A stretch of 64,000 nucleotides of DNA, from contig CAMCKH010000007.1 in the NCBI GenBank assembly GCA_945875435.1, positions 1-64,000 of the forward strand, in the 5' to 3' direction. The notes beneath the pieces were generated by a model, which saw nothing but the letters and a program-made list of their open reading frames with translations, was not told where the DNA came from and made no database searches. Below, in pieces: positions 1-64,000 of the stretch. Position 1 is the first letter of the stretch; every line of letters starts with the position of its first letter. The position numbers and the translations under genes are program-made. The DNA is from an uncultured Erysipelotrichaceae bacterium. Lineage in GTDB: Bacteria > Bacillota_I > Bacilli_A > Erysipelotrichales > Erysipelotrichaceae.

Positions 1-998
1 ACTGTTTTTTCAGAAGTAATATTATTTAAAATATTTGAATCTGCTGTTTGTGCATCAGGTGTTGCTGCCCAACCTAAGAAGTTAAATCCTGCTTTAGTTG
101 GGGTAAGTCCTGTTGCGTTTGAACCATAAGCTACAGTTTCAGTCACATTATCAGTACTACTATTATGAGTACCACCATTTAAGTTAAAGGTTACATTATA
201 GTTATTAGTGCTATATTGTGCATTTAACTCTACTGATTCTCCAGTAATGTTTCCTGTAGGATTTGGATCCCAGTTAGTGAATGTTTTGCCTGCAGCTGGA
301 GTTGGATCTACTAATTTACTTTGAACATTTTGATCATTCCAAGGAGTATTTTCTAATACATCAAATACCTTAGTGTTTCCATTGTTTCCAAAAGTTCCAT
401 CTTGTGCATTTAAAGTAACACGAGTATAGCCTTCTGGTTTAGGAGTAGTATTTGGATCAGTTACTTCAATTACGATATCTCTATACTGTGCAGTAACTGT
501 CTTATCTGTAACTAAAGCATCGCTAGTAGGAAGAGTTTCGCTCCATCCATTTTGTGCTTTTGTAGGGTTAGTTACAGTTACGGAAGGTGTGATATTTTCT
601 AATACTGGATCGTTCCAAGCAGTGCCTTCTAATACATCAAATACCTTATAACGTTTACCATCAATGTTTCCATTTTCCGTAGCGTCAAAGATAATTCTGA
701 CATAACCTTCAGGTTTATCTGTAGGAGTAGTATCAGTTTCTTGAGTTATTACTTTATCTTTATATACTGCGGTAGGAGTTGATGGTCCACTTGATACAAG
801 AGTAGTATCGTTAGGGATAGTTGGATTCCAGTTAGTAAATTTCTTATTACTATCAGTAGGAGTTGGGTTAGTAGGGATTTGGTCTTGAACTTCTTGGTCA
901 TTCCAAGGAGTGTTATTTAAGACATCTATAGTCTTAGTAGTAGGACCATTTTCTCCAAATGTACCATCTCCTGAATTGAAGGTAATACGAGTATAGCC
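1..998 (-). repeat. Long direct repeat, copy A (998 bp, cut by window start)
   Basis: By-eye comparison shows this stretch matching 2185-3182 base for base with a constant offset of 2184 bp, which is exactly 728 codons, so the duplication is in frame. Identity stops abruptly after base 998, where copy A reads gtctgg and copy B reads tggttg. Because copy A starts at the window edge, the true repeat may be longer. Confidence 0.9.
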
Positions 999-3900
999 GT
1001 CTGGTGTAGGATTGTCTGGATTAGTTACTTCTAATACTTTTGGTTTAGAAACGTATTGTGCAGTAGTGTTAAATGTATCTACTGTACCTGTATCAGGAAC
1101 AGTTGGATTCCAAGCACTAAAGCGTTTAGTAATATCATTAGGTGTTGGATTAGAAGGAACTTTAGCTTGAAGCTGTTCATCATTCCAAGCTGTACCTTTT
1201 AAGACATCAATAATCTTAGTAGTTTCATCACCTTCAAATTTACCTTCCCCTGCGTTGAATGTAAGTCTTACATAACCAGCTTTTGGTTCATCTCCTAAGT
1301 TAGTATCAAACTTAGGTTTACTTTCATATTGAGCAGTAGGATTAGTTGGTCCATTTGTGATAGGTGTATCATCGCTAGGAATATTTTGGTCCCAACCACT
1401 AAACACCTTAGTATCACTATTAGGAGTTGGATTATTAGGAATTTGGGCTCTAACTAATGGATCGTTCCAAGGAGTGTTGTTTTCTACATCAATAATCTTA
1501 GTAGTAGGTCCGTTTGGTCCAAATGTTCCATCTCCCGCATTAAAGGTAATACGAGTATAGCCTGTAGGAGTTTCTGTAGGAGAATTTGGATCTACTACAA
1601 TTACTCTATCTCTATATTGTGCAGTGAAAGTATCGCTAGAAACTAAAGTATTGTCATTAGGAACTTCTTTATCCCAAGCACTAAATACTTTATTTGTATC
1701 ATTAGATACAGCTCTTGTAGGGATAACTCTTATAAGATCTTGGTCATTCCAAGGAGTGTTATTTAAAACATCAATAACTTTAAAGCCTTTACCGTCAATC
1801 GTACCATTTCCTGCATTGAATGTAAGTCTTACATAACCCTCTTCTGGATTAGTACCTGTAGGGTTTTCAATAATCTTATTCTTGTCTCTATATTGAGCAG
1901 TGAAAGTTTTTGAATCATTAATAGCTGTGTCATCAGTAGGTACATTTTCATCCCAAGCAGTGAATACTTTAGTATTTGACTTAGGAGTAGCACTAGCTGG
2001 AACCACTCCAGTTAATTCAGGGTCATTCCAATTAGTTCCTTGAAGCACATAGATTACTTTAGAAGGTTTACCTTCAATAGTACCTTCATCTGTCGCATCA
2101 AAGGTTATTGTCTTGTATTCAGAATCAGTAATTGGTGATTCAGGGTTAGTAATAACCTTAGGTTTAGCTTGCCATACCGCATAAACTGTTTTTTCAGAAG
2201 TAATATTATTTAAAATATTTGAATCTGCTGTTTGTGCATCAGGTGTTGCTGCCCAACCTAAGAAGTTAAATCCTGCTTTAGTTGGGGTAAGTCCTGTTGC
2301 GTTTGAACCATAAGCTACAGTTTCAGTCACATTATCAGTACTACTATTATGAGTACCACCATTTAAGTTAAAGGTTACATTATAGTTATTAGTGCTATAT
2401 TGTGCATTTAACTCTACTGATTCTCCAGTAATGTTTCCTGTAGGATTTGGATCCCAGTTAGTGAATGTTTTGCCTGCAGCTGGAGTTGGATCTACTAATT
2501 TACTTTGAACATTTTGATCATTCCAAGGAGTATTTTCTAATACATCAAATACCTTAGTGTTTCCATTGTTTCCAAAAGTTCCATCTTGTGCATTTAAAGT
2601 AACACGAGTATAGCCTTCTGGTTTAGGAGTAGTATTTGGATCAGTTACTTCAATTACGATATCTCTATACTGTGCAGTAACTGTCTTATCTGTAACTAAA
2701 GCATCGCTAGTAGGAAGAGTTTCGCTCCATCCATTTTGTGCTTTTGTAGGGTTAGTTACAGTTACGGAAGGTGTGATATTTTCTAATACTGGATCGTTCC
2801 AAGCAGTGCCTTCTAATACATCAAATACCTTATAACGTTTACCATCAATGTTTCCATTTTCCGTAGCGTCAAAGATAATTCTGACATAACCTTCAGGTTT
2901 ATCTGTAGGAGTAGTATCAGTTTCTTGAGTTATTACTTTATCTTTATATACTGCGGTAGGAGTTGATGGTCCACTTGATACAAGAGTAGTATCGTTAGGG
3001 ATAGTTGGATTCCAGTTAGTAAATTTCTTATTACTATCAGTAGGAGTTGGGTTAGTAGGGATTTGGTCTTGAACTTCTTGGTCATTCCAAGGAGTGTTAT
3101 TTAAGACATCTATAGTCTTAGTAGTAGGACCATTTTCTCCAAATGTACCATCTCCTGAATTGAAGGTAATACGAGTATAGCCTGGTTGAACTGGTGTTGT
3201 TGTATCTGTAACTGGAATTATTTTTTGTTTATCTCTATATTGAGCTGTAGTTTCAAAATCAGTTACATTTTCATTATTATTAGGAATACTTGTAGACCAC
3301 GCTGAAAACTCTTTAGTATCTAAGTTTGGTGTAGCTGTTGGAATAGTAGCTTGAACTTCACTATCTTCCCACTTAGTTCCTATTAAAATATCTACTACTT
3401 TCTTAGTAGCGTTATTTTCAAACTTACCATCTCCTGAATTATATGTTATTCTTACATACCCTTCTGGAGTATTTCCTGGATTATTAGGATCTTCCTTAAC
3501 AAGCACTTTAGTCTTATCTCTAAACTGTGCAGTGAAAGTTTGCGGTGCTGTGATAGCTGTATCATCGTTAGGAATAGCTTGATCCCAATTGCTAAATTCC
3601 TTAGTATTCACATTAGGAGTTGGATTATTAGGAATTTGGGCTCTAACTAGTGGATGATTCCAAGGAGTATTGTTTAACACTTCAATTACTTTAGATGTAA
3701 CATTGTTGCCAAAATTTCCATCATTTCCTGAATTGAATGTTATACGATGATAACCTGGTGTAACTTCGCTGCTTGGATCGGTAATAACCTTAACTCTATC
3801 TGTGTATTGTGCAGTAATTGTTTTATTTTCTACTGGATTTTCATTTACAGGTAAAGTTTCGTTCCAACTACTAAATATCTTACTATCATCTTTGTAATTT

Positions 3901-6128
3901 GCGACTGGTTCAATATTTTCTAATGTAGGGTCATTCCAAAGAGTTCCTTCTAATACATCAACCACCTTATAACGTTTGCCACCAATGTTTCCGTTTTCCG
4001 TTGCGTCAAAGATAATTCTAACATAACCAAAAGTTGATGGATCAGTAGGACTTTCTTTAATCACTACTTTATCTTTATATTGAGCTGTAAAAGTAGTTGT
4101 TCCTGCATTGATTGGTGTATCATCATTTGGAACGTTCGAATCATATCCGCTAAATACTTTAGCACTACTATCAGGTGTAGGGTTAGAAGGCAGTTCGTTT
4201 TGAACAGCTGGATCATTCCATTTTGTGCTATTTTCTACATCGATAATTTTAGTTTTCTTTCCGCCAGTAAATGTTCCATCTCCCGCATTAAAGGTAATAC
4301 GAGTATAGCCTTCTGGTGTAGTGTTTGGATTATCAGAATCTTGTACAACTACCTTATCTTTATATTGTGCAATAAACTCTTTGTTTTCTGCAACATTTCC
4401 ACTTGGGAAAACAGGTTGCCAATGAGAAAATAATTTTCCTACAGGAGCAGTTGGATCGTTTGGTTTACGACCAGCCACATCATTCCAAGGAGTTCCTTTT
4501 AAGACATCAAAAGCCTTAACTTTTGCATTGTCATCAAAGTTACCTTCAGCTGCATTAAATTTAATTCTTACATAATCTGTATCAGGATTTTCTTCATCAA
4601 TATTAGTTACAGGAATAATGTTTTGTTTAGGTTGCCATACTGCATAAACTGTTTTTTCAGAAGTAATATTATTTAAAATATTTGAATCTGCTGTTTGTGC
4701 ATTAGGTGTTGCTGCCCAACCTAAGAAGTTAAATCCTGCTTTAGTTGGGGCATTTGGCTCTTCTGCATTACTTCCATGATTAGTGGTCTTAACAACATCA
4801 CTTAAATCTTCTCCGATTTTTCCACCATTTAAGTTAAAGGTTACATCATAAGTATTCAAATTATACTGTGCAGTAAATTCTTTAGCTTCAGTTACATTAT
4901 CAGTTGGAAACTCTGGAGTCCAAGAAGCAAATGTTTTTCCTACAGGAGCAGTTGGATCGTTTGGTTTACGACCAGCCACATCATTCCAAGGAGTTCCTTT
5001 TAAGACATCAAAAGCCTTAACTTTTGCATTGTCATCAAAGTTACCTTCAGCTGCATTAAATTTAATTCTTACATAATCTGTATCAGGATTTTCTTCATCA
5101 ATATTAGTTACAGGAATAATGTTTTGTTTAGGTTGCCATACTGCATAAACTGTTTTTTCAGAAGTAATATTATTTAAAATATTTGAATCTGCTGTTTGTG
5201 CATTAGGTGTTGCTGCCCAACCTAAGAAGTTATGATTTGTTTTTGTTGGATTTGTGGTTGGAGCAGAAACATTACTGCTATGCTCCACCTCTTTAACTAT
5301 AGGATTAGTATCTTGATTTATACTTCCTTGATTTAAATTAAAAGTTACATCATAAATTTCTGTAATAGTTAAATTAGCACCATCTATTAAATCATAATTT
5401 TTATTTATTCTATATTTAGAATTTCTATGTGAAAGTTTACCACCATTTTCCCCAGTAACACTTACTCCAAAAGAAGATGCATTGTCGTCAGTTAATGCTA
5501 TATCGCTTAGATTAACCGTATCAATATTTCCATCTGTTTCAGGATGTAAATCAATATGTGAGTCTACTAAAGGGAAGTTAGTATAAGCTTTATCACCACT
5601 TGGCATATTAAATACTACAGGAAAATCGCTATGCTTATGCGTAGCATTCCAGGTAACATTTAATTTAGTGTTTGCTAATTGGAATGTATTAAGTATTGTT
5701 TGATAGCTGCTGCTTGGATTAAGTCCATAAGCATTTTGATCAAAATCTGAACTTAAAATAAAATAAAATAACTTATTATATAAACTATCAGTATCTTTAA
5801 TAGTATATCCGTAATAAACGGTATTGCCGTTTTCCAATCCTTTTAAAGGTACGGTTTGAATATCATTTAACCCTTTTTGTCTGACAGTTCCTTGAAACTC
5901 AACACCTGTTTCAACCCAATCGCTACCATTAGGGCTTGTGGTTTTCCATTGAGATAAAGTGACTTCCATTCCATTAGGAAAAATGCTTTGGAAATCAAAA
6001 CCAGTATAGTCATTCGTGATATCAACTTTAAGTTCAACTTCTGAAGTTGTTTGTGCGAATACTGAAGTAGAAAAACTACTAAATACAAGTGCCAATGACA
6101 ACAATAAAGTGATTATCCTTTTAAACAT
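1..6128 (-). CDS. Giant secreted repeat protein (adhesin-like), 3'-truncated by the window edge
   Basis: The reading frame starts at ATG 6126-6128 after AAAGGAG and stays open to base 1, giving at least 2042 residues; the C-terminus lies outside, so a cell-wall anchor cannot be checked. Residues 1-26 are a signal peptide (MFKRIITLLLSLALVFSSFS, cleavage likely after VFA-QTT). A unique domain of about 250 residues follows. Then come two kinds of repeats. InlB/Listeria-Bacteroides type B-repeats (FNLNGG...GFNFLGWAA...KTVYAVWQ) lie near 5.35-5.14, 4.87-4.64, 2.40-2.18 kb and at the left edge. About sixteen repeats of roughly 95 residues, each beginning GYVRITFNAGDG-like, contain W-N-D and end in TAQYRDK. 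Inferred role: extended stalk of a surface adhesin. It probably shares a transcript with the upstream gene at 6186-11666, whose repeats are related. Exact long DNA repeats suggest recent recombination. Confidence 0.85.
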   Translation of the reverse strand, partial: MFKRIITLLLSLALVFSSFSTSVFAQTTSEVELKVDITNDYTGFDFQSIFPNGMEVTLSQWKTTSPNGSDWVETGVEFQGTVRQKGLNDIQTVPLKGLENGNTVYYGYTIKDTDSLYNKLFYFILSSDFDQNAYGLNPSSSYQTILNTFQLANTKLNVTWNATHKHSDFPVVFNMPSGDKAYTNFPLVDSHIDLHPETDGNIDTVNLSDIALTDDNASSFGVSVTGENGGKLSHRNSKYRINKNYDLIDGANLTITEIYDVTFNLNQGSINQDTNPIVKEVEHSSNVSAPTTNPTKTNHNFLGWAATPNAQTADSNILNNITSEKTVYAVWQPKQNIIPVTNIDEENPDTDYVRIKFNAAEGNFDDNAKVKAFDVLKGTPWNDVAGRKPNDPTAPVGKTFASWTPEFPTDNVTEAKEFTAQYNLNTYDVTFNLNGGKIGEDLSDVVKTTNHGSNAEEPNAPTKAGFNFLGWAATPNAQTADSNILNNITSEKTVYAVWQPKQNIIPVTNIDEENPDTDYVRIKFNAAEGNFDDNAKVKAFDVLKGTPWNDVAGRKPNDPTAPVGKLFSHWQPVFPSGNVAENKEFIAQYKDKVVVQDSDNPNTTPEGYTRITFNAGDGTFTGGKKTKIIDVENSTKWNDPAVQNELPSNPTPDSSAKVFSGYDSNVPNDDTPINAGTTTFTAQYKDKVVIKESPTDPSTFGYVRIIFDATENGNIGGKRYKVVDVLEGTLWNDPTLENIEPVANYKDDSKIFSSWNETLPVNENPVENKTITAQYTDRVKVITDPSSEVTPGYHRITFNSGNDGNFGNNVTSKVIEVLNNTPWNHPLVRAQIPNNPTPNVNTKEFSNWDQAIPNDDTAITAPQTFTAQFRDKTKVLVKEDPNNPGNTPEGYVRITYNSGDGKFENNATKKVVDILIGTKWEDSEVQATIPTATPNLDTKEFSAWSTSIPNNNENVTDFETTAQYRDKQKIIPVTDTTTPVQPGYTRITFNSGDGTFGENGPTTKTIDVLNNTPWNDQEVQDQIPTNPTPTDSNKKFTNWNPTIPNDTTLVSSGPSTPTAVYKDKVITQETDTTPTDKPEGYVRIIFDATENGNIDGKRYKVFDVLEGTAWNDPVLENITPSVTVTNPTKAQNGWSETLPTSDALVTDKTVTAQYRDIVIEVTDPNTTPKPEGYTRVTLNAQDGTFGNNGNTKVFDVLENTPWNDQNVQSKLVDPTPAAGKTFTNWDPNPTGNITGESVELNAQYSTNNYNVTFNLNGGTHNSSTDNVTETVAYGSNATGLTPTKAGFNFLGWAATPDAQTADSNILNNITSEKTVYAVWQAKPKVITNPESPITDSEYKTITFDATDEGTIEGKPSKVIYVLQGTNWNDPELTGVVPASATPKSNTKVFTAWDENVPTDDTAINDSKTFTAQYRDKNKIIENPTGTNPEEGYVRLTFNAGNGTIDGKGFKVIDVLNNTPWNDQDLIRVIPTRAVSNDTNKVFSAWDKEVPNDNTLVSSDTFTAQYRDRVIVVDPNSPTETPTGYTRITFNAGDGTFGPNGPTTKIIDVENNTPWNDPLVRAQIPNNPTPNSDTKVFSGWDQNIPSDDTPITNGPTNPTAQYESKPKFDTNLGDEPKAGYVRLTFNAGEGKFEGDETTKIIDVLKGTAWNDEQLQAKVPSNPTPNDITKRFSAWNPTVPDTGTVDTFNTTAQYVSKPKVLEVTNPDNPTPDGYTRITFNSGDGTFGENGPTTKTIDVLNNTPWNDQEVQDQIPTNPTPTDSNKKFTNWNPTIPNDTTLVSSGPSTPTAVYKDKVITQETDTTPTDKPEGYVRIIFDATENGNIDGKRYKVFDVLEGTAWNDPVLENITPSVTVTNPTKAQNGWSETLPTSDALVTDKTVTAQYRDIVIEVTDPNTTPKPEGYTRVTLNAQDGTFGNNGNTKVFDVLENTPWNDQNVQSKLVDPTPAAGKTFTNWDPNPTGNITGESVELNAQYSTNNYNVTFNLNGGTHNSSTDNVTETVAYGSNATGLTPTKAGFNFLGWAATPDAQTADSNILNNITSEKT
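2185..3182 (-). repeat. Long direct repeat, copy B (998 bp)
   Basis: Second copy of 1-998. It encodes one InlB-type repeat followed by three of the 95-residue repeats. The lack of visible substitutions over nearly 1 kb of otherwise divergent repeats indicates a recent in-frame tandem duplication or gene conversion. Confidence 0.9.
4434..4731 (-). repeat. Shorter direct repeat, copy A (298 bp)
   Basis: Matches 4935-5232 with an offset of 501 bp (167 codons). It covers the end of one 95-residue-type repeat and the start of an InlB-type repeat inside the giant surface protein gene. Confidence 0.88.
4935..5232 (-). repeat. Shorter direct repeat, copy B (298 bp)
   Basis: Second copy of 4434-4731. 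Identity ends at the shared AAGAAGTTA, after which the two copies differ. It is independent of the 2184-bp period, so two nested duplication events have shaped the gene. Confidence 0.88.
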
Positions 6129-6150
6129 ATTAAACTCCTTTCTTTAATTT

Positions 6151-6184
6151 ACATATAGAAGTTGTTTATACAACTCCTATATGT
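6151..6184 (-). other. Intergenic hairpin between the two surface-protein genes
   Basis: Two 15-base arms (6151-6165 and 6170-6184, one mismatch) with a TTAT loop begin two bases after the stop codon at 6186. The minus-strand sequence that follows is AAATTAAAG, then the ribosome binding site AAAGGAG of the next gene, without a good U tract. It is therefore more likely an mRNA-processing, stability or partial attenuation hairpin than a strong terminator. Confidence 0.6.
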
Positions 6185-6185
6185 G

Positions 6186-9100
6186 TTATCTTACTTTGAA
6201 TAATAGTGGTGGTGCTACAATTTCATTTTCTTGAGCAACCATCTCTATCTTAATAGTATCTCCTTTTCTAAGTGGTGTTTGAAGATCGAAAACCACAACA
6301 TTTCCACTTAAAACTCTTTCTACAACTACAGCATTATCTTTTCCTTGATTGATATAAAGTTTAATTGTTCTGCCATTAGCTTCACTATTAACTTTAATAA
6401 CGCTAGAGTTTCTAACTGGTCTTGGTGCATCCATTTTTATTGATTTATAACTATATTCTACTGGTACAGAAACTGTTTTAGTTTGTCCAGAAGTATTAGT
6501 CAGTTCTGCATTAACACTAAGTTTATCACCGTTTGTAATAACGTTATTGTTAATGTTGTAGTTTATTTCTTTTTCTTCAGAAGTTAAGTTAGTTCCTTGA
6601 GAATTTATACTTATCGCATTTCTAACAGCTTCTTCAGTAGGGTTAGTTCCAAATGGAACTGTAATTTTATTAGCATTCGCATCTATTACATTGATTGAAA
6701 TAGTTCCAGTGTAATTAGGATTATGCGTTTCATCTTTAACTTTAATTCTTCTTTCGTATAAACCGACAGCTTCATTGGTTTTACCACTTAAAGTTACTTG
6801 TTGTTCATTTTGATTATTAGTATTAACTGCAAGTGTAATATCAGCAAAATCACTTCTTTCATCTCTTACCTTATCCACAAAGTATAATGAACCTTCTTCA
6901 ATAGAAGCACTATCTTTATCTTTAATAGGTAGGTTTTTAGTAATATTTTCACCTTTCCAAATCACAATTTTGTCATTATAATTACCTACATTTACATTTC
7001 CAGTATTTGATTCAAAATATGGAGCTTTGTCAATTTCTTCAAATTGAGCAATATAAGTCTTATTATTTTGACCATCGCTTATGATATTAGGAATATCTTG
7101 ACTGTTACTATCTTTCCATTTTTGAGTCATAACTCTCCAGTTTGCATTTGGAGTTAATGTTACTAGATTATCTATAACACTTCTATTTGTTCCAGACTTA
7201 ACATCATATACCTTAGTTTGAACATTTTGGTTATTTACTGTTAATTGACCCTTATTATTTTCAGCAGTTAAGGTAATTCTAACATAACCAGGTGTAACTT
7301 GAGAATTAGGCTCGTTTGTTTTATCAATTAAACTATAATTTACTGGAACATCTACCACTTTTACCATTCCTTTAAAGTTTGTAAGTTTAACTTTGGCGAT
7401 ATAAGTTCCTTCATTTAAGTTATCAGGTTTATATAAAATTTCTTTGGTAACTTCTCTACTAGCTCCTGCAGTAGTATAATTTCCATAATTTATATTTACA
7501 GCAGCTTTAATTTCTTCTTCGGTAGTTGTTTCACCAACATTTTTATTTATCAGATTTGCGGAAGCATCAAATACTACTACCAAAAGACTATTTGTGGTTA
7601 AGGTGTTTCCAGCTTGATCAGTTACTTTAACAGATCTAGTGTTAAAACCAGGAGCAGTATTAGCATATCCAGTAAGTTTCACAACATTTTGAGTATTGTC
7701 AAACGTTAATGATAATGAACCTACATCAGAACGAACTCCTCTTTGATTCACAAATAAAGCATTGTTGAAAGTTGTAGGATTAACTCTATCTTTAATAGGT
7801 AGTGTATAAGTAGATACACTTTCCATTCGTCTATATGTATCACTTGAAGTATCTGGATTTTCATTTATTTTCCAAACAAAGATATTTTCTAAATTACCAT
7901 CATTTGTGTTTACATATAATTTTTGTTCAAATTGAGCAGTATAACTTCCAGCATTATTAATAATTTGAGGAATATCTTGACTGTTACTATCTTTCCATTT
8001 TTGAGTTGCAACGTGATAATTGTTATTAGGAACTAATGTTACTAAATTATCAATAACACTTCTGTTTGTTCCAGCTTTAACATCATATACTTTAGTTGCT
8101 ACATTTGCATTTCCTACTCTAAGTTGTCCTTTATTAGCCTCTGCATTTAAAGTAATTCTGACATAACCAGTAGGTGTTGTAGCACTTGGGTTTGTTGTTC
8201 TATCAATTAAACTATAATTTACAGGCACATCCACAACTTTAGATACCCCTTTAAAGTTTGTAAGTTTAACTTTAGCGATATAAGAACCCTCATTTAAGTT
8301 ATCAGGTTTGTAAACCACTGTCTTAACAACATTATTAACAGCTGTTGAAACTCCACTTGGATGATTGATAGTTACCGCATTTTTAATTTCTTCTTCGGTA
8401 GTTGCTTCACCAACATTTTTATTTATCGGATTTGCGGAAGCATCAGATATATAAACCTTAACAGCATCACTTTTTAGCGTATGATATGGATCTTTAACAA
8501 CAATTTTTCTATTATAAGCCCCAACATTAGCGTTTGTATGACCACTAAGATGTACTATATTTCTATCATTATCAAACGAAATTAAATTATTTGTATCTCT
8601 TTCAACTTTTTGTGCTACCGCATCATTCCAACCAAAATATGCTTCTGTGAAAGTTGCTGGGACATTTCTATCTTTAATAGGTAAAATGTATCCTCTAATA
8701 CTTTCCATTTGTCTGTATGTATCATTTGAAGTATCAGGATTTTCATTTAATTTCCATAAATAAATATCTTCAACATTGCTGGTGTAGTATAATTCTTTAT
8801 CATTTTTTTCAAATTGTGCGTTATATGTTTGTGATGTTACGATAGTTTGAGGAATATCGTTATTAGAAGCATCTTTCCATTTAGGTGTCATAACACTATA
8901 ATTTGTATTTGGAGTTAATGTTACTAAATTATCAATAACGCTTCTATTTGTTCCAGACTTAACATCATATACTTTAGTTTGAGTATCTCTACCATTTACG
9001 GTTATTCGTCCTTTAGTAGCATCAGCATTTAAAGTAATTCTGACATAACCTTGTGGAGTTGCTGCACTAGGGTTATCTGTTCTATCAATCACATTGTAAA

Positions 9101-11666
9101 AAATATTTACAGGAACTACTTTATATTGAGTGTTTGCTTTTTCAGGATCGTTATAAGTTACTTTTACAAGTACTGTTTTATTTTCATTAACATTTGGTAA
9201 AGTTTCACCATTAAATAGTTCTTTACTAATTTTTGAGGTGTTTAAATCACTTAATTGTGAAACTACAACTTTATTTTTAACTTCATCAAGTGATACAGAT
9301 TCACCTATATTCTTAACAATATCGCCACCATTTGCCTCTGCTACAAATATCCAAATATCTGGTCCTGTAACATTATGTGGTCCATCTGTTACTTTAAAGT
9401 TAGCAGTATATCTTGTATTAACATCAGCATAACCTGACATATATACTTTTCCGTTTTGAATTTTAAAGCTAATATTAGGTAATATTGCATTCCCTGTTCC
9501 ATCTTCCACAACACTAACATTATTTGCATTAAAAGTCATTGGATTATCAGGATCAGTAATTGGAATTTCTTGGTCTTGAATTACATCTTTTAGACCTGGT
9601 TTAATATCGCTGTTATTAGTTCTCCAAATAACAATATCTCTTTTTGCTATTGAAGGTTCTTGATTAGGTATATAACCTATGAAATAAATCGGAATTGTTT
9701 GTCCTACCCCATCTGTATCATTTGAAGTCGATCCACCACGAGCAATTGCTGGAGCAGTACCAATATATACTTTTTGTTTTGTAAGGGTGTTTTGTAATAA
9801 ACCATTCCCTGTTATGTTAAAAGTGCTAACCCCATTAGCTTGAGGAACAGAAACACTTGAACTTATCGGTCCATTAACACCATTATACATAGAACAATAT
9901 CCAGCATTATTACAAGTTATTTTATCAGAATTCACAACAGGTCTTCCACCCCATAAGTTGCTAGGATTTACAATATCTAAATAGTTTACATTTTTATCAT
10001 CACTAACATTACTATTGTTATTATTATATCGTGCAGGTCCGTTGTCAGCATAGTTACTAAAACCATTGTTTCCATTTTCAACCCACAATTTTTCATTACC
10101 GTTTAAAGCTCTTTTATCGTATCTATTAGCATCAACATTTGTTTTAGCGGTTGCTCTAAGTTGTTTCAATACCTTATTTGTATCAAAATCAGTGCTATCG
10201 TTAACATTATATTTATATACTAAAGCAGTATTGTTGTTTGCCCAAGAAAGACCTATATCATTTCTATTTTCAACTGAAGCATTTTCCCAACTTATATCAT
10301 ATTGATTAATAGTAGGAAGTTCTTTAAAGTTTACTACTACTTCTACATCTTTATAAACCTTAGATTCACTAATTACTCTGACAGTTACACGATTGCCCCA
10401 ACCTGATGTTGGTATATTTCCAATAATTACTTTTCTATATTTATTGTTTATTTCACTTTGTGCTGTTCCACCATCAATAGTTACTTTATTTAATATTTCT
10501 GTTCTTAGTGCATTTTGCTGATCTGTAGTTAATGCACCACCTGGATCTTTTGTGATTTCTCCATTAACAACAACATCTGCAATGTAAGTTTTATACATAT
10601 TAGCAGAAGCTCTAAAGAAATCTGTTACTACACCTTTTCTATCTGTTACACGAAGACCTCTTGAATAAAGACCTTTATCTACATTAGGAGTTCCGTAAGC
10701 TCCATTTGCGTCCACATTATAACCCAAACCAGCGTCATTTCCGTTTTCAGCAATAACTCTTATTGATGCAATACCATCAGCATCTGTAATGTCAGCAATT
10801 TTAGCCCTATCTACATTATCAGGTTGATCATTTGAACCTACTGTTTTAATAAGTGTATTTTTAAATAAGTATATATTTCGCTTGTTAGGAGCAGATGTAG
10901 GTTGGTTTCCTAAGTCGGTATAAGCTACAACCCATCTTCTACTGTTCATATTAGCATCAAACATTGCTATAAAAGGTACAGAATATGGGTTTACACCTTG
11001 ACGAATATCTACGCTTATAGTATAACGATACTTACCCTTTGCCATATAACTCTTATACCAATATCCGATACGAGGCGTCGTATTCGTATCTATTCCGTGA
11101 AATCTTTGAAGTTCCGCAAGATTTGCATCCCCTACAGGATTACCAGATTGCTGGTCAGAAGTAGTTCTGTTTTGTTCATAAAGGTCTTTAAAGTCTACCC
11201 TTAAAGGAGCTTTTACTGTAGCATTATATTTTGTACGCCTTTCGATTTCACTTGGGTATAACCCATAATCACTTCCAGTTAAATTACGTTCCGGCTGATA
11301 TGCACCACCCCTCCACTGTTCACGTTGAATTCTAAGGGTACTTTCAATGATATCTTGGCCTAATCCAAAATTGTGAAAAGGAATACCTGATGCTTGTTCT
11401 GTAGGATTGTACTCCACGACCCAAGTTACTCTTTGACCAGAAACACTAATATTCGTAACTCTTATCCACTTGTTAATTTCGCCAACATCACCATTATCTT
11501 TTGCAATGTGAAATATATGCGTGTTTGAATGAGTTCCACGATTAAAAGCAGCACTCACAACTTTAGGTGCAAAAATGCCTATCACAATAAATAAACTAAA
11601 ACCAAAACATACAATTACTTGATATATCTTTTTAGTCCATAAAACATCTTTAAATCTTTTATCCAT
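6186..11666 (-). CDS. Large secreted surface protein with three 290-residue repeat units
   Basis: 1826 residues. Residues 1-40 form a positively charged start and a long hydrophobic segment ending VVSA-AF, consistent with a signal peptide. Residues 40-850 are a unique region rich in Asn and Asp. Three copies of a domain starting GYVRITLNA and containing VYDVKSGTNRSVIDNLVTL and WKD lie near residues 875, 1167 and 1460, spaced about 292 residues. They are related in layout to the GYVRITFNAGDG repeats of the downstream gene. Between them are LPIKDR and Rib/cadherin-like Ig-type segments. The C-terminus ends PPLLFKVR without LPXTG motif, hydrophobic segment or charged tail, so attachment must be non-covalent or through a partner. 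The start has an AAAGGA ribosome site and follows a possibly phase-variable promoter. Likely role (inference): adhesin or matrix protein. Confidence 0.85.
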   Translation of the reverse strand: MDKRFKDVLWTKKIYQVIVCFGFSLFIVIGIFAPKVVSAAFNRGTHSNTHIFHIAKDNGDVGEINKWIRVTNISVSGQRVTWVVEYNPTEQASGIPFHNFGLGQDIIESTLRIQREQWRGGAYQPERNLTGSDYGLYPSEIERRTKYNATVKAPLRVDFKDLYEQNRTTSDQQSGNPVGDANLAELQRFHGIDTNTTPRIGYWYKSYMAKGKYRYTISVDIRQGVNPYSVPFIAMFDANMNSRRWVVAYTDLGNQPTSAPNKRNIYLFKNTLIKTVGSNDQPDNVDRAKIADITDADGIASIRVIAENGNDAGLGYNVDANGAYGTPNVDKGLYSRGLRVTDRKGVVTDFFRASANMYKTYIADVVVNGEITKDPGGALTTDQQNALRTEILNKVTIDGGTAQSEINNKYRKVIIGNIPTSGWGNRVTVRVISESKVYKDVEVVVNFKELPTINQYDISWENASVENRNDIGLSWANNNTALVYKYNVNDSTDFDTNKVLKQLRATAKTNVDANRYDKRALNGNEKLWVENGNNGFSNYADNGPARYNNNNSNVSDDKNVNYLDIVNPSNLWGGRPVVNSDKITCNNAGYCSMYNGVNGPISSSVSVPQANGVSTFNITGNGLLQNTLTKQKVYIGTAPAIARGGSTSNDTDGVGQTIPIYFIGYIPNQEPSIAKRDIVIWRTNNSDIKPGLKDVIQDQEIPITDPDNPMTFNANNVSVVEDGTGNAILPNISFKIQNGKVYMSGYADVNTRYTANFKVTDGPHNVTGPDIWIFVAEANGGDIVKNIGESVSLDEVKNKVVVSQLSDLNTSKISKELFNGETLPNVNENKTVLVKVTYNDPEKANTQYKVVPVNIFYNVIDRTDNPSAATPQGYVRITLNADATKGRITVNGRDTQTKVYDVKSGTNRSVIDNLVTLTPNTNYSVMTPKWKDASNNDIPQTIVTSQTYNAQFEKNDKELYYTSNVEDIYLWKLNENPDTSNDTYRQMESIRGYILPIKDRNVPATFTEAYFGWNDAVAQKVERDTNNLISFDNDRNIVHLSGHTNANVGAYNRKIVVKDPYHTLKSDAVKVYISDASANPINKNVGEATTEEEIKNAVTINHPSGVSTAVNNVVKTVVYKPDNLNEGSYIAKVKLTNFKGVSKVVDVPVNYSLIDRTTNPSATTPTGYVRITLNAEANKGQLRVGNANVATKVYDVKAGTNRSVIDNLVTLVPNNNYHVATQKWKDSNSQDIPQIINNAGSYTAQFEQKLYVNTNDGNLENIFVWKINENPDTSSDTYRRMESVSTYTLPIKDRVNPTTFNNALFVNQRGVRSDVGSLSLTFDNTQNVVKLTGYANTAPGFNTRSVKVTDQAGNTLTTNSLLVVVFDASANLINKNVGETTTEEEIKAAVNINYGNYTTAGASREVTKEILYKPDNLNEGTYIAKVKLTNFKGMVKVVDVPVNYSLIDKTNEPNSQVTPGYVRITLTAENNKGQLTVNNQNVQTKVYDVKSGTNRSVIDNLVTLTPNANWRVMTQKWKDSNSQDIPNIISDGQNNKTYIAQFEEIDKAPYFESNTGNVNVGNYNDKIVIWKGENITKNLPIKDKDSASIEEGSLYFVDKVRDERSDFADITLAVNTNNQNEQQVTLSGKTNEAVGLYERRIKVKDETHNPNYTGTISINVIDANANKITVPFGTNPTEEAVRNAISINSQGTNLTSEEKEINYNINNNVITNGDKLSVNAELTNTSGQTKTVSVPVEYSYKSIKMDAPRPVRNSSVIKVNSEANGRTIKLYINQGKDNAVVVERVLSGNVVVFDLQTPLRKGDTIKIEMVAQENEIVAPPLLFKVR

Positions 11667-11715
11667 GCTTTTTATTCCTTTCTTTTTAATACACTTAAAA
11701 ATTTAATACAATTAA

Positions 11716-11750
11716 TTTTTAATCCGAAATTATTAAAATCGGATTAAAAA
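11716..11750 (-). other. 5' UTR hairpin of the 1826-residue surface protein
   Basis: Perfect 12-base arms (TTTTTAATCCGA and TCGGATTAAAAA) around an 11-base loop. It lies about 15 bases after the predicted transcription start and about 50 bases before the start codon. The arms begin with T and end with A, which is the reverse of an intrinsic terminator, so it may be a leader-stability or protein-binding element. Confidence 0.55.
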
Positions 11751-11770
11751 ATGGCTAATATCCACCTTAA

Positions 11771-11798
11771 ATTATACTATATATATATATATATTCAA
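11771..11798 (-). promoter_or_regulatory. Promoter with (TA)n spacer upstream of the large surface protein
   Basis: On the minus strand: -35 TTGAAT (11793-11798), a 16-base spacer made of seven AT units plus AG (11777-11792), and -10 TATAAT (11771-11776). The spacer is almost entirely a dinucleotide repeat. Slipped-strand gain or loss of one unit would give 18 or 14 bases, so strength could switch. Confidence 0.7.
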
Positions 11799-12036
11799 TA
11801 GTTTTTAAAAAATTTTTAACTAATTTTTATTATTTTTTTAATAATAAATTTGAATTTCACTTTCTTGTTTTAATCTTCTTTATTTATTTCTTTTTTAACT
11901 AATAAATGTCATAAAAGTTTATAACTAATTGTCATTTTATTATTTCCTTACTTTGTTTAAAACATTGTTATTATTATACCATAAATAGCATTAAAAATCT
12001 TTGTTTTTGAATATTGTCTTTTGTATGCGTTAGTAA
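11799..12036. other. AT-rich spacer, nothing recognised
   Basis: About 240 bases of mostly A and T between the surface-protein promoter and the broken KilA-N gene. I see no open frame with a ribosome site, hairpin terminator or RNA gene. Confidence 0.5.
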
Positions 12037-12482
12037 TTATTGAGATAGTCTGTTAGTTCCATTTTTATAATTTACCACTTGAGTATGTTCTACATCTGCT
12101 AAAATCCATGACGCAAACTCCATAGCAATATCGCTATGAGCATATGTTCCTCCACCTCTACCAACTTTCACAAATAGACCTTTTGCATTAGTGCTGTTGC
12201 CCATCGTTGTGGAGATAATGTAAAAGCATTGCTTCCTGCTTCTTTTAAAAACCCCTCGAATTCGATGGGGTTAAATTCTGGATTATTTAACTTCTCCCAA
12301 ATTCCTAAATATTCAATCGTATTAAAATTTCGCATCCAGTTTGCTACGACAACATTAGGTTCTTCTTTATTTTTATATCTTGCAATATCTGTTAAAGATA
12401 TATAATCATTTTTAAAATCTTCCATATAAACTTCAATACTAAATCCTTTAGCTTCTATTTTTTCTTTTTTTATTTTAGACAT
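12037..12482 (-). pseudogene. KilA-N domain protein, frameshifted
   Basis: The first frame starts at 12482 (after AAGGAG) and encodes a KilA-N N-terminus (SIEVYMEDFKNDYISLTDIA, then ANWMRNFNTIEYLGIWEKLN) but stops at 12168 after 104 residues. Shifting frame near 12190-12200 continues the domain with TNAKGLFVKVGRGGGTYAHS and FASWILADVE to a stop at 12037. That second part is the expected KilA-N core (NA.G...K.GR.GGTYAH.DIA..F..W). The gene is therefore broken by an indel and also lacks the C-terminal extension often seen. KilA-N proteins are phage or plasmid DNA-binding factors, so this is probably a decayed mobile-element remnant. A sequencing error is the alternative. Confidence 0.8.
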
Positions 12483-12569
12483 ATTTTCTCCTTAATTTTC
12501 TTTATGAAAATTCAGATTATATTCACTATTTTTTAGAATGTATAAAAACAAATATTAATATAAACAAAA

Positions 12570-12592
12570 AAACCTATCATAAAAATAGGTTT
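12570..12592 (-). terminator. Intrinsic terminator after the kinase gene
   Basis: AAACCTAT / ATAGGTTT arms with a 7-base loop, followed on the minus strand by a T run. It lies 14 bases after the stop at 12606 and closes the five-gene PTS/MupG operon. Confidence 0.8.
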
Positions 12593-12605
12593 TATATCAG
12601 CACTA

Positions 12606-13502
12606 TTAATCAACTTTTCTTAATTTTTCTAAAGCTAAAATATAAGCTCCTTTTTCAACAATATGTAATGGTGGTTTTAAGATTAAATTTTTAGCTAATT
12701 TTTCTTCAATAAACGGTAGTATAATATCTTTAGCATTAAAAAGACCGCCCACATAAGAAACTGTAAGTTTAGTATCATTATTATTTAAACTATTAATCAT
12801 TAATACAAGTTCATTAGCTGCTTCTTTAAATAAATTTAAAGCATATTCATCATTTTCTTTCGCAAGTTCATAAATAATCTTAGTTATTTTAGCTAGTTTA
12901 GTTCTATCTGTAAACTCATTTCTAGCTATATTTATCAAATCATAATCATTTTCTAAATTTAATTTCTCTTTAAAACGATAATAAAAATTTGTTTTAATAA
13001 GTCTTCCATCTGCCTGCTTACTAAAAATTGATAATGATTTTTTCGCAATATCATAAGAACTACCTTCATCTCCTATAAGATAGCCCCAGCCACCGCTTCT
13101 TTTAATCTCATTATTAATTCTGCTCATCGCAATACTTCCAGTTCCACCAATCACTACAATCCCATCTTCCTTACCTAAAGCACTGGTTAGAGCGATTTCA
13201 ATATCGCTAAATAAAGCATAATTTTTTAAAGGTAGAATTTCTAAAAATAAACTGTCAATATAATTTCTAATTTCGTTATTTTTGCCATAACCCGCAATTC
13301 CTGCTGAAACAAAATATTCAGTTATAGAATTTCTATCAACTAAGATATTAATACCATCAAGTAAGATTTTTTTAATAGTTTCTTTATCTTTTTGCATAAA
13401 ATGAACACTATCTAAAATAACCTTATCAAGATAATTACCATCTTTATCAAAAAGCACAAAACTGCTTTTAGTTCCACCCACATCTATTCCAATAATATTC
13501 AT
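12606..13502 (-). CDS. GlcNAc/MurNAc kinase, BadF/NagK family
   Basis: 298 residues of the BadF/BadG/NagK ATPase family (ASKHA fold), which includes GlcNAc kinases and Clostridium MurK. The phosphate-1 motif is DVGGTKS (7-13), a catalytic-type Asp lies in FSDIEIA (D100), the phosphate-2 motif is IGGTGS (118-123), and a GGWGYLIGDEGSSY segment (137-150) is typical of NagK. It phosphorylates free amino sugars in the cytoplasm. The ATG overlaps the MupG stop by one base (TAATG), so it is translationally coupled and last in the operon. In context it would phosphorylate the GlcNAc released by MupG to GlcNAc-6-P. MurNAc or glucosamine as substrate cannot be excluded from sequence. Confidence 0.82.
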   Translation of the reverse strand: MNIIGIDVGGTKSSFVLFDKDGNYLDKVILDSVHFMQKDKETIKKILLDGINILVDRNSITEYFVSAGIAGYGKNNEIRNYIDSLFLEILPLKNYALFSDIEIALTSALGKEDGIVVIGGTGSIAMSRINNEIKRSGGWGYLIGDEGSSYDIAKKSLSIFSKQADGRLIKTNFYYRFKEKLNLENDYDLINIARNEFTDRTKLAKITKIIYELAKENDEYALNLFKEAANELVLMINSLNNNDTKLTVSYVGGLFNAKDIILPFIEEKLAKNLILKPPLHIVEKGAYILALEKLRKVD

Positions 13503-14596
13503 TATTCACCTGTAATAAAATTGAATTTTTGCCAAGGTTTAATTTCATCTAAAATAAATAACTCTTCTTCTCTAATTCTACCTACGACATTGCTTTTGCC
13601 AGAATTTTCCATATCGATTAAAGCTATTTGAAGTTCACCCGCATAATGACCATAAAGACTGCTTTCAATAATAATATCACCTCTTTTAATCATTTTAGGT
13701 GCATTAAATAATTCAAAGTTGTGTCCTTTATACTTAACTCTGCTTTGAGTAGATCTAATCATATTTCCAGAAAAATCACCACGATTAAAATGTAATTCAT
13801 CTAAAACAATACTTCTTTCAACTTCTTTAAGATTAGGGATAAGTTCCACTTCAAAACTCACAATATCTTTTCTAAGTTTACCAATTTTTCTAAATTCTGC
13901 TTCGCTCGCAAAACAAGAAGAAATAATAATATCATCAACTTTGTTTAAAGCTATTAAATGTTTAACTTGAACATCCGTTGGTAGATAACGATGAACTTCT
14001 AAAGTTATCAAGTTATCACTTACAGGCCAAGGTCCAAAACTATTTAAGGCATTGGTTCCCACAAAAGCTGCGGTTCTAAGTCCATATTTTTTAAAATTAT
14101 CACTACATTTTTTAAAGAAATCTATATTTAAACCTGAATACTTATGAGGATAAAAATTATGACAACCGATTAAATTATAGGTATTTGGTTGGTAGTCCAT
14201 GATAGTATCAATTGTTCTAGTATCGTTACTCATGTTGATTTCGATTTTTAAATTCTCTTTATTATAAGTCATCAACGCTTCTTCTGCCCCAGAAAAACCT
14301 TGATCCAATCTAATACCATCGGCTAGTATTTCTTTAAAAAATGATAGGTCTTGGTAAGAAATTCCTAAGGTGCTAAAAACTCTTGGACTCACATCAACTA
14401 TAACTTCAAAACCTTTATTTCTAGCATATTGATTTATTTCTTTAAAGTCTTTAATAATTTCTGTTTTATCCTTATTAACCGATAATAAACAAGAAAAAAT
14501 TCTACTAAAACCATATTTACTCGCAAGATCAATATAATCTTTAATTTCTTCATTGCTGCTTTTTTCAGGATAAATTGATATTCCTAATTTTCTCAT
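13502..14596 (-). CDS. mupG: MupG-like 6-phospho-N-acetylmuramidase (DUF871 family)
   Basis: 364 residues of the DUF871 family, with the N-terminal MRKLGISIYPEKSS, GFSRIFSCLLSV and QGFSGAEEALMTYN regions typical of it. The family member MupG of Staphylococcus aureus cleaves MurNAc-6-phosphate-beta-1,4-GlcNAc to MurNAc-6-P and GlcNAc; assignment here is by family plus gene context. Residues 1-245 look like a TIM barrel and the last 115 residues form the small C-terminal domain. The start abuts the GH1 stop (TAAATG) and the stop overlaps the kinase start. Its products would feed MurQ (in the next operon) and the downstream kinase. Confidence 0.85.
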   Translation of the reverse strand: MRKLGISIYPEKSSNEEIKDYIDLASKYGFSRIFSCLLSVNKDKTEIIKDFKEINQYARNKGFEVIVDVSPRVFSTLGISYQDLSFFKEILADGIRLDQGFSGAEEALMTYNKENLKIEINMSNDTRTIDTIMDYQPNTYNLIGCHNFYPHKYSGLNIDFFKKCSDNFKKYGLRTAAFVGTNALNSFGPWPVSDNLITLEVHRYLPTDVQVKHLIALNKVDDIIISSCFASEAEFRKIGKLRKDIVSFEVELIPNLKEVERSIVLDELHFNRGDFSGNMIRSTQSRVKYKGHNFELFNAPKMIKRGDIIIESSLYGHYAGELQIALIDMENSGKSNVVGRIREEELFILDEIKPWQKFNFITGE

Positions 14597-16069
<1,473 letters not shown>

Positions 16070-16071
16070 TT

Positions 16072-17418
16072 TTATTCAATATTATTGTTTGTTTCTTCAG
16101 TTAATAACTTGTTGTCGTATAATCTAAAGAATGGATAGTAAATTAATACAGATACAATAATTAGTATTATATTAAGAACTGCAGCTCTCCAGTCAGCACC
16201 AGTCGCAATAAATGCACCGATAGGTCCCGGAAGTGTCCATGGAGCAGAAGCTACTACACGATTTACCAAGTTTAAACTTGTTGCAACCCAAGCGATACTA
16301 GCACATACGATTGGAGTGATAATGAATGGAATAATTAAAATTGGATTTAAAACAATTGGAGCCCCAAATATCATTGGCTCATTAATGTTAAATACCGCAG
16401 GTAAGAAAGCAGTTTTACCTAAAGCCTTACCATAAGCAGATTTAGATCTTAATAAGAATAATAATGCTAAACCAATTGTACAACCACTACCACCAATCAC
16501 AATAAACCATTGATAGAAAGGTTCAGCTGCGATATGAGGGATAGCTTGACCAGCCGCATAAGCAGTTGAGTTATTTTCAAGTAATGTAAGCCACATAGGT
16601 CTTGCAAGTGAACCTACAATAGACCAACCGTGAATACCAAATGACCAGAAGAACATACCAAGTAAGCAGATAATAATAACAGCTGAAAGTGAGTCGGTAC
16701 CTGTTACCAATGGAGCTACAAGTTTACCCATGAATGCATGAACATCAATTCCATACCATAATGTAATAGTTGAAATCACCAATAATACAATTGCAGTTGG
16801 AGTTAATGCTTCAAACGATCTAGCTACTGAAGCAGGAACTTGTGGTGGCATTGAAATTTTGAAATTTGATTTTTGAGTAAAACGGTACACTTCTACCGCA
16901 AAGAATGCAGAAAGAATACCAATGAATAAACCAGCTGAACCTAAGTTTTTAGCTGAAATCAACCAACCACCAGGTAGCGTTCCTAAATAAGCAGAAAGAT
17001 CTGGATTTTCTTTTGCTAAAGCAAGTACTGTTTCACCAGCTTTTGGAACTGTGAATGGTACAATTGTTAATAAATATGCAAGTTCAGATAAAATAGCACC
17101 AGATAAACCGTCTAATTTATATGATTTTGCTAAAGAATAACCAATTCCAAATACCGCATACAATGTCATAATAAACATTGCCATACGATATGGTAATAAT
17201 ATTTTTCCAATATTTGCAGAAATGAATTGTGTAAGTGCCCAGTCTTTTGGTAATTGGTTAGGCATAAATGCAATAACCAAGAACATTGAGCTTACAATAA
17301 TAATCGGAAGAGTTGCAATGATACCATCACGAATAGCTCTTAAATGGCGTTGTTCAGCCAATCTTGCCATAGGTGTTGATAAATGCTCATCCATAAATTG
17401 TGAAATTTTATCAAACAT
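16072..17418 (-). CDS. PTS EIIC, lactose/cellobiose family
   Basis: 448 residues with about ten hydrophobic segments. MFDKISQFMDEHLSTPMARLAEQ and the LRAIRDGI stretch are the hallmark start of CelB/ChbC-type permeases, and NEPMIFGAP near residue 350 is the conserved EIIC motif. I prefer ATG 17418, which has AGGAG eight bases upstream, over the in-frame TTG at 17439. It is the membrane channel that works with the EIIB at 17423-17737 and the EIIA at 20073-20387. Substrate is probably a beta-linked disaccharide; given MupG and MurQ, MurNAc-GlcNAc is a candidate (inference). Confidence 0.9.
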   Translation of the reverse strand: MFDKISQFMDEHLSTPMARLAEQRHLRAIRDGIIATLPIIIVSSMFLVIAFMPNQLPKDWALTQFISANIGKILLPYRMAMFIMTLYAVFGIGYSLAKSYKLDGLSGAILSELAYLLTIVPFTVPKAGETVLALAKENPDLSAYLGTLPGGWLISAKNLGSAGLFIGILSAFFAVEVYRFTQKSNFKISMPPQVPASVARSFEALTPTAIVLLVISTITLWYGIDVHAFMGKLVAPLVTGTDSLSAVIIICLLGMFFWSFGIHGWSIVGSLARPMWLTLLENNSTAYAAGQAIPHIAAEPFYQWFIVIGGSGCTIGLALLFLLRSKSAYGKALGKTAFLPAVFNINEPMIFGAPIVLNPILIIPFIITPIVCASIAWVATSLNLVNRVVASAPWTLPGPIGAFIATGADWRAAVLNIILIIVSVLIYYPFFRLYDNKLLTEETNNNIE

Positions 17419-17422
17419 TTTT

Positions 17423-17737
17423 TTATCTCCTTTGTTCAAATAATGTTTTAGCTTGCGCTAATAATCGTGATCCACCAAGAGGACTATATGCTTGTGGTTG
17501 TATTAACGCACAAGGTACATTTGCCTCTTTCGCAGCTTCCTCTAAATAGCTATATCGATGTCTAATTTGTGGTGCTACCATCGCAACATCCCAACCATTT
17601 TTAACTTCATCGACAAACTCTTGAGTACCAACTGCTAAAACTTCTATTTCAATCCCATTTTTTTTCGCTTCTTCTTTCAAAGCATTGACAGCAATGGTGC
17701 TAGACATTCCTGCCGAACAAACAAATAATACTCTCAC
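17423..17737 (-). CDS. PTS EIIB, lactose/cellobiose family
   Basis: 104 residues, a standard single-domain EIIB. Cys7 in FVCSAGMSS is the phospho-cysteine that accepts phosphate from EIIA and passes it to the sugar; VAPQIRHRY is the family's second conserved block. First gene of the operon eiiB-eiiC-GH1-mupG-kinase. Its stop lies within the ribosome-site region of eiiC. Confidence 0.93.
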   Translation of the reverse strand: MRVLFVCSAGMSSTIAVNALKEEAKKNGIEIEVLAVGTQEFVDEVKNGWDVAMVAPQIRHRYSYLEEAAKEANVPCALIQPQAYSPLGGSRLLAQAKTLFEQRR

Positions 17738-17763
17738 TTTTATCTATGTCCTTTCTTAATGTT

Positions 17764-17792
17764 ATTATAACAAGTCAATTTTGTTTTTGCAA
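17764..17792 (-). promoter_or_regulatory. Promoter of the eiiB-eiiC-GH1-mupG-kinase operon
   Basis: Minus strand: -35 TTGCAA (17787-17792), 17-base spacer, extended -10 TGTTATAAT with the hexamer at 17764-17769. The start of transcription would be near 17757, about 20 bases before the eiiB start codon. The palindrome at 17821-17835 lies about 29 bases upstream of the -35. Confidence 0.7.
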
Positions 17793-17820
17793 TAATATTT
17801 TAAAAAATTTATATTTTTAT

Positions 17821-17835
17821 TGAAATATTATTTCA
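17821..17835. promoter_or_regulatory. 15-bp palindromic operator, copy 1 (putative RpiR-family site)
   Basis: TGAAATATTATTTCA, a perfect inverted repeat with TGAAAT half sites and ATT centre. An identical sequence is at 21332-21346 and a two-mismatch version at 56923-56937. TGAAA-N5-TTTCA-like palindromes are typical of RpiR/MurR/NanR regulators (family knowledge). Its place upstream of the -35 would suit activation or looping more than simple blocking. Confidence 0.7.
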
Positions 17836-17841
17836 AATATT

Positions 17842-18585
17842 TTATTTCATAAATTTCATTTCTTCTTCTTTTTCTTTTTCTAAATAGTGATTTACTATTT
17901 TTAAATCAATATAATCATCAATATCTACTGAATATTTTTCTTCCATAATATAAGCCAATTTTCCATCATTAAAACTTACATCTGAATTAAAGTTTTCAGT
18001 TATTTTTTGAATGTATATCGCTCCATCTACCTTATAAAAATCAGGAAAATCTTGTCTCCTAATCGTACTATTAATATTTAATAGATTTTTAACCGTTCCA
18101 TCTTCATTAATACTTCTCATTAAAATAGGGTGTTGTTTTACTTTAGTAACACTGACTAAACTATCTTGATTGCTATCAATCAACTTAACAATAGCCTCAT
18201 CTATGTGTCTGCCCTTTCTTAAAGGACTGGTATTTTGAGCGAGTAAAACATAGTCATATTCTTCATTTTTATTTGTTTTAAGCCAATTTATCGCATGGAT
18301 AATACAATCTATGGTTTTAGAATTATCTTTTGAAAGCTCATCGGGTCTTAAAAATGGAATTTCTACATTTTTACCATATCTATCGATATAATTTTCCGCA
18401 ACTTTTTTAATTTCTAAGTCGTTGGTAGAAATTATCGCCTTATCAATATACTTTGATGAATCAAGGCAATCTATTGAATAATAAATTAACGGTCTTCCTC
18501 CAACATCAATGATATTCTTTTTTAAAATACCCTTACTTCCACCTCTGGCAGGTATTATTGCTAAAATCTTTTTATTTTTATACAT
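17842..18585 (-). CDS. Acylneuraminate cytidylyltransferase-like protein (NeuA family)
   Basis: 247 residues. The N-terminal IIPARGGSKGI (10-20) is the nucleotide-binding signature of CMP-sialic acid synthetases and related CMP-sugar enzymes, followed by LLAQNTSPLRKGRHIDEA and RRQDFPDFYKVDGAIYI, the usual substrate-side blocks. Start has GGAG six bases upstream. It is the last gene of the murQ operon and no sialic or legionaminic acid synthesis gene is near it. It may activate scavenged sialic acid, since nanA/nanE are elsewhere in the window, or an unknown acidic sugar. The C-terminal EKEKEEEMKFMK tail is not part of the fold. Confidence 0.82.
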   Translation of the reverse strand: MYKNKKILAIIPARGGSKGILKKNIIDVGGRPLIYYSIDCLDSSKYIDKAIISTNDLEIKKVAENYIDRYGKNVEIPFLRPDELSKDNSKTIDCIIHAINWLKTNKNEEYDYVLLAQNTSPLRKGRHIDEAIVKLIDSNQDSLVSVTKVKQHPILMRSINEDGTVKNLLNINSTIRRQDFPDFYKVDGAIYIQKITENFNSDVSFNDGKLAYIMEEKYSVDIDDYIDLKIVNHYLEKEKEEEMKFMK

Positions 18586-18594
18586 TTTTTCTCC

Positions 18595-18939
18595 TTAAAC
18601 GATAATCATATAATTAATAAACATATATAAAATATATCCGGATACAATGCTAAAAGCCAACCACACCAAATAAAATGATAAAGTGTTACCCTTATTTGAT
18701 TGAATATAATATTGTGCATAAGCCACCACAAAGCCAATCATAACACTTTCAACCACAACCATAATTAATTTATTATCAGTAAATATGCTGATTAACGGTC
18801 CTACAAAAAGCACAATCATCAAAATAAAAAATGAAATAAATAGTGCTGATTTGTAACTAATTATCGGAATATTATAATCAGTATCTCCAATACCTTTTTT
18901 ATATTCTTTTTTTTCTAAATTTTTACTTTCCCATTTCAT
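18595..18939 (-). CDS. Small membrane protein of unknown function
   Basis: 114 residues: a charged 28-residue cytoplasmic head (MKWESKNLEKKEYKKGIGDT) and three or four hydrophobic segments at about 29-52, 57-75, 82-100 and 100-113. Not recognised. The ATG overlaps the anmK stop by 17 bases and has AGGAGA upstream, so it is translationally coupled between anmK and the neuA-like gene. The head and size suit an accessory membrane subunit, but nothing in the sequence fixes a function. Confidence 0.75.
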   Translation of the reverse strand: MKWESKNLEKKEYKKGIGDTDYNIPIISYKSALFISFFILMIVLFVGPLISIFTDNKLIMVVVESVMIGFVVAYAQYYIQSNKGNTLSFYLVWLAFSIVSGYILYMFINYMIIV

Positions 18940-20071
18940 AATTTCTCCTAAAAGGATTTTCAGTAATATTACCTAAAATAACTTCATCCCTAGCTCCTGT
19001 AACACTCTTGACATTGCTTGGACTTAGATTTAGAGTTTCATTACCAAGCACCACAAAGGCGATTGCTTCTTTTGCTTCAGAAGAATAGCCAATATCTTCT
19101 TGAGTTTTAATAACACTATCTTTTAATAATGTTTTAATCATTTTTAATAATGTTAGATTATAAGCTCCACCACCCGCAATAATTATTTCATCAGGTATTT
19201 TTTCAAAAAAATCATAGTATCCTTGATAAATACAATAAGCGGTAAAATAAGTAAAGGTATGAATAATATCTTCTGGTTTTACATCTTGGTATTTATCTAA
19301 CAAATATGATACATATTGAGATCCAAATTCTTCTCTACCAGTACTTTTTGGTGGTTTTTTAGCTAAAAAAGGATGTTTTTTCAATTCTTCAAAAAGAGTT
19401 TTTGAAAGTTTGCCACTAGCTGCAATTTCTCCTTGATAATCATATTCCTTGCCATAAAATCTCCTCATAGCCTCATCTATCATCATATTGCCAACACCAC
19501 TATCAAAAGCTACTACTTTATCATTATCAATATAGGTAAGATTACTAATTCCACCTATGTTATGTAAAGCCACAACCTTATCCTTTTTAGCATATAAAAT
19601 TTTTTCACTATAAGGAACTAAGGGAGCTCCTTCTCCTGAAGCAGCCATATCCATAACTCTAAAATTAGAAATAACTTTAACTTTATGATCGTAGGCGATA
19701 ACTGACGGCTCGCCTATTTGTAAGGTGCTTTTAACCTCATCTTTTTCAGGATTAGGTAAATGGTAAATAGTTTGACCGTGGCTTGCCACAAAATCAATAT
19801 CTTCATCTTTTAAATTATTTTTAATCTTAATATAGGCAACCGCCTTAGAAAGTTCTTTACCAAATTCAAAATTTAAACTACAAAGTTCCCTAACACTAAA
19901 ATCTTTACTAAGACAAGCTCTTTTAATTTTTTCTTTTACACTATCAGTAATTGGATAAGTGATAAAATCTAAAAGTTCAACCTTGCTGTTATAACCAAAA
20001 CCCTCTATTTTACAGTACGCAACATCAATTCCATCCAAAGAAGTTCCTGACATCAAACCTATCGCATACAT
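18923..20071 (-). CDS. anmK: Anhydro-N-acetylmuramic acid kinase
   Basis: 382 residues, normal for AnmK. GLMSGTSLDGIDVA (5-18) is the ATP-binding signature and NIGGISNLTY and DSGVGNMMIDEAM are further family blocks. The enzyme opens the 1,6-anhydro ring of anhMurNAc and phosphorylates it to MurNAc-6-P, the substrate of MurQ, in the cytoplasm. It follows EIIA by one base and overlaps the small membrane gene. Together with murQ it shows that anhydromuropeptide products are recovered. Confidence 0.95.
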   Translation of the reverse strand: MYAIGLMSGTSLDGIDVAYCKIEGFGYNSKVELLDFITYPITDSVKEKIKRACLSKDFSVRELCSLNFEFGKELSKAVAYIKIKNNLKDEDIDFVASHGQTIYHLPNPEKDEVKSTLQIGEPSVIAYDHKVKVISNFRVMDMAASGEGAPLVPYSEKILYAKKDKVVALHNIGGISNLTYIDNDKVVAFDSGVGNMMIDEAMRRFYGKEYDYQGEIAASGKLSKTLFEELKKHPFLAKKPPKSTGREEFGSQYVSYLLDKYQDVKPEDIIHTFTYFTAYCIYQGYYDFFEKIPDEIIIAGGGAYNLTLLKMIKTLLKDSVIKTQEDIGYSSEAKEAIAFVVLGNETLNLSPSNVKSVTGARDEVILGNITENPFRRNYEMGK

Positions 20072-20072
20072 A

Positions 20073-20387
20073 TTATTTACCGTCTATTTTTTGATGTAAT
20101 CTAATTAAATAATCTACCAAAGTTCTAATTTCCATCGAACTCATTAAATGGTCTTGAGCATGGACAAATAAAACACTCACTTCATGATGTTTTCCTGCAG
20201 CTTCTTCTTGGATTAGAGTAGTTTGAATCTGATGTGCCTTAACTAAATATTCATCAGCTTCTTTTAATAATTGTTTTGCTTCTTCGTATTTTCCTTCTTC
20301 ACTTAAAGCCAATGCTTCATAAGCTAAACTTTTGGCAGTACCACCATTATTTATAATCTCAAAAATTATTAATTCCATATTTTCCAT
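20073..20387 (-). CDS. PTS EIIA, lactose/cellobiose family
   Basis: 104 residues, helical EIIA of the LacF/ChbA type. The phospho-histidine motif is LFVHAQDHLM (H76, H80). The ATG overlaps the murQ stop (TAATG) and has AAGGAG upstream. It is the only EIIA of this family in the window and so probably pairs with the EIIB and EIIC in the neighbouring operon that carries the same operator. Confidence 0.93.
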   Translation of the reverse strand: MENMELIIFEIINNGGTAKSLAYEALALSEEGKYEEAKQLLKEADEYLVKAHQIQTTLIQEEAAGKHHEVSVLFVHAQDHLMSSMEIRTLVDYLIRLHQKIDGK

Positions 20388-21298
20388 TAGTTATTCTCCT
20401 TAAAATTTTTAATTGATAATGAAATATTTTCATTATTTTTATTCAATAATAAAGTCGCATCTTCTTTGCTTAAATTAAGCGTAATCATCACTATCGCAAC
20501 CTTAACGTTATTTTCACTCAAAGCTAAATAAGTATTCGCCATCTCATAGCTGCAATTAGTAACTTCCATTAAAATATTTCTAGCTCTTTCAATTAATTTT
20601 AAATTGGTAGGCCTAACATCAATCATCAAGTTTCCATAAACCTTACCTAACTTAATCATACAAGAAGTTGAAATCATATTTAAAATCATTTTTTGAGCAG
20701 TTCCTGCCTTCATTCTGGTAGAACCTGTCACAACCTCAGCTCCAACTACTGCTTCAATAGGGTTATCACTTACCGTAGAAATATAAGCATTTTTACTACA
20801 AGCTAAGGAAATTGTTTTAGCACCTATTTTTTTAGCGTATTTTAAAGCACCATAAACATAAGGGGTTCTTCCTGAAGCCGCAAGTCCTAAAACACAATCC
20901 TTAGAACTTAGATTGATTGCTTTTAAATCTTTTTCCCCCATCTCTTCACTATCTTCGGCACCTTCCATCGCATTTCTTAAAGCATTATCACCACCCGCAA
21001 TAATACCTTGAATAAAATCAGTGCTAACTCCATAAGTTGGAGGACATTCCGAAGCATCTAAAACTCCAAGTCTACCTGAAGTTCCTGCTCCGATATAAAT
21101 TAATCTACCTCCATTTTTCAAACAAAAATATGCACTTTCTACCGCTTTTTCAATATCGCTTAAAATATTTTCAATAGTATAGGCAACAGTTTTATCTTCA
21201 TTATTAATAGCTTTTAAAATATCTATGGTTTCAAATAAATCAATTTCTTTAGTATTTTCATTGATTTGTTCTGTATCTAATTTCTTTAAATTCAACAT
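20387..21298 (-). CDS. murQ: N-acetylmuramic acid 6-phosphate etherase
   Basis: 303 residues. A SIS domain with GAGTSGRLGVLDASECPPT (70-88) holds the catalytic Glu (E84), with a second acidic block EDSEEMGEKD. It cleaves the lactyl ether of MurNAc-6-P to GlcNAc-6-P and D-lactate. First gene of murQ-eiiA-anmK-membrane protein-neuA-like. The start has AAGGAAG upstream, and the promoter with its overlapping palindrome is 20-50 bases before it. Confidence 0.96.
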   Translation of the reverse strand: MLNLKKLDTEQINENTKEIDLFETIDILKAINNEDKTVAYTIENILSDIEKAVESAYFCLKNGGRLIYIGAGTSGRLGVLDASECPPTYGVSTDFIQGIIAGGDNALRNAMEGAEDSEEMGEKDLKAINLSSKDCVLGLAASGRTPYVYGALKYAKKIGAKTISLACSKNAYISTVSDNPIEAVVGAEVVTGSTRMKAGTAQKMILNMISTSCMIKLGKVYGNLMIDVRPTNLKLIERARNILMEVTNCSYEMANTYLALSENNVKVAIVMITLNLSKEDATLLLNKNNENISLSIKNFKENN

Positions 21299-21318
21299 AA
21301 TTCTTCCTTTATAATAAA

Positions 21319-21347
21319 AGTATAATTCAAATGAAATATTATTTCAA
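21319..21347 (-). promoter_or_regulatory. murQ operon promoter
   Basis: Minus strand: -35 TTGAAA (21342-21347), 17-base spacer, -10 TATACT (21319-21324). The 15-bp palindrome overlaps the -35 and half of the spacer, so a bound regulator would block RNA polymerase. Confidence 0.75.
21332..21346. promoter_or_regulatory. 15-bp palindromic operator, copy 2 (putative RpiR-family site)
   Basis: TGAAATATTATTTCA, identical to 17821-17835. Its overlap with the murQ -35 box supports repression of the salvage operon in the absence of its sugar phosphate. Confidence 0.78.
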
Positions 21348-21375
21348 TTTTTTAAGAAATAAAATGTAATATTTT

Positions 21376-21885
21376 TTAAAATAATTCTTCAATCAAACTA
21401 ATAAATTCTTTAATTTCATTATCAATTTCAATTAAATTTTCAATTTTAAAATTTGAAATATGTTGTTTTAAATCTTTAAATTTATTTAAAATAATATTTT
21501 GAATTTTACGACTTATTTCATTATCTTTAGCTAATATAGAATTGATTTTAGTTAGATTTAAACTAAGACTTTCCACTTCTTCATTTTTCAAATAATCTTC
21601 CGTTTTAATTTTAAGTTCATTAAAAATCGCAATATCTTTTAAAATCGCAATCTGTTTTTGATGTAAAAGTTTTTCAATTTTTAAAACAGCTTCATTAATC
21701 ACGTTGATATTTTCAAATACCTGTTTATTATTATTGAAAATTTTCTTAATTGAAGCTAAAAAACCATTATCAATTAACTTTAAATTTTTAATATTTTTGA
21801 CAATATCTTTTAAATCAGAAAAATCATTATTTTTATTATTAATCTTCTTAACAACTATTTCATTAAAATAAATTATTTCGTTCAT
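21376..21885 (-). CDS. Helical protein of unknown function paired with an EIIC-like gene
   Basis: 169 residues, almost entirely predicted helix with heptad-like Leu and Ile spacing and many Lys and Asn. Not recognised; the middle (FLASIKKIFNN then KIEKLLHQKQIAILKDI) faintly recalls TelA-type helical proteins, but that is weak. No signal peptide or membrane segment. The ATG overlaps the stop of the EIICB-like gene by four bases (ATGA), so the two are translated together and may form a complex. Confidence 0.7.
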   Translation of the reverse strand: MNEIIYFNEIVVKKINNKNNDFSDLKDIVKNIKNLKLIDNGFLASIKKIFNNNKQVFENINVINEAVLKIEKLLHQKQIAILKDIAIFNELKIKTEDYLKNEEVESLSLNLTKINSILAKDNEISRKIQNIILNKFKDLKQHISNFKIENLIEIDNEIKEFISLIEELF

Positions 21886-23411
21886 CTTACTCTCCTGTGT
21901 TCATCTATAATTGAATTGATTTGTTTATGAATAACTCTACTTGCGATACCACAATACGCAATCATATTATCGTTATTGATAGTGATTTTACTAATATTTA
22001 ATCTAAGCAAGGTGTTTTCTGCAATTAAACCTCTATCTTTTAAAGTCAATGTTAATTTAAAAGGAGAAGAATGAATTTTTAAAATATTATCATATCCACC
22101 AACACCATTAATAATATTAGTAGCCACTATTCTTTTATTAATGCCGATTAGAAAATCATACGATAAATAGTTAAGATATATTTTTCCTACAATAAAATAA
22201 ATTACTGCATAAATAATCCCAACCACTAAAATCACAATAATTGAATGATAAAAATTATTGTTTCTAAGTAAGATTATATAATCAGGAAAAACTCCGGGAC
22301 TCGCAACTAAAGTACTGCCACTATAACTAAATCCTATTGAGGCTGAAAAATAATTTAAAATTGAAAATAAAGAAGCATACATCACAACATGGAAAACAAA
22401 ATAAAGTGGTGCTAAAAATAATAAACCAATTTCCAAAGGAAGAGCATTTCCATATACAAAAGAAACTATCATTAACACTAAAAATGTTATTAAATGCCTT
22501 CTTTTTTCTTTATAATCAGTGTAGCTTGTGTAAAGGAAAAGCAAGATCGCAGGGGCTATAAACATATTTAAAACATAATAAGGTGTAATAAATCTTCCAT
22601 ATAAAGGAGAAATATTGTTGCTTTCTAAAAGCATAGCCCAAATATTCACATCTCCTAAAATATTTTTACCACTAAAAGTACTGATACTTCCGCCATACTG
22701 TCCATACCAAAAAGGAATTTTTAAATGATGACCTAGATTTAATACCGATAATATTTTTTCAAAAAAACCGTAAATAAATAAATTATTAAAACCATTAATA
22801 TCCTTCGCAATATAATTTACCAAAAAATCAATAAATTTTAAAAAATAAGGATATAGTAAAAATATCGCAACTGCCGCAAAAGCATTAAAAACTATGTTAT
22901 ATAAATAACCAACGCTTTCTTTATTTAAAAAACTAACTATTGAATAAGGATTTCTTCTACGACTTTTAACATAACTATATCTGGTGATAAAACCCACCAC
23001 AAAAACTCCTACCAAACCAAGATTGACAGGATATTTAATGTTTCCATTATAATAAAATTCTACATTTAAAATACTTGAAAACGATATGGTATTAATGCTG
23101 CTTTGATTAATGAAAATAGAAACTGTAAGAAAAGTTAAATAACCTAAAACTCCCATTAAAATAGGTGTTCCGCTTTTTTCTTTTCTTGATACTATTCTAA
23201 TTAAAGTAATCAAAGGAAAATTATAAACAATGCTTCTTCCAAGTGTTATTACTATATCTGAAAAAGTTGTCGTATATATATTGGTGATATTATAAAAAAT
23301 ATTTACATTTTTGTTTTGAATAAATTCACCTATTTGAATTAATAAAAAACCTATAAATAAAATTTTAATAGGAAAACGCATTGTGTCAAATAAACTAGTC
23401 CATTTTTTCAT
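21882..23411 (-). CDS. Glucose-family PTS EIICB-like protein with degenerate EIIB
   Basis: 509 residues. About 10 membrane segments fill residues 15-420. GFFEKILSVLNLGHHLKIPF matches the GLHH region of glucose/GlcNAc/MurP-type EIIC, but the canonical GITEPIEF is changed to GNALPLEI. The C-terminal 75 residues align with EIIB (GGYDNILKIH..., KITINNDNMIAYCGIASRVI), yet the phospho-cysteine of the D-x-C-x-T-R-L-R motif is replaced by Ser. It therefore should not be able to phosphorylate sugar alone. It may be a sensor, a facilitator or a decayed transporter. The upstream sequence is TAGAAT then six bases then ATG, consistent with a leaderless mRNA. Confidence 0.78.
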   Translation of the reverse strand: MKKWTSLFDTMRFPIKILFIGFLLIQIGEFIQNKNVNIFYNITNIYTTTFSDIVITLGRSIVYNFPLITLIRIVSRKEKSGTPILMGVLGYLTFLTVSIFINQSSINTISFSSILNVEFYYNGNIKYPVNLGLVGVFVVGFITRYSYVKSRRRNPYSIVSFLNKESVGYLYNIVFNAFAAVAIFLLYPYFLKFIDFLVNYIAKDINGFNNLFIYGFFEKILSVLNLGHHLKIPFWYGQYGGSISTFSGKNILGDVNIWAMLLESNNISPLYGRFITPYYVLNMFIAPAILLFLYTSYTDYKEKRRHLITFLVLMIVSFVYGNALPLEIGLLFLAPLYFVFHVVMYASLFSILNYFSASIGFSYSGSTLVASPGVFPDYIILLRNNNFYHSIIVILVVGIIYAVIYFIVGKIYLNYLSYDFLIGINKRIVATNIINGVGGYDNILKIHSSPFKLTLTLKDRGLIAENTLLRLNISKITINNDNMIAYCGIASRVIHKQINSIIDEHRRVR

Positions 23412-23526
23412 ATCTAAATTCTATCATTTTATAACCAAAATAAAAACCCTATGAAAAGGGAATTTACTTTCTTAACTGTGGTTTTTTAAATGATTTATCT
23501 CTTTATCAATATTTAATTTTATATCT

Positions 23527-23624
23527 TTTAAATCTATTTTACTTAGAATTATTATATCAGTTTTAAGTAAAATTTTCAGAAAAATATTTTACTTAAAATA
23601 TTTTTTGTCCTTCTAAGTTAAATT
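23527..23624. repeat. Nested inverted repeats in a gene-free stretch (23412-23642)
   Basis: The gap holds perfect 12-base arms TTTTAAGTAAAA (23561-23572) and TTTTACTTAAAA (23587-23598). They are flanked by an outer imperfect pair of the same family (TTTACTTAGAA near 23528 and TTCTAAGTTAAA near 23613). This nested palindrome could be a small mobile-repeat remnant or a bidirectional terminator. I see no gene in the rest of the gap. Confidence 0.55.
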
Positions 23625-23642
23625 TCCTTTACTAAATAGAAA

Positions 23643-23673
23643 AAGATAACTGGATTTTCACTTCTAATTATCT
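23643..23673 (-). terminator. Terminator after the esterase/ATP-grasp remnant
   Basis: AAAGATAA ... TTATCTTT arms around a 15-base centre, followed on the minus strand by TTTCT. It directly follows the remnant's stop codon. Confidence 0.55.
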
Positions 23674-23817
23674 TTATTCATTGATTAAATATTGTGCTTT
23701 TTTTAGTTTTTCTTTGCTTTGTAATTTTCTTTTATCTACCCCTATTACTCTAAAGCGTTAAATAGTAAAATTTTGAAAACTATAAGGATAATTAGCTGAT
23801 ATTACAATATAATTCAT
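23674..23817 (-). pseudogene. ATP-grasp protein N-terminal remnant
   Basis: From ATG 23817 (AGGAAAAA upstream) the frame reads MNYIVISANYPYSFQNFT, I, stop. After that stop, in the same frame, it continues RFRVIGVDKRKLQSKEKLKK to a second stop at 23674. The first part matches the start of carbamoyl-phosphate-synthase-like ATP-grasp proteins (MNFVFISPNFP...), and the second resembles the following G-V-x-V-x-G-I-D strand. About ten residues between are missing and the rest of the gene (over 300 residues) is gone. Ten bases after the esterase stop, so formerly cotranscribed. Confidence 0.6.
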
Positions 23818-23826
23818 AAATTTTTC

Positions 23827-24564
23827 CTATATATCTAATTTAGATAAGAAATATGGCATTTGTTTTTGCCACCAAGGCCAATCATGAGAAACATCGTAGC
23901 CCCATTCATCAAAAAATGCTGGGACATTTAGATATTCAAAGGCTTCTTTTAATTTATAAAAAGAAGGTAAACCGTCCTGTTCCCAATTACCTCTACCAGT
24001 ACATACTATTATTTGTGCTTCTTTATATCTATCAATAAGCCATTGATCTTTTAAAAGCCATAATGATTGTGAGCTTGAATTGATAAAAACTTCAGGATGA
24101 TCACTCTCTTGGGTAAAATATGAAACATCATAAATACCGCTTAAACAAATAATTTTATTAAAAACATCAGGATGTCTAAGGAAAAAATTCATCGAATGAA
24201 AACCACCCATACTCACACCACTCACAATCATCTTATCAAAATAATTAGTTTTGTGTTTAATAAAAGGAATAACCTCTTCTATCACATACTTATCATAAGC
24301 TGCATGTCTTCTAGCTTTTTCTACACCTGAAATATCAGTATTTAACCAACTTTCATTATCAATACTGCTTAAAGTAAAAAATTGAATTTTTCCTTGATTA
24401 ATATATTCCTGACAAGCATCTATCATTCCAAAATCAAAATACTCATTATGAGTTCCACCGCTGCTTGGGAAAATCACAACCGGCACCCCTCTATCTCCAT
24501 AGCGATTTAATTGCATTTCTCTATTAAGATTAGTGCTATAATGTGTTAAAAATTCTTTATTCAT
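23827..24564 (-). CDS. Alpha/beta-hydrolase esterase
   Basis: 245 residues from ATG 24564, chosen because GGGGAG precedes it; the in-frame TTG at 24576 would place that site inside the gene. The nucleophile elbow is GVSMGG (S118) and the histidine is in DVSHDWPWW (H227). VVIFPSSGGTHNEY (29-42) resembles the start of the putative esterase family near esterase D. No signal peptide, so cytoplasmic. Substrate not evident. Confidence 0.82.
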   Translation of the reverse strand: MNKEFLTHYSTNLNREMQLNRYGDRGVPVVIFPSSGGTHNEYFDFGMIDACQEYINQGKIQFFTLSSIDNESWLNTDISGVEKARRHAAYDKYVIEEVIPFIKHKTNYFDKMIVSGVSMGGFHSMNFFLRHPDVFNKIICLSGIYDVSYFTQESDHPEVFINSSSQSLWLLKDQWLIDRYKEAQIIVCTGRGNWEQDGLPSFYKLKEAFEYLNVPAFFDEWGYDVSHDWPWWQKQMPYFLSKLDI

Positions 24565-24608
24565 ATTTCTCCCCAATATTTTTTATTTTATCATTTTTTA
24601 AATTAAGC

Positions 24609-24614
24609 TATAAT
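24609..24614 (+). promoter_or_regulatory. -10 box six bases before the CYTH start (leaderless)
   Basis: TATAAT, six bases, then ATG at 24621 with no purine-rich ribosome site. Transcription would start at or next to the initiation codon. The -35 is not convincing (TTTATC near 24587). Confidence 0.6.
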
Positions 24615-24620
24615 AAAAAT

Positions 24621-25148
24621 ATGAATTATCATATTGAAAAAGAATATAAAATCCTGATAGATAAAAATAAGTTTAATGAAATTGTAGAAAAAGAAGATTT
24701 TGATTTAATAATTCAAGAAAATCACTATTATGACTTGAATACTAAAAATGCTGCACTTAGAATTAGAAATATTGATGACTTATATATCTTAACTATTAAA
24801 ATCAAAGAAGATAACTTAACTAAAGAATATGAATATAAAGTTTCTGACAACAAAATTGATGATAATATCAATGCTTTACTTTTAAAATTAAACTTAAATC
24901 CTAACCCAAAATATCTAGGATCACTGCTTACTTCAAGATACTATAAAAAATTAAACAAAGGAGAATTAGTAATAGATCTTAATAGATATTTAGATTTTAT
25001 AGATTATGAAATTGAATTTGAATTATACAATCATTTAGATGATGATATTACTGAATTTAATAATTTTTTAACTAAATATAAACTAAATTATACTAAGAAC
25101 TCAAAATCAAAATTCAAAAGATTTTTAGAAAGGAAAAATAATGGTTAA
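24621..25148 (+). CDS. CYTH domain protein (triphosphate tunnel metalloenzyme)
   Basis: 175 residues. HIEKEYKI (4-11) carries the E-x-E-x-K signature of CYTH phosphatases, followed by alternating charged strands typical of the tunnel (YYDL, ALRIRN, LTIKIK, YEYKV, LVIDLNRY, YEIEFELY). Family members hydrolyse inorganic triphosphate or nucleoside triphosphates or make adenylate. ATG 24621 is chosen because the longer frame from 24543 reads into the divergent esterase. Overlaps the DJ-1 gene by 8 bases. Confidence 0.85.
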   Translation: MNYHIEKEYKILIDKNKFNEIVEKEDFDLIIQENHYYDLNTKNAALRIRNIDDLYILTIKIKEDNLTKEYEYKVSDNKIDDNINALLLKLNLNPNPKYLGSLLTSRYYKKLNKGELVIDLNRYLDFIDYEIEFELYNHLDDDITEFNNFLTKYKLNYTKNSKSKFKRFLERKNNG

Positions 25149-25674
25149 AGTTGCGATTGTTTGTGAAAATGGCTTGGAAGAATGTGAAGCATTAATTGCT
25201 TATGATTTATTTAAAAGGGCAGGTTATGATGTTAAGCTTATTAGTGCTAATCAAGATTTAATTATAAAATCTAAACATGATTTAAAATTTTATTGCGATA
25301 TAACTTTAAAAGATTTAGAATTAGAAGATTTAGATTGTTTATATCTTCCGGGTGGCCCTGCAGTAGAATCTTTAATTGAAAATCAAAAATTATTAAAAAT
25401 TATTGTTGATGCAAACAATAAAAATATCTTGATAGCTGCGATTTGTGCAGCACCAAATATCCTTGCGAAATTGAAATTGGTTAATAATTATGAATTTTCT
25501 TGTTTCCCTACTTGTGATACTTACGCAACAGCTAATGATGAAGATATCAATATTAAAAATAATATTTTTACCGCTAAAGCTCTAGGTAAAACATTTGATT
25601 TCGCTTTAAAAATAATTGAAAATTTAAGTGGTTTAGACTCTGCATTAAAGGTAAAAAATTCAATCTATTATTAG
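25141..25674 (+). CDS. DJ-1/PfpI family protein
   Basis: 177 residues of the ThiJ/YajL type. The elbow cysteine is in AAICAAPNILA (C100), with VAIVCENGLEECEA at the start and YLPGGPAVESL (65-75). Family members are glyoxalases, deglycase-like or chaperone-like stress proteins; activity here is unassigned. It overlaps the CYTH gene and is ten bases before the SppA-like gene, so one operon. Confidence 0.9.
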   Translation: MVKVAIVCENGLEECEALIAYDLFKRAGYDVKLISANQDLIIKSKHDLKFYCDITLKDLELEDLDCLYLPGGPAVESLIENQKLLKIIVDANNKNILIAAICAAPNILAKLKLVNNYEFSCFPTCDTYATANDEDINIKNNIFTAKALGKTFDFALKIIENLSGLDSALKVKNSIYY

Positions 25675-25683
25675 GAGGTTTAT

Positions 25684-26694
25684 ATGTTAGAAAATATTTT
25701 ACTTAATTATGTTGTTTTTTTACTGAAAATAATTACTGTTGTGATTTCATTAATAATTTTATTAGCCGCTACGATTAAATTAAAAAAAGATGGTAAAGAA
25801 AATGATAATGGTGTTATTAAAATAACCGATATTTCTGAAAAAATTCTAAATCAAAAAGAAGAATTAGAAGAATCAATGATGGATGAAGAGGAGTTAAAAA
25901 AGAAAAAGAAGCAAAAAGAAACAAAAACTAAAAACAATACCATTTCTAAAAGATTATTCATACTTGAATTTAATGGCGATATTCAAGCTAGCGGCACTAA
26001 ATCTTTAAGAGAAGAAATAACCGCTATAATCAATATCGCAAAACCAGAAGATGAGGTACTTTTAAAACTAGAAAGTCCAGGAGGACTTGTGCATAGCTAT
26101 GGACTTGCAGCCTCTCAACTTCAAAGATTACGCGATAATGGAATTTATTTAACTATTGCGGTTGATAAAGTTGCGGCTAGCGGAGGTTATATGATGGCTT
26201 GTGTTGGCAATCAAATCATAGCTGCTCCATTTAGTTTTATAGGATCAATTGGAGTTATTGCAGAAAGTGTAAATATTCATAAATTACTTAAAAAACACGA
26301 TGTGGATGTGGATGTAATAACCGCAGGCAAATACAAAAGAACTTTAACCTTGATTGGTGAAAACACTGAGGAAGGTAAAAGAAAATTCCAAGAAGAACTA
26401 TCAGAAATCCATATGTTATTTAAAAATTTTGTAAGTAAAAATCGTCCTGAATTAGATATTGATAATATTGCTACTGGTGAAACTTGGTTGGGCGAAAAGG
26501 CACTAGAATTAAAATTAGTTGACCAAATAATTACTAGCGATGATTTTATTTTAAAAGCTGTTAAAGATAGAAAGGTTTATTTAATTAAATATAAAGAAAA
26601 ACGCAGTTTAACTGAAAAAATCGGAATACAATTTGAAACCTCAATTCAAAACATTATCAACAAAATTTTAGAAAAAAACACAAATATAAAATAA
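25684..26694 (+). CDS. SppA/SohB-family membrane serine protease
   Basis: 336 residues, ribosome site AGGAGG. One membrane segment at 8-30, then a lysine- and glutamate-rich linker (55-88) and an S49 peptidase domain. Catalytic Ser is in KVAASGGYM (S166) and the Lys in AGKYKRTLT (K218). It would digest signal peptides or membrane proteins at the inner face of the membrane. Last gene of the CYTH operon. Confidence 0.9.
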   Translation: MLENILLNYVVFLLKIITVVISLIILLAATIKLKKDGKENDNGVIKITDISEKILNQKEELEESMMDEEELKKKKKQKETKTKNNTISKRLFILEFNGDIQASGTKSLREEITAIINIAKPEDEVLLKLESPGGLVHSYGLAASQLQRLRDNGIYLTIAVDKVAASGGYMMACVGNQIIAAPFSFIGSIGVIAESVNIHKLLKKHDVDVDVITAGKYKRTLTLIGENTEEGKRKFQEELSEIHMLFKNFVSKNRPELDIDNIATGETWLGEKALELKLVDQIITSDDFILKAVKDRKVYLIKYKEKRSLTEKIGIQFETSIQNIINKILEKNTNIK

Positions 26695-26716
26695 AAGTCT
26701 TAAATGACTTTTATTT
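26689..26716. terminator. Bidirectional terminator
   Basis: Arms AAATAAAAGTC and GACTTTTATTT with a 6-base loop between the convergent SppA-like and AlkD-like genes; it reaches into the end of each coding sequence. Confidence 0.8.
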
Positions 26717-27400
26717 TATTCTAAGAGATTTTAAAAATGTTTTTGTATCTATTGAAACTCTATTGCTTTCAATAGCTTTAGAAATAGTTTTATTATGAAC
26801 CCATTTATCTAATTTTTTGTTTAAAATAATAGGTAGTGTTGCTTCATATTTTTTTATTAAAGCATAACTATAAAACCATGCTAGGGCAATATTTACATAA
26901 TAATCATTACTTTTAACTTTTAAAGTAATTTCTAAGATTGTTTGAGTAAAAAAATCATCTAAATAAAAACTCAAAAGCAAAACCAAAGCATATCTAATAG
27001 TATAACTTTCTTTTGAATTTAACCATTTTTTAATATACGGAAGTACTTTTGAATGATTTTTACCAATTAAATCATAAGTACCTGAATCACAAACTGCCCA
27101 ATTATCAATATGTGGCAACAATTTTTCAATCTCAGTAATTAAAACATCAATATCTTTAATTTTATTTAAAAATTCGATATGCAAAATATACTCTTCAAAA
27201 TATTTGTGAGGCAAGTTGTTTATAAATAAAAAAGTATCTTCTTTTCTAGTTTTATAAAGTGTTTTCGCCAGATTTTTAAGATTTTTTGATTTAATGCCGA
27301 TAATATTTTCAATTTTAATATTGGGTATTAACTTAGCTGTAAAAAGTTGGTGTTTTTCATCTTTTAAAGCTATTAAATCATCATAAAAAATACTATTCAT
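26711..27400 (-). CDS. DNA alkylation repair protein (AlkD-like, HEAT repeats)
   Basis: 229 residues from ATG 27400. Helical HEAT-like repeats with KIENIIGIKSKNLKNLAKTL and the hallmark HIDNWAVCDSGTYDLIGKN segment (DNW-x-x-x-D, about 104-125) and RYALVLLL. The family excises N3- and N7-alkylated purines. The start is preceded by TATAAT and six bases and has no ribosome site; the longer frame from 27466 overlaps the promoter and is unlikely. Confidence 0.87.
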   Translation of the reverse strand: MNSIFYDDLIALKDEKHQLFTAKLIPNIKIENIIGIKSKNLKNLAKTLYKTRKEDTFLFINNLPHKYFEEYILHIEFLNKIKDIDVLITEIEKLLPHIDNWAVCDSGTYDLIGKNHSKVLPYIKKWLNSKESYTIRYALVLLLSFYLDDFFTQTILEITLKVKSNDYYVNIALAWFYSYALIKKYEATLPIILNKKLDKWVHNKTISKAIESNRVSIDTKTFLKSLRIK

Positions 27401-27406
27401 AATTTT

Positions 27407-27412
27407 ATTATA
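27407..27412 (-). promoter_or_regulatory. -10 box six bases before the AlkD-like start (leaderless)
   Basis: On the minus strand TATAAT, AAAATT, then ATG at 27400. No purine-rich site is present between promoter and start. Confidence 0.6.
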
Positions 27413-27482
27413 ATATTTTAGCTGATTAAATGGTATAATGAATATATAGAATATCCAAATTCTCATATAATAAGGAGGTAAA

Positions 27483-28403
27483 ATGTTAATATATATCGCA
27501 GGATCTGGAGCTATGGGTTGTCGTTTTGGTTATCAACTCACAAAAGCTAATCATGAAGTGGTTTTGTTGGACACATGGCAAAAACACATTGATGCCATTA
27601 AAGAAAATGGCTTAAAAGTAGTAGGTGCTATAGAAGATAATTTACCTATGAATATCATCACTCCGAAAGAAGCTACAAAAGAAGCTGATTTAATAATTTT
27701 ATTCACTAAAGCTATGCAGTTAGAAGAAATGCTTAGTGATATTAAAGGAATAATCGGTAAAAATACTCAAGTTTTATGCTTACTAAACGGTTTGGGGCAT
27801 GAAGAGGTTATCAAAAAATATGTTGATATTGAAAATATTATAATGGGCGTTACTATTTGGACTGCAGGTTTAGTAGAGCCTGGGGTTGTAAAACTTCAAG
27901 GAGTAGGAACTATTGATCTACAAAGTTTAAGTGCAACCAATAAAGAGAATGGTTTATTAGTTACTAAAGTTTTAAACGAAGCTAATCTAAATGCTACATA
28001 TAGCGAGGATGTTTTGGCTTCTATTTGGAGAAAGGCTTGTGTTAACGGAACCATGAACTCACTTTGTTCATTACTTGAAGGAACTATTGGTGAAGTTTTC
28101 AATACCAAAAATGCTGAAGCTGTGGTAAGAAAAATAATTAATGAATTTATAACTGTCGCAAAGGCTGAAGGTGTTGTGATAGATGAGGCAGAAATAGTAG
28201 ATTATGTGAATGCTACAGCTGTAAAAGCTGCTGCTCATTACCCTTCAATGTATCAAGATTTAATTTTAAATAAACGATATACTGAAATTGATTATATTAA
28301 TGGTGCAGTTTATCGCAAAGGTTTAAAACTAGGAATTGAAACTCCTTATTGCAAGTTGATAACCGAATTAATTCATATTAAGGAAGAATTAAAAATAAAA
28401 TAA
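27483..28403 (+). CDS. 2-dehydropantoate 2-reductase family protein
   Basis: 306 residues, ribosome site AGGAGG. Rossmann motif GSGAMGCRFG (7-16), TKAMQLEEML, and the C-terminal ApbA domain with KACVNGTMNSLCSLL and HYPSMYQDL. Reduces ketopantoate to pantoate with NADPH in coenzyme A synthesis, or acts on a related keto acid; no other pantothenate gene is near. Confidence 0.88.
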   Translation: MLIYIAGSGAMGCRFGYQLTKANHEVVLLDTWQKHIDAIKENGLKVVGAIEDNLPMNIITPKEATKEADLIILFTKAMQLEEMLSDIKGIIGKNTQVLCLLNGLGHEEVIKKYVDIENIIMGVTIWTAGLVEPGVVKLQGVGTIDLQSLSATNKENGLLVTKVLNEANLNATYSEDVLASIWRKACVNGTMNSLCSLLEGTIGEVFNTKNAEAVVRKIINEFITVAKAEGVVIDEAEIVDYVNATAVKAAAHYPSMYQDLILNKRYTEIDYINGAVYRKGLKLGIETPYCKLITELIHIKEELKIK

Positions 28404-28423
28404 AGCAGTTTATAAACTGCTTT
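28402..28423. terminator. Bidirectional terminator
   Basis: AAAGCAGTTT / AAACTGCTTT arms with a 2-base loop and a downstream T run, between the convergent reductase and ATP-grasp genes. Confidence 0.85.
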
Positions 28424-28444
28424 ATTTTTTTATTTCTAAAATTT

Positions 28445-29455
28445 CTAACCGATACTACGTCCTAAATGTTTTTCAATTATTTCCTTAACTCCTGAATGTT
28501 TTTTATTTGAATTAGAAATAAAATAATAATTCTGATTCATATCAATACCAGGAAAGGTATTAAATTCTAAAAGTTTAGGACCGCTATCACTCAAAGCAAT
28601 ATCCCAACCAACTAAAACACAGCTAGTATTTAATTTTGCCATTTCCTTAACCATTTCAACACTTTCTTGATAATATGGCAATTTAAAATTTAAAGGATTT
28701 ATTTTGGTTACGGGGTGGATTGGAATAATTAAATTATGATTTTTACCGCCAATATTTTCTTGATAAAAACCAGGCATAATTATTTTACCTTCATCACCAA
28801 TTAAAGTATAACTACCACCAAAAGAAACATTATCCACCTTATTGTTGTTTAGACCTACTCTAATTATAGCTGGTAAAACTAATACTTCGTTTTTATCATT
28901 CAAAACACTCACAATTCTTAAAGTGTTGATACAAGAAGGGTTTAATTTATTTAATTCTGCGTGTTGAATTATTTCTTCTTCAAGCATTAATAATTCTTCT
29001 TTTCTTAAATAATCAATTATGGAACTGTAGTCTTTAAAATCACTAGTTTTTAAATATTTAACTCCATAACCACCACTACTGACTAGTTTTTTTGCAAAAA
29101 ATGATTTATTTTTATTTAAAAAATCATAAATTGATTCTAAATCATCTTTTTCAATATTAACTATCATTCTTTTATAATAAGGTTTTAATAATTCATAAGA
29201 TAAATATTTATTATCGATTTCACGATTGTTAACACTATTCACAAACTTAATTAATTGATGACTAGTTAAATAATATTTGCGATATTTTTTAGGAAGGATT
29301 GAAAATCCATAAGCCATATAATCACAAACAATAGTTCCATATTTAAATCTAGAATAAATAATATCAAAAAACAACTCAATAAAACTCTTATTGCTTCTTC
29401 TTTTTTCAATATCAATAGTTAAAATTAATTCTTTTAATATTTCTTTTATTTTCAT
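28445..29455 (-). CDS. ATP-grasp protein, sugar-transferase-associated type (paralogue 2)
   Basis: 336 residues. SSGGYGVKYLK (about 126-136), a run ending EEEIIQHAELNKLNPSCINT-LRIV, and WDIALSDSGPKLLEFNTFPG (about 286-305) are the nucleotide, substrate and metal-binding blocks of the ATPgrasp_ST (hexapeptide/alpha-L-glutamate ligase-related) family. Probably ligates a carboxylate and an amine or modifies a surface polymer; no substrate evident. Overlaps the upstream paralogue by four bases. Confidence 0.8.
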   Translation of the reverse strand: MKIKEILKELILTIDIEKRRSNKSFIELFFDIIYSRFKYGTIVCDYMAYGFSILPKKYRKYYLTSHQLIKFVNSVNNREIDNKYLSYELLKPYYKRMIVNIEKDDLESIYDFLNKNKSFFAKKLVSSGGYGVKYLKTSDFKDYSSIIDYLRKEELLMLEEEIIQHAELNKLNPSCINTLRIVSVLNDKNEVLVLPAIIRVGLNNNKVDNVSFGGSYTLIGDEGKIIMPGFYQENIGGKNHNLIIPIHPVTKINPLNFKLPYYQESVEMVKEMAKLNTSCVLVGWDIALSDSGPKLLEFNTFPGIDMNQNYYFISNSNKKHSGVKEIIEKHLGRSIG

Positions 29456-30471
29456 TTCAATTTCACTTTAAATGCTTTTTCTAAAATTTCTAAATGTCCT
29501 TTGTTGTTTATTAATTGATTAACACCTTGGGTTAGTTGAGCTCCTGGAGCAGTATTGGCTTCGATTAAAATCGGTCCTTTTTCACTAATCGCAACATCCC
29601 ATCCGATATAATGATTTTTGCACCTAGAAGCAGCTTTCAAACACATCTCAATAGCTTCTTGATAATATGGAAATTTAAAACCTATATAATTAAAATTAGT
29701 AATTGGATTTTTATCATAAAATTTTAAAATTGGTAAAAAACTATGGTAACTAGCATACACTTCTCCTTTATCATTAAGTAAAGTATAAGCTCCTCCGCTT
29801 GAAGCATTATCAACATAAGCCTCACTTATAGAAACCTTAGAAACCACAAATGGTGCCGAAATACTGCCATCAATCGCCTTAACCGTAACAATTCTTAAAC
29901 TATTTAATGAATTTACTGATAATTTATCTAAGTGTTTATGTTGTGATATTTTTTCTTCAACTATATAAAATTTTTTTTGTAAAAGATAGTTATAAAATGA
30001 TTTTAAATCATAGCTTGCAAGAAATTTTTGATCAATGTATTTAACTCCTACACCACCACAACTTTTAGCTTCCTTTACAAAGAAATTTTGGTGTTTTTTT
30101 AAAAAAACTTCTAATTTTTCAATACCATCTTTCCTCAAATCTAAACAATCTATATTCTTAAATTCTTTAAAATTTTCATTAAATTTCCCTTTATCATCAA
30201 AAAAATCATTTTCTGCTTCATTAGTTGGAAAGAGTTTTGAGATAATAGGATAATGAATATTTACACTGATAAAAGATTTGCGATATGCTTCATCTTGATT
30301 TGAAGCAAACCTAAAAGCAAAATAATCTGCCCAACTATATCCTTGTTTTTGACAGCGATATAAATCTTTAATAATGTCTAAATAACTGCGTTTACTTTCT
30401 TTTTTAGCTTGAACTAAAAGAGGTAATATTTCTTTATAGCTAATAGTAAATAGTTTTTTTAATAAATTCAT
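29452..30471 (-). CDS. ATP-grasp protein, sugar-transferase-associated type (paralogue 1)
   Basis: 339 residues with the same blocks as its neighbour: SCGGVGVKYID, EEKISQHKHLDKLSVNSLNS-LRIV and WDVAISEKGPILIEANTAPG. The two proteins are clearly duplicated and cotranscribed and could act on successive positions of one product or form a heterodimer. The start is preceded by TATAAT and seven bases (30479-30484), so the mRNA may be leaderless. Confidence 0.8.
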   Translation of the reverse strand: MNLLKKLFTISYKEILPLLVQAKKESKRSYLDIIKDLYRCQKQGYSWADYFAFRFASNQDEAYRKSFISVNIHYPIISKLFPTNEAENDFFDDKGKFNENFKEFKNIDCLDLRKDGIEKLEVFLKKHQNFFVKEAKSCGGVGVKYIDQKFLASYDLKSFYNYLLQKKFYIVEEKISQHKHLDKLSVNSLNSLRIVTVKAIDGSISAPFVVSKVSISEAYVDNASSGGAYTLLNDKGEVYASYHSFLPILKFYDKNPITNFNYIGFKFPYYQEAIEMCLKAASRCKNHYIGWDVAISEKGPILIEANTAPGAQLTQGVNQLINNKGHLEILEKAFKVKLK

Positions 30472-30770
30472 TAATTTAATTATACTATAACAAAATTCAA
30501 TTTAATAGTTTAAATCTAAATATAGAAACAATCAAAGTTAATAGTTTTGATGAAAAAATCATTAATACAACGCTTTGCGATACAAAAAAATGATAAGATA
30601 ATTTTAATAATTCGTGGTATGACAAAACACAAAAAAAAGATATAAAAATATATCTTTATTTTTTAATAAAAAAGGATATAACGCTTTAACATTCACGCAT
30701 ATTAATCATTAAAAATAATTACATATGCTTATAGAGTTATAGGGAACTTAGTTTATCAATGATGTTGTTT
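30472..30770. other. Gap with one hairpin terminator
   Basis: Apart from the promoter at 30479-30484, the visible element is a hairpin at 30636-30657 (AAAGATATA / TATATCTTT, followed by ATTTTTT on the plus strand). No open frame with a start and ribosome site is seen. It may be the debris side of the insertion that brought the toxin-antitoxin genes. Confidence 0.5.
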
Positions 30771-30845
30771 TCACTTATCTCTATAATGAGAACCACACTG
30801 TGCTATCTCAATTTGTCCGTCATCATCCGAAAAAACCTTATTCAT
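30771..30845 (-). pseudogene. YoeB/Txe-type toxin C-terminal remnant
   Basis: A 24-codon frame (MNKVFSDDDGQIEIAQCGSHYRDK) starts at an ATG overlapping the last codons of the antitoxin gene. Its end matches the C-terminus of YoeB/RelE-type toxins (RLVYKV...I..C..HY). The catalytic body is missing, so the toxin has been reduced to its tail while the antitoxin stays intact. Confidence 0.6.
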
Positions 30846-31086
30846 AATCTACCTTATGCACCGTTCCTTTGCCTGTATTAAGGTCAGCAATCGACTTTCT
30901 AAGTCTTGCTATATTTTCCTCGCTATAAAATGGGTCAATAGATACTTCAAACGGTATTCTCTTTTCATTAGCAAGTTTTGTAAGAAAAATATTGATTGCG
31001 GTTGACATAGTTAAACCCATTGCGTTACAAACACTTTCAGCCTTTGCCTTGATTGTATCATCTATTCTAAAATTAACTTGTGCCAT
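30838..31086 (-). CDS. RelB/DinJ-family antitoxin (toxin lost)
   Basis: 82 residues from ATG 31086 with GAGG upstream. Ribbon-helix-helix start AQVNFRIDDTIKAKAESVCN and GLTMSTAINIFLTKLANEKR are classic DinJ/RelB. It normally binds its own promoter and neutralises a partner ribonuclease. Only a toxin tail follows, so it may be an orphan antitoxin protecting against related toxins. Confidence 0.88.
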   Translation of the reverse strand: MAQVNFRIDDTIKAKAESVCNAMGLTMSTAINIFLTKLANEKRIPFEVSIDPFYSEENIARLRKSIADLNTGKGTVHKVDYE

Positions 31087-31221
31087 AATATCATCCTCTT
31101 TCACTCTCTATTATATATCAAATGCTATACAATGTAAAGTAATGTTTTGTAAAAATAACTCTTTTTTGAACACTATCTAAAATTACATTACTCTCAAACA
31201 AACAATGAAGTTATTGCACAT

Positions 31222-31497
31222 TTATTTTCTTGCAGATACCCCTCTTGACCCTATGTCAAATACATAGACAAACAATTCATCATCTACAATACGGAAAACA
31301 GCCCTATGATCGCCTATTCGTAGTCTGAAAATGTCATCATAGTTTTTGGAATGGAACTTCTTTACATCATAGGTATGTATATTTTCCCTGCCTTCTGCTA
31401 TTTCTGTAAATGCTTTAAAAAATCTAATGCCTATCGCTTTATTTTTCTTGATGAATTTTTCAGCAGACTTGGAATATTTAACCTTGTAAAAGCTCAT
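31222..31497 (-). CDS. RelE/ParE-superfamily toxin
   Basis: 91 residues. YKVKYSKSAEKFIKKNK at the start and the core FRLRIGDHRAVFRIVDDELFVYVFDIGSRG (about 57-86, with the basic and aromatic residues R-L-R-I-G-x-x-R) match RelE-type mRNA interferases. Complete by length. Overlaps its antitoxin by 20 bases, the usual antitoxin-first order. Confidence 0.9.
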   Translation of the reverse strand: MSFYKVKYSKSAEKFIKKNKAIGIRFFKAFTEIAEGRENIHTYDVKKFHSKNYDDIFRLRIGDHRAVFRIVDDELFVYVFDIGSRGVSARK

Positions 31498-31753
31498 CTA
31501 AAGTCAATTCCTTTCCACTCAAATCATCAAAATCAATGTTAAGTTCTTCAATTTCTTTCTGTTCAGTGCTATCCATATAAGCACAATTTGAACTGATATA
31601 TTCAAGTAGGTTCAGGTTTTCACTTTTAGCAATTTCTTTTAATGCGGTAGTTCTTAAAAATTCTGAAAAGGACATACCGCATTTTTTAGCGTAATCATTG
31701 ATAGTTTCATAAGTTGTAACTGGTAAAGTGATATTTTTTCTAATCATGTTCAT
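31478..31753 (-). CDS. RelB-type antitoxin
   Basis: 91 residues, AAGGAG upstream. MIRKNITLPVTTYETINDYA and CGMSFSEFLRTTAL are a ribbon-helix-helix DNA-binding half; the acidic C-terminus (EEIEELNIDFDD type) would wrap the toxin. Forms a complete pair with the RelE-type gene downstream and probably represses the operon. Confidence 0.85.
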   Translation of the reverse strand: MNMIRKNITLPVTTYETINDYAKKCGMSFSEFLRTTALKEIAKSENLNLLEYISSNCAYMDSTEQKEIEELNIDFDDLSGKELTLDELLQG

Positions 31754-31915
31754 AGTATCATCTCCTTATATTTTTATTATATACACTATACACACTATGT
31801 CAATTTATTTTTCCAAATCCCTGTTATGATTTCTATGCAGCATTTAAACAAAAATATAAAATTGATATTCTAAAGAAATAATTGTATAATATCTTTAGAT
31901 TAAAGGAGTTATGAT

Positions 31916-32188
31916 ATGCCAAACATTAAATCAAGTACAGATTTACGCAATAATTACAATGAAATCTCTTCGTTTTGTCACGAAACAGGAGAACCTATCT
32001 TCATTACCAAAAATGGCCGTGGAGACCTTGTTGTTATGAGCATTGATTTATTCAATAAATTTATGGGAAGATATGAACTATATCAACTTTTAGAACAAAG
32101 TGAAGCTGATTTCACCAATGGTCGTACCCTAACTTTTGATGACTCTATGAAAAGTTTAAGGGAGAGTCTAAAAAATGAAGCACTATAA
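31916..32188 (+). CDS. Phd/YefM-family antitoxin
   Basis: 90 residues, AAAGGAG upstream. PNIKSSTDLRNNYNEISSFC and GEPIFITKNGRGDLVVMSID are the conserved Phd/YefM fold. Overlaps the toxin gene by 14 bases and is divergent from the RelBE pair, so the 162-base gap holds two outward promoters. Confidence 0.92.
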   Translation: MPNIKSSTDLRNNYNEISSFCHETGEPIFITKNGRGDLVVMSIDLFNKFMGRYELYQLLEQSEADFTNGRTLTFDDSMKSLRESLKNEAL

Positions 32189-32489
32189 GATACTTGTTTC
32201 TGAGACTTATCATAGAGACCTAAAAGCTATCATTCACTACATTTCTCACAATTTAGATACACCGTTTACTGCATCTTTCTTACTTGACGAGATAGAATCT
32301 ACTGTTGCTAGTCTATCTACTATACCACATCGCTATGGATTAGTAGATGATCCATATCTTTTTCATAAAACGTTTAGAAAATGTCTTATTAAAAATTACA
32401 TCATTTTCTATAAAGTACATGAAGAAAGCAAGACTGTAATGATTCATCGAATTGTTCATGCAAAACAAAATTGGATTGATATCTTATAA
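32175..32489 (+). CDS. ParE/RelE-family toxin
   Basis: 104 residues. YKILVSETYHRDLKAIIHYI, IPHRYGLVDDP and IKNYIIFYKVHEESKTVMIH with RIVHAKQNW at the end match ParE-type toxins paired with Phd/YefM. Complete. Targets in the family are gyrase or mRNA; not decidable here. Confidence 0.9.
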   Translation: MKHYKILVSETYHRDLKAIIHYISHNLDTPFTASFLLDEIESTVASLSTIPHRYGLVDDPYLFHKTFRKCLIKNYIIFYKVHEESKTVMIHRIVHAKQNWIDIL

Positions 32490-32491
32490 GG

Positions 32492-32548
32492 AAAGATTGC
32501 TACCGCAATCCCACTTGCTTTAGATGGTGGGTTGCAGCAGCAATCTTT
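32492..32548 (+). terminator. Terminator after the ParE-type toxin
   Basis: Outer arms AAAGATTGCT / AGCAATCTTT enclosing an inner imperfect GCAATCCCAC / GTGGGTTGC stem, then TT and A-rich sequence. More G+C-rich than the surrounding DNA, in keeping with a transferred cassette. Confidence 0.75.
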
Positions 32549-32586
32549 TTAAATACAAATCACAAGGAACTTGTTTCGCTAATGTG

Positions 32587-33183
32587 CTATTTTATAATTT
32601 TAACCAAGGTATTAATATTTTTTAAATTCTTAGCTTCAGGCTCTTTATTAATACCACCGATTATTAACTGTGCTTTTAAACTCCAATCACTTGGAATTTC
32701 AAACATCTTTTTAACCTCTTCATCTATTAAAGGGTTATAGTGCTGTAAATTACAACCAACACCTTCGTAAGCTAAAGCCAACCATAAAGCATATTGAATA
32801 ATTCCACTAGATTGTTCTGAAAAATTTTTAAATGTTTCTAAACCTAAAAAACTAAAATTTTCATAACTTTTTTCTAACGGTTTAAAATCTTCAAAAAATA
32901 AAATTGTACCATAACCTTTTTTAAAAGCTGATAATCTTGCAAAAGTAGCACTAAAATCTCCTTGAACTACTCCTCTTAAAATTTCAATAATTTTATCCCA
33001 TAATAAATCGTGTTTCTCACCCACAACCAAAACAACTCTAGCACTTTGAGTGTCGAATGCTGAAGGATATTGTAATGTTACAGATTTTACGATTTCTTCA
33101 AGTCTATCTTGACTAATTGGAAGATTTTTATTTAAATCTCTAACACTTCTTCTTTTTTGATTTGCATAAATAATAGTATTCAT
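32587..33183 (-). CDS. Nitroreductase family protein
   Basis: 198 residues. NQKRRSVRDLNKNLPIS (8-24) is the flavin-binding start, and WLALAYEGVGCNLQHYNPLI (about 134-153) the FMN/dimer region of the NfsA/YdjA-like fold. An NAD(P)H-dependent flavoprotein reducing nitro or quinone compounds. Overlaps smpB by four bases. Confidence 0.87.
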   Translation of the reverse strand: MNTIIYANQKRRSVRDLNKNLPISQDRLEEIVKSVTLQYPSAFDTQSARVVLVVGEKHDLLWDKIIEILRGVVQGDFSATFARLSAFKKGYGTILFFEDFKPLEKSYENFSFLGLETFKNFSEQSSGIIQYALWLALAYEGVGCNLQHYNPLIDEEVKKMFEIPSDWSLKAQLIIGGINKEPEAKNLKNINTLVKIIK

Positions 33184-33623
33184 CTTCTTAAAATTCCTTT
33201 TATTTCTCTTTCCATTGTTTTTATTTTATCGCTAAGTCTTTTATCATGTAATTTCTTACCTTGACATAAAGCTATTTGAATTTTCGCAAGACCATCTTTT
33301 AGATATAATTTCAAAGGTATAATAGTTAAACCATCTAACTTAACTTTAGTTTCTAATCTGATGATTTCTTTACGGTGTAATAGTAATTTTCTTTCTCTAA
33401 CTTCATCATGATTAAAAATATTAGCCTCTTTGTATTCAGCAATATGCATACCTTTGATATAAGCCTCATTTTTAATAAAACTAATAAATGAATCTTTGAT
33501 TTGGGCTTTACCTTTGCGAATACTTTTTATTTCTGAACCACATAGTACCAAGCCTGCTTCTAAAGTTTCTAAAATAAAATAATCATAATATGCTTTTCTA
33601 TTGACACTTATTTCTTTAATCAT
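33180..33623 (-). CDS. smpB: SsrA-binding protein
   Basis: 147 residues, normal for SmpB: NRKAYYDYFILETLEAGLVL, GSEIKSIRKGKAQIKDS, and LHDKRLSDKIKTMEREIKG. It delivers tmRNA to stalled ribosomes. It is three bases after rnr; the codons TAT AAT at the rnr end also form a TATAAT six bases before the smpB ATG, so an internal leaderless start is possible. No tmRNA gene is visible in the window. Confidence 0.95.
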   Translation of the reverse strand: MIKEISVNRKAYYDYFILETLEAGLVLCGSEIKSIRKGKAQIKDSFISFIKNEAYIKGMHIAEYKEANIFNHDEVRERKLLLHRKEIIRLETKVKLDGLTIIPLKLYLKDGLAKIQIALCQGKKLHDKRLSDKIKTMEREIKGILRR

Positions 33624-33626
33624 ATC

Positions 33627-35663
33627 TTAATTATACCATCTTGAAATTTTATTTTTAATTTTAAAATCAATCCTTCCAGAATACTCATCAACTTCTTTAA
33701 CGATAACTTTAATGCTTTTACCAATGCAATAACTCACATTGTCATTAAATAATATCATATTTTTTTCATCATAACTTAAATTATACTCAAGGTAGCTGAT
33801 ATGAAGAAGTCCTCTAGCACCATTATCTAATCTGATGAATAGACCATAACTAGTTACTGAATCAATAACACCTATAAAACTATGGTTTAGATATTTTTTC
33901 ATATAATTCGCAATTAAAATTAAATTACTACTTCTTTCAACATCTACCGATAACTTTTCTCCTTGATTAGATAGATTTACTAATTTATCTATTTTTTTAA
34001 TATCATTATCAATTTCATCATAATTATTATTAAATAAATATTTATGAATGGTTCTATGAATCAGTAAATCTGGATATCTTCTGATGGGAGAAGTGAAATG
34101 ACAATAATTTTTAAAAGTTAAGGCAAAATGTCCTTCACTATTACTGCTGTAAAGTGCTTTTGACATAGATCTTAACAATAAATCTGAAACAATTGGATAA
34201 TAAATTGTATCTTTAAAATAAGCTAATGATTTTTTTAAACTAAGAGCATTTTGATTATAAGCGTTATTTTTAAATTTATATCCAAGCATAGATACACTTT
34301 CCATATAATCATTTAAAGAATCTATCTTAGGGTAGCTATGGTTTCTATATATAGCAGGAAGCGATAAATTATACAAATGGTTTGCGATTACCTCATTCCC
34401 CACCAGCATGAAATCCTCAATTAAAAGCTCCGCTTCTTTACGAATACGATAATTTATTTTTTTAACTTCACCATCACTGATTTCAAATTCCAAATCATCA
34501 TCTTTAAAATTAATAGCTCCAGCTTCTTCTCTTACATTTCTAATTGATTTTGAAAGTTTAAGCATACTTTCAAGTGTGATATTTAAAAATTCATCATTAA
34601 ATCTTTGTTTTTTTTCAAAAAAATCATTAACTTCATCATAGGTTAAACGATATTTTGAATTAATAATAGCTTTATTTATACTATAGTCAATTATTTTATT
34701 TTCTTTAAAGTAAATTTCACAAACCACTGTAAGTCTGTTTTTATGTGGTAAAAGTGAACATAGATTATTTGAAAGTTCAAAAGGCAACATCGGAACTACC
34801 TTATTAGCATAATAAAAAGAGGTTGCTCTAAGACTAGCTTCTTTATCTAACGCACTATTTTCTTTAACATAGGCAGAAACATCTGCGATTGCTACATACA
34901 ATTTTAAAATATCATCTTTTAAAAATTCAAGACAAATCGCATCATCGTAATCTTTAGCACTAACGCCATCAATAGTCATAAAAAATTTATCACTATAATC
35001 TAAATAATCAGGATAGTTATTTTGGTGAATATCATCAATAAAAGCAGAAACTTCTTGTTTAACCTGTTTAGAAAAATGAGTTCTTACTTTTTTTAAAATC
35101 AATAAAGAATTAAGCTGTGCTTCAAGTAAATTATTTCCTTGTACTTCTTCTTTTATTTCTACGATATTTCGTTCATAATTAACTATCTTAGCGCTATATA
35201 ACTTTTTAGAATTATATTTGGTATAATTTTTATTTAATTCATAAACTTTATAAATATTAGGATATAAAACTTTAAATAAAGCCTTACCTTTTAAATAAAA
35301 AACTCTACCAATCACATTGGTTAAATTTCTTTTTAAAACCTTTAAAATTACTACTTTATTTTTAATTTTTTGGTATAAAACTTCATCGCCTATTTCGCAC
35401 TTAACATTGGTAGAATCAACCATCAAGTTATCTACATATATTTGGCTACCTTTTTTATTAAAAATACCTTTATGTAAATCATTTAAAAAAACACTATAAT
35501 AGGTATTATTATCAAAATAAATAATAAAATTTTTTTCTAATTCATTTAAACTATGATTTATTTTTTTTAAAACTTCTTTATCGCTAAAATCAAAGTGCTT
35601 ATTTAATTCTTCAAAATCAATACTGCTGTATTGATTAAATAATTTAATTAATTTATTTTCCAT
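33627..35663 (-). CDS. rnr: Ribonuclease R
   Basis: 678 residues from ATG 35663 (an upstream TTG at 35669 is less likely). Order: winged-helix start, cold-shock domains (about 60-200), the RNB catalytic domain with FMTIDGVSAKDYDDAICLE (four Asp-type metal ligands, near 225-243) and FTSPIRRYPDLLIHR, and a C-terminal S1 domain. Degrades structured RNA and works with SmpB/tmRNA. Somewhat shorter than the 750-800 residues usual for RNase R because the lysine-rich tail is missing. Confidence 0.93.
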   Translation of the reverse strand: MENKLIKLFNQYSSIDFEELNKHFDFSDKEVLKKINHSLNELEKNFIIYFDNNTYYSVFLNDLHKGIFNKKGSQIYVDNLMVDSTNVKCEIGDEVLYQKIKNKVVILKVLKRNLTNVIGRVFYLKGKALFKVLYPNIYKVYELNKNYTKYNSKKLYSAKIVNYERNIVEIKEEVQGNNLLEAQLNSLLILKKVRTHFSKQVKQEVSAFIDDIHQNNYPDYLDYSDKFFMTIDGVSAKDYDDAICLEFLKDDILKLYVAIADVSAYVKENSALDKEASLRATSFYYANKVVPMLPFELSNNLCSLLPHKNRLTVVCEIYFKENKIIDYSINKAIINSKYRLTYDEVNDFFEKKQRFNDEFLNITLESMLKLSKSIRNVREEAGAINFKDDDLEFEISDGEVKKINYRIRKEAELLIEDFMLVGNEVIANHLYNLSLPAIYRNHSYPKIDSLNDYMESVSMLGYKFKNNAYNQNALSLKKSLAYFKDTIYYPIVSDLLLRSMSKALYSSNSEGHFALTFKNYCHFTSPIRRYPDLLIHRTIHKYLFNNNYDEIDNDIKKIDKLVNLSNQGEKLSVDVERSSNLILIANYMKKYLNHSFIGVIDSVTSYGLFIRLDNGARGLLHISYLEYNLSYDEKNMILFNDNVSYCIGKSIKVIVKEVDEYSGRIDFKIKNKISRWYN

Positions 35664-35671
35664 AGACAATA

Positions 35672-35691
35672 AAAAGGTCCTTAGACCTTTT
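35672..35691 (-). terminator. Attenuator-like hairpin between secG and rnr
   Basis: AAAAGGTC / GACCTTTT arms with a 4-base loop followed by TTATT on the minus strand, overlapping the last secG codons and ending 9 bases before the rnr start. Read-through would set the rnr level. Confidence 0.65.
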
Positions 35692-35908
35692 CTATAATTC
35701 TAATTATTATTATAAGTAAGAAGAAGAAAATCCCTATACCCATAGTAACATTTGAAATAATTTTTTCAGGACCTCTTTCTTTTACATTAGAGAACAATCC
35801 TAAACCTTGTTGGCCAGAAAAAGCTCCACTAATTCCTTCAGATTTTCCACTTTGTAATAATGATAAAATAATTAAAATTGACGCGACTATTAATAATAAA
35901 GTTCTCAT
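35681..35908 (-). CDS. secG: Preprotein translocase subunit SecG
   Basis: 75 residues with membrane segments at 2-20 and 53-72 and the loop SGKSEGISGAFSGQQGLGLF typical of SecG. AGAGG before the start and TATAAT at 35930-35935. The secG-rnr-smpB order is the standard Firmicute arrangement. Confidence 0.93.
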   Translation of the reverse strand: MRTLLLIVASILIILSLLQSGKSEGISGAFSGQQGLGLFSNVKERGPEKIISNVTMGIGIFFFLLIIIIRIIEKV

Positions 35909-35942
35909 ATATACCTCTTTTGCCTAACTATTATAACATATT

Positions 35943-36893
35943 TTATTCAGATAGTATAGGATCTACTACTTCTTTAATAATTTTTTCAATATGATCGCAA
36001 GAAAGTTCAAATCTTTCTTGTTCATTCTCGTTTAAATGTAGTTTTAAAACTTCTCTAACTCCATTTCTATTAACTATAGAGGGAGTTCCAATATAAAAAC
36101 CACTTCTACCATATTCATTATTTTGGTAGGCACTTACCGGAAGAATGGTATTTTCATTATTTAAAATAGCCATTACTAATTTTGTTAAGGCTCTACCAAT
36201 ACCGTAATAAGTAGCTTTTTTACGTTCGATAATATAGTAAGCCGCATCTCTAACTTCTTTATAAATATCTAATAAAGCACTAAAATCAATATCTTGTTCT
36301 TCAATTATTTCTAAGAAATTCTTAGAACCTACATAAGCGTGAGTCCAAGGTACAAAACTAGTATCTCCGTGTTCTCCCATAATATACGCATTGATATCGC
36401 TGTAATTTACTTGTAGATACTCACCAAGCATATATCTAAGTCTAGCTGTATCAAGCATAGTTCCAGATCCTAAAACTTGATTTCTTGGTAAACCACTACT
36501 CTTATAAGCAACATAAGTCATAATATCACAAGGGTTATTCGCAATAATTAAAACACCATTAAAACCACTTTTTTTAATATTATTACCAATATCTTTCATA
36601 ATTCTGGTATTCATTTCAGTAAGTTCAATTCTGGTTTGTCCTACTTTTTGTGCTAAACCAGCCGTGCACACAATCACATCCGCATCCTTACAATCTTCAT
36701 AAGTTCCGGCATGAATAAAAATATTACTTGAAGCATAAGGTTGACCGTGTGATAAATCAAAGGCTTCTCCTTCTGCTTTTTCTTTGTTTACATCAATGAT
36801 CGCAAGTTCATCAATACCTTTTTGATCTATTAAACTAAATGCCATGCTCATACCTACAAAGCCAGCACCTATTAAAACTACTTTTCTATTCAT
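35943..36893 (-). CDS. ldh: L-lactate dehydrogenase
   Basis: 316 residues from ATG 36893 with GGAGG upstream; the 45-base longer frame has no ribosome site. NAD-binding IGAGFVGMSMAFSL (7-20), NNPCDIMTYVAYKSSGLP, and the catalytic GEHGDTSFVPW histidine. Reduces pyruvate to L-lactate to regenerate NAD. Seven bases after the CPBP gene. Confidence 0.95.
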   Translation of the reverse strand: MNRKVVLIGAGFVGMSMAFSLIDQKGIDELAIIDVNKEKAEGEAFDLSHGQPYASSNIFIHAGTYEDCKDADVIVCTAGLAQKVGQTRIELTEMNTRIMKDIGNNIKKSGFNGVLIIANNPCDIMTYVAYKSSGLPRNQVLGSGTMLDTARLRYMLGEYLQVNYSDINAYIMGEHGDTSFVPWTHAYVGSKNFLEIIEEQDIDFSALLDIYKEVRDAAYYIIERKKATYYGIGRALTKLVMAILNNENTILPVSAYQNNEYGRSGFYIGTPSIVNRNGVREVLKLHLNENEQERFELSCDHIEKIIKEVVDPILSE

Positions 36894-36900
36894 ATTCCTC

Positions 36901-37791
36901 CTATTTAAATATCCTTGTATCCACATATATATCTTCAAGAATTTTCATTCTATCTTCACTATAATGCTTCATAATCATATCTTTAACAACTTTAATATAA
37001 TAAAATATAAAAATGTAACTAATACTTACCACATAACCATAAATTCCAGATAAAGGGTCCGGAAGATTAGACAGTAAATTGTTGATAATGTGAGCTATAA
37101 TCACTATCTTTAAATCTTTAGCTTCTCCATAAAGTAAACCTAAGGTAATTCCCATAATAGCGGTATAAACTACTTGAACTGGTTCAAGGTGCCACAATCC
37201 AAAAATAATTCCTGAAATTACACTCGCAATCAAAATTGAATTACTTTTACTTTTAATAATATTGAAGATAATTCCTCTAAACAATAATTCTTCGGCTATT
37301 GGACCAAATATCACTATTGAAAGAAACGACCATATATATGATTCATTAGCTTCTAAAGCCCAATATGAATCAAAACTTTCTAAAGATTCCGCAATAAAGG
37401 TTGAATCCATTAAAAAGTTATCTATCACAATAAACCATAGATTTGTGATCGCAATTCCACCCAAAACAACAACTAAAATTAAAGGTAAATGTTCTTTAAA
37501 ATTATTAATAACCTCTCTAGTGTTATAAAATATTTCTTCTTGGTAATGTTTTTTAATAAACAAAAAATAAATCAAACCATAGATAATAGTGGTAACGATA
37601 CAAACTATAGTATCCGATAAAAATATATTATTAGCAATAAAAGTTTCAAAATCTAAATTTAAAACTCTAAAACCAATCCCTAAAAATATAAAAATTAAAT
37701 CGGTTATTAAACTGTAGCTACTAAAAAATACTACAATCAACAATAAACTTTTATAATCGCTAATTAATTTTTTTAAAGATTTTAAAAGCAT
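36901..37791 (-). CDS. CPBP-family intramembrane metalloprotease
   Basis: 296 residues, about eight membrane segments. Motif 1 EELLFRGIIF (about 166-175), motif 2 IIFGLWHLEP (about 195-204), and motif 3 IIAHIINNLL supply the Glu and His ligands of the Abi/Rce1-type protease. ATG overlaps the lysS stop (TAATG). Substrate unknown; relatives process peptides or give bacteriocin immunity. Confidence 0.9.
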   Translation of the reverse strand: MLLKSLKKLISDYKSLLLIVVFFSSYSLITDLIFIFLGIGFRVLNLDFETFIANNIFLSDTIVCIVTTIIYGLIYFLFIKKHYQEEIFYNTREVINNFKEHLPLILVVVLGGIAITNLWFIVIDNFLMDSTFIAESLESFDSYWALEANESYIWSFLSIVIFGPIAEELLFRGIIFNIIKSKSNSILIASVISGIIFGLWHLEPVQVVYTAIMGITLGLLYGEAKDLKIVIIAHIINNLLSNLPDPLSGIYGYVVSISYIFIFYYIKVVKDMIMKHYSEDRMKILEDIYVDTRIFK

Positions 37792-39266
37792 TATCTGCCC
37801 CTCATGTGTGGGAAAAGCAAGACCTCTCTAATACTATCAACGCCCATTAAAAGCATAACAAGGCGATCAATACCAATACCAATACCACCTGTTGGAGGAA
37901 GTCCGTATTCTAAGGCTTCAATATAATCTTGATCCATTTCACTAGCTTCTTTATCGCCTAATTCTTTTAATTTTAATTGATCTATAAATCTTTCTTTTTG
38001 ATCAAAAGGATCATTTAATTCACTAAATGCATTCGCATATTCCATTTTATTAATATAAAATTCAAATCTATCAGTAAAGCGTGGATCTTGACTATTTTTC
38101 TTAGCCAATGGTGAAACCTCTACCGGATGACCATAAACAAAGGTAGGTTGAATTAAATCCTCTTCACAAAGTTCCTCAAATAATTTATTAATGATATGTC
38201 CAACACTTTTTTCGTGAGCTTGAATTTCAAGATGATATTTCTTAGCTATCTCTAATGCTTTTTCTAAACTAATAGTTCTAAAATCTTCACCTGTTTTAGT
38301 ATTTACAGCATCTGTCATATTAACTCTTTTGAATGGAGCTTTTAAACTAATTTCTAAATCATTGATTTTAATAGTATTGGTGTTTAAAATTTCCTGGGAA
38401 ACATTTTCAAACAAACCTTCACAAAGTTTCATCATACCTTCCATATCACTATAAGCGATATAAGCCTCTACTGTGGTAAATTCTGGGTTATGTTTAGTAT
38501 CCATACCTTCATTTCTAAATAAACGACCGATTTCATAAACTCCTTCAAGTCCACCCACAATTAATCTTTTAAGAGGAAGTTCCGTTGCGATACGAAGATA
38601 AAAATTCATATCTAAAGTGTTATGGTGAGTTACAAAAGGTCTTGCGGCAGCACCACCTAAAATTGGTTGAAGCACAGGAGTTTCTACCTCTATTAAACCT
38701 AAATTATCTAAGTATCTTTGAATGCTTCTAATTATTTTTGGTCTAGTTAAAGCAATATATTTTGAATTTTCATTCATAATTAAATCCACATAACGTCTTC
38801 TAAAACGCTCTTCCACATCAACTAAACCGTGGAACTTTTCAGGAAGTGGTCTAATAGCCTTAGTTAAATGAACATATTTTAAGCACATTACACTAAGTTC
38901 GCCAGTATCAGTTTTATATGCGTATCCTTCAATTCCAACAATATCTCCAAGATCTGCAGCCTTAAAAATTTCATATTGTTCTTCACCCACAATATTACGG
39001 TTAATAACTATTTGTAATTTACCATCTCTATCTTGAATATGGAAAAAACCTAATTTTCCCATTCGTCTTTTGGTCATTATTCTTCCCGCAACACTTAACT
39101 CAACTTTATTATTTTCTAATTCTTCTTTACTAAATTTTTCAAATTCATTTCTAATTTTAAAAGAAGTGTGGCTACGATTAAAACTACTTCCAAAAGGTTC
39201 TATACCTTTTTCTTTTAAAGTTTTGGCTTTTTCTATCCTTACTAATTCTTGATCGTTTCTTTCCAT
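37791..39266 (-). CDS. lysS: Lysyl-tRNA synthetase, class II
   Basis: 491 residues. N-terminal OB fold (KVELSVAGRIMTKRRMGKLG), motif 1 RPKIIRSIQRYLDNLGLIEV, motif 2 FRNEGMDTKHNPEFTTVEAY, motif 3 GLPPTGGIGIGIDRLVML. AGGAATA upstream of ATG. First of lysS-CPBP-ldh. Confidence 0.97.
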   Translation of the reverse strand: MERNDQELVRIEKAKTLKEKGIEPFGSSFNRSHTSFKIRNEFEKFSKEELENNKVELSVAGRIMTKRRMGKLGFFHIQDRDGKLQIVINRNIVGEEQYEIFKAADLGDIVGIEGYAYKTDTGELSVMCLKYVHLTKAIRPLPEKFHGLVDVEERFRRRYVDLIMNENSKYIALTRPKIIRSIQRYLDNLGLIEVETPVLQPILGGAAARPFVTHHNTLDMNFYLRIATELPLKRLIVGGLEGVYEIGRLFRNEGMDTKHNPEFTTVEAYIAYSDMEGMMKLCEGLFENVSQEILNTNTIKINDLEISLKAPFKRVNMTDAVNTKTGEDFRTISLEKALEIAKKYHLEIQAHEKSVGHIINKLFEELCEEDLIQPTFVYGHPVEVSPLAKKNSQDPRFTDRFEFYINKMEYANAFSELNDPFDQKERFIDQLKLKELGDKEASEMDQDYIEALEYGLPPTGGIGIGIDRLVMLLMGVDSIREVLLFPHMRGR

Positions 39267-39267
39267 A

Positions 39268-40062
39268 TTATTCCTTTCTTAAATATCCTAATTTTTTAAA
39301 CATTTCATAATAACCATCTTCACTAATATCACTGGTAACATAGGTTGCGACAGCTTTTAATCTATCTTTCGCATTACCCATCGCAATAGATGTTTCTACA
39401 ACATTAAACATTGAAACATCATTGTCTCCATCTCCAATCGCAATAGTATCTTTTAAATCAATTAATCCATTATTTGCGAGAATTTCAATAGCTCTTCCTT
39501 TATCATTTTCTTTTAATTGAACTTCATCGTACAAATTACTGTTGAATGAATTATCAAAAAATTGTACCTTAGAGTTTAGTTTGTTTTTAAAGGCTAAAAA
39601 ATTATCTTTATCATAACCTTTAATTAAAATTTTATAGACGGCTTCATTTTGATATTCGCTTATCGGTTTCCAATAAGCTCTGGTAGTATCGTCAAATTCT
39701 TCCAAAAAATTCATCACATATTTATCTGCATAACAATAAACTGCACACTCTAAATTAATTTCAATATTATATTCTTTACCTAACTTTATAATTTCTGCAA
39801 CCAAATCACTTGGGAAAGGGTTGTCATAAATAACTTCGTTTTTATAAATAATTCTTGAACCACTTGATAGAATAAATCCATCCATTTCAATACCAAAGTC
39901 ATAATTTGCGGTAGTAAAATTTCTTCCAGTAGACACAAATAGGTAATGTCCATTTTCTTTTAAAGTTTTTAGTGCTTCTTTAGTTGAATTTCTAATACCA
40001 CCATATTTATGATCCAACATAGTTCCATCAATATCACTAAATATATACATCTTTTTTTTCAT
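39268..40062 (-). CDS. HAD-superfamily Cof-type phosphatase
   Basis: 264 residues. FSDIDGTMLD (8-17) with the nucleophile Asp, SRIIYK, and the C-terminal IAIGDGDNDVSM, the standard Cof/YidA subfamily. Dephosphorylates small sugar or cofactor phosphates. One base from lysS. TATAAT lies eight bases before the ATG, giving at most a very short leader. Confidence 0.92.
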   Translation of the reverse strand: MKKKMYIFSDIDGTMLDHKYGGIRNSTKEALKTLKENGHYLFVSTGRNFTTANYDFGIEMDGFILSSGSRIIYKNEVIYDNPFPSDLVAEIIKLGKEYNIEINLECAVYCYADKYVMNFLEEFDDTTRAYWKPISEYQNEAVYKILIKGYDKDNFLAFKNKLNSKVQFFDNSFNSNLYDEVQLKENDKGRAIEILANNGLIDLKDTIAIGDGDNDVSMFNVVETSIAMGNAKDRLKAVATYVTSDISEDGYYEMFKKLGYLRKE

Positions 40063-40111
40063 ACCTTTTAATTATACCAAAAAATCATTAAAACAGAGGT
40101 TTATTATCAAA

Positions 40112-40137
40112 AAAATGACTTAATATTAAGTCATTTT
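40112..40137 (-). terminator. Terminator after the 273-residue unknown gene
   Basis: AAAATGACTTAA / TTAAGTCATTTT arms, near-continuous palindrome, T run on the minus strand, directly after the stop at 40143. Confidence 0.8.
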
Positions 40138-40142
40138 ATGAT

Positions 40143-40964
40143 TTATTGTTGTTCAGTGATAGTTTTAGTGGTACTTTCTTCTCTCCAAAGACTGCTTAAA
40201 GGTACAAATCTAATCTTTTCAGCATTTAATTTAGCTTGATTTCTTTGTTTTTTCACATTACCTTCGTGAACTTGATTTAAAATATTTTTATTAATCATAT
40301 ATTGAACATAAAGGAATTTTTTCAATAAAAACCACTTCACGATATTTTCTTCGATATATCTAGCTTTATTTTTACGATCGTTTTTAATATTTTCAAAAAT
40401 ATTAGTGCTTAAATCTTCACTAATTTGGATAGCTAAAGCTAAGCCTTCTTCATAATTTTTAATAAATCTTTGATCTATATCTTTTTGAACTTTGCCTATT
40501 TTATTATTTTGTAGGCTTCTGATAGAATTTTTAACACTTAAATAGTCATCTTTCAAACTAAAAGTTAATAAATCGTTACGATATTCATAATATTTTGGAT
40601 CTTCGGTTAAAATATAGTATAAACCTTTTGCGAAAATAAATTCATCATCAAAGATAAATGCCTTCCCCTCATTAATATTCTTACTGTAAAGAACATATTT
40701 AATAATTATTGCATTATCTGAAATTTTATAAACATCACGATATTTTATTATTTGATTACTGATAGATTCTTTATTTATTTGAATTTTTAAATTTTCAATA
40801 ATTCTAAAATCATTATCTAATTCAAATATTCCATTTAAAAGTTCAAAATTCGGATTCTCCTCATTAATCAATCCTAAATAATCTTCTAAATATCCATTAA
40901 AATCACATAAAGTACCTTCGTGCTTTACATCTTTAATTTCATTAAACAATTCGTAAATACTCAT
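40143..40964 (-). CDS. Unknown cytoplasmic protein
   Basis: 273 residues from ATG 40964 (GGGAG five bases upstream). No membrane segment or signal. The N-terminal 150 residues are mixed strands and helices with FIFDDEFIFAKGLYYILTED, the C-terminal 120 are helical and strongly basic (KNDRKNKARY, KKQRNQAKLNAEKIR). Not recognised. Divergent from the acidic coiled-coil gene at 41069, with both promoters in a 104-base gap. Confidence 0.8.
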   Translation of the reverse strand: MSIYELFNEIKDVKHEGTLCDFNGYLEDYLGLINEENPNFELLNGIFELDNDFRIIENLKIQINKESISNQIIKYRDVYKISDNAIIIKYVLYSKNINEGKAFIFDDEFIFAKGLYYILTEDPKYYEYRNDLLTFSLKDDYLSVKNSIRSLQNNKIGKVQKDIDQRFIKNYEEGLALAIQISEDLSTNIFENIKNDRKNKARYIEENIVKWFLLKKFLYVQYMINKNILNQVHEGNVKKQRNQAKLNAEKIRFVPLSSLWREESTTKTITEQQ

Positions 40965-41023
40965 AATCACTCCCTATTAATAATAATATCATACCCATAT
41001 TATTCTATTTTGTCTATAAATAA

Positions 41024-41052
41024 TTGAAAAAATAATCTTTGTGCTTTATACT
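41024..41052 (+). promoter_or_regulatory. Promoter of the acidic coiled-coil gene
   Basis: -35 TTGAAA (41024-41029), 17-base spacer, -10 TATACT (41047-41052); AGGAGG follows before ATG 41069. Confidence 0.75.
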
Positions 41053-41068
41053 TAAAACAGGAGGAACT

Positions 41069-41854
41069 ATGCAAAACGAAAATATTAAAAATATATTAGA
41101 TAGTTTATATAATAAAATAAAAGAAGTTGAAATTAAAGCAGATCAAAAATTAGAAACTGTTGTGGAAACACAAGAAAAAGGTTTGATTAGATTTAAAAAT
41201 GAAGTTATTACCGCTTTAAATTCAATGGTTGGTGAAATTGAAAATAAATTACCTTTATTAAATCCACTAACTGCCGAGGAACAAGTTAATAGAGCTAGTT
41301 TAAAACTTGTGAATGCTATTGAACAAATAAATAATAAAATTGATAGTTTTCAAGATCGTGAAATAGTAGAAGAAATTGAAGAGCCACAAATCATAATAGA
41401 AGATGAGGTTTCAATAGATGAAGTTAAAATTAACGAAGTTGAAGTTGACACTATTGTGGAAGAAGTCGCAAACGAAGTAAATAAAGATGACGAAAATGAA
41501 GCTGCTTTAGAAGAAGTAATTGAAGAAACTTTTGAACCAGTAATTGAAGAAACTTTTGAACCAGTAATTGAAGAAAACTCTGCTGAAGATATTGAAGTTG
41601 TGATTGAAGAAGTAAACCAAGAAGATGAAGATGTTTTAGGAATTAGAAAACTAGTACAAGAAATGTATAAAGATGAAAACCAAGACATCACAAACATCAT
41701 TAAAGAAGTTAGAAACATCACTGAACTAATAAACAAAAATGTTGAGGATGCATTAAATCTAGAAATTTTAAAAAACAACCCTCATAAAGCTAAAGAAGTT
41801 GTTTATATGATCTTTGATAAATCTGTTGAAAGATTAAAAAATATTCTAAAATAA
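41069..41854 (+). CDS. Acidic coiled-coil protein, unknown
   Basis: 261 residues from ATG 41069 (AGGAGG upstream). Helical ends (1-95 and 200-261) flank a very acidic middle (about 100-195) rich in Glu and Val, with the octapeptide EETFEPVI repeated twice in tandem (24-base DNA repeat near 41524-41571). No signal or membrane segment. Not recognised; the layout resembles cytoskeletal or scaffold proteins, which is inference only. Confidence 0.82.
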   Translation: MQNENIKNILDSLYNKIKEVEIKADQKLETVVETQEKGLIRFKNEVITALNSMVGEIENKLPLLNPLTAEEQVNRASLKLVNAIEQINNKIDSFQDREIVEEIEEPQIIIEDEVSIDEVKINEVEVDTIVEEVANEVNKDDENEAALEEVIEETFEPVIEETFEPVIEENSAEDIEVVIEEVNQEDEDVLGIRKLVQEMYKDENQDITNIIKEVRNITELINKNVEDALNLEILKNNPHKAKEVVYMIFDKSVERLKNILK

Positions 41855-41878
41855 AAAACTGTCTAATGACAGTTTTTT
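41853..41878. terminator. Bidirectional terminator
   Basis: AAAAAACTGTC / GACAGTTTTTT arms with a TAAT loop between the convergent acidic protein gene and mscL. Confidence 0.88.
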
Positions 41879-41883
41879 TATTT

Positions 41884-42309
41884 TTATCTCTTTTTAAGTT
41901 CTGTTAAGATTTCGCTTAATAATTCTTCGCTAGTTGGACCTTTTGGTGCTTCAGGTAAAGACTCTTCTTTCTTCTTAAAGCCATTCATAACTTTAACTAA
42001 CGCAAATACTACAATCGCAATTAATAAGAAATTTACTACTGCAGATACCAATTGACCAAAACCAATCACAATCGCAGCTTTTACAACTTCACCATTTTCT
42101 ACAACTGCTTGAGAAATAACTAAATTCCATTGACTAAAATCTAAATTTCCAAACAAGAAGCTGAATAACGGCATAAAGATGTCGTTAACTAAGACGGTAG
42201 TAATTTTGCCAAAAGCACTCGCAATAATTACCCCAATAGCCATATCAAGCACATTGCCTCTTAATGCAAAGGCTTTAAATTCATTTAATAGTTGATTTTC
42301 TTTTTTCAT
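41884..42309 (-). CDS. mscL: Large-conductance mechanosensitive channel
   Basis: 141 residues from ATG 42309 with GGAAG upstream. NEFKAFALRGNVLDMAIGVIIASAFGKI is the invariant first segment, a second membrane segment lies at about 75-95, and the C-terminal helix ends LLSEILTELKKR. Releases solutes on hypo-osmotic shock. One base after rpoC and probably cotranscribed with it, an uncommon arrangement. Confidence 0.95.
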   Translation of the reverse strand: MKKENQLLNEFKAFALRGNVLDMAIGVIIASAFGKITTVLVNDIFMPLFSFLFGNLDFSQWNLVISQAVVENGEVVKAAIVIGFGQLVSAVVNFLLIAIVVFALVKVMNGFKKKEESLPEAPKGPTSEELLSEILTELKKR

Positions 42310-42310
42310 T

Positions 42311-45300
42311 TTATTCTTCCTTATCTTCATTTTCTAAAGTAATTTCTACTTTTTTCTTAGCCTTGCGACCTCTTTTCGCAGGCTCGCTAGGTACATAATC
42401 GTCATCATCTTCATAATCACGAATTTCTCTAGGCATTATATTTTTTTCTTTTTCTTGTTCAATCTCGTTATTTCTAGCCTGTCTATCTTCTCTTTCAAGT
42501 CTTGCGAGTTCTTCGACAATCGCAGTAGTTTCTCTAGCAAAGTTAGAACCAGTACCTGCAGGTATTAATTTACCGATAATAACATTTTCTTTTAGACCTT
42601 CAAGTCTATCAATCTTGTTGTTAATTGCGGCATCTGTTAAGACCTTAGTTGTTTCTTGGAAACTTGCAGCAGACAAGAATGAATCTGTTTCTACTGATGA
42701 TTTAGAGATACCAAGTAATGTAGGAACAAATTTTGCAGGAACTTTACCACTCAATAATGCGTCATCATTAATTTCAGTGATTTTCGCAACTGATAAAGTT
42801 TGACCTGAGCTAAGTCCTGTTGATCCTCCATCAACAACCAATACCTTTTTAAGCATTTGTTTAATGATAACTTCAACATGTTTATCACTAATATCAATAC
42901 CTTGTAATGCATAAACTTTTTTAACTTCTTTTAAGATATAGTTTTGAACAGCTCTAACCCCAGCAATTTCAATTAACTCTTTTGGAGCAACATTACCTTC
43001 AGTAAGTTTATCACCAGCTTTAACTTTTGAACCAACCTTTAACCAACTTCTAGTAATTTGAGCTAAGGTAGCACGATGTTCAATGGTATCATTTTCATTA
43101 GCTACCACAATTCGTTTACCTAAACCATTTTCAAGATCTGAAATTTCAATAATTTCACCAGTGATTTTTGATAAAACTGCAGGTCGTTTTGGAGTTCTAG
43201 CTTCAAACAATTCTTCAACACGAGGTAAACCTTGGGTAATATCACCATCATCTGTCGCAACCCCACCGGTATGGAAAGTTCTCATTGTAAGCTGTGTACC
43301 TGGCTCACCAATTGATTGAGCAGCTACGATACCTACCGCTTCACCGTTTTCTACTAATTTACCAGTAGCCATATTTCGTCCGTAACACTTACGGCAAATA
43401 CCAGTTCTACTCTTACAAGTAAAGACGTTTCTAATTAAAACTTCTTTAATACCAGCAGATACAATTCTATCAGCTATAACATCATCGATATATTCATCAC
43501 TTTCAATGATTATTTCAGCTGTATTTGGATCTATGATAGTTTGTTTTGAGTATCTACCAACTATACGGTTTCTTAATGATTCAATAACTTGTTTTTGTTT
43601 GTTGTCAACAATTTCTTCTGCTAAATAACCTTGATCATTAAAGCAGTCATCTTCTGAAATTACTACTTGTTGAGCAACATCCACCAATCTTCTTGTAAGG
43701 TAACCAGATTCAGCCGTTTTAAGTGCAGTATCGGTAAGACCCTTACGAACACCGTGGGTACTTATAAAGAATTCTGATACATTTAATCCTTCACGGAAAC
43801 TTGAATAAATCGGAACCTCAATAATTGAAGGTTGGTATTCTTTATTTGATTTAGATTGAGTAGGTCTTGCCATTAAACCACGCATACCCGCAAGCTGAGT
43901 AAAGTGTTGTTTATTACCACGAGCACCTGAAACAGCCATCATATTAATAGGTGATTTTCTTGGCAACGACTTCATAACTTCATTACCGATAGTATTCTTA
44001 GTTTCATCCCAAAGTTTTGAGAAATGTTTTTCCCATTCTTGTGCAGTTAATAAACCTCTATCTTGTAGTTTTTGAAGTTCTCCAGCTTTAGCCTTAGCTT
44101 CTTCAACATAAATTTGTTTATTTGGAGCAACATTAATATCACTTAATGATACCGTCATACCCGCAACAGTTGAGTATTTATAACCTAAATCTTTAATAGC
44201 ATCTAAAATTTCACTTGTACCAATAGTACCATATCTTCTAAATACTTCAGAAATAACATTAGAAAGTGAATTTTTCTTAAATTCAGGAGATATTTCTCTA
44301 GCTTTGATAATTTCTTTAACATTAGATCCTAAAGATACAAATAAATCTTCAGGAGTTTTAGTTAAATTAGATTTATCAACATCACTAACTCTATCAATAT
44401 AAGGGAAGTCTGCAGGGAAATTAGAGTTAAATATTAATTTACCAACAGTAGTTATTAACAATGAATTGTTTTGTGTTTCTGTGAAACAAGTTTTATTCAA
44501 ACTACTAGCCTTAATTGCGATTCTAGTATGAAGGTGGATCAACTTATGTTCGTAGGCAATGATAACTTCATTGTAATCACGATAAATATGCCCTTCATTG
44601 TCACCAAAACTTCTCCACATTTCAGCAGTTTGATAATCATTAATCGCTTCTAATTCATCAGCTTTTTTATAAAATTCTTCAGCTTTTTCTTCCATATTTA
44701 AGTAGAAGTTACCAAGCACCATATCTTGCGATGGTGTAACGATAGGTTTACCATCTTTAGGTCCTAGGATGTTGTTTGAGCCTAACATTAAAACTTCTGC
44801 TTCAGCTTTAGCTTCTTCACTTAACGGAAGATGTACAGCCATTTGGTCTCCGTCAAAGTCAGCATTAAACGCAGCACAAGTCAATGGGTGCAAACGAATT
44901 GCACGACCTTCAACTAATTTTGGTTTAAATGCTTGGATACCTAAACGGTGAAGTGTTGGAGCACGATTTAACAGTACTGGATGATTTTCCATAATATCTT
45001 CTAGTACATCATAAATTTGTGGATCATTTTTATCAATTAACTTTTCAGCTATCTTTTGACTTGAAGCAATACCTTCTTCATAAAGTCTTCTAATTACAAA
45101 TGGACGGTATAATTGAATTGCCATTTCTCTAGGAATACCACATTGGTACATTTTAAGATCTGGACCAACCGCAATAACACTACGACCACTATAATCAACA
45201 CGTTTACCTAAAAGATTTTGACGGAAACGACCTTGTTTACCCTTCAATGAATGACTTAATGATTTTAAAACACGATTACCTGCACCTTTAATAGGAGCAC

Positions 45301-46195
45301 TTCTTCTACCGTTATCAATTAAAGCATCAACTGCTTCTTGAAGCATACGCTTTTCATTTTGAACGATAATGGCAGGTGTTCCCATTTCTAATAATTTCTT
45401 TAAACGATTATTTCTGGTGATGACACGGCGATATAAATCATTTAAATCACTGGTCGCAAATCTTCCTCCATCAAGCGGAAGCATCGGTCTTAAATCAGGT
45501 GGAATTACTGGTAATTGAGTAAGCACCATCCACTCTGGTTTATTATCAGTATTTAAGAAAGCATTAACTGTTTCTAATCTTTTAATTAATTTTTTTCTAC
45601 TATCACCAACTGCAGTTACAAGTTCTGCTTCAATCTTATTTTTTTCTTCTTTGCAGTCAACTTGTTCCAACAAAGTTTTGATAGCTTCAGCCCCAGTTTT
45701 AGCTACAAAATTAGCACCGGTTTGTTTCTTATCACGATAATCTTTTGCACTTAAAATTTGTTTATATTTTAAATCGCTATTTTTTGGATCAGTTACTATC
45801 CAAGCAACAAAATAAATTATTTCTTCAACTGCTTTTGGTTGAATATTTAAAAGTAAACTAATTCTTGAAGGAGTTCCTTTTAAATACCAGATGTGAGAAA
45901 CTGGTGCAGCAAGTTCGATATGTCCCATACGAACACGACGAACTTTTCTGTCAGTTATCTCAACACCACAACGATCACAGATTAAACCTTTATAATTTAC
46001 TTTTTTATACTTACCGCAGTAGCAAGCATTTGATTTAGATGGCCCAAATATTCTTTCACAAAATAGTCCATCTCTTTCTGGTTTTTGAGAACGATAGTTG
46101 ATTGTTTCAGGTTTTTTAACTTCACCATAAGACCATTCTAAAATTCTTTCTGGACTTGCGAGTCCTAATTGAATTGCACTAAACTTTTTAGACAT
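42311..46195 (-). CDS. rpoC: RNA polymerase beta' subunit
   Basis: 1294 residues. Zinc ribbon [20 protein letters not shown] (58-77), the active-site [16 protein letters not shown], the bridge helix and trigger loop ([16 protein letters not shown]), second zinc cluster [20 protein letters not shown] before ATG. Longer than Bacillus RpoC (about 1200) and close to Mollicutes and Erysipelotrichia lengths. The last 50 residues are highly charged. Confidence 0.98.
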
Positions 46196-46204
46196 AGTAA
46201 CCTC

Positions 46205-49200
46205 CTATTCTTCTCCAAAGCCTACTACTACAGCTTCTTTTAATTCTGATTCATCTATAATACTTAAATCATTTTCTTCATCTAATTGATAATCAATTTT
46301 ATATTCTTCATGATTTTGATTATCAATACGATTATCTCCTATTTTAACTTCATTTCCTTCTTCATCTAACATCTTAACATCAATCGCAAGTGCTTGAAGC
46401 TCGTTTTTAAGTACTTTAAATGACTCAGGAAGTGATGGTTCAGGAAGTTCTCTACCATTCTTAATAGCTAATAGAGCTTTTTCTCTACCATCTTCATCAT
46501 CTGATTTAATAGTTAAAATTTCTTCAAGAGTATGAGCAGCACCATAAGCTTCTAATGCCCAAACTTCCATTTCTCCAAATCTTTGTCCACCATTTTGTGC
46601 TTTACCACCTAAAGGTTGTTTAGTTATTAATGAGTAAGGTCCAGTAGATCTTGCGTGTAGTTTATCATCAACCATGTGTGCTAATTTAATCATATACATC
46701 ACACCCACTGAGATTCTTTCATCGTAAGGTTCACCAGTTCTACCATCATATAAAGTGATTTTTCCATCTGGAGAAACTTCAGCTTCTCTCATAATTTCAC
46801 GAAGCTCTTCATTACTAATACCGTCAAATACTGGTGTTGCGAATTTAACACCTAATTTTTTAGCAGCCATACCTAAATGAACTTCTAAAACTTGTCCGAT
46901 ATTCATACGGCTCGGAACTCCGAATGGATTTAACATAATATCAACAGGTGTTCCATCTGGCATAAACGGCATATCTTCTATTGGTAATATTTTTGAGATA
47001 ACCCCTTTATTACCGTGTCTTCCAGCCATCTTATCACCTTCAGATATTTTACGTTTTTGAGCAATATAAACTTTAACTACTGAAATAACACCAGGTGCCA
47101 TTTCATAACCTTCGCTGCGTTTAAATACTCTAACGCTTTGAACAATACCAGCACCACCGTGTGGAACTTTTAATGATTTATCACTAACATCTTTTGATTT
47201 TTCACCAAAAATTGCACGAAGTAATCTTTCTTCAGGAGATTCTTCACTTTGTCCTTTTGGTGTAATTTTACCTACTAAAATATCTCCTTCTTTAACTTCA
47301 GCCCCAACCATAACAATACCTCTTGAATCAAGGTTTTTAATCAAGTTGTCTGAAATATTTGGAATATCTCTGGTAATTTCTTCTGGCCCTTGTTTAGTTT
47401 CACGACATTCAATGCTGTATTCATCAATGTGAATAGAAGTATAAACATCATCTCTAACCATTCTTTCACTCATGATGATCGCATCTTCATAGTTATAACC
47501 GTGCCAAGTCATGAAGGCGATAGTAACGTTTTGTCCTAACGCAAGCTCACCTGACTGCATACTAGGTCCATCTGCTAAAATCATACCCTTCTTAACTTCA
47601 TCTCCTCTGCTTACCAAAGGATTGTGATTAATACAAGTACCTGCATTTGATCTTCTAAATTTTTCTAATTCATATTTGGTTTCTTTACCATCTTTTTCAG
47701 TAATAATAGTTCTTGAATCCGCATAAACTACTTTACCATCTACTTCTGCTACAATAGCACTACCGCTATCTTTCGCAATTTTCGCTTCAATACCAGTACC
47801 CACATAAGGACTGTTTGGTTTCAATAATGGAACTGCTTGTCTTTGCATGTTTGCACCCATTAAAGCACGAGAAGCATCGTCGTTTTCAAGGAAAGGAATA
47901 CAAGCCGCAGCCACTGAAACAATTTGTTTTGGACTAACATCGGCTAATTGAACTTCCTTCTTAGGAACAGATACAGTTTCCCCTTTAACTCTTGCGACTA
48001 CATAATCATTAACTAATTTACCATCCACAACTTCATTAGCCTGAGCAATTACGTAATCCACTTCGCTATCAGCACTATAATATTCATAATCTTCAGTAAC
48101 AGTGCCGTCAGGAAGAACTTTACGATATGGAGTTTGAATAAATCCATAGTCATTAACTCTTGCATAAGTTGTAAGGTAGTTGATAAGTCCAATGTTTGGT
48201 CCTTCAGGAGTTTCAATTGGACAAATTCTGCCATAATGACTGCTGTGAATATCACGAACTTCAAAACCAGCACGCTCTCTACTTAAACCTCCAGGTCCAA
48301 GAGCACTTATTCTGCGTTTATTAGTAAGTTCAGCAAGAGGGTTTTGTTGGTCCATGAATTGTGATAATTGTGAACTGCTGAAAAACTCTTTAATAGCACT
48401 GTTAAGTGGTCTAACGTTAGTTAAGGTTTTTGGGGTAGCTTTGTCTAATTCAATAGTAGACATTTTATCCTTAACACCTTTTTCTAATCTTGATAAACCA
48501 ATTCTAAATTGATTTTGAATTAATTCACCTACAGTTCTGATACGACGATTTCCTAATTGGTCAATATCATCACTATTGCCAAGACCATCTAAAATAGTGT
48601 GTGAGTAAGAATAGTAGGCGATAATATCACTGGTAGTAATAGCTTTTTTATCATTTAAAGGATCGCTACCTACAATTTTAATTATAAAATCAGGGTGCTT
48701 AGGACTTGCAGCTCTTACAACTTGTTGAGCAGAACCCACAAACCAAGCCTCTACTTCTTCACCTTTCTTAATTAATGATTCTAAAACAATTTCATTATCT
48801 CTACTTAAAACAAATGAATCATAATCAGCGATGTATCTATGAACCAGTAGTTCGCCTTCATTTCTTAAATCTTCACCGTCTTTATTGGTTAATCTAGCTA
48901 AAATAAAGAATTTTTGACCATAATTTAAAACATCTTGGTAATTTTTCTTAGTTAAAACAACTTTATTTGCAGCAACTTCAGTATAAATACTCACAACTTT
49001 AGTGATAGATTTTAAACCTTTCAAAACATCTTCATTAATTACAGTTCCTTCTTCAAAAGTAACTGAATTAAAAGATACTTCTTTAGCTAAAATTCTACCT
49101 ATTAAGTAAGTATTATCAACTTCTACATCAATAATGTTAGGGTGAGAGAATAGATAATTTATTGGATAGGCAACTATATGATTGCCTTTGTTTAATTCTT

Positions 49201-50320
49201 CTTTTAATATTTCTCGTTCTTTTTTAGTTATTAAAGTTCCTTTTTCTAATAAAATACTACCATCTATTTTATATAAATTTTCCTTTAATATATTATTTTC
49301 TAAACGATCAATAACGCTTAATTTCTTATTTAATTTATAACGACCTGCTTTAGTTAAATCGTATTTCTTTTGATCAAAGAATTTCGCATTCATCAGATTG
49401 ATAGCTCCATCTACCGTAGGAACTTCATCACTCTTTTGATTTTCATAAATCTCAATTAAAGCAGCTTGTTGCGAATCGACTCTATCTTGTCTAAGTGAGT
49501 TGGTAATTTCTCTATATTCACCGAATAAAGAAATGTAAAGTTGGTTGTATATCGCAAGTAATTTATTAGTTTCAGCTAATTCTGATTCTACAATATCAAA
49601 GTTAAAAGCCTTTAAGAAATTCTTAAAGTTATCAATATCTAATTTATCATCCGCAATATCATCAACCTTTAAAGAGTAGCCGATTGCTTTTAAAAGAATA
49701 GTAGATAAAATCTTTCTTTTACGATCAATACTCATATTGAAAAGACTATCTTCACTAGACTTTTTATTATCAGACATTAATTGTAACCAAGTACCACGAC
49801 TTGGAATTAATTCTGATTCATAATTTTCCCTTCCTGTTTTTATATCATTTTGAATATAAAAATATGCACCAGGACTTCTTACAATTTGAGAAACAATAAC
49901 TCTTTCAGCACCATTTATAATAAAAGTACCGTGCGGGGTCATCATTGGGAAATCTCCCAAGTATATTTCTTCAAAACGAGTATGAACTTCACCTGTTTCT
50001 TCGTTTAAAACTTCAAGTTCCATTTTTGCGTGTAATTTCGCAACATAATTGACCTCACGATATTTACTTTCACTTACCGAATACTTTGGTGCACTAAACT
50101 CATAATCAAGGAATTTAAGGCGGTAGATACCGTTGTTAGAAATTATAGGATAGATATCTTCAAATACCTCTCTAATACCTTCGTTTTTAAACCAATTAAA
50201 ATATTTTGTTTGGATTTCTGTTAAATCAGGAAGTTCTAAACTGCCTGTTGATTTAGAATAATCACGACGAAAAGCATTTTTTCCAACTTCTATATCTTGG
50301 TATGTTTTATTTTTGTTCAT
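46205..50320 (-). CDS. rpoB: RNA polymerase beta subunit
   Basis: 1371 residues. [27 protein letters not shown] is the rifampicin region, [17 protein letters not shown] the fork loop, and [28 protein letters not shown] the C-terminal clamp block. The rifampicin cluster has the ordinary residues (Q-F-M-D, H changed to N in the T-N-K-R-R position). An insertion around residues 150-450 makes it longer than Bacillus RpoB. Nine bases before rpoC. Confidence 0.98.
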
Positions 50321-50344
50321 TTAATACGCCGTCCTCTCAATGTA

Positions 50345-50935
50345 TTAACCTTTTAAAGCTGAAATTATTTGATAACCTTTAATAGTATCTAAAATAATTA
50401 CTTCTTTAAAAAGTTCAGTTAATTTTTTAAAACTAGAATTTGCTCCTTGTTTTTTTTGAATGACTATATATAGATAGCCACCATTTTTTAATACCGCATA
50501 ACTTTTCTCATAAAGACAAAAAATATTTTCTTTACCACTCCTTATTGGTGGATTGAAAATCACGGTATCAAATTTATCATTTAAAGTTGTGATATCATCG
50601 CATTCAAGAGCATTGATTACAACTTTGTTTCTAAGGCTATTTTCCTTAGCAAGAGTTACTGCTTTAGCGTTAATATCTACAGCAGTAACTCTTTTATTTA
50701 CAAATCTTTGAATTATAATCCCAATAGGACCATAACCACAACCAAGATCTAGGATATTTTCTCCTAAATCTTTTTTATAAATGCTTTTAATAAGTACATA
50801 ACTTCCAAAATCAATACCATTTTTAGAAAATACTCCACTATCGGTTTTGAATTGGAAAAACTCATTATCCAAAACAAAATCAAAAACCTTTTCAGCTGTC
50901 TTTAAATTATTGTCGTTAATGAAATAATGAGACAT
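50345..50935 (-). CDS. Class I SAM methyltransferase, RsmC-like (YbxB)
   Basis: 196 residues. ILDLGCGYGPIGI (about 60-72) binds SAM and FNPPIRSGKE (about 127-136) is the N-P-P-I catalytic motif of rRNA small-subunit G methyltransferases. The gene between rplL and rpoB is the Firmicute ybxB; its probable target is 16S rRNA guanine. Confidence 0.9.
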   Translation of the reverse strand: MSHYFINDNNLKTAEKVFDFVLDNEFFQFKTDSGVFSKNGIDFGSYVLIKSIYKKDLGENILDLGCGYGPIGIIIQRFVNKRVTAVDINAKAVTLAKENSLRNKVVINALECDDITTLNDKFDTVIFNPPIRSGKENIFCLYEKSYAVLKNGGYLYIVIQKKQGANSSFKKLTELFKEVIILDTIKGYQIISALKG

Positions 50936-50948
50936 ATTAAAAGTTTAA

Positions 50949-51320
50949 TTATTTAATTTCAACAGAAGCACCAGCAGCCATTAATTTTTCTTTAATGCCA
51001 TCTGCTTCTTCTACACTAATATTTTCTTTAATTGGAGCTGGAACTTTATCTACTAAACCTTTAGCTTCAACAAGTCCTAAACCAGTAATTTCTCTAACTA
51101 CTTTAATAACACCAACTTTAGAAGCACCAGCATCTTTTAAGATTACTGATACAGTTGTAGGTCCAGTTTCTACAGCAGCTTCAGGTGCAGCAGCAACAGC
51201 AACAGGAGCAGCAGCAGTAACTCCGAATTTTTCTTCAATTGCTTTTACTAGATCGTTTAGTTCTAAAATACTTGCTTCTTCAAGGAAAGCAAGAATATCC
51301 TCATGTGTTAATTTTGCCAT
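50949..51320 (-). CDS. rplL: 50S ribosomal protein L7/L12
   Basis: 123 residues. N-terminal dimer domain, Ala-rich hinge ([15 protein letters not shown]), and the C-terminal [20 protein letters not shown] domain that recruits translation factors. Confidence 0.98.
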
Positions 51321-51342
51321 TTTATTTTCCTCCTATATGACA

Positions 51343-51849
51343 TTATTCGCTTACTTTTGTGCCTTCTTTTGCTTCAGCAACTGCTTTTACAGCGCACGCA
51401 AATGAACGAACTGGTGATTGTAAGCAACCAAGTAACATTGAAAGCATACCTTCTTTGTTTGGTAATTTAGAAAGTTCTGCAATGGTTTCAGCATCAACTA
51501 CCTTACCTTCAACAACACCCGCTTTTAAGATTAATTTTGGGTGATCTTTTGAGAATTTCGCAAGAATACGGCAAGGTGCAGTTGCATCTGTACTAAATGC
51601 GATCGCATTAGGTCCAACTAAATCTTTTTGTAGTTCTTCATAACCAAGACTTTGTGCAGCTCTTTCTACCATTGAATTTTTATAAACTTTAAATTCAACA
51701 TTTTCTTTTCTTAAAGCTCTTCTAAGTTCTGTTACTTCCGCAACACTTAAACCACGATATTCTACCAGTACACTTGAACTTGCATTTTTAAATTTATCAG
51801 CAATAGTTTCAACTAATACTTTTTTCTCATCAAGAATTCTTTGATTCAT
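51343..51849 (-). CDS. rplJ: 50S ribosomal protein L10
   Basis: 168 residues. ILDEKKVLVETIADKFKNA, VEYRGLSVAEVTELRR and LRKENVEFKVYKNSM are standard L10. Anchors L7/L12 to the ribosome stalk; controlled by its leader. Confidence 0.98.
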   Translation of the reverse strand: MNQRILDEKKVLVETIADKFKNASSSVLVEYRGLSVAEVTELRRALRKENVEFKVYKNSMVERAAQSLGYEELQKDLVGPNAIAFSTDATAPCRILAKFSKDHPKLILKAGVVEGKVVDAETIAELSKLPNKEGMLSMLLGCLQSPVRSFACAVKAVAEAKEGTKVSE

Positions 51850-51867
51850 TTTATATTTCTCCTTTCT

Positions 51868-51995
51868 TTAAAATTATGTCAATATCCAGATAAACATAAA
51901 ACCCATCTACACAGACAGGAAAAAAGCATTATATTAAGCCTTTACCTCGGTAACATTATTAAGCATTTGCCGTTACTGTCTATGGTATATTGAAC
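51868..51995 (-). ncRNA. L10 leader (autoregulatory mRNA element)
   Basis: Minus-strand 5' UTR of rplJ. It contains paired blocks matching the L10 leader: AGACAGTAACGGCAAATGC, TGTTACCGAGGTAAAGGC, and CCTGTCTGTGTAGATGGG. The L10-L12 complex binds this fold and limits translation or transcription of the operon. Boundaries are approximate. Confidence 0.85.
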
Positions 51996-52001
51996 GCTTA
52001 G

Positions 52002-52030
52002 ATTATACTATAACTTATATTATAATGCAA
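52002..52030 (-). promoter_or_regulatory. rplJ operon promoter
   Basis: -35 TTGCAT (52025-52030), 17-base spacer, -10 TATAAT (52002-52007), placing the start just before the L10 leader. Confidence 0.85.
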
Positions 52031-52082
52031 GTAATATTTTAAAATAAACTTAATTTTTTGAAATTTCTTTATTTTTATATAA

Positions 52083-53570
52083 TCAAAGTATAACTTTAAT
52101 ATTATCTTGGTGGTTTATTTTTAATTCTTGACAATTTTTAACATAATCATAAATTAATTTAACCATATTGGTATCAATACTCTTAATTCGTTTCATATTT
52201 TTTACCATATAAAAATCTCCTCCACCATTACCACGATAATTATTAACTACTAGAGTATATTTTTTATCTTTAGGAAGTTCCTTGCCGTTTCTTGTTAAAG
52301 AAATTATTCTTTGTCCAATAGGATTTGAAACTTTAATGGTGTATTCAATCCCGTCTAACATATCGTAATTATAATGTTGAGGTTTTATTTCGTAAAAATC
52401 TTTGTTCACAACTATATTATTATTTTCAACCATAAAATATTCAGCCGTTTTTTCTAAAAATAATTTTAAATTTTCATAATCCGTTTCTAAAACTTCTAAA
52501 CTATTTGGATAAACATAGGTGCTGGTAAGTTCTCTGATAGTAAAATTCTTACTGAAACCTATCGCATTATTAAATAAAGCCACTGCACTAAAATCTGCTT
52601 TTGAATAATGTAATTGAATTTGATTTAAAAAAGATACTAATGGATGTTTATAAAGTCTAGCTTCAAATTGATTTTTTATCAATAAATCATAAGGAAGTTC
52701 TCTAATGTTTTGGTCCAACCACTTTTGTGTTTTATTTTCAATATCTAAAAGTTTATTTTCAATTTCTAAATCATTACAATTATTAAGTTCTATGATTTTA
52801 CATTCAATATTCTTATCAATTTCAATATAAGCTAATGATGTAGCTTGAGATGGTAATTGAATAATTTTAGTATTTTTCATTTTAGTATTAATTAAACGAT
52901 GCTGGTGCCCAGTTAAAAATAAATCAATCCCTTCTATTTCATCACACATCTGATAACCTTGATTTTCACCATTAAGTTCATCAATAATTTTTCCAGTTTC
53001 GATATCTTTTTCAAAACCTCCATGATACACAGCCACCACATAATCAACTTCTGATCTAACTTTATTTACTTCTGTTTTTAAAACGCTAAAAGCATCATAA
53101 ACATCAATATTAACTAAATTTTCTGGTTTTTCCCAGTTAAAAATGTGGCTGGTACAAACACCAATTATTGCGACTTTTATGTTGTTTTTAAAAGTGTGAA
53201 TAATGGTTTTTCCTAAAGGTTTTCCTTGGTAATTAATATTAGTTGTAATACATTTAAAGCCATATAAATAATCATTTAAAACTTTAGTTCCGTAATTAAA
53301 ATCATGATTTCCAATATTAACATAATCCACCCCAGCAATTTCCATCGCTTCCTTAATAGGATTAAAATCATATCCATTTTCATAATAATAATCTAAAAGT
53401 TGACTTCCTTCTAAAATATCGCCATTATCTATATAAATACTATTTTCATCTCTATTTTCTTTGATGAATTTTGAAATTTTTACTAAACCCATTTTAGATT
53501 TTTGGTTATCACTATATCTATGGTCCATAATATAACCGTGAATATCTGTAGTATAAAATATTTTTATCAT
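52083..53570 (-). CDS. 5'-nucleotidase / cyclic-nucleotide phosphodiesterase family metallophosphatase
   Basis: 495 residues. Metallophosphatase block FYTTDIHGYI (5-14), DNGDILEG (48-55), GNHDFNYG, and GHQHRL, then a C-terminal 5'-nucleotidase domain with NNYRGNGGGDFYM. Family enzymes (UshA/YfkN) are normally exported, but this one has no signal peptide or anchor, so it should be cytoplasmic. TATAAT sits six bases before the ATG with no ribosome site (leaderless). Neighbour of, but separated by a terminator from, the ABC transporter. Confidence 0.87.
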   Translation of the reverse strand: MIKIFYTTDIHGYIMDHRYSDNQKSKMGLVKISKFIKENRDENSIYIDNGDILEGSQLLDYYYENGYDFNPIKEAMEIAGVDYVNIGNHDFNYGTKVLNDYLYGFKCITTNINYQGKPLGKTIIHTFKNNIKVAIIGVCTSHIFNWEKPENLVNIDVYDAFSVLKTEVNKVRSEVDYVVAVYHGGFEKDIETGKIIDELNGENQGYQMCDEIEGIDLFLTGHQHRLINTKMKNTKIIQLPSQATSLAYIEIDKNIECKIIELNNCNDLEIENKLLDIENKTQKWLDQNIRELPYDLLIKNQFEARLYKHPLVSFLNQIQLHYSKADFSAVALFNNAIGFSKNFTIRELTSTYVYPNSLEVLETDYENLKLFLEKTAEYFMVENNNIVVNKDFYEIKPQHYNYDMLDGIEYTIKVSNPIGQRIISLTRNGKELPKDKKYTLVVNNYRGNGGGDFYMVKNMKRIKSIDTNMVKLIYDYVKNCQELKINHQDNIKVIL

Positions 53571-53599
53571 AATAAAATTATATTAAAAAAAACAAAAAT

Positions 53600-53622
53600 A
53601 AAAAATGCTTATTGCATTTTTT
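53600..53622 (-). terminator. Terminator of the sialic acid ABC transporter operon
   Basis: AAAAAATGC / GCATTTTTT arms with a 5-base loop and T run on the minus strand, overlapping the permease stop. Confidence 0.8.
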
Positions 53623-54463
53623 ATCCTTTTACTGCTCCAATCATAATACCTTGGGTAAATGATTTTTGGAAAGTTAAAAACATTGTAATAATTGGAATGG
53701 CTGCCAAAGTAGCACCTGCCATCAATAAACCATAATCTGTACCAAACTCACCTTGTAAGGTAGCTAAACCCAATTGAAGTGTTAATTTAGCACGATTATT
53801 AAGCATTATAAGTTGTAAGAAATAGTCATTCCAACTTGAAATAAATGTGAAAATCGCAAGAGCTGCAATTCCTGGTTTAACTATAGGTACCACAATATCA
53901 GTGAATATTTTAACTTCATTACAACCATCTATTTTTGCTGCTTGAAGAAGTTCGGTAGGGACTGTTTCGCTAAATTGTTTCATCAAGAAAATCCCAAAAG
54001 GCCAACCTACAGCTGGTAAAATAACAGCCCACATCGTATTATGAAAACCCATCGCAGCTACTTGTCTTACTAAAGGAACAAGCACTACTTGTTTTGGAAG
54101 TGCCATCGCAAAGACAAATACTCCGAAAATAAATTTAACACCAATAAATCTTTTTTTAGCTAAAACATAACCCGCAAGAGTACTCACAAAACAAACCAAA
54201 ATCATTGTGAATAATGAAATAAAAATCGAATTAAATAACCAATTAAATGCAGGTTGTTTAAATAAACTTTCCCAAGATTCCAAACTTATATTCAAAGGGA
54301 ACCAAATTGGTGGCAGTTTCATATTATCGATACGACTTTTAAAAGAACCGGTAATTATCCAATAAAATGGAAAGAAAAATAATATTGTTGCGAGCGTTAG
54401 GAAAAGCATTGAAGTAAAATTAAACGCAATTCCTTGAATTTTACTAATAATTTTTTTACTCAT
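53621..54463 (-). CDS. Sugar ABC transporter permease (MalG type)
   Basis: 280 residues, six membrane segments. The ATPase-contact loop (EAA motif) is ELLQAAKIDGCNEVKIFTDIV. LNNRAKLTLQLGL and FTQGIMIGAVKG at the C-terminus are typical of CUT1 permeases. Three bases after the MalF-type gene. Context suggests sialic acid as substrate. Confidence 0.92.
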   Translation of the reverse strand: MSKKIISKIQGIAFNFTSMLFLTLATILFFFPFYWIITGSFKSRIDNMKLPPIWFPLNISLESWESLFKQPAFNWLFNSIFISLFTMILVCFVSTLAGYVLAKKRFIGVKFIFGVFVFAMALPKQVVLVPLVRQVAAMGFHNTMWAVILPAVGWPFGIFLMKQFSETVPTELLQAAKIDGCNEVKIFTDIVVPIVKPGIAALAIFTFISSWNDYFLQLIMLNNRAKLTLQLGLATLQGEFGTDYGLLMAGATLAAIPIITMFLTFQKSFTQGIMIGAVKG

Positions 54464-54465
54464 AG

Positions 54466-55356
54466 CTACTCCTTACTACTAAATATTTTGAATTGAACCA
54501 ATGAGAATAACCCAATCACAACAGCTAGAATAACCCCCATAGCATTCGCATAACCAAATTGATATTTCTTAAATGCAGTTTCATAAACTAAATACATTAT
54601 AGTAGAAGTATTATAGTTAGGACCACCGCTAGTCAATAGCTGTATCAATGAGAAGCATTGGAAGGTATTAATGGTAGTAATAACCACAACATATAAAGTG
54701 GTAGGCATAATGCCAGGCCATTTGATATGTCTAAATACTTGCCATTCACTTGCTCCATCAATTCTAGCTGCTTCAACTTGAGAAACATCTAAATTACCTA
54801 AAGCACTAATATATAAAATTATAGGTTGTCCTACGCTAGTAGTGATTAAAATAATAATGATTGCCCATAAGGCGAACTCTTTAGTTCCTAACCATTGAAT
54901 TTCTTTTTCAATTACACCTAAATTTAATAATAGATAATTAAGAATACCGTTGTAAGGATCAAAAATCCATTTCCAAACAACTACTACCGCAACACTACCA
55001 GTAACTACTGGTAAATAAAAAATACCTCTAAATATAGCCCTAACAACAGGATGTTTTTCATATAAAACAAGGGCTGCAAAAAGACTAAATAATACAATTA
55101 TCGGAACTGATATTACAACTAATTTTGTAGTATTAAATAAAGACTTAATAAATATTTCATCATTAAATAATTTGATGTAGTTTTCAATTCCAGTAAACAC
55201 AAATTTCTTTTGCGTATAATTAAACATACTTGTAGCCATACCAGTAATAATTGGAATTGCTACAAATGTTAAGAAAAAGAAAATTGCAGGTGCAAGAAAA
55301 CTATATCCAACTATTGTTTCTCTTGCTTGTGGTGATAACTTTTTAATTTTGTTCAC
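54466..55356 (-). CDS. Sugar ABC transporter permease (MalF type)
   Basis: 296 residues, six membrane segments, EAA loop EAARIDGASEWQVFRHIKWP. ARETIVGYSFLAPAIFFFL at the start. Forms the channel with the MalG-type partner. It is separated from the binding-protein gene by a terminator, so it is probably expressed less. Confidence 0.92.
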   Translation of the reverse strand: MNKIKKLSPQARETIVGYSFLAPAIFFFLTFVAIPIITGMATSMFNYTQKKFVFTGIENYIKLFNDEIFIKSLFNTTKLVVISVPIIVLFSLFAALVLYEKHPVVRAIFRGIFYLPVVTGSVAVVVVWKWIFDPYNGILNYLLLNLGVIEKEIQWLGTKEFALWAIIIILITTSVGQPIILYISALGNLDVSQVEAARIDGASEWQVFRHIKWPGIMPTTLYVVVITTINTFQCFSLIQLLTSGGPNYNTSTIMYLVYETAFKKYQFGYANAMGVILAVVIGLFSLVQFKIFSSKE

Positions 55357-55380
55357 CTAAATCCCTCCTTATTTAATAAA

Positions 55381-55404
55381 ACAAGGGTGGGTATCCACCC
55401 TTGT
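55381..55404 (-). terminator. Intra-operon terminator/attenuator between binding protein and permeases
   Basis: Perfect 10-base arms ACAAGGGTGG / CCACCCTTGT with a 4-base loop, then TTTTATT on the minus strand. Partial read-through would give far more binding protein than permease, a common arrangement. Confidence 0.85.
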
Positions 55405-55431
55405 GATTTTATTGTAATTATACTAAATTTA

Positions 55432-56745
55432 TTATTCAGCTAAAGTTTTATTAGCTTCTGAAGTGAAGTATTTAGCAACTTCTTCAGGAGTTTTTTCACC
55501 AGTAATCAATGATTGAAGTGAACCGAACCAGAATGGTCTCATATTAGCGAAACCTGGAACTGTGTTATAGTAAACACCATAATTTGCAGTTAATCCTTTA
55601 TGGAAGTTCATTAATTCATTTCCTGGGTATAAATCACCAAAGCTATTACGAACTGGGAAAGCATTTGTAGCAATTACATTTTCCTTACCAACAACTGGAT
55701 CATCTGAAATGAATTTCACAAATTCTTTAGCAGCAGCAATTTTAGCTTCATCTTTATTATCAAAGATCGCAAAACCGTTTACTAAATATTCTAAATTAGC
55801 TTTTCCATCAGGTGAAGGAAGTGTTGCATGAATAACTTCAATACCTGAAGCTTCTAAATCAGGAGTTTTTTGTTTTTGAAGATTTAATGACCATAAGTTT
55901 ACAGCCCAGAATGTAGAGTTTTGTGGATTCACAAAGGCAGTAATCGCATCACCTGCGTTATTAGAAGTGCTTCCTTCTAACCAACCTTCATCCATACCTT
56001 GTTTAACTAACTCAAACGCTTTGATAGCTTCTGGAGTATCCATTGTGTATGCAGTTAAATCATCATTAATAATTCTAGCACCTGTTAAGTTAGAAATGAA
56101 AGCACGAGTACCTTGGTCTCCACCTTGGTTAAGTGCATAAATTTGAACACCTTTATAACCCTTTTCTTGCATTTTCTTAGAAAGGTCGATAAATTCTTCA
56201 GTAGTCCATTTAGTAAAATCAACTGTTCCAAGTAATCCAGCTTCTTCTAATGCATTTTTTGAAACAGCCATCATAAATGGTGCAGAGCTTAAAGGATACA
56301 TCCAAACATTACCATCTTTATCACTTGATGCTTTTATAATAAGTGGATCTGAATCACTAGCTAAACCAGTTTCTTTTACAAAATCAGTTAAGTTTACTAA
56401 GTAACCACTTGTACCATAGTCAACAATACGTCCTGGAGCATCAAACAATACATCTGGTCCTGTACCACCTTGTAAAGCAGTGATAGTTTTTTCAGGTCCA
56501 GTTTTGAAATCCAACATTTCAACCTTAACAGTAATGTTAGGGAATTTTTCATTGAATTTAGCTATAACTGATTCTTCATATTTACCAGCTACGCCATCTA
56601 CTGTAGCGAAAGTAGGATAAGCCCACCAAGTAATTTCAACTTTAGCGTCTTCGGTTTTTGTTTCAACAGCCGTGTTTTCTTCTTTTTTACTGCAGCCTGT
56701 TAAAACAAGTAGAGCTACCATTATAACAGCAAATAACTTTTTCAT
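55432..56745 (-). CDS. Sugar ABC transporter substrate-binding lipoprotein
   Basis: 437 residues. Lipoprotein signal MKKLFAVIMVALLVLTGCSK with lipobox LTGC (C18). The mature part is a SBP_bac_1 fold with LQGGTGPDVLFDAPGRIVD. Next to nanE across a shared promoter region, so sialic acid is the likely ligand (compare pneumococcal SatA); maltodextrin-like ligands cannot be ruled out by sequence alone. AGGAGG-like site before the ATG. Confidence 0.9.
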   Translation of the reverse strand: MKKLFAVIMVALLVLTGCSKKEENTAVETKTEDAKVEITWWAYPTFATVDGVAGKYEESVIAKFNEKFPNITVKVEMLDFKTGPEKTITALQGGTGPDVLFDAPGRIVDYGTSGYLVNLTDFVKETGLASDSDPLIIKASSDKDGNVWMYPLSSAPFMMAVSKNALEEAGLLGTVDFTKWTTEEFIDLSKKMQEKGYKGVQIYALNQGGDQGTRAFISNLTGARIINDDLTAYTMDTPEAIKAFELVKQGMDEGWLEGSTSNNAGDAITAFVNPQNSTFWAVNLWSLNLQKQKTPDLEASGIEVIHATLPSPDGKANLEYLVNGFAIFDNKDEAKIAAAKEFVKFISDDPVVGKENVIATNAFPVRNSFGDLYPGNELMNFHKGLTANYGVYYNTVPGFANMRPFWFGSLQSLITGEKTPEEVAKYFTSEANKTLAE

Positions 56746-56766
56746 TTTCTCCTCCTTAAGTTATTT

Positions 56767-56781
56767 TGAAATGAAACTCCA
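56767..56781. promoter_or_regulatory. Weak half-conserved RpiR-like site before the binding-protein gene
   Basis: TGAAATGAAACTCCA keeps one perfect TGAAAT half of the palindrome seen at 21332 and a degenerate second half. It lies about 22 bases upstream of the binding-protein start and might extend control to the transporter. Confidence 0.3.
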
Positions 56782-56837
56782 ATTTTTTATAGTATTTGGA
56801 ATCTCTTCAATCATAATTTAACATATAATTTTTTATT

Positions 56838-56851
56838 TGTAAACGATAACA
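56838..56851. promoter_or_regulatory. cre-like CcpA site in the divergent nan region
   Basis: TGTAAACGATAACA fits the 14-base catabolite-responsive element consensus (TG-AA-CG-T--CA). It lies just upstream of the nanE -35, so glucose repression of sialic acid use is expected. Confidence 0.65.
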
Positions 56852-56860
56852 TTAAAACTC

Positions 56861-56889
56861 TTTACAATTTTTTTAGTTTTTGTTATATT
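56861..56889 (+). promoter_or_regulatory. nanE-nanA promoter
   Basis: -35 TTTACA (56861-56866), 17-base spacer, extended -10 TGTTATATT with the hexamer at 56884-56889. The start of transcription would be near 56896, upstream of the operator at 56923. Confidence 0.7.
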
Positions 56890-56922
56890 TTTAGTAGATT
56901 TATTTCAAAAAAAATAAAATTT

Positions 56923-56937
56923 TGAAGTATTATTCCA
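56923..56937. promoter_or_regulatory. Palindromic operator, copy 3 (two mismatches), before nanE
   Basis: TGAAGTATTATTCCA differs from the 15-bp palindrome at 17821 and 21332 at symmetric positions 5 and 13 (A to G, T to C) and is close to a palindrome itself. Downstream of the predicted start, it would act as a roadblock. Confidence 0.65.
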
Positions 56938-56949
56938 GAAAGGATAAAT

Positions 56950-57645
56950 ATGTGTAAAAAAGATATATTCCAAACATTAAAAAACGGTTTGGTGGTTAGT
57001 TGTCAAGCTTTACCGCACGAACCTATGTATAGTGAAAATGGAGGCATTATGCCAAAATTTGCCTTAGCTGCCAAACTCGCAGGGGCAGTTGGTATTAGAG
57101 CTAATGGGGTTAGAGATATTAAGGAAATTAAAGAAGCAGTAGATCTTCCTATTATAGGTATTATTAAGAAAGATTATCCAAACGCAAAAGCCTATATTAC
57201 ACCCACAATGAAAGAAGTTGATGAGTTGGTAGAGCTTGGGGTTGAGATTATCGCTACTGAATTTACTACTCAAACAAGACCTAATAACCAAAGTGCTTAT
57301 GATTTTGTAAAAGAAATTAAAGCTAAATACCCTAATCAATTAATCATGGCAGATTGTGCTACTATTGATGATGCTTTAAAAGCTGCAAAGGCTGGTGCTG
57401 ATTTTATCGGTACTACAATGTGTGGTTATACTGATGATTCTGTAAAAATTGATGGACCTAATTTTGATTTAATTAAAGAAATTGCTTCAAAATGTGATGT
57501 ACCAATTATTGCGGAAGGTAAAATATATACCCCACAAGATGCTAAAAAATCTATAGATGTTGGTTCTTTCTGTGTTGTGGTTGGTGGTGCTATCACTAGA
57601 CCATTAGAAATTGCTTCAAGATTTGTAAAAGAATTAAATAAATAA
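56950..57645 (+). CDS. nanE: N-acetylmannosamine-6-phosphate 2-epimerase
   Basis: 231 residues, full length. LVVSCQALPHEPMYS (14-28), a KKDYPNAK segment, and a C-terminal phosphate loop in VVVGGAITRP. Converts ManNAc-6-P to GlcNAc-6-P. AAAGGATAA precedes ATG. First gene of the nanE-nanA operon. Confidence 0.95.
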   Translation: MCKKDIFQTLKNGLVVSCQALPHEPMYSENGGIMPKFALAAKLAGAVGIRANGVRDIKEIKEAVDLPIIGIIKKDYPNAKAYITPTMKEVDELVELGVEIIATEFTTQTRPNNQSAYDFVKEIKAKYPNQLIMADCATIDDALKAAKAGADFIGTTMCGYTDDSVKIDGPNFDLIKEIASKCDVPIIAEGKIYTPQDAKKSIDVGSFCVVVGGAITRPLEIASRFVKELNK

Positions 57646-57655
57646 GGAGGAAAAA

Positions 57656-58579
57656 ATGTTTAAACCTACAGAAATAAAAGGTGTTATCCCTGCTCTAATT
57701 ACTCCATTTGATGAAAATGAAAAATTAGATTTAAAAAGATTAGAAAATTTAGTAAATTGGTTGCTTGAAAAAGGAGTTAATGGTTTCTATCTTACAGGAT
57801 CTACTGGCGAAGGATTCTTGATGAGCTTGGAAGAAAGAAAATTAGTGGTAGAAACAGTAGTTAAAGTTGTTAATAAAAAGGTTCCGGTCATTGTCCATGT
57901 AGGAGCAATTTCAACTTTACTAAGTATTGAATTAAGCAAACACGCTGAAGAAGTTGGTGCTGATGCGATCTCTTCTGTACCACCTTTCTATTGGAGATTT
58001 GACAATAAACACATCAAAAAATATTACGAAGATATTGCAGCCTCAACAAGCCTACCTATGATTATTTATAATGTTCCTTTAACTGGTTTAATGGGATTTG
58101 ATTTTATCAAAGAACTTTCAACTGTTAAAAATGTTGCGGGTATCAAATATACAGCTTATACTCATCAAGATATTTATAAATGTAAGGAACAAATTTCAAA
58201 CGATTTTATGGTTTATTCTGGTGCTGATGAAATGGCACTTAGTGGTATCTTTAATGGAGCAGATGGAATTATAGGTTCATTCTTTACAATGCTTCCTGAT
58301 TTATTCTTAGACATTTTCAAATATGTTAAAAATAATGAATTAATCAAGGCACAAAGACTACAAAAATGTGCAGTTGCTATAATTGATGCTTCTCTTAAAT
58401 ATGATTATTATGCTGTAATTAAAGAAAGTATGAAGTGGATGGGAACTGATGCAGGTATTGTTAGAAGACCATTTATTAACCTAAACAACGAAGAAATTAA
58501 AGCTGTAAAAGCTGAATTACTAGAAATCGCTAATAAATATAGCGATATAGATATTGCTTTATTTAAAGCGTTAAGATAA
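57656..58579 (+). CDS. nanA: N-acetylneuraminate lyase
   Basis: 307 residues, DHDPS family. GSTGE (48-52) binds the carboxylate, Y138 in IIYNVP and Schiff-base K164 in GIKYTAY are in place. Splits Neu5Ac to ManNAc and pyruvate. AAGGAGG upstream, ten bases after nanE. Confidence 0.95.
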   Translation: MFKPTEIKGVIPALITPFDENEKLDLKRLENLVNWLLEKGVNGFYLTGSTGEGFLMSLEERKLVVETVVKVVNKKVPVIVHVGAISTLLSIELSKHAEEVGADAISSVPPFYWRFDNKHIKKYYEDIAASTSLPMIIYNVPLTGLMGFDFIKELSTVKNVAGIKYTAYTHQDIYKCKEQISNDFMVYSGADEMALSGIFNGADGIIGSFFTMLPDLFLDIFKYVKNNELIKAQRLQKCAVAIIDASLKYDYYAVIKESMKWMGTDAGIVRRPFINLNNEEIKAVKAELLEIANKYSDIDIALFKALR

Positions 58580-58601
58580 AAGGTCATCTTTGATGACCTT
58601 T
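58579..58601. terminator. Bidirectional terminator
   Basis: AAAGGTCATC / GATGACCTTT with a TTT loop between the convergent nanA and yhcH genes; it overlaps the last base of nanA and the first bases of the yhcH 3' end. Confidence 0.88.
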
Positions 58602-59052
58602 ACTTGTTTTGTAAAAATTTAAATACAACTTTCTTAACTTGTTTATCTCCAGCATAATTTCTTGGAGAGTGAGGATCTTTAGCGTAAGTTAATACAAAAT
58701 GGTTTTCATCAATTAAAACCTTTAAATACTCCTTACTGCTACCAAAAAGGATATCATTAGCTTCATCGTATTCTTTAGTAATTAAAATACGATCGTTGCT
58801 AGTAACACCTACATACTCTTTACCTTTAAGTGTTAGATGAATATCTGCATAATGATGATGTTTTTCAAACAGCCACTCATCATTATGTATAGTTTCATAA
58901 TCAAAAACAACCACAAACACTTCATCATTAATAATACTTTTACCCAACGGTAAAGCGTTAAGATCGTTATTTTCAATAAATTCTATAATTGTATCTAAAT
59001 TTTTATTAGACCCATAATAAAGTCTTAAATTACTTAAATTATCAAATATCAT
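58600..59052 (-). CDS. YhcH/YjgK/YiaL family protein (DUF386)
   Basis: 150 residues from ATG 59052. A beta-helix cupin-like fold with KHHHYADIHLTLKGKE (about 78-93), the metal-binding histidines of EbgC/YhcH, and a second FVLTYAKDPHSPRNYAG block. YhcH is often in nan clusters and thought to handle a sialic acid anomer or open form; exact activity unproven. Leaderless: TATAAT six bases before ATG. Confidence 0.88.
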   Translation of the reverse strand: MIFDNLSNLRLYYGSNKNLDTIIEFIENNDLNALPLGKSIINDEVFVVVFDYETIHNDEWLFEKHHHYADIHLTLKGKEYVGVTSNDRILITKEYDEANDILFGSSKEYLKVLIDENHFVLTYAKDPHSPRNYAGDKQVKKVVFKFLQNK

Positions 59053-59086
59053 AAACAAATTATATACGAAAGAGGTGAAAAAATAA

Positions 59087-59995
59087 ATGAAAAATTATCT
59101 TTGTGTAGATATTGGAGGCACTGCTTGTAAAGTTGGTATTTTAAATGAAAAAGGAGAAATAATAATAAAATCAGAAGAAAGGGTTGATTTTGATAACTAC
59201 CAAACACCGATAATAGAAACTGTAGTTAAAACAATGAAAAAATTATTAAAAGACCATAAACTTGAATTAAGTGGAATTGCAGTTTCTGCTGCAGGTCAAA
59301 TAGACAGCTATCAAGGTAAAGTTATTGGAACTTGCGGAAATCTTCCTAACTATATCGGTAGTGATTTTAAAACAAGATTTGAAACTGAATTTAATTTGTA
59401 TACCACTGTTGTGAATGATGCGAATTGTATGATACTTGGGGAAAAATGGCTTGGCAGCTGCATCAACGACAAGAATGCTGTAGGAATTACCATTGGTACA
59501 GGTATTGGTGGTGGTGTTATTGTTGATAATAAAATATTACTTGGAAACAACGGTATTGCAGGCGAACTTGGGCACATCATTTTAGAAGCTAGTGCTACTA
59601 AAAATGAAGAATTAAACTCTGGAAGATATGAACCTTATGCAGCTACCAGTTATCTTGTAAAAAAAATAAATCAAGAATTAAAAGTAAATTATGATGGTAG
59701 GGCTATTTTTAAAGAACTAGAAAAACAAAATCCAATAATCAAAAAATATGTAGATGAATGGATTGAATATATTGCTTTAGGTTTGGTATCTTTTGTGCAT
59801 ATTTTTAATCCCAGTGTAATTTTAATAGGTGGTGGAGTGAGTAGTCAGGAAGAGCTATTGATTAAACCTCTTAGAAATAAAGTTTTTGAAAAAATTATGC
59901 CTGCTTTTAAAGAAGGATTAAGAATTGAAGCCGCAAAACTTAAAAATGATGCAGGAATGGTTGGGGCACTTTATTACCACCTAAATCATAAATAA
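59087..59995 (+). CDS. nanK: N-acetylmannosamine kinase (ROK family, atypical)
   Basis: 302 residues. ATP-binding DIGGTACKVGIL (6-17), GTGIGGGVIVD, and GELGHIIL match ROK kinases. The usual Cys-rich zinc motif (C-x-C-G-x-x-G-C-x-E) is absent, replaced by ATKNEELNSGRYEPYA. AGAGGTG before the ATG. Phosphorylates ManNAc to ManNAc-6-P for NanE. The stop is one base from the rpiR start. Confidence 0.88.
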   Translation: MKNYLCVDIGGTACKVGILNEKGEIIIKSEERVDFDNYQTPIIETVVKTMKKLLKDHKLELSGIAVSAAGQIDSYQGKVIGTCGNLPNYIGSDFKTRFETEFNLYTTVVNDANCMILGEKWLGSCINDKNAVGITIGTGIGGGVIVDNKILLGNNGIAGELGHIILEASATKNEELNSGRYEPYAATSYLVKKINQELKVNYDGRAIFKELEKQNPIIKKYVDEWIEYIALGLVSFVHIFNPSVILIGGGVSSQEELLIKPLRNKVFEKIMPAFKEGLRIEAAKLKNDAGMVGALYYHLNHK

Positions 59996-59996
59996 T

Positions 59997-60812
59997 ATGA
60001 AATTAAATATTTTAATTGAATCATATCTTCCAAGTTTAACTAAAACTGAACAAAAAATTGCTCATTATATTATAAAAAATGCTGAAAAAGTAGTATATTC
60101 AACCCTACAAGAAATTTCTTTGGATGCTAAGGTTGGAGAAGCTAGTATTTTAAGATTTTGTAATAAAATTGGTTATGATAAATTCAGTAATTTAAAACTT
60201 AAACTAGCTTCTGAAATCGCCACCGAAAAAGAATCTAAATCTGAAAACAATATTATTGAATACAGTAAAAATAAATTAATAAAAATTGTTGAAGATTCTG
60301 CACAAATATTAGATGAAAAATTATTATATAAAGCTACTGAATTAATTGAAAAAGCAAATAGAATTTATTTATTCGGAGTTGGAGCTAGCGGTCTTAGTGC
60401 TAAAGAGGCTGAAGTTACTTTCCACCGAATAGGACTTAATTCTTTTGCGGTATATGATTCTCATTTCCAAACAATATATGCTTCTAATATCAAATCTAAT
60501 GATTTAATAATAGCCTTTAGTATTTCTGGAAACACTAAAGATATTTATGAGGCATTAAGTATCGCAAAAGAAAATTATTGTCGCATTATTTTAATTACCA
60601 ATCATATTAAAAGTGAAATAACCAATCTAGCCGATATTGTTTTATTAACTGCAGCTAGAGAAAATATTTTAAAAGGTGGAACTATAAGCGGAACTTTATC
60701 ACAACTCTATGTAATTGATTGCCTAAAAAATATTTATATTGAAAGACATAAGGATGAAATTGATAAACTTTATCTAAAAGTTGCGAAAAATATTATTAGT
60801 AAAAAAATTTAA
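59997..60812 (+). CDS. RpiR-family transcriptional regulator
   Basis: 271 residues. N-terminal helix-turn-helix (1-77; LTKTEQKIAHYIIKNAEKVV, then VGEASILRFCNKIGYDKFSN) and a C-terminal SIS sugar-phosphate domain (about 105-240; IYLFGVGASGLSAKEAEV, IAFSISGNTKDIYEAL). Such proteins bind TGAAA-type palindromes and sense ManNAc-6-P, GlcNAc-6-P or MurNAc-6-P. It is the only regulator seen near either salvage island. Confidence 0.93.
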   Translation: MKLNILIESYLPSLTKTEQKIAHYIIKNAEKVVYSTLQEISLDAKVGEASILRFCNKIGYDKFSNLKLKLASEIATEKESKSENNIIEYSKNKLIKIVEDSAQILDEKLLYKATELIEKANRIYLFGVGASGLSAKEAEVTFHRIGLNSFAVYDSHFQTIYASNIKSNDLIIAFSISGNTKDIYEALSIAKENYCRIILITNHIKSEITNLADIVLLTAARENILKGGTISGTLSQLYVIDCLKNIYIERHKDEIDKLYLKVAKNIISKKI

Positions 60813-60819
60813 TAAAATA

Positions 60820-60846
60820 AAAGGTTTATGTTTTACATAAACCTTT
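60820..60846. terminator. Bidirectional terminator
   Basis: AAAGGTTTATG / CATAAACCTTT with a 5-base loop between the convergent rpiR and adhE genes. Confidence 0.88.
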
Positions 60847-60853
60847 TTAATAT

Positions 60854-63496
60854 CTATTTAATTCTACCAGGTTTTGCTTTATAACCGTAATAAGCATCTT
60901 GAAGTATTTCTTTCATATCTTCAATCAATGCAAGTCTAGGGTTTGCTGGAGAACATTGATCTTCATAAGCAAGATATGCAATTTCTTCAACCTTACTCAT
61001 ATATTCAGCTTCGTCAACACCTTGACCTTTAATGCTCATATTAATGCCGATTTTTTCTCCAAGTTCATATACTGCTTTCGCAAAAGAATCTACAGCCTCT
61101 TCTGGAGTACTTGCAGGAAGGTTAAGCATTCTAGCAATTTCTTGGTATTTAACATCTGCTTTATAGAAGTTGTATTTTGGCCAAGTTGAAGTTTTTGCTG
61201 GTTTAGTACCATTGTATCTAATTACATAAGGTAATAAAATCGCATTAGTTCTTCCATGAACTGTATGGAAATATCCACCAATTTTATGAGCCATAGAGTG
61301 AGAAATTCCAAGGAATGCATTCGCAAATGCCATACCTGCAATAGTTGAAGCGTTGTGCATTTTTTCTCTTGATTCAAAGTCTGCATATTTTACAGAGTTT
61401 TCTAAATTCTCAAATACTAACTTAATAGCTTGTAGTGCTAAACCATCTGTATAATCATTAGCCATAACTGAAACATAAGCCTCTACTGCGTGAGTAAGTA
61501 CGTCCATTCCAGTATCTGCTGTTACAAAGCCAGGAACTGTCATTACAAAGGCAGGATCTACAATCGCAATAGTTGGAGTTAATGAATAGTCAGCTAGAGG
61601 ATATTTACGGTTATTAGCTTTATCTGAGATAACTGCGAAAGGAGTTACTTCAGATCCTGTACCTGAAGTTGTAGGAATTCCTACATATTTAGCTTTTTGT
61701 CCAAGTTCAGGGAATTTGAAAGCACGCTTACGAATATCCATAAATTTTTGAACTAAATCTCTAAAATCAACTTGAGGTTGTTCATAGAATAACCACATTA
61801 CTTTTGCAGCATCCATTACTGAACCACCACCTAGGGCAATGATAGTGTCTGGTGCAAATGATTTCATAACATCAGCACCACGGTTTACTGTAGTAATATC
61901 TGGATCTGGTTCTACATCAGAGAATACTGTATAAATAACTTCATTTCTTCTTAAATGAAGTTGTTCAATTACCTTACTCAAGAAACCTAATTTAATCATT
62001 TGTTCATCTGTAACAATCATTACTTTATGAACATCTTTCATTTTTTGTAAGTATTGAATTGAATCTTTTTCAAAATAAATTTTTGAAGGAACTTTAAACC
62101 ATTGCATATTATTTCTTCTTCTACCTACTTTCTTAATATTTAATAAATTAAGGGCACTCACATTATTATCAGTTGAGTTTTTACCATATGATCCACAACC
62201 TAAAGTAAGTGATGGTAGGAAGGCGTTATAAACATCACCAATACCTCCAAAAGTTGAAGGAGAGTTCCAAATTACACGAATAGCTTTTACTTTCTTACCA
62301 AATTCTTTTACTAAAGCCTCATCTTTAGTATGAATAGCTGCTGAATGTCCTAAACCGTGGAATTCAACCATTTGACAAGCTTTATTCATACCATCTTCAT
62401 GTGATTCAGATTTTAATACCGCAATAATTGGAGATAATTTTTCTCTAGTTAATGGTTCTTTTTCACCAACTTCACTAACTTCTGCAGCGATAATATTGGT
62501 GCCTTCTGGAACTTTAAACCCTGCTTGTTCAGCAATCCAAGCTGCAGGTCTACCAACAATATTCGCATTTAATTTACCTTCAGCACAATTTTTTGAATTA
62601 GCTTTTACACCAAAGCAATATTCTTCAAGTAATGCTTTTTCTTTTTTATTTACAAAATAGACTTTATAAGATTTGAATTCTTCTACAAATTCGTTATAAA
62701 TTTCTTTATCAATAATAACTGCTTGTTCTGAAGCACAAACCATTCCGTTATCAAATGATTTACTCATTACAATATCGTGAACCGCTTGTTTAATATTTGC
62801 AGTTTTTTCAACATACGCAGGAACATTACCAGCACCTACACCAAGTGCAGGTTTACCACAAGAATAAGCTGCTCTAACCATGGCATTACCACCAGTAGCT
62901 AAAATTGTCGCAATACCATTGTGTTTCATTAAAGCATCAGTTGCTTCCATTGATGGCTTGCTTATCCATTGAATACAATCTTCCGGAGCACCAGCCGCAA
63001 CTGCTGCTTCATACACTATTCTTGCTGCATGTGCTGAACTTTCTTGAGCAGATGGATGGAATGCAAAAATAATTGGGTTTCTAGTTTTAAGTGCAATTAA
63101 TGATTTAAAAATTGCGGTTGAGGTAGGATTAGTAGTAGGAGTGATACCACAAATAACACCTACTGGCTCTGCAATTAAAGTTAATCCTGTAACATCATCA
63201 CTATCAATAATACCTACTGTTTTAGTATGACGCATATTATTTACTACGTGTTCGCAAGCAAATAAGTTTTTAGTTGCTTTATCTTCAAAAACACCTCTCT
63301 TAGTTTCATCAAAAGCGTGTTTCGCAAGAATACCGTGATTATCTAAAGCCGCAACAGATGCTTTAGCTACAATATAATTTACTTGTTCTTGATTTAATAA
63401 ATGAAATTTCTCAAGGGCTTTTAAACCTTTATCTACTAATTCATTTACATGATTTTGAGCTTCTAATTTTTTAGCTTCTAATTCTTGTTGTAACAT
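60854..63496 (-). CDS. adhE: Bifunctional acetaldehyde-CoA/alcohol dehydrogenase
   Basis: 880 residues, full AdhE length. Residues 1-440 are the aldehyde dehydrogenase half with the catalytic Cys in DNGMVCASEQAV; residues 450-880 are the iron alcohol dehydrogenase half with GGGSVMDAAKVMW and metal ligands in DVLTHAVEAYVS, ISHSMAHKIGGYFHTVHG. Converts acetyl-CoA to ethanol, regenerating NAD in fermentation. AGGAGG before ATG. Confidence 0.97.
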   Translation of the reverse strand: MLQQELEAKKLEAQNHVNELVDKGLKALEKFHLLNQEQVNYIVAKASVAALDNHGILAKHAFDETKRGVFEDKATKNLFACEHVVNNMRHTKTVGIIDSDDVTGLTLIAEPVGVICGITPTTNPTSTAIFKSLIALKTRNPIIFAFHPSAQESSAHAARIVYEAAVAAGAPEDCIQWISKPSMEATDALMKHNGIATILATGGNAMVRAAYSCGKPALGVGAGNVPAYVEKTANIKQAVHDIVMSKSFDNGMVCASEQAVIIDKEIYNEFVEEFKSYKVYFVNKKEKALLEEYCFGVKANSKNCAEGKLNANIVGRPAAWIAEQAGFKVPEGTNIIAAEVSEVGEKEPLTREKLSPIIAVLKSESHEDGMNKACQMVEFHGLGHSAAIHTKDEALVKEFGKKVKAIRVIWNSPSTFGGIGDVYNAFLPSLTLGCGSYGKNSTDNNVSALNLLNIKKVGRRRNNMQWFKVPSKIYFEKDSIQYLQKMKDVHKVMIVTDEQMIKLGFLSKVIEQLHLRRNEVIYTVFSDVEPDPDITTVNRGADVMKSFAPDTIIALGGGSVMDAAKVMWLFYEQPQVDFRDLVQKFMDIRKRAFKFPELGQKAKYVGIPTTSGTGSEVTPFAVISDKANNRKYPLADYSLTPTIAIVDPAFVMTVPGFVTADTGMDVLTHAVEAYVSVMANDYTDGLALQAIKLVFENLENSVKYADFESREKMHNASTIAGMAFANAFLGISHSMAHKIGGYFHTVHGRTNAILLPYVIRYNGTKPAKTSTWPKYNFYKADVKYQEIARMLNLPASTPEEAVDSFAKAVYELGEKIGINMSIKGQGVDEAEYMSKVEEIAYLAYEDQCSPANPRLALIEDMKEILQDAYYGYKAKPGRIK

Positions 63497-63590
63497 ACAA
63501 CCTCCTTGTACATAATTTAATTTTACAGATTATTTATAATAAAATCAATTTTATTGTTCTTTTTTTCACAACATTAATCATAAAAATATA

Positions 63591-63606
63591 TTGTAAGTGA
63601 TTACAA
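63591..63606. promoter_or_regulatory. Palindrome upstream of adhE, possible redox-regulator site
   Basis: TTGTAA-GTGA-TTACAA, a perfect 6-base inverted repeat, flanked by the half sites TTCACAA (63565-63571) and TTGTGAA (63616-63622). Rex operators in Firmicutes have TTGTGAA/TTCACAA halves; only the flanking halves match, so Rex control is a weak inference. Confidence 0.35.
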
Positions 63607-63650
63607 TTATAAACTTTGTGAATTTTTTAATTTTTTTTCATATTTTCAAA

Positions 63651-63808
63651 TTATTTCTTATAATTTTTAAATTTTAAAACAAACTTAATCTTATTACTGT
63701 TAATAAGTTTGACGCTTAAATCTATTTTATTTAATTCTGCTATTTGAGTAGCGATAGATAATCCTAAGCCTGAACCACCCTTTTTATTTCTAATATCATC
63801 ATTGCGGT
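63651..63808 (-). pseudogene. Sensor histidine kinase, C-terminal fragment cut by an IS element
   Basis: The frame ending at 63651 reads RNDDIRNKKGGSGLGLSIA followed by an ordinary kinase tail (ATQIAELNKIDLSVKL). This is the F/G2-box end of a HATPase_c domain. Upstream of the RND segment, where the rest of the ATPase domain should be, the sequence switches at about 63808 to IS605-type right-end DNA. The gene's N-terminal part would lie beyond the element, outside the window. Confidence 0.78.
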
Positions 63809-63896
63809 GAACTACCCATCATCTAAAGATAATGGGCTTCTAAGAGCCTTATGGCTCTATTTAAGAAGTCTGATATTTAAGTTTCCACCTGAATAC
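63809..63896 (-). mobile_element. Right end of an IS200/IS605-family element
   Basis: Two hairpins lie between the tnpB stop and the kinase fragment: AGAGCC-TTAT-GGCTCT (63843-63858) and CCCATCATCT / AGATAATGGG (63815-63836, one G-U pair). This is the subterminal structure recognised by TnpA and also the usual location of the TnpB guide (omega) RNA 3' part. The exact boundary is uncertain by a few bases. Confidence 0.72.
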
Positions 63897-64000
63897 TCAG
63901 GCAATCCTTATTCTTATAGGCGTGTCCACTTCGCCTCTACCGTATAGGATATTCATATCCACAACGCTACTTTTACGCATGATATTTAATGCTCCGTTAA
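63897..64000 (-). CDS. tnpB: TnpB (IS605 OrfB) C-terminus, partial
   Basis: 33 codons are visible: NGALNIMRKSSVVDMNILYG then RGEVDTPIRIRIA and stop. N-G-A-x-N-I is the conserved end of the RuvC III motif (D-x-N-G-A), and the GEVDTPIRIR tail is common in this group. TnpB is an RNA-guided nuclease that helps maintain the element. The rest of the gene and any TnpA lie beyond the window. Confidence 0.85.
   Translation of the reverse strand, partial: NGALNIMRKSSVVDMNILYGRGEVDTPIRIRIA

Follow-up and report, generated by a model that had tools for sequence, protein, structure and literature searches.

A dinucleotide repeat fills the spacer between the −35-like and −10-like hexamers upstream of the gene for a 1826-residue secreted protein in an uncultured Erysipelotrichaceae bacterium. 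We consider it probable that this site is a sigma-A promoter with a slippage-prone spacer, one of seven TA contingency loci that switch envelope genes in a genome from which MutS1 and MutL have apparently been lost. The window (the whole 64-kb stretch of DNA analysed) is contig C7 of the assembly, which is 1.17 Mb in size and 96% complete; RpoB shows 68–70% identity to uncultured Erysipelotrichaceae and related assemblies. The genus is represented by this one genome, and tract lengths are those of the assembly consensus.

Architecture of the putative promoter region

The features of the region, all on the minus strand, are as follows.

11793..11798, minus: −35-like hexamer TTGAAT (sequence match)
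11777..11792, minus: 16-nt spacer (AT)7AG, ATATATATATATATAG, read from the sequence
11778..11794, minus: alternating TA tract of 17 bp, a potentially slipping repeat, one of seven in the genome
11771..11776, minus: −10-like hexamer TATAAT (sequence match, 6/6)
11716..11750, minus: inverted repeat TTTTTTAATCCGA...TCGGATTAAAAA, arms of 12 bp, in what would be the 5′ UTR of the 1826-aa gene
11676..11681, minus: Shine-Dalgarno-like AAAGGA, upstream of the ATG at 11666
6186..11666, minus: gene for the 1826-aa secreted protein, with N-terminal signal sequence and ATG at 11666
6151..6184, minus: hairpin of ∼15 bp, ACATATAGGAGTTGT...ACAACTTCTATATGT, with no U tract, between the two giant genes
3..6128, minus: gene for a giant secreted protein of at least 2042 aa with List_Bact_rpt (PF09479) repeats

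Positions 11798–11771 of the minus strand read TTGAAT-(AT)7AG-TATAAT, exactly as in the preliminary description, and lie 105 nt 5′ of the ATG of the 1826-aa gene, whose product length had also been given correctly. The two hexamers thus enclose the repeat at a functional spacing of 16 nt, and the predicted transcription start is ∼98 nt 5′ of that ATG (11666). In a consensus scan of 11600–12300 the TTGAAT-16-TATAAT arrangement ranks first, with a 10/12 sigma-70-type match. The same scan gave six such matches against 4.7 expected from shuffles; promoter-like matches are common by chance in AT-rich DNA, so the hexamers alone prove nothing and it is the repeat that bears the weight of the argument.

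That repeat is exceptional in its surroundings. The motif TATATATATATA has three overlapping matches in the window where 0.09 are expected, and the tract at 11778–11794 is the sole alternating A/T run of more than nine bases within the window, the second-longest being nine. By chance, 64 kb should contain ∼0.001 runs of 16 or longer, and the 17-bp tract is far beyond that expectation.

Between the promoter and the 1826-aa gene a terminator scan found none, and an Rfam search of 11600–12500 returned no match. The inverted repeat at 11716–11750 forms a hairpin without a U tract and is possibly an operator or mRNA stabiliser. Its 12-bp arms lie closely downstream of the tract, and two sibling tracts elsewhere in the genome lie downstream of a −10, outside the spacer; both facts would suit a TA repeat whose role is in binding or DNA structure (through curvature, easy melting or a cruciform), with the inverted repeat as operator. 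We regard this as very improbable, given that the hexamers flank the tract at exactly 16 nt and that the arrangement in which the run abuts the −35 recurs in the order.

The downstream genes

The 1826-aa protein has a signal-peptide-like N-terminus and a repeat region that it shares with the product of the next gene; it has no Pfam, NCBIfam or PDB match, and no LPXTG is visible at its C-terminus. It appears to be a repeat-rich secreted protein whose attachment to the surface is putative. No homologues were found in GTDB genome contigs, 59 relatives, viral contigs, plasmids or PDB sequences, so that there is no orthologous promoter with which the repeat length could be compared; the one match found is a weak paralogue in the same genome, at C3:70666. 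An 848-aa secreted protein encoded at G000:C3:69427-71973 (L024:6428-8974) contains both TSP3 repeats and a lipase-3-like stretch. It is a relative of the 1826-aa protein (32% over ∼290 residues), and its gene is divergent from the LTA-synthase-like gene that carries a TA tract.

The 2042 residues of the giant protein are a minimum, since its gene (3–6128) runs off the contig start. It is separated from the 1826-aa gene by 58 nt that contain the strong hairpin, and a scan of this gap found no promoter-like site and no terminator. The suggestion that the two genes might switch together, by read-through, is plausible on the basis of this gap, and weaker than the promoter reading itself. On the other flank of the tract lies the 3′ end of a 104-aa ORF (12168–12482) on the same strand, and there is no divergent gene at 11778–11794. 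Elsewhere in the window, ORF 41039–41854 contains a perfect 24-bp tandem repeat of 2.6 copies (41515–41576).

TA tracts across the genome

Exactly seven TA tracts in the 1.17-Mb genome reach 12 bp, and every one of them is at least 16 bp long. Searches with six and with seven TA units returned the same seven tracts, the shortest being 16 bp in matched phase or 17 bp as alternating bases. Genome-wide expectations, calculated with Markov models of order 1–4 built from the window, are 0.7–2.3 words of 12 bp and 0.004–0.02 of 16 bp or more; no tract of 12–15 bp occurs anywhere in the genome. This gap, together with the jump from nine to 17 bases within the window, fits repeats that have expanded and been retained. 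The other six tracts are the following.

C3:94520, spacer type: TTGAAT-(AT)9-GATAAAAT before the gene for a 142-aa membrane protein
C5:6377, leader: directly 3′ of TTGAAA-17-TATAAT, the promoter-like site of a YSIRK adhesin (aRib/GA/FIVAR domains, at least 2100 aa)
C11:890, leader/start: precedes a gene whose product combines a YSIRK-like N-terminus with Ser/Thr-rich repeats
C3:69245, coding: LTA-synthase-like sulfatase, in the first transmembrane helix
C9:653, coding: Big_3 secreted protein, in the signal peptide; the gene has a good Shine-Dalgarno sequence
C14:21249, coding: polytopic membrane protein

Each of the seven occupies the 5′ end of a gene whose product is a membrane, secreted or wall protein: two form −35/−10 spacers, two fall in the leader or start region, shortly after promoter-like sites of YSIRK-type adhesin genes, and three are within the first codons. 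The site in the window is the clearest promoter case among them. The three coding tracts are in frame as assembled, and the gain or loss of one TA truncates the product to 12–29 aa. An N-terminal hydrophobicity score of at least 1.6 is found in 7/7 tract genes and in 16 of 59 background ORFs (∼27%), giving a probability of ∼1e-4 that is crude because IYIYI codons are hydrophobic in themselves and the background was sampled with few ORFs. The tracts on C9, C11 and C14, three of the seven, are no more than 1 kb away from the end of a contig.

The second spacer-type tract, at C3:94520, has a divergent gene for a 547-aa membrane protein on its opposite side. It has no proper −10 at 16–18 nt, the best candidates being TATGAT at 15 or TAAAAT at 20, and may therefore be in a weak phase. 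We do not argue for common descent of the window promoter and C3:94523, as the 88% match over 42 nt is mostly the TA tract itself.

Some surface genes lack a tract: the LPXTG anchors encoded at C15:6193 and C3:108896 adjoin none of the seven. Two further LPXTG anchor matches with identical scores lie on small contigs (G000:C17:10961-11080 and C18:9532-9651) and possibly represent a duplicated surface gene. A 663-aa ORF at G000:C14:17798-19789 (L029:4799-6790) joins group 1 glycosyltransferase and RecX-like helical domains in an unusual-looking fusion.

Mismatch repair genes

Searched with the profile model, the 1.17-Mb genome yields no MutS1 over the cut-off; the sole match scores 81 bits against a cut-off of 642 and is identified as MutS2 (G000:C3 near 88807-89565, L160), adjoining an ORF read as UvrC-like. 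MutL has no match in the genome, whereas 56 of the 60 genomes in the same search exceed the cut-off. The mutS and mutL genes are frequently adjacent, so that a single gap in the assembly (96% complete) might conceal the pair, and loss of MutS1/MutL mismatch repair is probable rather than certain. With neither protein found, slippage would probably go unrepaired. Across relatives, loss of MutL was rejected as a simple predictor of tract number, since neither G016 nor G018 has a MutL match above the cut-off and both carry zero tracts.

These results bear on the possibility that the site is a constitutive AT-rich promoter whose spacer is TA-rich by chance and whose repeat is stable, with no switching. 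The 16-nt spacer is already near the optimum and a single length was assembled, as such a promoter would have it, but without MutS1/MutL an uninterrupted dinucleotide run of 17 bp is not likely to remain stable, there are six sibling tracts in the genome, and in one population of Ca. Mycoplasma girerdii 13 of 20 dinucleotide tracts were variable (PMC5476646). We therefore think a constitutive promoter improbable.

Comparison across the order

We searched 316 genomes of the order for TTGA[A/C][A/T] (TTGAMW) directly followed by an AT run, with the reversed pattern as control. The forward pattern has 13 matches, two of them the window genome's own sites, against three for the control (one-sided p ∼0.01). 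At 10 of the 13 sites a Shine-Dalgarno start follows on the same strand at no more than 150 nt, compared with none on the opposite side (p ∼0.001), and most of the genes downstream encode membrane or secreted proteins. Spacer lengths, taken to the first good −10, range from 11 to 17, and several relatives with odd spacers (11, 13, 15) are predicted to be OFF or weak as assembled.

TA tracts in more distant relatives are mostly beside housekeeping genes, so tracts can arise without a surface role; those in genomes of the same family have mixed gene neighbourhoods. In one order-level relative (G042:C16, L126:2950-2989) a 40-bp TA tract lies near, or 5′ to, a ribosomal-protein-like ORF, and long tracts thus exist away from surface genes too.

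The housekeeping tracts of the relatives raise the question of whether the seven tracts are neutral microsatellites, products of repair loss and AT bias that grow where they are tolerated, persist at AT-rich 5′ regions and hydrophobic IYIYI codons, and are unselected as switches. Such an origin would be in keeping with the failure to find MutS1/MutL and with the suitability of IYIYI for signal peptides and transmembrane helices. Against it, every one of the seven tracts is at an envelope gene, none having been seen at other AT-rich intergenic regions, the three coding tracts stay in frame though a single slip truncates the protein, and the sites at which TTGAMW abuts the run point towards genes. 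We judge the neutral explanation unlikely; a neutral origin would, moreover, be compatible with switching, provided that the tracts slip.

In support of contingency loci are the location of the seven tracts and the orientation of the order-level sites. It is quite possible, and we propose tentatively, that in a walled lineage without MutS1/MutL long TA tracts, placed in spacers, leaders or signal-peptide codons, serve as a genome-wide envelope switchboard, and that TTGA-(AT)n switches are recurrent across the order.

Proposed mechanism

Sigma-70/sigma-A promoters work with spacers of 16–18 nt and hardly or not at all with 14 or 20. We infer promoter activity, the rate of slippage, the ON and OFF outcomes and a benefit to the cell along the following lines. 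Slipped-strand mispairing would alter the number of TA units in steps of 2 bp. The assembled spacer of 16 nt is predicted to be ON; loss of one TA would give 14 nt, predicted OFF, gain of one would give 18 nt, predicted to be weaker, and gain of two would give 20 nt, again predicted OFF. The seven TA loci would jointly switch surface adhesins and envelope membrane proteins. The preliminary description had proposed a phase-variable promoter here; the architecture, the genome-wide context of the tract, the failure to find the repair genes and the recurrence of oriented TTGAMW-(AT)n sites across the order speak for that proposal, and the switching itself is a prediction from them. If it is true, there would be stochastic surface switching in walled Erysipelotrichaceae, linked to the apparent loss of mismatch repair. 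The set of TA tracts is detectable from sequence alone, and the prediction is testable in existing metagenome reads.

Comparison with known systems

The best-documented examples of repeat-driven phase variation appear to be those of host-adapted Gram-negatives and of mycoplasmas, and a literature search of open-licence papers found no report of such switching for Erysipelotrichaceae. Judged by its sequence, the site is likely a new case of hif-type promoter-spacer phase variation within a wider TA contingency set.

The hifA/hifB promoter of Haemophilus influenzae carries (TA)9-11 and is described as working by spacing change (van Ham et al. 1993, as reported in PMC2651432 and PMC3899988). The likeness drawn at the outset to the hif promoters holds: in both, a TA run forms the −35/−10 spacer and one unit shifts the spacing by 2; the gene downstream encodes a surface protein in Haemophilus and a secreted, putatively surface-attached one here. 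There, however, the tract serves two divergent promoters, whereas here a single promoter faces one direction; length variants are documented there, whereas the present tract is known from one assembled sequence; and here the host is a Firmicute and the protein is not a pilin. Since hifA and hifB share their tract and no divergent partner gene exists here, the site is not a hif locus proper. The porA promoter of Neisseria meningitidis, as described in PMC3899988, is similar in having a repeat between −35 and −10, which there sets the transcription of a surface protein, and differs in that the repeat is a mononucleotide run of G that changes in one-base steps.

A direct precedent for dinucleotide tract variation in an uncultured Firmicutes-affiliated bacterium is Ca. 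Mycoplasma girerdii, in which length variants were seen in metagenomic reads and all simple-repeat indels observed were in tracts of at least five units (PMC5476646). It resembles the present case in its small genome, its Firmicutes-affiliated lineage and the position of its dinucleotide repeats, which lie within surface protein genes or close to them (PMC5476646). The switching inferred there is by frameshift and involves many motifs (PMC5476646), whereas here only TA tracts are considered, and they occupy promoter, leader and coding positions.
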